A stretch of DNA of 26,819 nt from IMG/VR virus record IMGVR_UViG_3300048062_000039, positions 1 through 26,819 of that record; one strand, 5' to 3'. Of this stretch, positions 1 to 26,819 are shown one piece after another. Position numbers and translations under genes: made by a program. Under the pieces are notes generated by a model. That model had not been told where the DNA came from and did not search any database. It was given only the letters and a program-made list of their open reading frames with translations. Numbering within the stretch: the first letter of the stretch is position 1; every line of letters begins with the position of its first letter. Origin of the DNA: a virus.

Positions 1-925
1 AAGGACAACCAGCTAATACGCATGGCTCTATTAAGTCTTTAGGAAAAGTTGCAAAATGTGCGCCTTTAAATGGTTTAGTGGTAATAGTCCAAACAGATCT
101 TTTATTTTTTTTTGGAGCTACAGGTTTTTCATTTAGAGTTTCTCTTGTATGTTTGCCACCAATTTTATCATCTGCTAATTCACTACTATATTTTTTGCCT
201 TTGGGTATTTTTCCTGCTCTAACAGCATCTTCTTTTATAGCTTCATTATCAAAATAATACTTAGGACTTTTACTTAATAAAAATATATATTCATGTGCCT
301 TTGTGCATCTATCTTTAACACTTTCAGGCATTGGGTTAGGTTTATGCCAGATAATATCTTGTCTTAAATACCAACCATCTTGTTGTAAGGCTAGTGCAAC
401 TCTCCAAGGTATACCAATTAAATCTTTTGGTTTTATTCCTTTACTTGGTTTTGGTCTTGTTACTCCATAATCTTTATCTCCTCGTAGAGATTGATTAGTT
501 GTTGTAGTTCTTCCGCCACTTGAATAACTATCGCCAAGATTTAGCCAAACAGTTCCGTCATCTCGCAATACTCGTTTTACTTCTCTAAATACTTTAACCA
601 AGTTATCAACAAATTCTTCTGGTGTTTCTTCTAATCCTAATTGACTATCTTTCCTAACTGCACCACACTTAGGACATTCTTTTTTATAAATAGCATCTCC
701 AACGACACTTCCTTTTTCAAACATGGCTTTATGGCCTGTTGATGTATCTTTACTTATTTTTGTAGTTCTCATGTGGGGGCAATCAGGATCGCCACCAATC
801 CATTCAGCAGTTCCATAATCCCTTAATCCCCAATAAGGTGGTGAAGTAATACAAGTGTTAATAGATTTATCATCTAATTTTTGTAATGTTTCTATGCAGT
901 TTCCTTGTAGTATTTGTATTTTCAT
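1..925 (-). CDS. DNA methyltransferase (N4/N6 type), C-terminus cut by window edge
   Basis: Reads leftward from an ATG at 923-925 with a good ribosome site (AAAGGAG just upstream) and stays open for 308 codons to the window edge, so the C-terminus is missing. Residues 27-32 are TSPPYW, the catalytic motif IV (S/D-PP-Y) of N6-adenine/N4-cytosine methyltransferases. This motif lies near the N-terminus, as in the beta-class order, and the SAM-binding FxGxG motif I is expected beyond the edge. Between motif IV and the rest is an insertion with C-P-H and C-P-K-C clusters that could bind zinc. The later stretch with GDSY, IPWRVA and RQDIIWHKPNPMP is typical of phage enzymes of this family. It is the last visible gene of the leftward DNA metabolism operon, 12 nt after the primase-helicase. 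Likely role: protection of phage DNA from host restriction, or marking of phage DNA. Target sequence cannot be read. Confidence 0.92.
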   Translation of the reverse strand, partial: MKIQILQGNCIETLQKLDDKSINTCITSPPYWGLRDYGTAEWIGGDPDCPHMRTTKISKDTSTGHKAMFEKGSVVGDAIYKKECPKCGAVRKDSQLGLEETPEEFVDNLVKVFREVKRVLRDDGTVWLNLGDSYSSGGRTTTTNQSLRGDKDYGVTRPKPSKGIKPKDLIGIPWRVALALQQDGWYLRQDIIWHKPNPMPESVKDRCTKAHEYIFLLSKSPKYYFDNEAIKEDAVRAGKIPKGKKYSSELADDKIGGKHTRETLNEKPVAPKKNKRSVWTITTKPFKGAHFATFPKDLIEPCVLAGCP

Positions 926-937
926 TTTTCACTCCTT

Positions 938-2755
938 TTAAAATTGGTCATATAAATTCAATGGGTTTTGTAATTCTTCTAATGGCTCTAACACTCCGTC
1001 TTTCCTAAATAATGTCTTGGTAGTGTAGTCAACATTACCAGAATTAGATTTGACTAAGGCCGCTTTTACCACACTCATACGCTCGTATGTTACTCTCTGT
1101 TCCTCGCATATCCTTTCACAATCCTCCACGCTCGCAAGCCACATAGCAATCGCCCAACGCACGCTGTCAGTAATACTACTTGCACCACGAATCTCGGCTC
1201 TATGGCTCATAGCATCATCACTATCATTAGCTAACGCACCTTTATTAAGATGATGAATCGTAAGCGTTGCACAACCAAGACGAGCTGATATGTTAGCGCA
1301 ATAACTACCCCAGAGTTGGCCAGCTTCATTACTGCTTGATACATTACCTGTGGTAAATGCTTGTAATGGGTCGAAACATACTAACTTTAAATCTGGTATA
1401 GCTTTTAATTCTTCTACTAACTCTTGTGCTATAGGGGTTATGCCTTCTTCTCTTAATAAAATCATCGGCTCTTTTTGTTCTGGAACAGGAAATACATAGA
1501 CTTCATAAGAGGAGTTAAATCGCTTACCCTTAGGGTCGAGCAAGTCTAATCGCCTATGTATTTCCATTAGATCATCTTCCGCGCAGAATATGACACTATT
1601 ACCACGCTCTACAATATCTTTTCCCCACCATCTACCGCCACAACAAATTGCAAGTGCAAGTTGTATGACACTTAATGATTTACCTACGCCACCAACTGCG
1701 GCAAGAATACCTGGTTTACCAATAGGAATAAGTCCGTCAACCAAAAACTTTTGTGGTTCTGGTTTACCTATAAGATTACGAATTGCATATTTTTGTATGC
1801 CTAGTTTATGTTCTATTAGTTCAGCCTTTACTTTTTCTAAACCATGTCGTAAATATAAATCGTTAAAGTCTCCGTGTTCACTCGGCAAACGCACGCATGA
1901 ATTAATTACCGCCTGCACGCACTCCTGCGCCTTCTTCTCTCCGACTCCACTCTCATCATTATCAAGTGCAACAACAATTCTAGCACCTGAAAGCTTGCGT
2001 ATTTGAAGGGCTACTGCCATGACGAAATTGGCAGAAAATACGCAAGCTACAGGAATCTGGGTAGCTTCATAAATAGTTGCAGAAGTTGAATAACCCTCTG
2101 CTAATATAATTTTATCTAATTTGGGAATGTCTTTTATGTCTGCACCAATGAGAAATATGTTGCCTTTTATTTCTGAATCAGAAGCAAATCTTTTATCACC
2201 ATTTTTACTAATAAACTGTAGAGAACGAATGTTTCCTGTTGTAGAATACACACCGCAAACCAACATATCCTGGTATTGCTTTAAACCATAATTTTTAACC
2301 TTTTTATTTGTGAGATACTCATGTTCAACAACATTCGGATAAGACTTGAACCAGCGTTCAACTTTTTTGGCCACTTCGTTATGCCTTTGTTTTTTAGTTT
2401 TATCAGCCCTTTGCTTAGCCTCTTGCAGTTGACGTTGTAAATCTTCTCTTTGTTGGGGTGTCATAGCTTGATGATTGACACTTGACCATTTGCCTTCAAA
2501 ACCTGTTTTCCAATTACCAAAGGTTGAAAAGTAATTACCGTTTACTTCATTGACTACATAATAGCCAGACTTTTGGTTAGTATCAGCTTTAGTACCAGCA
2601 ATATCAGTAACTGGTACTCTTACTATTTCTCCTGTTATTTGTAAATGATCGATACGCAAACCTTGTGCTTGCATTTCATTTATTAAGTCGCTTAAATCTT
2701 TTGGTTTATTTTGTTCTAAATTATTTCCTTCTGGAAAGTATTTCGTCAGATCCAT
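938..2755 (-). CDS. TOPRIM primase fused to RepA-like (AAA_25) helicase
   Basis: The ATG at 2753-2755 (MDLTKYFP) is preferred because AAAGGG precedes it; an in-frame ATG 15 nt upstream (2770) has no ribosome site. Numbering from 2755 (605 aa), an N-terminal region of unknown fold (1-120) includes a charged helix. It is followed by a TOPRIM domain with E220 in ILAEGYS, D265/D267 in ALDNDESG, and GDFNDLY near 295-301. A RecA-fold ATPase of the RepA/AAA_25 type comes next, with Walker A GGVGKS (K359), Walker B LKLVCFDP (D462) and TIHHLNKG near 500. These domains indicate primer synthesis plus 5'-3' unwinding at the phage fork. No N-terminal zinc-binding domain is present; the preceding gene encodes a separate CxxC protein that might supply it (inference). 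The start overlaps the end of that gene by 35 nt. Function class is firm; whether the priming activity is intact is not. Confidence 0.9.
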   Translation of the reverse strand: MDLTKYFPEGNNLEQNKPKDLSDLINEMQAQGLRIDHLQITGEIVRVPVTDIAGTKADTNQKSGYYVVNEVNGNYFSTFGNWKTGFEGKWSSVNHQAMTPQQREDLQRQLQEAKQRADKTKKQRHNEVAKKVERWFKSYPNVVEHEYLTNKKVKNYGLKQYQDMLVCGVYSTTGNIRSLQFISKNGDKRFASDSEIKGNIFLIGADIKDIPKLDKIILAEGYSTSATIYEATQIPVACVFSANFVMAVALQIRKLSGARIVVALDNDESGVGEKKAQECVQAVINSCVRLPSEHGDFNDLYLRHGLEKVKAELIEHKLGIQKYAIRNLIGKPEPQKFLVDGLIPIGKPGILAAVGGVGKSLSVIQLALAICCGGRWWGKDIVERGNSVIFCAEDDLMEIHRRLDLLDPKGKRFNSSYEVYVFPVPEQKEPMILLREEGITPIAQELVEELKAIPDLKLVCFDPLQAFTTGNVSSSNEAGQLWGSYCANISARLGCATLTIHHLNKGALANDSDDAMSHRAEIRGASSITDSVRWAIAMWLASVEDCERICEEQRVTYERMSVVKAALVKSNSGNVDYTTKTLFRKDGVLEPLEELQNPLNLYDQF

Positions 2756-3125
2756 GTTTTGCCCTTTCATCGTCTTGTTGAGCTACAGCGTTAGCCCAGT
2801 TTAAATATTCTCTTACTATAGAAGTAAACACCCTTTTTCTTTTATCCCTATCCCATTTATGTAATGGTTGATTATTTTCCTCTCTTGATAGTTCTAAATA
2901 AACTTCTTTGGTTTGTGCTATGGAGTATTCAACACCTTCGTCATTGAGCTGTGCTTTGTTTGGTAATCGCTTACCTTCTCCAATCTTTTTTAAATGATCC
3001 ATACTACACGCACCTAACCAATAGTCTCCGTCTTTATGAAGTAGTGGCCCAGCTGGTGCTTTACAATATGCACACAGCGTGGGCTTGTTATTACCATTAA
3101 ACTTAAAATGGTGTATCGTCATCAT
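2721..3125 (-). CDS. Small CxxC protein between SSB-like gene and primase-helicase
   Basis: About 134 aa. The frame opens with TTG-ATG-ATG at 3128-3120; the first ATG (3125) is taken as start. No clear ribosome site is seen, and the start lies inside the end of the SSB-like gene (23-nt overlap), so translational coupling is likely. Near residues 17-21 is C-x-Y-C (LCAYCKAP) and about 20 residues later W-L-G-A-C, a spacing that could form a small zinc site with one more ligand such as a His. The rest is helical and charged (KWDRDKRKRVF) with no recognisable catalytic motif. The gene also overlaps the start of the primase-helicase by 35 nt. Its position between an SSB-like protein and a TOPRIM-helicase suggests a replication accessory, possibly a detached primase zinc module, but this is inference from context only. 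Confidence 0.75.
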   Translation of the reverse strand: MMTIHHFKFNGNNKPTLCAYCKAPAGPLLHKDGDYWLGACSMDHLKKIGEGKRLPNKAQLNDEGVEYSIAQTKEVYLELSREENNQPLHKWDRDKRKRVFTSIVREYLNWANAVAQQDDERAKHGSDEILSRRK

Positions 3126-3594
3126 CAACAGTAGTTGTACCCATTGCTGCTAAATCTGAATCAGACGGACCAGTTTTAATATTGTCATCAACGGCTTCTG
3201 CTTTTTTATCGGTAGCTTGCCAAGTTCTACCCCAATCTTCATTAATCTTTAGATAACCGTTTTCATCTTTGACTAATTCAGCTGAGACACTTTTACCCAT
3301 AAATTCAGTTGCAGTATTTTTTGGTGCTTCTTTAATACCCATAGCTTGTGCCATAAGCATCATTGATTTAACACCACTTTGAACATACTTCTCATTATCG
3401 TGTCCTACAGTAAAGGTATGATTTAACCTTATACCAGTACCGTCAATTTCAAAGTACATCTTACAACCACGCCAACCGTTTCTACCTTCTACTAAATCTT
3501 CATCTTCGCCTTGCCAATGTAGAACGTGTCTACCTGGCTCAACAACCGACTTACCTTCATTAGAGGTATCTACATTAAAATTACTTAAATCCAT
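3103..3594 (-). CDS. SSB-like protein (DUF669-type) with acidic C-terminal tip
   Basis: 163 aa, ATG at 3592-3594 with AGGAG six bases upstream. The body (about 20-125) is mixed beta with GRHVLHWQGEDED, RNGWRGCKMYFEIDG and SVSAELVKDENGYLKI. This pattern looks like the DUF669-type proteins that accompany Sak4-like ATPases in phages. The C-terminal third is a low-complexity acidic linker ending in DDDDTPF. That matches the conserved acidic tip of bacterial SSB (DDDIPF type), which recruits partner proteins. Together these suggest a phage single-stranded DNA-binding protein acting in replication and recombination. It sits two genes downstream of the Sak4-like ATPase and upstream of the primase-helicase. 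An OB fold cannot be proven from sequence alone; the tail is the strongest direct sign. Confidence 0.75.
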   Translation of the reverse strand: MDLSNFNVDTSNEGKSVVEPGRHVLHWQGEDEDLVEGRNGWRGCKMYFEIDGTGIRLNHTFTVGHDNEKYVQSGVKSMMLMAQAMGIKEAPKNTATEFMGKSVSAELVKDENGYLKINEDWGRTWQATDKKAEAVDDNIKTGPSDSDLAAMGTTTVDDDDTPF

Positions 3595-3612
3595 TTTTTA
3601 CTCCTATTTAGA

Positions 3613-3813
3613 TTAACCTGGATCGTAAGAAGAATAAGTATTTAGATACTCATTCAAGTCCTCACAATCCTTTTTTAAATCAGCAAGCCTATCGTAGGTT
3701 TCAACTGGATAAGACTCAGCTTCAAAATCAACTTTGGTTAATAATGAATCAAGTCTTGCAGTTATCCTGTCAAGGTCTCGCTGTACCACGTCTATATCAG
3801 ATAAGATACTCAC
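3613..3813 (-). CDS. Small coiled-coil protein, GTG start
   Basis: 66 aa. The start codon is GTG (3811-3813), overlapping the TGA of the Sak4-like gene in a GTGA junction, so it is probably translated by coupling. The protein is rich in Asp, Leu and Lys with heptad-like spacing (VVQRDLDRITARLDSLL, then YDRLADLKKDCEDLNEYL), suggesting two helices that form a coiled coil or helical hairpin. No catalytic or DNA-binding motif is visible. It lies between the Sak4-like ATPase and the SSB-like gene (18-nt gap), so an accessory role in the recombination module is possible. I do not recognise a family. Confidence 0.7.
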   Translation of the reverse strand: MSILSDIDVVQRDLDRITARLDSLLTKVDFEAESYPVETYDRLADLKKDCEDLNEYLNTYSSYDPG

Positions 3814-4532
3814 TTCAACATTTCCTCACGGATTGTATTCCAATCCATTGGTAATTCGTCTGGTAAGTTATATCTGTTCTTTGCAAGAAAAGCTGGGTCG
3901 TTGTTGGTGTAGATGATTCTATCACCAGACACAGTTTTAGTAGTCATACCACTCTTACCTTGCACCTTAATAGTTCCTAACTTCTTAGCTGCAAAAAAGC
4001 ACGCATCAGAATGTTCCAACAATAATGCTGAAGCTTTCTTATGAAGTTTAAGAGAATATCTATCGTAAGCTTCGATTCGTGGATCTTCCACTTTTCTAAC
4101 TTCACTATGACATATCTGGAATATCATCATTCCTTTATCTCTTAGTCTATTAAGTTTTTCTACATATTCACCCCAATATCGAAGTGTCTCTGCATAACCT
4201 TTACCATAGCTAGGTTGATCTATTGATTTCCAGCTATTATCTTCACAAACTTTATCCCAAAGTAATCGTTCAAACCAATCTAATGAATCAACACAAACAG
4301 TTTTATATTCATGTTTCTCATTATAAAGTTCATCTAAATTATTCATTACATCAGAATATGTTTTACATGGTATATGATCCATTTGAATCTTACCCAAACC
4401 ATCTTCAACGTCTAACATAATTGGGTTTCTAGTTTGTGATGCTAAATAAGTTTTACCAACAGCAGCTTCACCATGAACAATAATTCTTGGTGGTTTCTGT
4501 TTGGTCTTTTTTCGTATATCAGCTAGACTCAT
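3810..4532 (-). CDS. Sak4-like RecA-fold ATPase (AAA_24), phage recombinase
   Basis: 240 aa, ATG at 4530-4532 in an ATGA overlap with the preceding gene. A short N-terminal basic stretch is followed by Walker A GEAAVGKT (residues 21-28) and Walker B KTVCVDSLD (D82). A beta strand MMIFQICHSEVR (135-146) then leads to a region rich in Lys and His (LKLHKKASALLLEHSD). The short single-domain RecA core is characteristic of the AAA_24/Sak4 group. Sak4 proteins are single-strand annealing or exchange ATPases that work with a phage SSB and an exonuclease. Here the neighbours are a Cas4/RecB-like nuclease upstream and an SSB-like protein downstream, which fits. A general nucleotide-binding role is the main alternative. 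Confidence 0.85.
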   Translation of the reverse strand: MSLADIRKKTKQKPPRIIVHGEAAVGKTYLASQTRNPIMLDVEDGLGKIQMDHIPCKTYSDVMNNLDELYNEKHEYKTVCVDSLDWFERLLWDKVCEDNSWKSIDQPSYGKGYAETLRYWGEYVEKLNRLRDKGMMIFQICHSEVRKVEDPRIEAYDRYSLKLHKKASALLLEHSDACFFAAKKLGTIKVQGKSGMTTKTVSGDRIIYTNNDPAFLAKNRYNLPDELPMDWNTIREEMLK

Positions 4533-4789
4533 TTAGACACCTCAATCTTTTTTTCATCTTCTGGCTCTAATATGTTTTTCATACGAGCCTCGTAAGATGA
4601 AAGTAAAGTATTTAAGTCATCTATATCGTTGTTAGCTTTAATAATAAACTCATCTCTGATTTGTCTTTTATCTTGCCAACGGATATATAATTGCTTTGCT
4701 TCATCTGGCATATCATTAACTTTATGTTCCTTGCCATCATCAGCAAACTTAACTGTTGGTTCATCAACAGCTTTATCTTTTTCACTCAT
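4529..4789 (-). CDS. Small acidic helical protein (possibly DUF6447-like)
   Basis: 86 aa from the ATG at 4787-4789, chosen because AAAGGAG lies seven bases upstream. The longer in-frame version from 4903 would overlap the nuclease gene by over 100 nt and starts with an unrelated hydrophobic stretch. It begins MSEKDKAVDEPTVKFADDG, with a short beta-like segment (VKFADDGKEHKV), then MPDEAKQLYIRWQDK and a long charged helix through residues 45-75. The arrangement of a short strand pair, DEAK and an anti-parallel helical pair resembles DUF6447-like small proteins, but the match is from memory. It overlaps the nuclease gene by 8 nt and the Sak4-like gene by 4 nt. Function unknown. Confidence 0.75.
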   Translation of the reverse strand: MSEKDKAVDEPTVKFADDGKEHKVNDMPDEAKQLYIRWQDKRQIRDEFIIKANNDIDDLNTLLSSYEARMKNILEPEDEKKIEVSK

Positions 4790-5519
4790 TAGTTTCTCCT
4801 TTATTATATTGTTTATATAAATCGCAGATGCTTCTTGCGTTACAAAAGCGACAATGATCCCCATAAACAAATACAGGGTTTTCCTCCAAGCACGCATCCA
4901 CACGCGGCTTTAAGAAATCGTAGGCCCAATCCACCAAAAACTCTGCGGTGGTAGTCCATGTCTTGATAGGTCCGCCACCCCATGTTGCGCGAGGTTGGAC
5001 TATTGTAATCTCTACTTCAGTATCTTCATTACCATAACGAGATAATGCACCTATTGCATATATCATGGCTTGTTTGTTGTGTTCTGGACTAACAGGATAT
5101 TTACCTGTCTTTAAATCTATCACGCACATTTTATGTGGAGTGATTATTAATGCATCTGCATAACCGTATAAATCTTCTGATATTTCTTGGCATCTAACTT
5201 TTTGTTCTACTAATAGTTTGCCGTTTAATCTTTTTGCTCTGTCTTGCACATATTCAACATAAATCTTTGCACAATCAATCATGTCTTGGTCGACTTCTAT
5301 TTCAAAATCTTCTACATATTCTTTTTTACCAAGCCAATAATCTTCAAGTGTCACATCAACCAAGAATCCCTTTAAGAGTTGTTCTGTCATGTTGTGTATT
5401 AATGTACCAACAGCGGCTGGTAAACCAACTTGATAATCTACCTTGGCTGCCAATGTTGGCATACCAGGGCAATTAGTCCATTTTTCCGCTGCTGATGGGC
5501 TAAGTTTGGCGTGCTTCAT
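4782..5519 (-). CDS. Cas4/RecB-like PD-(D/E)XK exonuclease (DUF2800-type) with four cysteines
   Basis: 245 aa. RecB-family nuclease motifs are in order: H42 in GTLIHNMTE, D122 in LYGYADALI, D135-L-K137 in VIDLKTGK, and Q150 in HNKQAMIYA. A cysteine at 17 (WTNCPG) and three near the C-terminus (C223, C226, C232 in HCRFC..SIC) match the split arrangement that holds a 4Fe-4S cluster in Cas4 and AddB-type nucleases. The overall pattern fits DUF2800 phage proteins. Likely function is resection of DNA ends to give single strands for the Sak4-like and SSB-like proteins encoded next, or degradation of host DNA. It is the second gene of the leftward operon; its start overlaps the HTH gene by 20 nt. 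Confidence 0.88.
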   Translation of the reverse strand: MKHAKLSPSAAEKWTNCPGMPTLAAKVDYQVGLPAAVGTLIHNMTEQLLKGFLVDVTLEDYWLGKKEYVEDFEIEVDQDMIDCAKIYVEYVQDRAKRLNGKLLVEQKVRCQEISEDLYGYADALIITPHKMCVIDLKTGKYPVSPEHNKQAMIYAIGALSRYGNEDTEVEITIVQPRATWGGGPIKTWTTTAEFLVDWAYDFLKPRVDACLEENPVFVYGDHCRFCNARSICDLYKQYNKGETNE

Positions 5520-5700
5520 GTGATACCCTTGCTTCTTCCTCTGCTCTTATGATTTCGTCAATATCATATAAAATTTTACCGTTAAGGTTTAGATAGTCTG
5601 GCCCAATCTTCTTTGCGCGCCATCCCTCTATCGTTCTTGGAGATCTACTCCACCTTTGAGCGAGTTGTTTAGTATCAAGAAAAGTTTTTTCTTTTTCCAT
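5500..5700 (-). CDS. Small helix-turn-helix DNA-binding protein (HTH_17/MerR-like)
   Basis: 66 aa, ATG at 5698-5700 preceded by AGGGAG. The N-terminal half FLDTKQLAQRWSRSPRTIEGWRAKKIGP is a typical HTH_17/AlpA-type winged helix: the D-T-K-Q-L-A-Q-R-W helix, S-P-R-T-I-E-G-W recognition helix, then K-K-I-G-P and a short beta pair with YLNLNGKILYDIDEI. It is the first gene of the leftward DNA metabolism operon and lies beside the divergent promoter region, the usual place for a regulator. Proteins of this fold also serve as excisionases, but no integrase is in the window. Binding to the 5701-5787 region is a natural guess, not shown. Confidence 0.82.
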   Translation of the reverse strand: MEKEKTFLDTKQLAQRWSRSPRTIEGWRAKKIGPDYLNLNGKILYDIDEIIRAEEEARVSHEARQT

Positions 5701-5723
5701 TTAATCTCCCTTTTTGTTTTGAT

Positions 5724-5759
5724 TTGTTATAATATAATCGTAAATGTACTTGAATACAA
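5724..5759 (-). promoter_or_regulatory. Putative leftward promoter of the DNA metabolism operon
   Basis: On the minus strand, TTGTAT (5754-5759) is followed after exactly 17 bp by TATATT (5731-5736), a fair match to a bacterial housekeeping sigma promoter. Predicted start of RNA is about 5724, leaving a leader of roughly 24 nt before the ATG of the HTH gene with its AGGGAG site. No T7-like phage RNA polymerase is encoded in the window, so host polymerase use is reasonable here. Confidence 0.55.
5725..5738 (+). promoter_or_regulatory. Putative rightward extended -10 promoter with two overlapping TATAAT boxes
   Basis: On the plus strand, TGTTATAAT (5725-5733) is an extended -10 element with a perfect TATAAT, and a second perfect TATAAT overlaps it at 5733-5738. 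No good -35 element is seen at the right distance. RNA would begin near 5741-5745, giving about 45 nt before the ATG at 5788. It overlaps the leftward promoter, so the two may compete. Confidence 0.5.
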
Positions 5760-5787
5760 CAGTTAATTTAAAAAAAGGAGTAGAAAT

Positions 5788-6081
5788 ATGTCGATAGACG
5801 ATATAAAAAAAGAAGAATGGGATCGAGTTCGTAAAGACGGACAGGATAATGTAACTGATATAAAACCAGATATGGTTAATAAACCAGCACATTACCAAGG
5901 AAAGATAGAGTGCATAGAACTAATCAGGGATAGAGTTGGTTCTAAAGGATATGCAGCTTATTTAGAAGGTAACATCTGGAAGTATTTATATAGACATAAG
6001 AATAAAGAAGAGAACATACAAGACTTAAAAAAATGTCAATGGTATTTAAACGAGTTAGTTAAATATTACGAGGAGTTGTAG
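5788..6081 (+). CDS. DUF3310 family protein
   Basis: 97 aa, ATG with AAAGGAG upstream; first of only two rightward genes. The family signature is clear: NKPAHYQG (31-38) followed by ECIELI, then GNIWKYLYRHKNK (61-73) and IQDLKKCQWYLNELV (77-91). DUF3310 proteins are widespread in phages, are often small early proteins, and have been described as nucleotide kinase-like without proof of activity. There is no P-loop here. Expression from the divergent promoter region and the strong ribosome site suggest early synthesis. It is followed by a 21-nt gap and a second small gene. Confidence 0.88.
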   Translation: MSIDDIKKEEWDRVRKDGQDNVTDIKPDMVNKPAHYQGKIECIELIRDRVGSKGYAAYLEGNIWKYLYRHKNKEENIQDLKKCQWYLNELVKYYEEL

Positions 6082-6102
6082 GGATTTACCAAGGAGGTAA
6101 AC

Positions 6103-6318
6103 ATGAACTTATATGAGTTTGATGATCGAATCTTAAAAGAAAGAAACGGAAGAAAACCTATATATGTAAACAAACACCTTGCAGAAAGATTTAAAAACTT
6201 CTGTAAGAGTGAGCAGAAAGACCCACATGAAGTGGCTGAATATCTAATATCATTAGGTATGAATTCTGCTAAATACTATGAAGAACCTAAGGTGTCTGTT
6301 GACATCGAAGCTCTTTAA
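6103..6318 (+). CDS. Small protein of unknown function, possibly CopG/ribbon-helix-helix-like
   Basis: 71 aa, ATG with an excellent AAGGAGGT ribosome site. The middle, RKPIYVNKHLAERFKNFCKSEQKDPHEVAEYLISLG (about 17-52), has a short strand then two helices, an arrangement seen in ribbon-helix-helix DNA-binding proteins (strand, K-x-L-A-E-R-F helix, then a second helix). This is suggestive only. The last 32 nt run into the end of the opposing nuclease gene (stop at 6287), so the two transcripts are complementary there. It is probably co-transcribed with the DUF3310 gene. Confidence 0.75.
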   Translation: MNLYEFDDRILKERNGRKPIYVNKHLAERFKNFCKSEQKDPHEVAEYLISLGMNSAKYYEEPKVSVDIEAL

Positions 6319-6700
6319 ATAGGTTTTTTACATTAGTTAGCGAGTCCATCGCTTGCATCTCTTCGTCTTTAATGGTTATCTGTTTTTTTCCGTCTGCAAA
6401 AGTAAAGACAACTTTCTGTGGACCTAAAGCAACCAAAGCATAAACATCTATTGCATTTTTTTCGTATTGCCTACTTTTAGCAAAAGCACCGCGCCTAAAA
6501 TCAAACTGCCATGACACTCTATGTGTTTGTATCCTAGATTGTGTTTTAACTTGGCACTTATATAGCTTATGGTCAACGTCAAAGATTATGTCTGCTTCTG
6601 CGCTATGTGGAACGATAACCACAGTATCAGCATATAAAGAAAGTAGCGAGGCTACTAAGTACTCTCCAGATCGGCCAACTCTTTCCGATTGGCGTGGCAT
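6287..6700 (-). CDS. Small PD-(D/E)XK endonuclease-like protein
   Basis: 137 aa. The order of residues fits a PD-(D/E)XK fold: E13 in RSGEYLVASLL, D37 in HSAEADIIFDVDHK, and a Q50-x-K52 pair in YKCQVKTQSR, followed by W and aromatic strands. It resembles the small PDDEXK endonuclease families (PF11645-like) that include archaeal resolvase-like and intron endonuclease-like members. No ribosome site is obvious before the ATG (6698-6700), and it lies 4 nt after the stop of the large structural gene, so coupling is possible. It ends the long leftward structural block and overlaps the converging small gene. Role could be host DNA degradation or junction cleavage. Confidence 0.75.
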   Translation of the reverse strand: MPRQSERVGRSGEYLVASLLSLYADTVVIVPHSAEADIIFDVDHKLYKCQVKTQSRIQTHRVSWQFDFRRGAFAKSRQYEKNAIDVYALVALGPQKVVFTFADGKKQITIKDEEMQAMDSLTNVKNLFKELRCQQTP

Positions 6701-6704
6701 GAGG

Positions 6705-8849
6705 TTATTGGGTCGTTGGTTGTAGTATAAAAGGCGACTGTTCTTGTCTTTCTGCTATTGGTGCAACTGTGTCTATAATACCTACTGTTCTTATTATAGC
6801 TGATTTTGATTTTGGGTTTGTTCTTCCCAGCTCTACCAATAATCTTGTAGATTCTGGATTTGCAATTACTCTACCTAAAACATCAAACGCGTTGCCAGCT
6901 TTTAATTCACTATATTTTGTTGATAATCTTACTGCTGGATTAAAAGTTTTTGCCATGGCTATATCTCTTGCTATAGTTTGTGCTGCCAAGCCTTGTACAT
7001 CAAAACCTGGTTTATTTATATTGCTTATAGAACCCATCCTACTAAAAATATCTAACATATTTTCAAAACCTACTTTAAATAAAGTTTTGTCTTTTCCTGT
7101 TAAACCATGTGCGTCTGCAACATTATCTATTACAGCTAAAAAATTTTTTCTTGCCTCTGGTGTTGGTGCGATAGCTTTAGATATACTAAAACCCTGAGTT
7201 AAATCAACGTTTTGTTTTTTTAACTGCATACCTTTATTAATAGCATTTCTTAAATATATGTTTCCTATTTCTATTACTGCCTCTGGATTATTTTCTTTTA
7301 AAATTTTTAAAGTGGTATTTATATCCTTAACGGTTGCTGTTTCAGGATTAAATATAAGTTTTTTGACAGTTCCTAAACTTATATTTTTTTTCGATAAAGG
7401 TAATATATTTTTTTCAACAACATTTACTAAATCTTTAGACAGCTCTTCATATTTTTGATTTGCCAACTTGTAATTTGGATTGGTATTCATTTGCAAATTA
7501 AGCTCATCAAGAACACCAGTTTGGTCTTGATTAAATAATTTGTTACGCAAGTCCTTTTCTATAAATCTTTCACCATTAACCACAATGTCTTTATTTGAGT
7601 TATTTACCGCATCTCTATATTGCTTAAATGTGCTGTCAAGTTTATTTATACCTGTAACAGGTATAATTACTTTTTCTTTTTGTCCTTTTACTTTAACTTC
7701 TTTTTCAACTAGCTGTTTTCTAATTTGTAAAAGTTTTGCTCTGTTAGGACTATTAGGTGCTGTTTGTGTTCTTATAACATCATCAATATTATTAATAACC
7801 CTTAAAACTTGTTCAGGATTTAAAACTGCATCATTTGAAACTCCATAACCAGCTTTAAAAGACTCTGATGTTCTTGTTATTTTTGCTTGTTTTATAACGT
7901 CTGAAGCTGTGTCTTTTATTAGTTCGAAAACTTTTCTTTGACTTTCAGGTACATCTGCAATTTTGCTGGCTTGTTTTTCTGATAAATTTAAAACTTCTTT
8001 TGGTCTATTTTTAATAGCTTCATAAATATAAGCAGATCCTTGGTCTGTTTTTAAAATATCTTCAACTAATTGTGTAACCATTTTATCATCAAGGGTTTCA
8101 CCTGGTAATAATTTAATTCCAGCAACTCTTGCAGCTTCTTCTAAATCTATAGCGTCTTGTATTTGTTTTGGTTCAAGTCCTGCGGTAGCTCTTTCTGCTA
8201 AAGTAGCAGCTTTTGATGGACCTGCCAAAAAACCACCTGCAATCATTGATGGTATAGTTACCGCTGTAGCAGCACCTGGACTATCTGTAAGTTGTTCAAC
8301 AGTTTCATAAACAGCTCCGCCGCCAGCACCTAAACCAACACCAGTTTTTGCTGCTGCTTTGGTTTTAGCCAAAAAACCTGGTGCGGCAAACTCAGGAACT
8401 GTTTGTAAATATCCTCCTGTGGTTGTTTGCGGTTGATATCTACCAAGTGGTTCTAAAAAAGGCATTAAAGCCTCTACACCTGTTCTAATATCTTTTGATG
8501 TAGGCAATATTTGTTTAGGTTCAGCACCAGGAACTATTGGTTTAGTCATAGATTCTGGAAGTACCTTTTTTCCTGCTAACATCAACAATTGTTCAATATC
8601 TCCAGCTATTCCAGGCACCATAGTCGTACCTCTATAAATACCAGATGCTAAAGACATTCCAATATCTTTTGCCTTTTCTTTTCTTGTAAGTGGTGGTTTT
8701 ACTTCTTGCCCATAACCAGCTAATTCATAAAACTTTTGTTTAGGTAAATCAGAATAAGACTCTGTATATATTAAATCTAAAATTTCTTTATCTGTCAGGT
8801 CTTTGTAGTCTATATTCTGTTTCCTGACTTCATCTACATTTATAGCCAT
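6705..8849 (-). CDS. Large putative internal virion / DNA ejection protein
   Basis: 714 aa, ATG with AAAGGAA upstream. The N-terminal 60 residues are helical and acidic (DKEILDLIYTESYSDLPKQKFYELAGYGQEV). Residues about 65-95 and 153-218 are rich in Ala, Gly and hydrophobics (KTGVGLGAGGGAVYE, IPSMIAGGFLAG), typical of segments that can insert into a membrane. The rest is long helical sequence with many Lys, Asn and Asp. There is no lytic transglycosylase or other enzyme motif. Three large proteins in a row at the end of the tail block, with no tape measure, is the usual position of podoviral ejection proteins, so this role is inferred from composition and place. Confidence 0.72.
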   Translation of the reverse strand: MAINVDEVRKQNIDYKDLTDKEILDLIYTESYSDLPKQKFYELAGYGQEVKPPLTRKEKAKDIGMSLASGIYRGTTMVPGIAGDIEQLLMLAGKKVLPESMTKPIVPGAEPKQILPTSKDIRTGVEALMPFLEPLGRYQPQTTTGGYLQTVPEFAAPGFLAKTKAAAKTGVGLGAGGGAVYETVEQLTDSPGAATAVTIPSMIAGGFLAGPSKAATLAERATAGLEPKQIQDAIDLEEAARVAGIKLLPGETLDDKMVTQLVEDILKTDQGSAYIYEAIKNRPKEVLNLSEKQASKIADVPESQRKVFELIKDTASDVIKQAKITRTSESFKAGYGVSNDAVLNPEQVLRVINNIDDVIRTQTAPNSPNRAKLLQIRKQLVEKEVKVKGQKEKVIIPVTGINKLDSTFKQYRDAVNNSNKDIVVNGERFIEKDLRNKLFNQDQTGVLDELNLQMNTNPNYKLANQKYEELSKDLVNVVEKNILPLSKKNISLGTVKKLIFNPETATVKDINTTLKILKENNPEAVIEIGNIYLRNAINKGMQLKKQNVDLTQGFSISKAIAPTPEARKNFLAVIDNVADAHGLTGKDKTLFKVGFENMLDIFSRMGSISNINKPGFDVQGLAAQTIARDIAMAKTFNPAVRLSTKYSELKAGNAFDVLGRVIANPESTRLLVELGRTNPKSKSAIIRTVGIIDTVAPIAERQEQSPFILQPTTQ

Positions 8850-8850
8850 T

Positions 8851-10251
8851 TTATGTTCCTTTTCTTAAACCAAACGGATCAGGTAATAAATCTTCTTTCT
8901 TTAAAGGATTAATGTATGGATTAAATGGTGTAGCTTCTTTTAAAGCATTTAATTGTAAAAGTTGTCTACCAAAATATGATGCTTCACTTTCTGGAGAGTT
9001 TTCTTTTAAATACTGTAAAGTTCTAATTCTACTATCTACTGCATTACTAATTTCTCCCCCAAGTCTGTTGTAAACACTTTCTATTACTGCAATTTTACCT
9101 TGTTTACCAACACCGCCAGAAACTATTTGTAAAGCATTTTCATAGTCTTTGTCAGAAAGACCTCTTCCTTCTTGTCCTCTTGCTGCTGCAAATAAATATG
9201 CTAAGTCTCTAACTTGCGATTCATTTACACCAAACTGGTTTGCTACATTTTCAAGTCTTTGTGTAAAATCAGTACCTTCTAAAGTAGTATAAGAATCTTT
9301 AGCAACTGCATCATTATAGAAAGATTTTGTATCACCACTTGCTAAGTTTAAAAATCCTTTTGTATTTTGTATTAGGCTAGTAGCGAATTTTGCACCAGCA
9401 CCCACACCAGTTAATGCGGCTTCATCCATTTTTTGAAGCTCATTAGTATAATTTTGTAAATTTTGTTGCAAAATAGATGTAGCTTGCCATTTATCAGCAA
9501 AAGGCTTGTTTTCCCCACTAAAGACTTCTGGTTTTGGAGCTTTTGGAGCTTCTGTTCCTGTTGGTATATTAACTATTGTGCTGCCTGCTGCATATAAGCC
9601 AGATTTTTGGCCTTCAACAAATTCATCATATGTTGCCAAGCCTGCTCTTTCATTATTTGGTCCAACTACTTGAAAAATTTTGGGTGCAGTTGTTTTTAGT
9701 AATTTATTCTCATATATTTTTATATTTCTTTTATCTGTTTCAGTTAATTGATCTATAGGTATACTTTTTAACCTATTAAGCTCTGCAATATTTCTTTCAA
9801 ACTCTGTATCGCCTGATTTATCTTCTGGTATTTGAATACCAGGTAAAACTCTTTCAAAAGAACCGTCTGGATTTACATAATAGTTATAACCATCCGCTCC
9901 TTTTATTATCTTTCTTTCAACGCTAGTACCAGCAGCAAGACTAGGATCTAAACCAAGATCTTGTAGCTTCATCATGTCTGCATACTGTGGGTTCTCTAAC
10001 ACAAATTGTCGTCTAGCCCTTTCTTGCTCTGCCTTTTGTGTTTGTTCTTCAGCTAAAGCTATTCTTCTAGGATCACCAGATAATATAGCAGATGACCTGC
10101 CTAAACTTCTTTCTAAAGCAGCCAACCCAGCTTGTCTACGTCTTGCAGCTTCTTCTGAAGATACTTGTTGCATAGGGTCATAGCCACCAACTTCAGTTAA
10201 TCCTCTGCCTATTCTTTGACCTAAACCTTGAAATAAATTTGTTATTGCCAT
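8851..10251 (-). CDS. Putative internal virion protein, helical
   Basis: 466 aa, ATG with AGGA upstream, one base from the stop of the preceding gene. The N-terminus (MAITNLFQGLGQRIGRGL) is amphipathic, followed by an Ala/Glu/Arg-rich coiled-coil region (about 33-90: SEEAARRRQAGLAALERSL, EEQTQKAEQERARRQ). After a more beta-like middle (IIKGADGYNYYVNPDGS), the C-terminal half is helical (about 260-440). No enzyme motif was found. Pairing with the adjacent Gln-rich 342-aa gene and the 714-aa gene suggests a set of proteins housed in the head and expelled with DNA. A minor structural role elsewhere in the particle is the alternative. Confidence 0.7.
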   Translation of the reverse strand: MAITNLFQGLGQRIGRGLTEVGGYDPMQQVSSEEAARRRQAGLAALERSLGRSSAILSGDPRRIALAEEQTQKAEQERARRQFVLENPQYADMMKLQDLGLDPSLAAGTSVERKIIKGADGYNYYVNPDGSFERVLPGIQIPEDKSGDTEFERNIAELNRLKSIPIDQLTETDKRNIKIYENKLLKTTAPKIFQVVGPNNERAGLATYDEFVEGQKSGLYAAGSTIVNIPTGTEAPKAPKPEVFSGENKPFADKWQATSILQQNLQNYTNELQKMDEAALTGVGAGAKFATSLIQNTKGFLNLASGDTKSFYNDAVAKDSYTTLEGTDFTQRLENVANQFGVNESQVRDLAYLFAAARGQEGRGLSDKDYENALQIVSGGVGKQGKIAVIESVYNRLGGEISNAVDSRIRTLQYLKENSPESEASYFGRQLLQLNALKEATPFNPYINPLKKEDLLPDPFGLRKGT

Positions 10252-10252
10252 A

Positions 10253-11281
10253 TTAATATCCTACAAAAGTTGGTATGACAGAATCTGCTTGTTGTTGTGA
10301 TGGTGAAAACAAATTACTAAATATTGGTTGAGCTGTTTCAAAAAGACCCAAACCAGCTTGGAACTTCTCTAAACCACTTGGTTGATAGCCACCAGTTTGT
10401 GTTATTGTTGGTTGAACGCCACTTACGCCAGTTGCTAATAAACCAAGCTGTTGACCAGGATAAGCTAATGCTCTTTCAAACTCTCCTCTTTGTTGGCCAA
10501 TAGCTGCTTGTTGCAACCCTTGTTGTTGCGAACCAATGCCTGATAGTAATCCTAAAGTCCTCATTTGCTGTCCTTGTAAACCACCTAACAATCCTGCTTT
10601 TTCCGCACGACCACGTAACTCTAATTCTGGTGCAAGCAATGCCATTTGTTGTTGTCTTGCAACATCTCTTTCCGCAGCCGTTTGTGCTTGCTCAAAACCT
10701 CTTTGTCTTAAATCAGCAGAGGTTCTAGCCATAACGTCCGCATACGGTCTTTGTGATTCTGCTTCTAATATTGCAGATCGTGAACCACCAAAAGCACCTG
10801 CTCTGATTGCTCTTTCCTGCGCACCGCCACGCGCTATATCAGCTTGTCGCTGTATATCTCTCATGGTTGCATCTATAACTTGTTGTTGATACGGTGATTG
10901 GTATGCGCTTATATCTTGACTAAGCAAAGAAGCAGCTGGTGCATACGTTGGTATTTGTTTTTGCGCTAAACTTTGTAAAGCTTTTGTTGGATCAGTACCC
11001 ATTCCAGTTTCAAATAAACTTCTGACAGCTTGAAATTGTCTTAGTTGATCTGGATTAAAACCAGCAACCATTGGACCTGTATATGGTATAAACGGTTGTT
11101 GTGCAATCTGTTGCGACCTTCTATAAAGGTCTTGTTGCATAGCTTGTGTTTGTGGGTCTACTTGTTCCGTAGTTGTTGTTTGTCCAGCAGCCGAACCTCC
11201 GCCACCAGTTAAACTTTTAACTGCGCCTACAGCAGCTGCTGTTTGTCCTATTCCTGTTATGACTGGTAATGCTTGTGGCAT
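10253..11281 (-). CDS. Gln/Ala-rich putative virion protein
   Basis: 342 aa, ATG with AGGAG eight bases upstream. It opens with an Ala/Gly-rich stretch (TAAAVGAVKSLTGGGGSAAG) and then is strongly enriched in Gln, Ala and Arg. A conserved-looking core near residues 125-170 reads YQSPYQQQVIDATMRDIQRQ and AGAFGGSRSAIL, a pattern I have seen in marine phage structural proteins of unknown function. Long helices dominate. It is the first of the three large putative ejection genes in transcription order, following a GNAT-like gene. Function is assigned only as likely virion component. Confidence 0.7.
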   Translation of the reverse strand: MPQALPVITGIGQTAAAVGAVKSLTGGGGSAAGQTTTTEQVDPQTQAMQQDLYRRSQQIAQQPFIPYTGPMVAGFNPDQLRQFQAVRSLFETGMGTDPTKALQSLAQKQIPTYAPAASLLSQDISAYQSPYQQQVIDATMRDIQRQADIARGGAQERAIRAGAFGGSRSAILEAESQRPYADVMARTSADLRQRGFEQAQTAAERDVARQQQMALLAPELELRGRAEKAGLLGGLQGQQMRTLGLLSGIGSQQQGLQQAAIGQQRGEFERALAYPGQQLGLLATGVSGVQPTITQTGGYQPSGLEKFQAGLGLFETAQPIFSNLFSPSQQQADSVIPTFVGY

Positions 11282-11289
11282 ATTATCTC

Positions 11290-11697
11290 CTATAAATCCT
11301 TGCTTAATAACACTTCTTGTTTAATGCCTAAGTGTTTTGCTTTTCTAATCCATCCTTTTCTGCCGCCACCGTACAATCGTTTAACGCCAGATTCTCTTGC
11401 AAATGTTTCTATATGTTTAAACATTTCTTCAAATTCTTTAAAGTTTCCTGCAAAAACCAATATATTCATTGATAGCATCTGCGGAAAAGGTATTATCTCT
11501 GTGACCATAGCTGACTTTTTACCTGGCCATAAAAGAGCTATACCATTTCTTATTTTATCTTCTATGTCATCAATTGTATAGGTATCTTGGTATTTCATAG
11601 CTTTTTCAAGCCATGGTTTGCACCTTTCCCATTCAATTTCCCAAGGATCTTTTTTCGCTTGGTTTATATTAACTACCTTATTAGTCGCCTTTTGCAT
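11290..11697 (-). CDS. GNAT-like small phage protein
   Basis: 135 aa, ATG at 11695-11697, overlapping the gene before it by 17 nt. The pattern ALLWPGKKSAMVTEIIPFPQ, then a strand (SMNILVFAGNFKEF), a helix, and FARESGVKRLYGGGRKGWIRKAKHLGI is that of a short phage family related to GNAT acetyltransferases. It keeps the C-terminal G-R-x-G-W-x-R segment but lacks a clear acetyl-CoA pyrophosphate loop (Q/R-x-x-G-x-G/A). Such proteins commonly lie between tail and internal virion genes; T7 gp13 occupies a similar place. Whether it binds acetyl-CoA or is only structural is open. Confidence 0.72.
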   Translation of the reverse strand: MQKATNKVVNINQAKKDPWEIEWERCKPWLEKAMKYQDTYTIDDIEDKIRNGIALLWPGKKSAMVTEIIPFPQMLSMNILVFAGNFKEFEEMFKHIETFARESGVKRLYGGGRKGWIRKAKHLGIKQEVLLSKDL

Positions 11698-12043
11698 ATT
11701 CTACGATGCTCGCATAAACAGTTAAATTACCAGCACGATCTGCTTGTATTTTTACAACATCGCCTTGGTGTAATACTAAACTTCTACTTAATAATTCTTC
11801 AGTATTGTAAGCGGTAATAGTAAATTCTTTAAATAAGGTATAAGTAGTAGCATCATGCGTTACAGTAACTGTTATATTGGTTTGTTGATTATCATGGTCA
11901 CAAACCAAAATAGATTCAATGATTGCAAAAGTAAAATCATCACCACTTGGGGATGTATATAATGTTGTTAAATCTGTAGTGGTAAGTATTTCATGCGCTG
12001 TTTCAGCTCTTTGTATATACTGTCTTTGTGAGGATAAATCCAT
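11681..12043 (-). CDS. Small beta-rich structural protein, unknown
   Basis: 120 aa, ATG overlapping the stop of the tail protein gene by one base (TAATG). The sequence alternates polar and hydrophobic residues throughout (FAIIESILVCDH, NITVTVTHDATTYTLFKEF, VVKIQADRAGNLTVYASIVEY), consistent with a beta sandwich. It resembles the small head-tail or tail proteins found next to tail genes in many marine phages, but no family can be named. Start and neighbours point to co-expression with the tail genes. Confidence 0.72.
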   Translation of the reverse strand: MDLSSQRQYIQRAETAHEILTTTDLTTLYTSPSGDDFTFAIIESILVCDHDNQQTNITVTVTHDATTYTLFKEFTITAYNTEELLSRSLVLHQGDVVKIQADRAGNLTVYASIVEYAKGD

Positions 12044-13551
12044 TATCTTTTACCTCTAGTTCTTACATTTAATCTTATATTACCAACTTGAAAGTCTTGG
12101 TTTGTGCTACCTGTTACAGTCATTTGTACTTGTCTTGCTGTAAATCTAGCATCGGTATATCCATCATTTTCAAAGGTAAAACTACCAAAGTCTGTTTCGC
12201 TACCTAGTGGGGTAAACTTACCTTTAAAACTTATGGTTACACCTGGTAATGTGTTTGCTTCTTCATCTGGGATAATCTGATTACATTGCACATAGTTATC
12301 ACCGTTACCTAATTCTATTGGACCGCTTGTACAAAAGGGTGCATCACTATTTAAGTTTGGTGAATTAGATAAAGTTGTTGATTCATGTTCGTATATAAAA
12401 CCACTTGAATCACCAGCAATAGGATAATCAAACGCACCTTGGTCAATCCAACAACCCCTATCTAAAGAACCTATAGACCAAGTGTTTTCTAAGTAATTCC
12501 AAATTACATATTTGTTTGGTGTGTATTGTCCATCACCTACAGGAAAACCCCACCATATTTCGTTGAAGTTAGAGTTGTGTCCACCCCAGCACGCTTGCCT
12601 GCCTTGTAGGTTTAGATTGTCATACACATAATCATGCACATCGCATTTGATTTCTCTTACAACACCATCGTAAACAAAGAATGAGTTTTCACCCATCCAC
12701 GCAAGAAAGTTTCCTGTTTGCACGACTGATCTTCTACTTACAGCTTTACAGTTTGCGCCTGCTGCTGCGATACCATAAACAAAAGGTGAGCCTACATAGC
12801 TCATTCTATCTATACCAGTATCACTAAAGACTATGACATCGTTTTGGTATTTAACACCTAATAATGCACGACCACCTGTTGGTATTTGTACATCACCTGC
12901 TGTATTAGTAGCTTTAGATGTCCAGGTATTTCTATCTTCTCTATCACTCCAAGATACCTTTCTAGGGTCACCACCAGAACCGATAGCAACTAAATGCCTT
13001 TCATTAGTTACTAGGACAGCCTGACAGCCTGTAGGAGCGTTTGTTACGACTGTGGCAATGGTATCAGCTGTACCGCCTGAATTGGGTTGCCATTTGTAGA
13101 TTTTACCGTCACCAGAAAAACAAAAGACTAAATCTTCACCCCAGTTGTCAAAGGAGAAATGACCTGAAGCAAGAGGTAGTCCAGATTGGCTTCTAGCATC
13201 GCCATAATCTTCTACATCATAGTGGTATGCACCATAACCAAGAGGATCATTGTCAGCGTCACTTACAAAGCCTGTTGGTGTTATATCAGTCCAAGTATTG
13301 TCGTATAAGACATATACTTTTTGTCTTGTACCTACAGCTAGTATGGATTCACCAAGATTATCTTTATAGGCATACATACCTATAGGTTCACCAGTTAGTG
13401 CTGTGTTTCTTAGTTTAGTCCAACCACCAATAGGTTTTAGAAATCCGTTTTCAAAACGCACAAGATTGCCGTCAACCCAACGACCTTTGTTAGCATAGTC
13501 AGTTCCGTTTTTGACTATGCCAGCTGGCGGAGTTACAGGCAATAGTGCCAT
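12043..13551 (-). CDS. Tail nozzle / phage stabilisation-like protein
   Basis: 502 aa. It starts MALLPVTPPAGIVKNGTDYANKG, followed by RWVDGNLVRFENGFLKPIGGW, a run typical of phage stabilisation and tail hub proteins of P22 gp10 type and of similar marine podovirus proteins. The body has repeated blade-like units (GTRQKVYVLYDNTWTDIT, FCFSGDGKIYKWQPN, VVFSDTG, WNYLENTWSIGSLD) compatible with a beta propeller. The C-terminus is beta-rich. It would attach to the portal/adaptor and close or extend the short tail. The ribosome site is weak (AGG eight bases upstream). Assignment to P22 gp10 rests on pattern memory, so a generic tail protein is the fallback. Confidence 0.72.
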   Translation of the reverse strand: MALLPVTPPAGIVKNGTDYANKGRWVDGNLVRFENGFLKPIGGWTKLRNTALTGEPIGMYAYKDNLGESILAVGTRQKVYVLYDNTWTDITPTGFVSDADNDPLGYGAYHYDVEDYGDARSQSGLPLASGHFSFDNWGEDLVFCFSGDGKIYKWQPNSGGTADTIATVVTNAPTGCQAVLVTNERHLVAIGSGGDPRKVSWSDREDRNTWTSKATNTAGDVQIPTGGRALLGVKYQNDVIVFSDTGIDRMSYVGSPFVYGIAAAGANCKAVSRRSVVQTGNFLAWMGENSFFVYDGVVREIKCDVHDYVYDNLNLQGRQACWGGHNSNFNEIWWGFPVGDGQYTPNKYVIWNYLENTWSIGSLDRGCWIDQGAFDYPIAGDSSGFIYEHESTTLSNSPNLNSDAPFCTSGPIELGNGDNYVQCNQIIPDEEANTLPGVTISFKGKFTPLGSETDFGSFTFENDGYTDARFTARQVQMTVTGSTNQDFQVGNIRLNVRTRGKR

Positions 13552-13554
13552 TGT

Positions 13555-13896
13555 TTAACCTATGGTTTTAGTAACAGATGTAGGATTGATTTGACTGTCA
13601 ATGTTGCTGTCTAATCCATCTTTAAGACTTTGTACTTCATCTTCACCCATACCAGTTGTAACCCAACCAGTTACTATGTCATTGGTAAGATCTGCAAAAG
13701 GTATAAAGTTAGATATATCATCTGCATTAACGCTGTGAGTACCATAAACAGAAGCTGAATAGTTATTACCTTCAGCGTCTTGTTGATCGCTCTCTGCGTT
13801 TAATCGCCAATGTACCACATAAACGACATCAGAATGCCCATCGTGTGTTGGATAAACGTCTACTGTTTTACAGTCCCATGTGTAAGTGTTACTCAT
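13555..13896 (-). CDS. Small conserved phage protein (DUF7936-like)
   Basis: 113 aa, ATG with AAAGGAG upstream. The pattern MSNTYTWDCKTVDVYPTHDG, then VVYVVHWRLNAE, ASVYGTHSV, FIPFADLTNDIVTGWV and a C-terminal helix GEDEVQSLKDGLDSNI followed by a conserved-looking N-P is familiar from small proteins encoded beside fibre genes in marine phages, which I associate with DUF7936. It is beta-rich at the N-terminus. Lying between the S74 fibre and the tail protein, it is probably a small virion component or fibre accessory. The family name is from memory. Confidence 0.75.
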   Translation of the reverse strand: MSNTYTWDCKTVDVYPTHDGHSDVVYVVHWRLNAESDQQDAEGNNYSASVYGTHSVNADDISNFIPFADLTNDIVTGWVTTGMGEDEVQSLKDGLDSNIDSQINPTSVTKTIG

Positions 13897-13898
13897 TA

Positions 13899-15770
13899 TT
13901 ATTCTCCTTTTAGTAAGTTAATTTCAGATTGTAAGGCTTCAATCTGTGCTTGTTGTTCTTGTATAGCTTTGGTTAAAAGAGGTACAAGTTTGCTGTGGTC
14001 TATGCCTTGATATTCAGGATTACCCTCATCATCAACTGCATCCTTTTCACCTGTAATAGCTTCAGGAACTATGTCTTGTACTTCGTGAGCTAAGAAACCA
14101 TCAACTGTTGTATCTGCATCTTCTATAAAATTAAATCTAGCTGGTTTTAATTGTGCAACTCTATCAAGAGCATTAAAGTCATAGTCTACATTTTCTTTTA
14201 ATCTATAGTCTGAAGATGTGTTGTATGTTGTAGAAGTTGTACTTACACTTATTGAACCACTTGTACCACTATTTTCAAAAAGAATAGCAGTAAATGTTTG
14301 TCCTGATGTGTTAGTGATTAATTGTGCTAAACCTGTACCATAAGCATTTTCCATTCTTAAAGATTGGTTACTTGAATCTCCAGCTATTTGTAAATAAGCA
14401 CCACTTACACCTGAACTTTTACCCACCAACAAGCTGCCTGAAGAATTAATACGCATTCTTTCAGTATTGTTAGTATTAAAGCTAAAATGTGTATTTATTG
14501 CTGTACCAATATTTAGAGCATTACCACCATTATCATATTGGAAAACTCCACCAGTATTACCACTTTCATCAAATATTTTATAACCAGCTAATCTATTACT
14601 AGTTGTATTTTGAGCTACATAATAAACATCAGAACCATTACTATCTTTAGTTGTTACATGGAGACTTCCTGTTCCTGAAGCTGTACCAATTCCAACTTTG
14701 CCTGATGTATCTATACGCATTCTTTCTGTAAGTGAAGTTGAAAAAGCTACATATCCAGCTTCCCTATTTTCAATAGTAAAGTTGTTACCGTTTAACTGTA
14801 AAGATGTTCCGTCACCAGTAGCATCACCTGTTGTTGAGTTTCTCATGTCTAGTCTAGTAATTGTTGAACTAGAACCTAAACACATTCCTTCTCCATTTGA
14901 AGGCGTTGCATTACTCGTGCCAATTCCAACGTTGCCTGAAGTATCTATACGTACCTTCTCTGAATTTCCTGCATATAAAGCAAAATCTAAAGCAGATATA
15001 CTTCCTATATAAGGGATTCCACTTCGTATACCAGCTCTCATCTGACCATAATCATTTTGAGCAAGTATTGTTTGGTTTTCACCAGTACCTGAATAATTTG
15101 CTAAAGATACGTTACCTGCAACGTCAAGCTTATTTGAGGGACTACTCGTTGAAATTCCAACATTGCCTGAAGAATCAATACGGACTCGTTCTGAGCCATT
15201 GGTTACAAATGTCATATTGCCTGATGACAATTTATTTTCAAAAGATGCATTACCAGCACCATCAATACCAATTGTTACTGTTGAAGCATTAGTGCTAGAT
15301 TTAAAAGCTAGTGTTGAGAATACTTGGGTTGATTCTAATAATGCTACGTCTGCACTTGCTGTATTGTAAACATGAAGTTTATTTGAAGGACTAGTCAGTC
15401 CAATTCCAACATTTTCACTACTATCAATAGTTATAGCTGTAGAAGTAGCATTATCATCAATACCTGTTGAAGTAAAACCTGTAAGCGTTCCAACACTTGT
15501 AATATTAGGTTGAGCTGCTGTAGCTAATGTGCCTGTGATAGAGGTATTAGCTGTAAGGGTTGTAAATGTTCCTGCTGCTGGGGTTGTACCACCAATGACA
15601 GAGCTATCTATTACTGCTCCGTCTAGGTTCATAGCTACTGAAGTACCAGTAGAACTAAATACCGCATCTAAATCATCAAGATCATTATTTAGTTTTGTAC
15701 CCCAAGTATCAGTAGATGCGCCTACTTCTGGTTTGGTTAAGTTTAAATTAGTTGTAAATGTATCTGCCAT
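13899..15770 (-). CDS. Tail fibre/spike with C-terminal S74 autocatalytic chaperone
   Basis: 623 aa, ATG with GAGGAA upstream. The N-terminus ([20 protein letters not shown]) is an anchor common in marine phage fibres. Residues 110-460 are a beta-rich shaft in which a motif like RID-S/T-SGNVGI recurs near 115, 197, 274, 352 and 440. The C-terminal domain is Peptidase_S74: SSDYRLKEN has catalytic S520 and K525, followed by the L-x-P-A-R-F-N-F core and a terminal coiled coil ([16 protein letters not shown]). In this family the chaperone trimerises, folds the fibre and cuts itself off before the Ser, here predicted between residues 519 and 520. It is the likely receptor-binding fibre. Confidence 0.92.
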
Positions 15771-15782
15771 AAAAAAATTCCT

Positions 15783-16448
15783 CTAAGCTGCGTCTTGTTC
15801 GCCTAAGTTTGTCCATGATGTACTTGGATTAGTTTGTTCTGTCCAAGTTTCGTCTGCTACTATTTGATCGGTCCAAGTCTCACCAGGAACAATAATATCT
15901 TCCCATTTTAGACCACCAACTGCATTAAATCCACTTGTTTGTGCAATTACAGATGCGCCTGTTAATACAAGCCCACCTAACGCATTAAATCCGCTGGTTT
16001 GTTCAAACACTCCTTCACCAACTACAGTAAACCTGCCTGTAGCTGTCATGCTTGATACAGATGATATTACAGATGCACTGCGGTCTATCTGTCTACCTGT
16101 TGCTGTCATATCAGAACTTGCTGATATAGTTGCAGATCCTAAGTCTATTTGTGTGCCTACTGCTGAAGCGCTAGATGTTGCTGATATGGTTGCAACACCA
16201 TCAAGTATAATTCCACCGATTGCTGTAAATCCAGATGTACCAGCAATGGTAGATGCGCCTGTTATTACAAATCTACCTGTTGCTGTAGTGTCTGAAACTG
16301 CTGCTATAGTTGATGCACCAGTAATAACAAATCTACCATCCGCTGTTGCAGACGATGTTTGTGCTATTGTGGATGCGCCAAAATGATATACAGGAGTTCC
16401 GTAATTGGACTTTCCGTATGTATATTCACCATAGCCTACTGAGGCCAT
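15783..16448 (-). CDS. Repeat protein with eight tandem 20-aa units, probable fibre/structural
   Basis: 221 aa. After a short Gly/Tyr-rich head (GYGEYTYGKSNYG), eight units of exactly 20 residues run from 24 to about 183, each like GASTIAxTSxxTAxGRFVIT. Units begin at 24, 44, 64, 84, 104, 124, 144 and 164 with no length changes. The C-terminus has three Trp repeats (ETWTDQ, ETWTEQ, TSWTNL). The regular period with Ile/Val strands and small residues suggests a repetitive beta structure, such as a solenoid or trimeric shaft. It lies between the S74 fibre (12-nt gap) and another fibre-like gene (4-nt gap), so it is probably a tail or decoration component. No enzyme motif. Confidence 0.8.
   Translation of the reverse strand: MASVGYGEYTYGKSNYGTPVYHFGASTIAQTSSATADGRFVITGASTIAAVSDTTATGRFVITGASTIAGTSGFTAIGGIILDGVATISATSSASAVGTQIDLGSATISASSDMTATGRQIDRSASVISSVSSMTATGRFTVVGEGVFEQTSGFNALGGLVLTGASVIAQTSGFNAVGGLKWEDIIVPGETWTDQIVADETWTEQTNPSTSWTNLGEQDAA
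15900..16379 (-). repeat. Eight in-frame tandem 60-bp repeats
   Basis: The stretch encodes residues 24-183 of the repeat protein as eight units of 60 bp. The phase is perfect but the DNA has diverged, so units are recognised at protein level. The unit core is G-A-S-T-I-A followed by a T-S pair and G-R-F or G-G-L. Divergence of DNA with fixed period argues for selection on protein structure, not recent expansion. Confidence 0.75.
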
Positions 16449-16452
16449 GATA

Positions 16453-16845
16453 TTAAGCTAATGTTATATCTAAATCGCCAGCGTCAAATCTGAATACATC
16501 ACCAGAGCTTACAGTTTTAGATGTTGTTAAGTTTGCGTAAGCTAATAAATTTCCGCCTGATGAAGCATCTAAAATACCAACTGCAACTACAGTTCCATAA
16601 TCTGCTGTAGCTGTTGGATATTCAATCGCAGCTGAGTTTGTTGCTGTGGTAGGATCAGTACCAGATACGGTAAATGTAGCAGTTTGTCTTGCATAAGCAC
16701 CGCCTGATACTTCTGTACCACCACCTGTATCTGTAGGTGCTACAGTATATAAAGCAACATATAATGTTGATGGTGCTGTATAAGCATTACCACCAAATAC
16801 ATGGTCTAATACTTTATCTTCTAAATAATCACTAAATCCAGCCAT
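16453..16845 (-). CDS. Small tail fibre-like protein
   Basis: 130 aa, ATG with TAGGAGAT upstream. It begins GFSDYLEDKVLDHVFGG and continues YTAPSTLYVALYTVAPTDTG, SGGAYARQTATFTVS, YGTVVAVGILDASSGGNLLAYANLT and ends SGDVFRFDAGDLDITLA. This is a very common phage family usually annotated as tail fibre protein; the DYLEDxxLDHVFG start and AGDLxITL end are its marks. It is compact and beta-rich and lacks a shaft, so it may be a fibre base, adaptor or decoration part. It lies between the adaptor and the repeat protein. Confidence 0.85.
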   Translation of the reverse strand: MAGFSDYLEDKVLDHVFGGNAYTAPSTLYVALYTVAPTDTGGGTEVSGGAYARQTATFTVSGTDPTTATNSAAIEYPTATADYGTVVAVGILDASSGGNLLAYANLTTSKTVSSGDVFRFDAGDLDITLA

Positions 16846-16853
16846 TTTATCTC

Positions 16854-17504
16854 CTAATTATTATTCCAATAATAAATCTTTTTACCAGATTTGCCATAAG
16901 TTCTTCTTCTTTGCATTAGAGAGCCTTTGCCAAATTCTGCTTTCTCTTGTTCCATTCTCATCTCTTCTAATGCTTTTTCAAATTGTGCTGTGAATAACGG
17001 CACTCTTTCATCTTCCATTAGATAGATAGAAGCGTGTTTTAAAGCACCATATAAGTAAGCATCTGGATATCCTGTGGATATAAAGTTCGTTGTATTAGAA
17101 CTGCTTAAAGCATCAATAGTGCCATAGTATGTTAATTGTAGCGTATAACTTGCATCAGGGGTAGGTGCTAATTCTAAAGTATTATCTACAAGTGCATAAT
17201 ATATTGGTTGACCAGTTACATTATTATTAGATTTTCTATAGACATCTAATGATTCTATAGACTGTTGAAATAATGGTCTAAAGTCATTTGAGGTAATTTC
17301 TACATTAATAGCTTCTAACCAGTCTGTTGGTAATGACATATATTGTGCATCTGCTGTAGCAGTAGCACGTTTAATCATATCCTTAGTTCTTAATCTTCTA
17401 TTAAATTCACCTTCTGTTGCATCAATAAAAAAGTCTAACTGGTCTGTTAAATCTGATCTATTTAAAAAATTTGCAATATTAGTTTTTAATTCATCGTATG
17501 TCAT
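16854..17504 (-). CDS. Head-tail adaptor (SU10 adaptor-like)
   Basis: 216 aa, ATG in an ATGA overlap with the preceding gene. The N-terminal half is helical (YDELKTNIANFLNRSDLTDQL, then FIDATEGEFNRRLRTKDM), a central beta section includes YMSLPTDWLEAINVEI and LELAPTPDASYTLQLTYYGTI, and a helix YLYGALKHASIYLMEDERVP precedes a charged coiled tail. This order matches the phage adaptor proteins of the SU10 type (gp4/gp11-like), which form the ring under the portal. Its place between capsid and tail genes agrees. Confidence 0.85.
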   Translation of the reverse strand: MTYDELKTNIANFLNRSDLTDQLDFFIDATEGEFNRRLRTKDMIKRATATADAQYMSLPTDWLEAINVEITSNDFRPLFQQSIESLDVYRKSNNNVTGQPIYYALVDNTLELAPTPDASYTLQLTYYGTIDALSSSNTTNFISTGYPDAYLYGALKHASIYLMEDERVPLFTAQFEKALEEMRMEQEKAEFGKGSLMQRRRTYGKSGKKIYYWNNN

Positions 17505-17791
17505 ACTTTACCTTTCCATGTTCTGAAGGGTTTGTTATCTGAATGGTTTAACCATTTCTTCCATTGTGCAGAGTCTTGCGACCATCCTTCTCTTAAAGCT
17601 TTTTGATATATTACCATGGGAACTTCTGCAACATGACGAAAATCTTTACCTGGTGTATGTTCAGATAAACGCTTCACATAGTCTAATGTTGGTTGTATAT
17701 CTTGTTTTGTTTGATAAACAACCCTGTCATCTTCTGTAGCAAATACAGATTTTATACCTTGCCTATGATCTATTAATGTTGTTTTTGCCAT
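17501..17791 (-). CDS. Small conserved protein between capsid and adaptor
   Basis: 96 aa, ATG at 17789-17791. The C-terminal half, HVAEVPMVIYQKALREGWSQ then WKKWLNHSDNKPFRTWKGKV, is a conserved phage pattern seen just ahead of adaptor genes. The N-terminal half (YQTKQDIQPTLDYVKRL) is helical. No ribosome site is seen; upstream lies the terminator of the capsid gene and then TGCTAAAAT, an extended -10-like sequence placed such that RNA might begin at or beside the ATG. A virion assembly role is likely from position; function unknown. Confidence 0.78.
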   Translation of the reverse strand: MAKTTLIDHRQGIKSVFATEDDRVVYQTKQDIQPTLDYVKRLSEHTPGKDFRHVAEVPMVIYQKALREGWSQDSAQWKKWLNHSDNKPFRTWKGKV

Positions 17792-17797
17792 GTATGA

Positions 17798-17806
17798 ATT
17801 TTAGCA
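17798..17806 (-). promoter_or_regulatory. Possible extended -10 element downstream of the capsid terminator
   Basis: On the minus strand TGCTAAAAT directly follows the terminator T-run and ends seven bases before the ATG of the next gene. There is no convincing -35 element. If used, RNA would start at about the ATG, giving a leaderless message, in line with the missing ribosome site. It shares GCTAAAAT with the intergenic region before the scaffold gene. Weak evidence. Confidence 0.25.
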
Positions 17807-17807
17807 C

Positions 17808-17835
17808 AAAAAAAAGGGAAGCCGAAACTTCCCTT
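17808..17835 (-). terminator. Intrinsic terminator after the major capsid gene
   Basis: Read on the minus strand, AAGGGAAG (17828-17835) pairs perfectly over 8 bp with CTTCCCTT (17814-17821) around the loop TTTCGG, and a run of T follows (17808-17815 is all A on the plus strand). It lies 23 nt past the capsid stop. It is the only strong hairpin-plus-T terminator noticed in the window. It likely limits but does not abolish transcription into the adaptor and tail genes. Confidence 0.85.
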
Positions 17836-17858
17836 AAAGCTTATTGATTAAACTTATC

Positions 17859-18794
17859 TTATGATACGTTTAAGTCAGCAACGACACCGTGAGCAGCTTC
17901 GTTAGATACTTCTAATCCATACTCACATACAATCATTTTTGTTTCAGCATCGCCTATTGTAGCAATATCAACAGTTTGGAAGTCTCTTAGGTAAGATACT
18001 TTCGCAAACTCTGGATCTACTAACAATAAAGTTCTTTCTCTACTTCTGTTTGATGGAACGATTTTTAGTTCACCAAAGTCAGATGAATAGATAGATACTG
18101 AAGCTTCGACTGTATTAGCGTCAACAAACTGTCTAGCTTGTGTTCTTCCTGTGAAACCAGAAATAACTTGTTTGTTGTGTGGACCACAAATAGCCATGTT
18201 TGGCTCTGCACCACTAGCAAACATTTGCTGTAATACGTCTTTTAAAAGATCTTCTGTAAGGTCTCTTTGTGTACCGTCTGTTGGAGCAGCACCACCACCA
18301 GTAGAAGCACCTGTAGCACCTCTTGATTCGTTGGTTGTAATCCAAGATTCAAAACCACCAGTTACCCTAGCTGTTGAAGCGTCACCAGTTGTTTTGTCTC
18401 CATTTTTACATAGAGCTTCTTCCATGTCTCTTTTAAGAGCTTTAGCCATAATAGCTAGTTGGTGAGCCATTTCTGATCTCTTACCAGCTGGGTCTGAAGC
18501 GTCTTGTGAGCCTGTTACAGTAGCATCTCTGCTTGAAATCATAGCAACATTACTTACTCTTGATGTAGCAGTAGCTGTTGATCTTGAAAGCTCAAAACCC
18601 TCTAACTGTCCACTAGCACTTGGAGTTGGTAATACTTCTGTTTGCCAATCAAACACTACGTTTTTAATATTTCTTTTGCCTATTGATGACATAAAAGGTG
18701 TTTGCATAGGAGAGATGTTGTAAATAATATTACTTAAATCTTCTCTGTCAGCTGTAGCCGAATATGTGTCAAAAGCGTTAGTTACTTTAGCCAT
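17859..18794 (-). CDS. Major capsid protein (SU10 / DUF5309 type)
   Basis: 311 aa, ATG with AAAGGAA eight bases upstream. The N-terminus NAFDTYSATADREDLSNIIY followed by ISPMQTPFMSSIGK and VFDWQTEVLP is the signature of the SU10-like major capsid family (DUF5309), an HK97-fold protein. Later features include ISSRDATVTGSQDAS, an E-loop-to-spine region with MAHQLAIMAKALKRDMEEAL, and a beta-rich C-terminus (LLLVDPEFAKVSYLRDF). It follows a scaffold gene by 18 nt and is followed by a strong terminator, which fits a gene needing high, separately controlled expression. Length fits the family. Confidence 0.93.
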   Translation of the reverse strand: MAKVTNAFDTYSATADREDLSNIIYNISPMQTPFMSSIGKRNIKNVVFDWQTEVLPTPSASGQLEGFELSRSTATATSRVSNVAMISSRDATVTGSQDASDPAGKRSEMAHQLAIMAKALKRDMEEALCKNGDKTTGDASTARVTGGFESWITTNESRGATGASTGGGAAPTDGTQRDLTEDLLKDVLQQMFASGAEPNMAICGPHNKQVISGFTGRTQARQFVDANTVEASVSIYSSDFGELKIVPSNRSRERTLLLVDPEFAKVSYLRDFQTVDIATIGDAETKMIVCEYGLEVSNEAAHGVVADLNVS

Positions 18795-18812
18795 TTTTAT
18801 ATTCCTTTAAAA

Positions 18813-19823
18813 TTAAATTAATTGTTCAAATACTTTAGCCGCATCTGAGGTTTTCCCAGTTTTGGCCAACCTTTGTTTTGCTTTCTTCACAGGTGTTGTC
18901 GTTTTTGGTCGGTTAGTCGTACCAGGTCTCGCAACTCTTGCTGGTGCTTTTTGTGTTGGTTTTTTCTTTGTGGCTTCAACTGTTCGAGAGTTTAACCAAG
19001 CATTTCTTAAACCAAGCAAAGCACGATAATCATAAACCTGTTGTATCTCTTCAGGAGTATATTCCAACTCCTTCATTGCATACTCGCTAATAGCAGCTTT
19101 TTCTTTGGCAGCAACCTCTGGGTTTTGCCATTCTGGGATTATTTCAAGAAGTCTTTGATTGCCGTATTCAACTGCTTTTGCAATTTGTTCTTGCTGTTTA
19201 GCAAAGGCTTCTTGTTGAAGTCTTTGTTGTTCAGCACTTACAGCACTAAGCTTTTCTTTCTTTTCATCCCAAAGCTGTTTTTCGCGAACATAACCAACAG
19301 GATCATCTTCATACAAAGCGTTCCAATCTGGTTCGTTAGCCAATTCGCCCTTTAATTGGGCTTCCATCTTCGGTAACAACTGCGAATAAATCGCATCTCT
19401 TTGCGCTAACTCTGCTTGCTGCTGCTCAATAGTCTTACGCTGTTGAGAGAGTTCTTGTGTCTTGCGCGTATAATCTTGCTGACGAGAATATCCGTTGATA
19501 AGTTCATCTTGCGTCACCTCAACTTCTTGACCATCTACTTTTACTGTAAATGTCTGAGGTTGCAAGGCTTCCTCTTCAACATTGGTTTGTTCTTCATCCA
19601 GTTCTTCATCCTCTTCATCAAAACCCTCTTCATCTTCTACCTCTTCTTCAAAAGTTTCAGGTGCTTCGAGTTCTTCTTCAAGGACATCTTCTTCAACTAC
19701 TTCTTCTGTTTCTGTGACTGCATCCTCAACCTTTTCCTCTTCAGGGGTTAAGAAACTTTCAAACATAGAAGCAGCAACTTCCTTATCAGTTTGTAAAGCA
19801 GTCGGTTTTCCGTTATTGCTCAT
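18813..19823 (-). CDS. Capsid scaffolding protein
   Basis: 336 aa, ATG with AAGGAG upstream. Residues about 27-86 are extremely acidic (runs of Glu/Asp), then FTVKVDGQEVEVTQDELINGYSRQQDYTRKTQ (about 91-122, given here only in outline) is a motif common in phage scaffolds. A long Gln/Glu/Lys coiled coil follows (120-240), and the last 60 residues are very basic (TKKKPTQKAPARVARPG, TTPVKKAKQRLAKTGK). Acidic head, coiled coil and basic capsid-binding tail directly upstream of the capsid gene is the classic scaffold arrangement. It would be lost or cleaved on maturation; no protease is visible nearby. Confidence 0.88.
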   Translation of the reverse strand: MSNNGKPTALQTDKEVAASMFESFLTPEEEKVEDAVTETEEVVEEDVLEEELEAPETFEEEVEDEEGFDEEDEELDEEQTNVEEEALQPQTFTVKVDGQEVEVTQDELINGYSRQQDYTRKTQELSQQRKTIEQQQAELAQRDAIYSQLLPKMEAQLKGELANEPDWNALYEDDPVGYVREKQLWDEKKEKLSAVSAEQQRLQQEAFAKQQEQIAKAVEYGNQRLLEIIPEWQNPEVAAKEKAAISEYAMKELEYTPEEIQQVYDYRALLGLRNAWLNSRTVEATKKKPTQKAPARVARPGTTNRPKTTTPVKKAKQRLAKTGKTSDAAKVFEQLI

Positions 19824-19832
19824 ATAAATACT

Positions 19833-19850
19833 CCTTAATTGTATTTAAGG
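19833..19850 (-). promoter_or_regulatory. Small hairpin overlapping the scaffold ribosome site
   Basis: In the minus-strand RNA, CCTTAA (19845-19850) can pair with TTAAGG (19833-19838) around a six-base loop. The second arm contains part of the AAGGAG ribosome site of the scaffold gene. The stem is short and AT-rich, so its effect would be slight unless aided by other factors. The rest of the 62-bp gap holds a GCTAAAAT sequence and nothing else recognised. Confidence 0.25.
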
Positions 19851-19885
19851 GTATTTTAGCTTAATAATGTGTGAAAAGGGAAGGT

Positions 19886-20152
19886 TTAGCCGATTTTTCT
19901 AATTTTGTTTATATTAGCTTTTGTTAACTTACCTTTTTCTGCAATGATACGCAGATGTCTTTCAACCTCTGGTAATAGTAATAATGATCTGTGGATATCT
20001 TCTCTAGCAGTAACATCTGAGATATCTCTTGAATTTAACCAATGTGTTATATATTCGTTTTTAAGATTTTCTAATGCTTCTTTAAAAACTTCTGATGTTA
20101 ATATTTGTTCAGCTTGTGCAGCTTTAACTACTTCTTCGTGTGATACTGACAT
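19886..20152 (-). CDS. Small helical conserved phage protein
   Basis: 88 aa, ATG sharing one base with the stop of the preceding gene (TAATG). It is almost entirely helical: EEVVKAAQAEQILTSEVF, ALENLKNEYITHWLNS, then DVTAREDIHRSLLLLPEVERHL and RIIAEKGKLTKANINKI. This pattern (EAL..L..EY...W..S, T..RE..., ...HL..I...GKL) recurs in small phage proteins encoded next to head genes, function unknown. It ends 62 nt before the scaffold gene. A head assembly or packaging accessory is the best guess. Confidence 0.75.
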   Translation of the reverse strand: MSVSHEEVVKAAQAEQILTSEVFKEALENLKNEYITHWLNSRDISDVTAREDIHRSLLLLPEVERHLRIIAEKGKLTKANINKIRKIG

Positions 20153-21216
20153 TATGCAAATAATCCCATTGGTCTAGGTTGTTTTATTGAAAATCTACCG
20201 CCTGTTGGCCTATCCATAATTTTTGGGGTATCTACAATTAAAGGCCTATCCATAATTGATGGAGGTTTTATAAAAGGTATAAAAGGTATATCTATTGGTG
20301 GCACTTCTGCTGGTGGTATATTCATTGGCGGTAATGGAGGCATGATACCTGGTCCATAACCACGGTCTACTATTCTTTCATCAATTATTGGTCTGTCATC
20401 AATAAATATCTGATCGTTTATTTTTGGTGGTATATCTATTATATCCATTGGAGGTATATCCCTTATATCCATTGGAGGTAAGGGTGGTAGTACACCTGGA
20501 CCATATCCAAAGTCTTGTGGTGGGATTGGTTCTCTATCTATAGAGAAATCTCTACCTGTTGGAACTCCTGTAATTAAAGAATCAACATCCATTAAATCTC
20601 TGTTCTCTAAACCAGATATCATAGGTCTTTCCAAAACATCTCTATCTATAGAGAAATCTCTACCTGTAGGCACTTTGTTTTGAAAAAGTCCTCTTCCCTC
20701 ATCATAAACCCTTCTAAGACTTTCACCAGTTAAATCTACCCCACCAGTTCCTGTAATTCCAGCCTCTTTTGCTTTTTGAGACATATATTGCAGATTTTTA
20801 TTAATTTTCTCCAAATCAATATCAAATTCTCTTGTTGGAGGTAAAATTGGTGGAGGTGTAAGTCTTTCTACATCTCTAGGTATGTTTAATTGTTCTTGTG
20901 TATAACCACCTGGTTGTTCTGGAGAATAACTTACGCCTGGCGCAATGACTTGAGACATTGGTATGCCGCCTGCTATAGAACGCGCATAGTCAAAACCAGA
21001 ACGATATGTAGGATCTGAAACTGGTATTGTATAACTACCAAAATCATCTGGACCTAATTGTGGTCCTTGTTGTTGTTGTTGTTGAACTAAGTTAGCTAAA
21101 TTTTGTAAATAACCAGCATTAGGAATTCCTGTAAAATTCATACCCATTCCAGCAACTGGATTTTCTAAGGCTTGTGAACCTACTATATCTAATAAATCTT
21201 CTAGTTTTTGTGCCAT
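20152..21216 (-). CDS. Proline-rich repeat protein of unknown function
   Basis: 354 aa. The N-terminal part is mixed (LEDLLDIVGSQALENP, a Q6 run near 45-50), a helical piece lies at 130-152, and from about 180 it is dominated by Pro, Ile and Asp repeats. VPTGRDFSIDR occurs at 182-192 and 218-228, with a worn third copy at 337-344 (PTGGRFSI). GYGPG-x-x-PPLPPM occurs at 237-249 and 286-298, and IMDRP at 321 and 333. No enzyme or membrane motif is seen; the repeats suggest an extended, disordered binding region with SH3-like or linker motifs. It is between lysis genes and capsid genes, so a virion or assembly role is possible. No ribosome site is apparent. Confidence 0.75.
   Translation of the reverse strand: MAQKLEDLLDIVGSQALENPVAGMGMNFTGIPNAGYLQNLANLVQQQQQQGPQLGPDDFGSYTIPVSDPTYRSGFDYARSIAGGIPMSQVIAPGVSYSPEQPGGYTQEQLNIPRDVERLTPPPILPPTREFDIDLEKINKNLQYMSQKAKEAGITGTGGVDLTGESLRRVYDEGRGLFQNKVPTGRDFSIDRDVLERPMISGLENRDLMDVDSLITGVPTGRDFSIDREPIPPQDFGYGPGVLPPLPPMDIRDIPPMDIIDIPPKINDQIFIDDRPIIDERIVDRGYGPGIMPPLPPMNIPPAEVPPIDIPFIPFIKPPSIMDRPLIVDTPKIMDRPTGGRFSIKQPRPMGLFA
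20531..20667 (-). repeat. Pair of identical 29-bp direct repeats, each holding an inverted repeat
   Basis: 20531-20559 and 20639-20667 are identical over 29 bp, 108 bp (36 codons) apart and in the same frame, coding for the duplicated VPTGRDFSIDR segment. Each copy contains TCTCTAT, a 2-base spacer, then ATAGAGA, an inverted repeat. Identity through synonymous positions points to a recent duplication, gene conversion or selection on the DNA itself. Confidence 0.8.
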
Positions 21217-21217
21217 A

Positions 21218-21457
21218 TTATTGTGTAATTAGTTTGTCTATTTTAGCGTCTAGCTTATCTATACGCTCAATCACTCTATCCATATTCATTATCAATTCTT
21301 CTTTGGTAACGAATCGAATAGCAACTTCTTCTCTGGTCTTATTGAGTAGTATATCAACTCTTTTGATTTCTGTCGCGTTGGAGCGTACATTATAAATGAT
21401 AGGACCAAATACCAAGGTCATTATAATATTCCACAATAAAATAGAAGTTATTTCCAT
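21218..21457 (-). CDS. Single-TM plus coiled-coil membrane protein (lysis accessory?)
   Basis: 79 aa, ATG immediately after the stop of the endolysin (TAAATG), with GGAG upstream inside that gene. Residues 5-24 (SILLWNIIMTLVFGPIIYNV) form one membrane span; the remainder is a charged coiled coil (IERIDKLDAKIDKLITQ). This shape is seen in phage lysis accessories and in inner-membrane spanin-like proteins, but no outer lipoprotein partner with a lipobox is present. Its place after the endolysin supports a lysis role, not proven. Confidence 0.75.
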   Translation of the reverse strand: MEITSILLWNIIMTLVFGPIIYNVRSNATEIKRVDILLNKTREEVAIRFVTKEELIMNMDRVIERIDKLDAKIDKLITQ

Positions 21458-21829
21458 TTAGTAGCTCCACACATGAGGGCGTGGCCTACCTTGTGAGTCT
21501 TTTGATATGTCCAAGTGTATAAATCTTGCATTGCCTTTTTGGTTAATTCCTATGCCTGTAAATCCATAATCAGTTGCTTTTGATATTACTTCTAGTGCTT
21601 GCTCGCCTCTGAGTAATATGTCAGCAGCTATTCCTAATGCGTGCGTGCCTGGTTCAGATTTGACTTTTTCTATCGGATGATCTGCACATCTATATCCACT
21701 TGTTATTTTAAATGGAAAGCCTACATCGCTTCTTAGTAATTGTAACTTATCTATTAGTTCGTGTTCAATCTTATTTTCACCACAATGCTTGCAAGCGAAC
21801 TCTTCTAAACTAAAATTTTCCCAACTCAT
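21458..21829 (-). CDS. Endolysin, M15 family D,D-carboxypeptidase-like peptidase
   Basis: 123 aa, ATG in an ATGA overlap with the gene before. The family pattern is complete: NFSLEEFACKHCGE (6-18), ITSGYRCADHP (42-52), the metal-binding GTHALGIAADI (H63, D70) and RFIHLDIS (H105), ending RPRPHVWSY. This is the Peptidase_M15_3 type found in phage endolysins and zinc D-Ala-D-Ala or L-Ala-D-Glu peptidases. It has no signal peptide, so access to peptidoglycan needs a holin, and candidates lie in the next genes upstream. Cuts the peptide part of peptidoglycan at host lysis. Confidence 0.92.
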   Translation of the reverse strand: MSWENFSLEEFACKHCGENKIEHELIDKLQLLRSDVGFPFKITSGYRCADHPIEKVKSEPGTHALGIAADILLRGEQALEVISKATDYGFTGIGINQKGNARFIHLDISKDSQGRPRPHVWSY

Positions 21830-22188
21830 GTCTTTAATGACCTATATATAAAAAATGCTGATAGTAAACCAGCACCAACTCCTGTTGCTAGAGCTTCAGT
21901 CCAAAATGCTCCAAAGTGAGTTGGATGTACTAATAAATCTGCTACAAACGTGCAGACACCTAAAATAATTGCTGGTGAATATTTATGTTGCATAAAGTTT
22001 TGATACCAAGATTTCTTGGTTAGTGAGGCTAAAGTAGCTGCAATAATACCAGTTACATTAGCTTTCCAAAAATGGGTAAGGGTTAATGCTGATAAATCAC
22101 CTTCAACCATCATAGGGTAACAAACAGCAAATGCTTTTGCCCAGTTTTGATAGAACTCAGTATTTTTAATTTTATTTATTATTTGCAT
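21826..22188 (-). CDS. Multi-span membrane protein, possible holin
   Basis: 120 aa. An amphipathic N-terminus (INKIKNTEFYQNWAKAFAVCY) is followed by about three hydrophobic spans, near 43-58 (ANVTGIIAATLASLT), 70-87 (YSPAIILGVCTFVADLLV) and 95-116 (FWTEALATGVGAGLLSAFFIY). Small size, three spans, a positive C-terminus and position directly upstream of the endolysin fit a holin. A GTA-type holin-like gene also lies two genes upstream, so this one may be an antiholin or pinholin partner. Overlaps the TM/coiled-coil gene before it by 17 nt. Confidence 0.7.
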   Translation of the reverse strand: MQIINKIKNTEFYQNWAKAFAVCYPMMVEGDLSALTLTHFWKANVTGIIAATLASLTKKSWYQNFMQHKYSPAIILGVCTFVADLLVHPTHFGAFWTEALATGVGAGLLSAFFIYRSLKT

Positions 22189-22459
22189 TTTGTTTCTTAT
22201 ATGCCTTTAGTTCTGTTCTTAAAATAATAACTTCTTTTTCTAATTTTATCACCTGTTCTTCTAATGTTCTTATGTCAGGAAATATATATTTGTTTTGGTT
22301 GGCTCTAAGATTTTGTGTTTCCCTAAGATTAAAAGATATTCTTTCGCTTGTATGTGCATAACCCCATACAGCTACAGATATAACGCCTATTATTTGTAAT
22401 AGATAGCTAAGAGATATACTTAAAGTTGATTTATCATCAACCTTGGCTATTCGGCTCAT
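22172..22459 (-). CDS. Single-TM protein with C-terminal coiled coil
   Basis: 95 aa, sharing one base with the holin-like stop. A short cytoplasmic lead is followed by one span (about 17-35, YLLQIIGVISVAVWGYAHT), a polar loop containing YIFPDIRTLEEQ, and a coiled coil (VIKLEKEVIILRTELKAYKK). This design recurs beside phage holins and endolysins and may mark an inner-membrane spanin or holin regulator. No second spanin component was found. It belongs to the lysis cluster by position and overlaps. Confidence 0.72.
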   Translation of the reverse strand: MSRIAKVDDKSTLSISLSYLLQIIGVISVAVWGYAHTSERISFNLRETQNLRANQNKYIFPDIRTLEEQVIKLEKEVIILRTELKAYKKQNANNK

Positions 22460-22830
22460 TATTTACCTACGCCTTTTATTCGTTCAAAAGATCTCATACC
22501 TCCAAGACCAAGCATACCCATTAATACAGGTAACATAGTTGAAGTATCTGCTTGTGGTACATCAATACCAAAAGGTGCTAATAAAGGACTAATTAAAAAG
22601 TTTACTGCAAAACCTGCAACACATACCCATGCTGTTGCTGGTCTCCATGATGATTGAAACCAACTACCCTTGGCCTCTTCTTTGTTTACTTCTATTTGTG
22701 CTTTAGCAATCTCATGGATGTGCTTTTGCGACATAGTTGCAAGTTCATGCGCTATTTGTTGTTTTGTATCTGCGTCTGGTATGAACTTATCAAGAATCTT
22801 CGTTACTGGTTGTATTAGCTTGTCTATCAT
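22459..22830 (-). CDS. Holin of the GTA three-TM type
   Basis: 123 aa, ATG with AAGG eight bases upstream. The N-terminal 55 residues are helical and charged (DTKQQIAHELATMSQKHIHEI, KAQIEVNKEEAKGS), then SSWRPATAWVCVAGFAVNFL begins the membrane part, with spans near 65-86 and 98-113 and a short C-terminus GGMRSFERIKGVGK. The W-R-P-x-T-x-W and G-x-R-x-x-E-R-I-K-G marks match the GTA_holin_3TM family (PF11351), found in gene transfer agents and phages. It overlaps the upstream nuclease gene by 41 nt. Likely makes the hole that lets the M15 endolysin reach the cell wall. Confidence 0.85.
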   Translation of the reverse strand: MIDKLIQPVTKILDKFIPDADTKQQIAHELATMSQKHIHEIAKAQIEVNKEEAKGSWFQSSWRPATAWVCVAGFAVNFLISPLLAPFGIDVPQADTSTMLPVLMGMLGLGGMRSFERIKGVGK

Positions 22831-23155
22831 TGTGTAACCTTATAAAGTATTCAGCATCGACTAATGCGAGAGGCTTTGTTCTATTTCTCTTTATTATAAC
22901 CAAAGGTTCGTAAGCTTTACAGTTTTCTTGCGATTGTTCGTATGCTTTCCATACATTAACTGATTCTTGGTTTTTGCACTCTACTGAGTAAGGGAATTGT
23001 TTTCTTGATTGGACCCCCATAATAATATCTTCACCATTAGAACCCATGGGTCTTGATTCTAAATCTTCAGGATCAAAGCCAAGTAATTCAACGAGCTTAT
23101 CTACAACCCATTGTTGTAAAGCTCTGCCTTTAGCTTTGGCAGATTGTGGTTTCAT
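22790..23155 (-). CDS. PD-(D/E)XK nuclease, possible junction resolvase
   Basis: 121 aa, ATG in an ATGA overlap with the microprotein before it. The nuclease pattern reads GRALQQWVVDKLVE, ESRPMGSNGEDIIMG (D43), FPYSVECKNQE (E59, K61) and a helix ending in LVIIKRNRTKPLALV. The order of D, E-x-K and the R-N-R-x-x-P strand is typical of small phage PD-(D/E)XK proteins, some called Holliday junction resolvases or VRR-NUC-like. It probably trims or debranches replicated DNA before packaging, which fits its place among the head genes. Confidence 0.8.
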   Translation of the reverse strand: MKPQSAKAKGRALQQWVVDKLVELLGFDPEDLESRPMGSNGEDIIMGVQSRKQFPYSVECKNQESVNVWKAYEQSQENCKAYEPLVIIKRNRTKPLALVDAEYFIRLHNDRQANTTSNEDS

Positions 23156-23292
23156 TTATGGTTTTTAATTACAGGAAAGTCTGCTGTAAGTGAAGCACCT
23201 TTATGTTTTACAAACTTACCAGAATGTTTCATAAGTTTATAAGTCTTACCATCTTTCATAAAGTGATAACCTTTAGGTGCTTTTACTTTCAT
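23152..23292 (-). CDS. Basic microprotein, 46 aa
   Basis: ATG at 23290-23292, stop TGA at 23152-23154, with ATGA overlaps at both ends linking it to its neighbours. It begins MKVKAPKGYHFMKDGKTYKL and continues MKHSGKFVKHKGA, ending KNHK. It contains 12 Lys and 4 His in 46 residues against two Asp. The pattern K-A-P-K-G-Y-H-x-M-K and K-L-M-K resembles small proteins of marine phages of unknown role. The start is in an A/G-rich stretch that may act as a ribosome site. Possibly nucleic-acid binding. Confidence 0.75.
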   Translation of the reverse strand: MKVKAPKGYHFMKDGKTYKLMKHSGKFVKHKGASLTADFPVIKNHK

Positions 23293-23405
23293 TTTCTTTT
23301 CTTTTTCTTTTGTAATTTTTTAAAATCAGCAGCAGTAATTTTATTTCTTGGTTTTGCTACTTTAGCTAATTTCTTTTGTTTTGGTGAGTATTTACTAAAA
23401 GGCAT
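23289..23405 (-). CDS. Basic microprotein, 38 aa
   Basis: ATG at 23403-23405 with AAGGAAA upstream; stop overlaps the next start in ATGA. MPFSKYSPKQKKLAKVAKPR is followed by NKITAADFKKLQ and a K4-R-K end. It has 14 Lys and 2 Arg in 38 residues and one acidic residue. The SPKQKKLAKVA and ITAADFKKL segments resemble a small conserved phage family I have seen in marine contigs. The strong ribosome site and tight overlap support it being real. Function unknown; DNA or RNA binding is plausible from charge. Confidence 0.75.
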   Translation of the reverse strand: MPFSKYSPKQKKLAKVAKPRNKITAADFKKLQKKKKRK

Positions 23406-23406
23406 A

Positions 23407-23481
23407 TTATTTTCCTTTTTTCTTAGGTTTTGTTTTTTTCTTTTTAGGTTTCATTGGTTTACCGTATCCGTATCCTGGCAT
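23407..23481 (-). CDS. Very short Lys-rich microprotein, 24 aa
   Basis: ATG at 23479-23481 preceded by AAAAGGAG, one of the clearest ribosome sites in the window; stop TAA at 23407-23409. The head is MPGYGYGKPM and the rest is almost only Lys and Pro (11 Lys in 24 residues). Such a strong ribosome site with a tail of Lys/Pro argues that it is expressed. It might neutralise DNA charge or contact other small basic proteins. It starts inside the junction with the 31-aa gene. A non-coding explanation is possible because of the size. Confidence 0.6.
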   Translation of the reverse strand: MPGYGYGKPMKPKKKKTKPKKKGK

Positions 23482-23483
23482 AA

Positions 23484-23579
23484 TTATTCTCCTTTTTGTG
23501 CTTTTAAAAACATTTTATTAGCTTTTCTCTCAAAAGACCATTCTAAAAAGTTAGTTAGTAAATCTTTTAATAACCTCAT
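23484..23579 (-). CDS. Microprotein, 31 aa, amphipathic helix
   Basis: ATG at 23577-23579 in an ATGA overlap with the previous stop; TAA at 23484-23486. The sequence MRLLKDLLTNFLEWSFERKA then NKMFLKAQKGE has an alternating hydrophobic and charged pattern typical of one amphipathic helix. It could bind a membrane or another protein. It ends three bases before the 24-aa gene, and its last codons form that gene's ribosome site. No family recognised. Confidence 0.55.
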   Translation of the reverse strand: MRLLKDLLTNFLEWSFERKANKMFLKAQKGE

Positions 23580-23842
23580 TTCTTTTTAAGAATAGTTTTT
23601 ACATTAGTAGGTTTACCACCTACACCTTGTTTCTTTGCTCTTTTTCTTGTGACTGCACTTTTCTTTTGAGCAGCAGTCATTGATGCGGCTTTGGAAGCTG
23701 GCACGCATTTAGGATATTTTCTTTTAGATCCTTTGGCAGATTTTCTACCGCATTTTTGATATTTACCTTTTTTCTTAGGCGCACCAATATCAACCCAGTT
23801 TTCATCAAACCATTTAGTTAAGCCATCTGTATCTCTAGGCAT
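23576..23842 (-). CDS. Small basic conserved phage protein, 88 aa
   Basis: ATG at 23840-23842, overlapping the preceding small gene by 8 nt. It reads DGLTKWFDENWVDIGAPKKK, then YQKCGRKSAKGSKRKYPKCVP and MTAAQKKSAVTRKRAKKQ with GGKPTNVKT near the end. The WVDIGAPKK and C-G-R-K-S/Y-P-K-C pattern is a recognisable small phage family (two Cys about 15 apart, possibly one metal site in a dimer). Highly basic. The family is of unknown function; often found near head genes of marine phages, and occasionally in large DNA viruses (from memory). Confidence 0.8.
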   Translation of the reverse strand: MPRDTDGLTKWFDENWVDIGAPKKKGKYQKCGRKSAKGSKRKYPKCVPASKAASMTAAQKKSAVTRKRAKKQGVGGKPTNVKTILKKK

Positions 23843-24005
23843 TTTTATATTTGCCGCCTTTCTTTTTGTATTCTCTAACTAACCATGCGTTAGCATAAGC
23901 ACTAGGGTATACATCAAACTTTCTTTTAGCAGCAGCTTTCACGCTTGCGTATAGGGCTGGGTTTGTAGGAACTGGTCCTTTCTTTTTTTTAGTTTTGCCT
24001 ACCAT
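23835..24005 (-). CDS. Small basic protein, 56 aa (DUF5872-like)
   Basis: ATG at 24003-24005 within the end of the 83-aa gene (7-nt overlap), stop TAG at 23835-23837. After a Lys-rich head (MVGKTKKKKG) it has NPALYASVKAAAKRKFDVYP followed by SAYANAWLVREYKKKGGKY. The K-A-A-A-K-R-K-F-D-V-Y-P-S-A-Y-A-N motif is highly conserved in small proteins of phages and giant viruses that I associate with DUF5872. It has 13 Lys and 2 Arg in 56. Function unknown; the conservation across viruses makes it a meaningful gene despite its size. Confidence 0.8.
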   Translation of the reverse strand: MVGKTKKKKGPVPTNPALYASVKAAAKRKFDVYPSAYANAWLVREYKKKGGKYKNA

Positions 24006-24250
24006 TTTTTACAACTCCAATATCTTGCTGATAATTTATCAGGTGGACTTGTATCACATTTATGTCTAGCACGAAAAGACTTTCTTCTAGCTGGTTGGTC
24101 TTTTTTGATTGTCATTTTAGGATCACCAAATCTAACAAGTCTTACTTTATCTCCTTTCTTGGCTAGTACGGCAAACTTTTTAGATTTGCCTGGTGTTCGT
24201 TTTGGTTTGTTATAACCGCTAAATCTTTCGCCTCTATATGTAATACTCAT
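23999..24250 (-). CDS. Small conserved basic protein, 83 aa (YRGE/RARHKC type)
   Basis: ATG shares one base with the stop of the AT-hook gene (TAATG). It reads ITYRGERFSGYNKPKRTPG, KKFAVLAKKGDKVRLVRFGD, then ARRKSFRARHKCDTS and SARYWSCKKW. The centre is beta-like (AVLAKKGD, VRLVRFG) and the end carries the R-K-S-F-R-A-R-H-x-C and Y-W-S-C-x-x-W marks known from small proteins in phages and large DNA viruses. I recall these under DUF6321/DUF5754-like names but am not certain. Two Cys and a His at the end could hold metal. Function unknown. Confidence 0.8.
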   Translation of the reverse strand: MSITYRGERFSGYNKPKRTPGKSKKFAVLAKKGDKVRLVRFGDPKMTIKKDQPARRKSFRARHKCDTSPPDKLSARYWSCKKW

Positions 24251-24378
24251 TATTTTTTCTTCCTTGGTCTACCTCTTTTTTTAACAACTGGTGCTGGTGT
24301 CATAAGATTATCAAACCAGTTTAAAAACTTATGTATCGTTTCTTTTAACCATACCCAAAACTTTCTTATGTATTTCAT
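24250..24378 (-). CDS. AT-hook microprotein, 42 aa
   Basis: ATG at 24376-24378, stop TAA at 24250-24252, sharing one base with the next start and starting at the stop of the preceding gene. The N-terminal part MKYIRKFWVWLKETIHKFLN is an aromatic amphipathic helix; a Pro/Ala linker (TPAPVV) leads to KKRGRPRKKK at the C-terminus, a textbook AT-hook (R-G-R-P) that binds the minor groove of AT-rich DNA. The phage DNA itself is AT-rich. It could anchor DNA to a membrane or to the portal, or bind the host nucleoid (inference). Confidence 0.72.
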   Translation of the reverse strand: MKYIRKFWVWLKETIHKFLNWFDNLMTPAPVVKKRGRPRKKK

Positions 24379-24557
24379 TAGTGTAACTCCTTCTCTTCAA
24401 TAAATATAATTTCTGAATCTGAATTAACTTCACCACCAGACATAAGCGACATAATTCTTAGTGCATCATCTTTGGTTTTAGCCTTTATTTCTTTACCAAC
24501 GTAAACCATGTCACCTTCTAATACTTCTAAATTATATATTTTGTGTTGGTGGTACAT
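24378..24557 (-). CDS. Small protein after portal gene, unknown
   Basis: Stop TAA at 24378-24380. The start is uncertain: the longest form begins at 24632 (84 aa) but overlaps the portal gene by 101 nt and its first 25 residues look like an out-of-frame portal end. An ATG at 24557 (59 aa) is chosen, giving a 26-nt overlap. The protein HKIYNLEVLEGDMVYVGKEI, then KAKTKDDALRIMSLMSGGEV and SEIIFIEEKEL is a small alpha/beta fold (strand, strand, helix, strand). I do not know the family. Acidic, unlike the following genes. Confidence 0.65.
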   Translation of the reverse strand: MYHQHKIYNLEVLEGDMVYVGKEIKAKTKDDALRIMSLMSGGEVNSDSEIIFIEEKELH

Positions 24558-26688
24558 TGCCTGTAAATAATCCTTGAGCTTGATCTTTTGCATTTTGTCT
24601 AATATTTTCTCTATCTCGCTCCATAATAGCATTTATTTCTGCAATGTTTATTTGCGCACCATATTTAGCTTGTAACTCTAAAGCTTTAACTCTAAGTTGT
24701 GCTTCTTCGATATCTCTTTGTCTATCATCATCCATGATGATTTTCATTCTATCGGTTTCTGCATCAATGATAGCTTTCTGTGCTTGTACCTGTGCTTTCT
24801 GAGCTTCAGCCTGTGCTAGTAAAGCAGCTGGGTCTGGCTGTGGTGGCTGTTGCGGTTGTGGTGGCATTGGCGGTACTTCTGTATTTATAAACGATTGTGC
24901 GTCTTGGAAACCAGCTAACTCAATCATTCTTGTCAAAGTATTAGCATATTGTTGCATTGATACCAATGGATTCTGTGGTCCTAGTGTTTGCATGATTTGT
25001 TCTTGTTTTGCGGCTAATCCTGTTAAGACTTGATATTTTTCTTGGTCGGATGACTTAGATATAGCTACATTTACCACCATATCTTTATCTGAATCCCAGT
25101 ATCTTGGATCTACAGGTATGAATTTACCGTTTAATCTAAAGACATCTTGTGCATTTTGGTGTTTGATTACCAAGTTATTTACTGTTTTAAACATGGCTTT
25201 TAGACCACCTTCAGCAAAATGTCTGCATATAAGTTCTACTCTGCCTTGCGCACCACTCATAGTAGCAGTTACAGCTGCGGAAGTTGTAGATTGTAATGCT
25301 TCTGCATTTAATCCTGCACTTGCTTTAGATACGCCTGTTCTGTTTTCTTTAGATTCGTCTAAATATCCTAAAACTGGGAAAGCTTCTTTACCAACAAAAG
25401 GTACTGCAAATGGTTGTACCATGCCTGGCGCTCTCATTCTTATTGGTTGACCGATATCTGTATTTAATACGTCATCTACGTTTACTTGACCTTCAACAAT
25501 ACCCATTCTTGGGAAGATTGAATGACCTAGTGAATCTAGGGTATCACGCATAATTTGTGATTTAGCAGCCTGAATTGGTTTTAGATAATCAGCTGGACAT
25601 GAACCAATTGCTGTGTGTGGTTCTGGGTCTGGACAGAACATACATATTGGTAATTCATCCCAAGGTTCTACGTTTAAAACATGAAGTCCATCACCAGCAG
25701 TACATACTCTGATTCGTTCATCAATACCATCACCGTCAAAGTCGTAGTATAAATAATGTTCTACATAGTAAACATCTTTACCACCAGCATCATTTCTGTC
25801 TGGGTATACCATGTTATCAAATGGGTTTCTTGCCTGTTCTTCTTCGTAGCTTTCTGGGTCTAACGCACTACCACCGTAACCTGCATACTGCTCTATCTCT
25901 TCAGGGTCGTAACCCATAGCGATTAATTCAGAAACAGATTTAATCATTCTGTGGGCAACATAAGAAGCAGTTTCTATATCGCGTGCGTGTCTTGATATAA
26001 GTATTTCTTCTGGTGGTACAGACTCAATACATACTTGGTCTTTTGGTTTTAATCGTCTAATAGTAAGGTCATAGCTTACTGGTATTTCTTGGGTAACTTC
26101 TTCGCCGCTGATTGGGTCGAAAGTAGTAATAGTTTCTTGCGTGGCTGACTCTTCTATGATTTCTACATTTTTATCAAGGATTAATGCTTGGTAGGATTGT
26201 GGGTCTATGTTCGTGTATTCGTGCGTGGTTGCTGTAACTGAATCATCCCAAAAGACTTTTACAAAACCAGTCTTTCTAACTAACGCATCTTTGAATACGT
26301 CGTATAAAACTTGGAAGCCTGGATTTTTTTCTCTGATTAAATAATTAATGTAATCGGTTTGTTGTTCTGCAAGTTGGATGTCCTCTGGTCCTTTTGGTAC
26401 AAACTCTACAATCTTCTTAGTACCAAAAAATGTTCGCATGATTGAGGGAAGCATAAACAAGACGCTTTCTCTTACATCAGTAGAAACATATTCTGACTGA
26501 AGCGTGCTTGTGCCTTCTGGTTCAGTACCAAGATAATATTCGGTTGATTCTGCTCTTTCTGATCCGACTTGATGAATGAAATCTTTTGCATCATCCATTT
26601 CTGATTTAATAACACCGACAAGGTTATCCATGCTTATTGCTTCTTGCACTTCTACCTTGACTGTTTCTTCTTTGATTTTTTTTGCCAT
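24532..26688 (-). CDS. Portal protein (P22-like)
   Basis: 718 aa from the ATG at 26686-26688, which has a GGA site upstream; a TTG four codons earlier would overlap the terminase stop and is rejected. Features of the P22-type portal family (P22 gp1 is 725 aa): an N-terminal helical region with ESVLFMLPSIMRTFFGTKKI, RKTGFVKVFWDDSV, a wing/clip region with YVEHYLYYDFDGDGIDERI, PICMFCPDPEPHTAIGSCPAD, then the crown/barrel helices near the C-terminus (Q/A/E-rich, PPQPQQPPQPDPAALLAQ and a long coiled coil). It forms the dodecameric ring for packaging and ejection. It follows terminase by four bases. Confidence 0.93.
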   Translation of the reverse strand: MAKKIKEETVKVEVQEAISMDNLVGVIKSEMDDAKDFIHQVGSERAESTEYYLGTEPEGTSTLQSEYVSTDVRESVLFMLPSIMRTFFGTKKIVEFVPKGPEDIQLAEQQTDYINYLIREKNPGFQVLYDVFKDALVRKTGFVKVFWDDSVTATTHEYTNIDPQSYQALILDKNVEIIEESATQETITTFDPISGEEVTQEIPVSYDLTIRRLKPKDQVCIESVPPEEILISRHARDIETASYVAHRMIKSVSELIAMGYDPEEIEQYAGYGGSALDPESYEEEQARNPFDNMVYPDRNDAGGKDVYYVEHYLYYDFDGDGIDERIRVCTAGDGLHVLNVEPWDELPICMFCPDPEPHTAIGSCPADYLKPIQAAKSQIMRDTLDSLGHSIFPRMGIVEGQVNVDDVLNTDIGQPIRMRAPGMVQPFAVPFVGKEAFPVLGYLDESKENRTGVSKASAGLNAEALQSTTSAAVTATMSGAQGRVELICRHFAEGGLKAMFKTVNNLVIKHQNAQDVFRLNGKFIPVDPRYWDSDKDMVVNVAISKSSDQEKYQVLTGLAAKQEQIMQTLGPQNPLVSMQQYANTLTRMIELAGFQDAQSFINTEVPPMPPQPQQPPQPDPAALLAQAEAQKAQVQAQKAIIDAETDRMKIIMDDDRQRDIEEAQLRVKALELQAKYGAQINIAEINAIMERDRENIRQNAKDQAQGLFTGNVPPTQNI

Positions 26689-26692
26689 AAAT

Positions 26693-26819
26693 TTATCCAA
26701 CTCTAATTATTCTTGATTTAAGTGGTTGTCTAAAATTATAGCCGAATTGACTTCCACTTCCACTAAAACTTGCAGCACTACTTGCCATTGTCAATGCAAG
26801 TGCATCTGCTTTATCTGGT
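26693..26819 (-). CDS. Terminase large subunit, C-terminal 41 aa (N-terminus outside window)
   Basis: The minus-strand frame is open from the window edge to TAA at 26693-26695. The 41 residues start PDKADALALTMASSAASFSG and end KSRIIRVG. The P-D-K-A-D-A-L-A-L-T segment is the last catalytic-site helix (D-x-x-D/A-D-A) of the RNase H-like nuclease domain of large terminases. Position directly before the portal gene, four bases apart, agrees. The ATPase and most of the nuclease are beyond the edge. Confidence 0.8.
   Translation of the reverse strand, partial: PDKADALALTMASSAASFSGSGSQFGYNFRQPLKSRIIRVG

What the first reader, a model, noticed from the sequence alone, without database searches (positions are those of the whole stretch)
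15900..16379. Eight 20-aa repeats with perfect period and diverged DNA
The repeat protein keeps 20 residues per unit through eight units with no gaps, but units differ in sequence. This implies a structural repeat under selection, such as a beta-solenoid or trimeric shaft, and possible unit-number variation between relatives as a way to alter length.
Basis: partly seen in the sequence, partly recalled or inferred. Interest (0 to 1): 0.5.

Follow-up and report, generated by a model that had tools for sequence, protein, structure and literature searches.

The report
Rope protein for a beaded fibre
The eight 20-residue repeats are real and most likely form the string onto which copies of a small neighbouring protein are threaded like beads to make a thin virus fibre, and related viruses lengthen or shorten the string by whole repeats.

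Summary
The 221-residue ORF 15783-16448(-) has eight gapless 20-residue units (15903-16382), far beyond chance. The gene directly upstream encodes a gp80-family protein (Pfam PF23140; closest solved chain 8jou_a, "Fiber I and fiber-tail-adaptor of phage GP4"). From recall of the GP4 abstract (paper not held), fiber I is gp80 dimers strung on an elongated "rope protein". I propose the repeat protein is the rope. Support: 61 of 63 rope relatives have the gp80 gene 7 nt upstream; the other two contigs start inside the rope. Significant 20-residue (or 10/40) periodicity occurs in 53 of 512 dereplicated ORFs around gp80 genes, against 0 of 616 in three phage sets without gp80. 87 of 95 distinct ropes hold whole units, 6 to 18. 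Two near-identical viruses with identical gp80 genes carry 11 and 18 units through in-frame duplications. Not shown: rope-bead contact, units per bead, or fold; the AlphaFold2 solenoid is a known artefact for repeats. The GP4 adaptor gp77 was not found. Verdict: new variant of a known kind.

The parts
15783..16448 (-). rope (repeat) protein gene, 221 aa
   Evidence: ORF; 63 relatives in IMG/VR; dN/dS 0.18-0.65
16383..16448 (-). N-terminal module, residues 1-22, Tyr/Gly-rich
   Evidence: conserved across relatives; similar start in Sinorhizobium phage phiM5_18
15903..16382 (-). eight 20-residue units, residues 23-182
15786..15902 (-). C-terminal Trp-rich tail, residues 183-221; Trp every 10 residues
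   Evidence: tail of 19, 38-39 or 55-59 residues in most relatives; exact 10-residue Trp spacing also in unrelated ropes
16453..16845 (-). bead: gp80-family protein, 130 aa
   Evidence: PF23140 158.4 bits, cutoff 27; 8jou_a E 1.3e-12
13899..15770 (-). tail fibre with Peptidase_S74 chaperone domain, next gene after the rope
   Evidence: order kept in 56 of 63 loci, six more lack room and one has it farther off
16854..17504 (-). SU10-type adaptor protein, gene before the bead
   Evidence: PF24175 121.8 bits

Best explanation
The repeat protein is the rope of a bead-on-string virion fibre of the GP4 fiber I type. Its 20-residue units are consecutive docking sites for the gp80-family bead encoded just upstream; the Tyr/Gly-rich N-terminus and the Trp-rich C-terminus are end pieces that join the fibre to the virion at one end and to something distal (possibly the S74 fibre or the last bead) at the other. 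The number of units sets how many beads are held and so the fibre length. Shown here: the repeats, the bead homology, the fixed gene pairing, the 20-residue period around gp80 genes, and unit-number change by whole units. Inferred: rope-bead contact, one unit per bead subunit or dimer, the role of the two ends, the attachment site.
For: Bead homology by Pfam, phmmer and fold (8jou_a has 10 chains, in line with five dimers). gp80 gene 7 nt upstream in 61 of 63 loci found with the rope as query. Period 20/40/10 in 53 of 512 dereplicated ORFs of gp80 loci vs 0 of 422, 0 of 73 and 0 of 121 in phages without gp80 (Fisher p 1.4e-19); 34 of 55 gp80 clusters have such an ORF in the held flanks. The period persists where the profiles share no detectable similarity (window type vs Burkholderia type). 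In Burkholderia phage DC1 the order is bead, repeat protein, fiber-tail adaptor (gp77/8jou_D, E 1.1e-19), and BcepIL02 records all three as virion-associated. Bead dN/dS 0-0.15, rope 0.18-0.65. Unit number changes with an identical bead gene.
Against: No structure or binding datum for any of these ropes was available. The GP4 rope sequence could not be compared; the Burkholderia rope profile found no 8jou chain in the PDB. The gp77 adaptor family was not found in the window or 10 related records. 21 of 55 gp80 clusters show no significant 20-residue ORF in the held flanks, among them Microcystis Mvi-JY20 (L074). Sinorhizobium phiM5 marks the bead but not the repeat protein as detected in the particle proteome. 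Odd unit counts (7, 11) do not fit a simple two-units-per-dimer rule, and a 40-residue super-period appears in only 6 of 36 ropes.
Confidence: 0.7

Rival explanations
1. A stand-alone beta-solenoid stalk with 20-residue coils that carries the neighbouring S74 fibre; gp80 is an unrelated neck protein that happens to be adjacent.
For: AF2 gives repeated strands, core pLDDT about 70, and alignments to solenoids such as tapirin 6n2b_A (Z 16.8, rmsd 2.6).
Against: No Foldseek match at E<=0.001; AF2 is known to invent solenoids on repeats (PMC11795689, abstract); does not explain why 20-residue proteins cluster around gp80 genes.
Confidence: 0.17
2. A trimeric fibre shaft.
For: The protein lies next to a tail fibre gene.
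Against: No family hit in Pfam or PHROGs; gp80 association unexplained. Not modelled as a trimer.
Confidence: 0.05
3. A flexible spacer whose period is only a relic of duplication, with no partner.
For: Ala/Gly/Ser/Thr-rich sequence; relaxed selection (core dN/dS up to 0.80).
Against: 87 of 95 distinct proteins keep whole units; the exact period recurs in phages whose sequences share no detectable similarity.
Confidence: 0.08

Closest known systems
Fiber I of Ralstonia podophage GP4 (PDB 8JOU; Zheng et al. 2023, J Mol Biol, doi 10.1016/j.jmb.2023.168258; paper not held, abstract recalled)
   Same: gp80-family bead; a repeat protein encoded next to the bead in Burkholderia phages with close GP4 bead relatives and here
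   Different: different repeat sequence from the Burkholderia type; no gp77 adaptor found here; an S74 fibre gene follows the rope; Tyr/Gly and Trp-rich ends
Neck fibre of cyanophage A-1(L) (PMC10966104; passages seen)
   Same: bead-chain neck fibres, five per virion
   Different: its beads (gp81 trimers) join head to tail, without a rope; its gp80 is a distal tip protein and shares only the gene number
LSH1 gp34-36 module (PMC13243795; section 16 and passages seen)
   Same: gp35 matches 8JOU_g by HHpred as reported there and is modelled as a dimer
   Different: siphovirus; the authors name no rope in that section; gp34 has poorly modelled stretches that they say may be repetitive

Membership tests
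gp80 bead family (PF23140) | score above the curated cutoff, same fold as 8jou_a | tested here: met
   window gene 16453-16845: 158.4 bits vs 27; phmmer E 1.3e-12. The fold match (E 4e-6, TMt 0.80) is for the homologue in L162
GP4-type fiber I | repeat (rope) protein encoded with the bead | tested here: met
   61 of 63 loci, 7 nt apart
GP4-type fiber I | gp80 beads bound along the rope | not testable with these tools
   read-through chain model gave no docking information
GP4-type fiber I | gp77 fiber-tail adaptor (PF23148) | tested here: not met
   0 of 11 records at E<=0.1, all possibly fragments; so membership of the whole GP4 fibre is not claimed
GP4-type fiber I | sequence relation to the GP4 rope | not testable with these tools
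   GP4 was not among the rows listed; no PDB chain matched the Burkholderia rope profile as a rope
beta-solenoid | stacked coils with a confident model or a solved relative | tested here: inconclusive
trimeric fibre shaft | trimer | not tested
   no multimer prediction available

The most novel reading that the evidence does not exclude
A 20-residue rope unit is a general measuring code of tailed phages: each unit holds one gp80 subunit (or dimer), so the repeat number read from the gene predicts bead number and fibre length, and phages tune fibre reach by in-frame duplication, loss and swapping of whole units while the bead stays fixed. The code spans many kinds of phages and prophages of several bacterial phyla, sometimes with a lectin-like domain on the rope.
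Probability: 0.4. Interest if true: 0.78.

Novelty: new variant of a known kind. Interest (0 to 1): 0.6.

Why it matters
The window's repeat protein and most ropes scanned had no informative family hit, and many gp80 genes are annotated 'head protein'. A rule linking gp80 to a 20-residue rope would name a whole class of fibres, and natural unit-number variants with identical beads (L047, L050) give a ready test of whether a phage measures fibre length by counting repeats.

Tried and rejected
Direct search of the annotated phage collection with the rope: no match. PDB search with the rope: only a chance hit to a toxin repeat at E 1.7, rejected. Burkholderia rope profile against the PDB: weak chance hits only. 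AlphaFold2 solenoid: not taken as evidence. Dimer super-period: lag 40 beats lags 20 and 60 in 6 of 36 ropes, so rejected as a general rule. Natural gp80-rope fusion: none among 254 gp80 ORFs, but two tandem gp80 proteins. A-1(L) gp80: same gene number only, rejected as a homologue on its description. Literature: searches showed no paper on a 20-residue rope code in the titles and abstracts listed; the library lacks most subscription journals, so this is not proof that it is not in print.

Full report
1. The observation. ORF 15783-16448(-) encodes 221 residues. Residues 23-182 are eight 20-residue units without gaps at window 15903-16382. The lag-20 self-similarity is 296 against a shuffle maximum of 37 in 2000 shuffles. 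Units share on average 43% of residues and 51% of bases, so the period is kept at protein level while the DNA has diverged.

2. Surroundings. The gene order on the minus strand is SU10-type major capsid protein, a 96-aa protein, SU10-type adaptor, gp80-family protein, repeat protein, S74 tail fibre, DUF7936 protein, a 502-aa virion protein. The portal is also SU10-type. The window is a 26.8-kb IMG/VR record. The nearest capsid in the annotated phage collection is that of Microcystis phage MJing1 at 53%.

3. The bead. The upstream gene 16453-16845 scores 158.4 bits with PF23140 "Podophage GP4 fiber I protein gp80" and matches 8jou_a at E 1.3e-12. Entry 8jou is titled "Fiber I and fiber-tail-adaptor of phage GP4"; the predicted bead of the homologue L162 matches it with TM-score 0.80 by target length. 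One search shows 10 chains with that sequence. From recall of the GP4 abstract (paper not held), each fiber I is five gp80 dimers linked by an elongated rope protein, and five such fibres sit around the tail vertex.

4. Pairing seen from the rope. A search of IMG/VR with the repeat protein gave 63 loci. In 61 the gp80 gene lies upstream with 7 nt between its last sense codon and the rope ATG; the other two contigs (L043, L061) begin inside the rope. The S74-type gene starts 15-17 nt after the rope in 56 of 63; six have no room and L040 has it 1.7 kb away.

5. Pairing seen from the bead. With the annotated phages these made 254 loci with a plus-strand gp80 and 55 clusters at 75% identity. Testing BLOSUM62 self-similarity at lags 10-40 against shuffles (p<0.01), the ORF directly after gp80 was significant in 17 of 49 cluster representatives that had one of 100 aa or more: lag 20 in 12, 40 in 2, 10 in 2, 14 in 1. 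In other cases the periodic ORF lies elsewhere nearby; overall 34 of 55 clusters have a lag 20, 40 or 10 ORF in the held flanks (up to six members per cluster examined). Counting all dereplicated ORFs, 53 of 512 in gp80 loci are significant at 10, 20 or 40 (84 significant at any lag; 41 of them at 20). In phages without gp80 the numbers are 0 of 422 (T7- and P22-like, 15 significant at other lags), 0 of 73 and 0 of 121 (marine HTVC010P- and P-SSP7-like, 2 and 5 significant at other lags). Fisher p is 1.4e-19, though ORFs within gp80 loci are partly related, so this is not a strict probability. The controls cover fewer kinds of phage than the test set.

6. The period outlives the sequence. The window-type ropes match the Methylophilales/Roseobacter-type ropes by profile (95% probability, E 3.7e-8) but show no similarity to the Burkholderia type (E 0.69), which has the same best lag of 20 (z about 7). 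In Burkholderia phage DC1 the order is bead, repeat protein (285 aa, by eye about 11 units; its later units run to 21-23 residues), then a 92-aa protein that matches 8jou_D (E 1.1e-19) and PF23148, the GP4 fiber-tail adaptor gp77. In BcepIL02 all three are recorded as virion-associated. Ten bead chains for about eleven units would suit one unit per gp80 subunit, but the GP4 rope itself was not seen.

7. Unit number. Among the 151 members of the window's bead cluster, 95 distinct ropes could be measured after leaving out loci without a full downstream ORF, a group with another N-terminus, and others listed. Of the 95, 82 have cores that are exact multiples of 20 (7, 8, 10, 11 or 18 units) and 5 have six units with a one-residue shorter start; 8 are off register by 1-6 residues. 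Of 15 members of the left-out GYN group, 14 have exactly six units. L047 (11 units) and L050 (18 units) have identical gp80 DNA and 98.7% identical upstream 900 nt; L050 carries in-frame duplications of 180 and 240 nt at 98% and 95% identity. Their downstream 500 nt are less alike (69%, ungapped). They are metagenome contigs; the copies are not identical, which speaks against a plain assembly artefact. Unit-by-unit comparison of the window with L010 runs from 48% to 97% DNA identity, so units are also exchanged or diverge unequally.

8. Selection. In gapless comparisons of the window with 31 relatives (one identical), rope dN/dS is 0.18-0.65 and bead dN/dS 0-0.15. The rope is constrained but far looser than the bead. 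Exchange of units may inflate the rope values.

9. Ends. The C-terminal tail has Trp every 10 residues, half a unit, and in the window group is mostly 19, 38-39 or 55-59 residues long (29, 34 and 35 also seen). The same 10-residue spacing occurs in ropes of Sinorhizobium phiM5, Enterovirga, Ochrobactrum OH and others; the Burkholderia type lacks it. This hints at a 10-residue half-unit; its role is unknown.

10. Fold. AF2 with 26 sequences: mean pLDDT 62, pTM 0.55, core about 70, both ends mostly below 50, two or three strands per unit. Foldseek had no match at E<=0.001; the second look aligned it to solenoids. AF2 is known to give confident but unrealistic solenoids on repeats (PMC11795689, abstract and outline). 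A read-through chain of bead and rope from L162 folded the bead well (pLDDT 74-89) and the rope poorly (mostly 50-63) and says nothing on docking.

11. Mechanism and limits. I take the repeat protein as the rope on which gp80 beads are strung, with repeat number setting bead number. Pairing, period and unit steps are shown; contact and stoichiometry are inferred. The gp77 adaptor was not found in 11 records, so attachment must differ from GP4 or use a diverged protein. Rivals are a free-standing solenoid stalk, a trimeric shaft and a partnerless spacer.

Noticed in passing
L236 and L254, gp80 ORFs of 256 and 273 aa: Two gp80 domains in tandem in one protein, a natural covalent pair that suits a dimeric bead.
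   Followed up: partly
L234:2392-3864, L248:5122-6675, L253:4841-6283: 20-residue repeat proteins near gp80 that also carry a Laminin_G_3 (lectin-like) domain before the repeats.
   Followed up: partly
L075:1824-2978 (Mycobacterium phage Vincenzo gp31): A minor tail protein directly before the gp80 gene has significant 20-residue periodicity and a glycine-rich C-terminus; 253 of 334 gp80-matching phage records are Mycobacterium phages.
   Followed up: no
L243:5488-6291: Repeat protein with a 40-residue super-period, alternating unit types.
   Followed up: partly
PDB 9mt4 and 9c39 (necks of phages Bas63 and Sf14): The predicted gp80 bead of L162 resembles small chains in these necks (Foldseek E 2.5e-3 to 1.1e-2).
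   Followed up: no
window 13899-15770: The S74 fibre after the rope starts like the fibre genes that follow the rope in phiM5 and ctjtQ328 (LTKPEVG.STDTWG).
   Followed up: no
L070:3402-4427 (Psychrobacillus phage PVJ1): By eye, rope-like units in front of a larger tail-protein part; the period was best at 20 but not significant (p 0.15).
   Followed up: no
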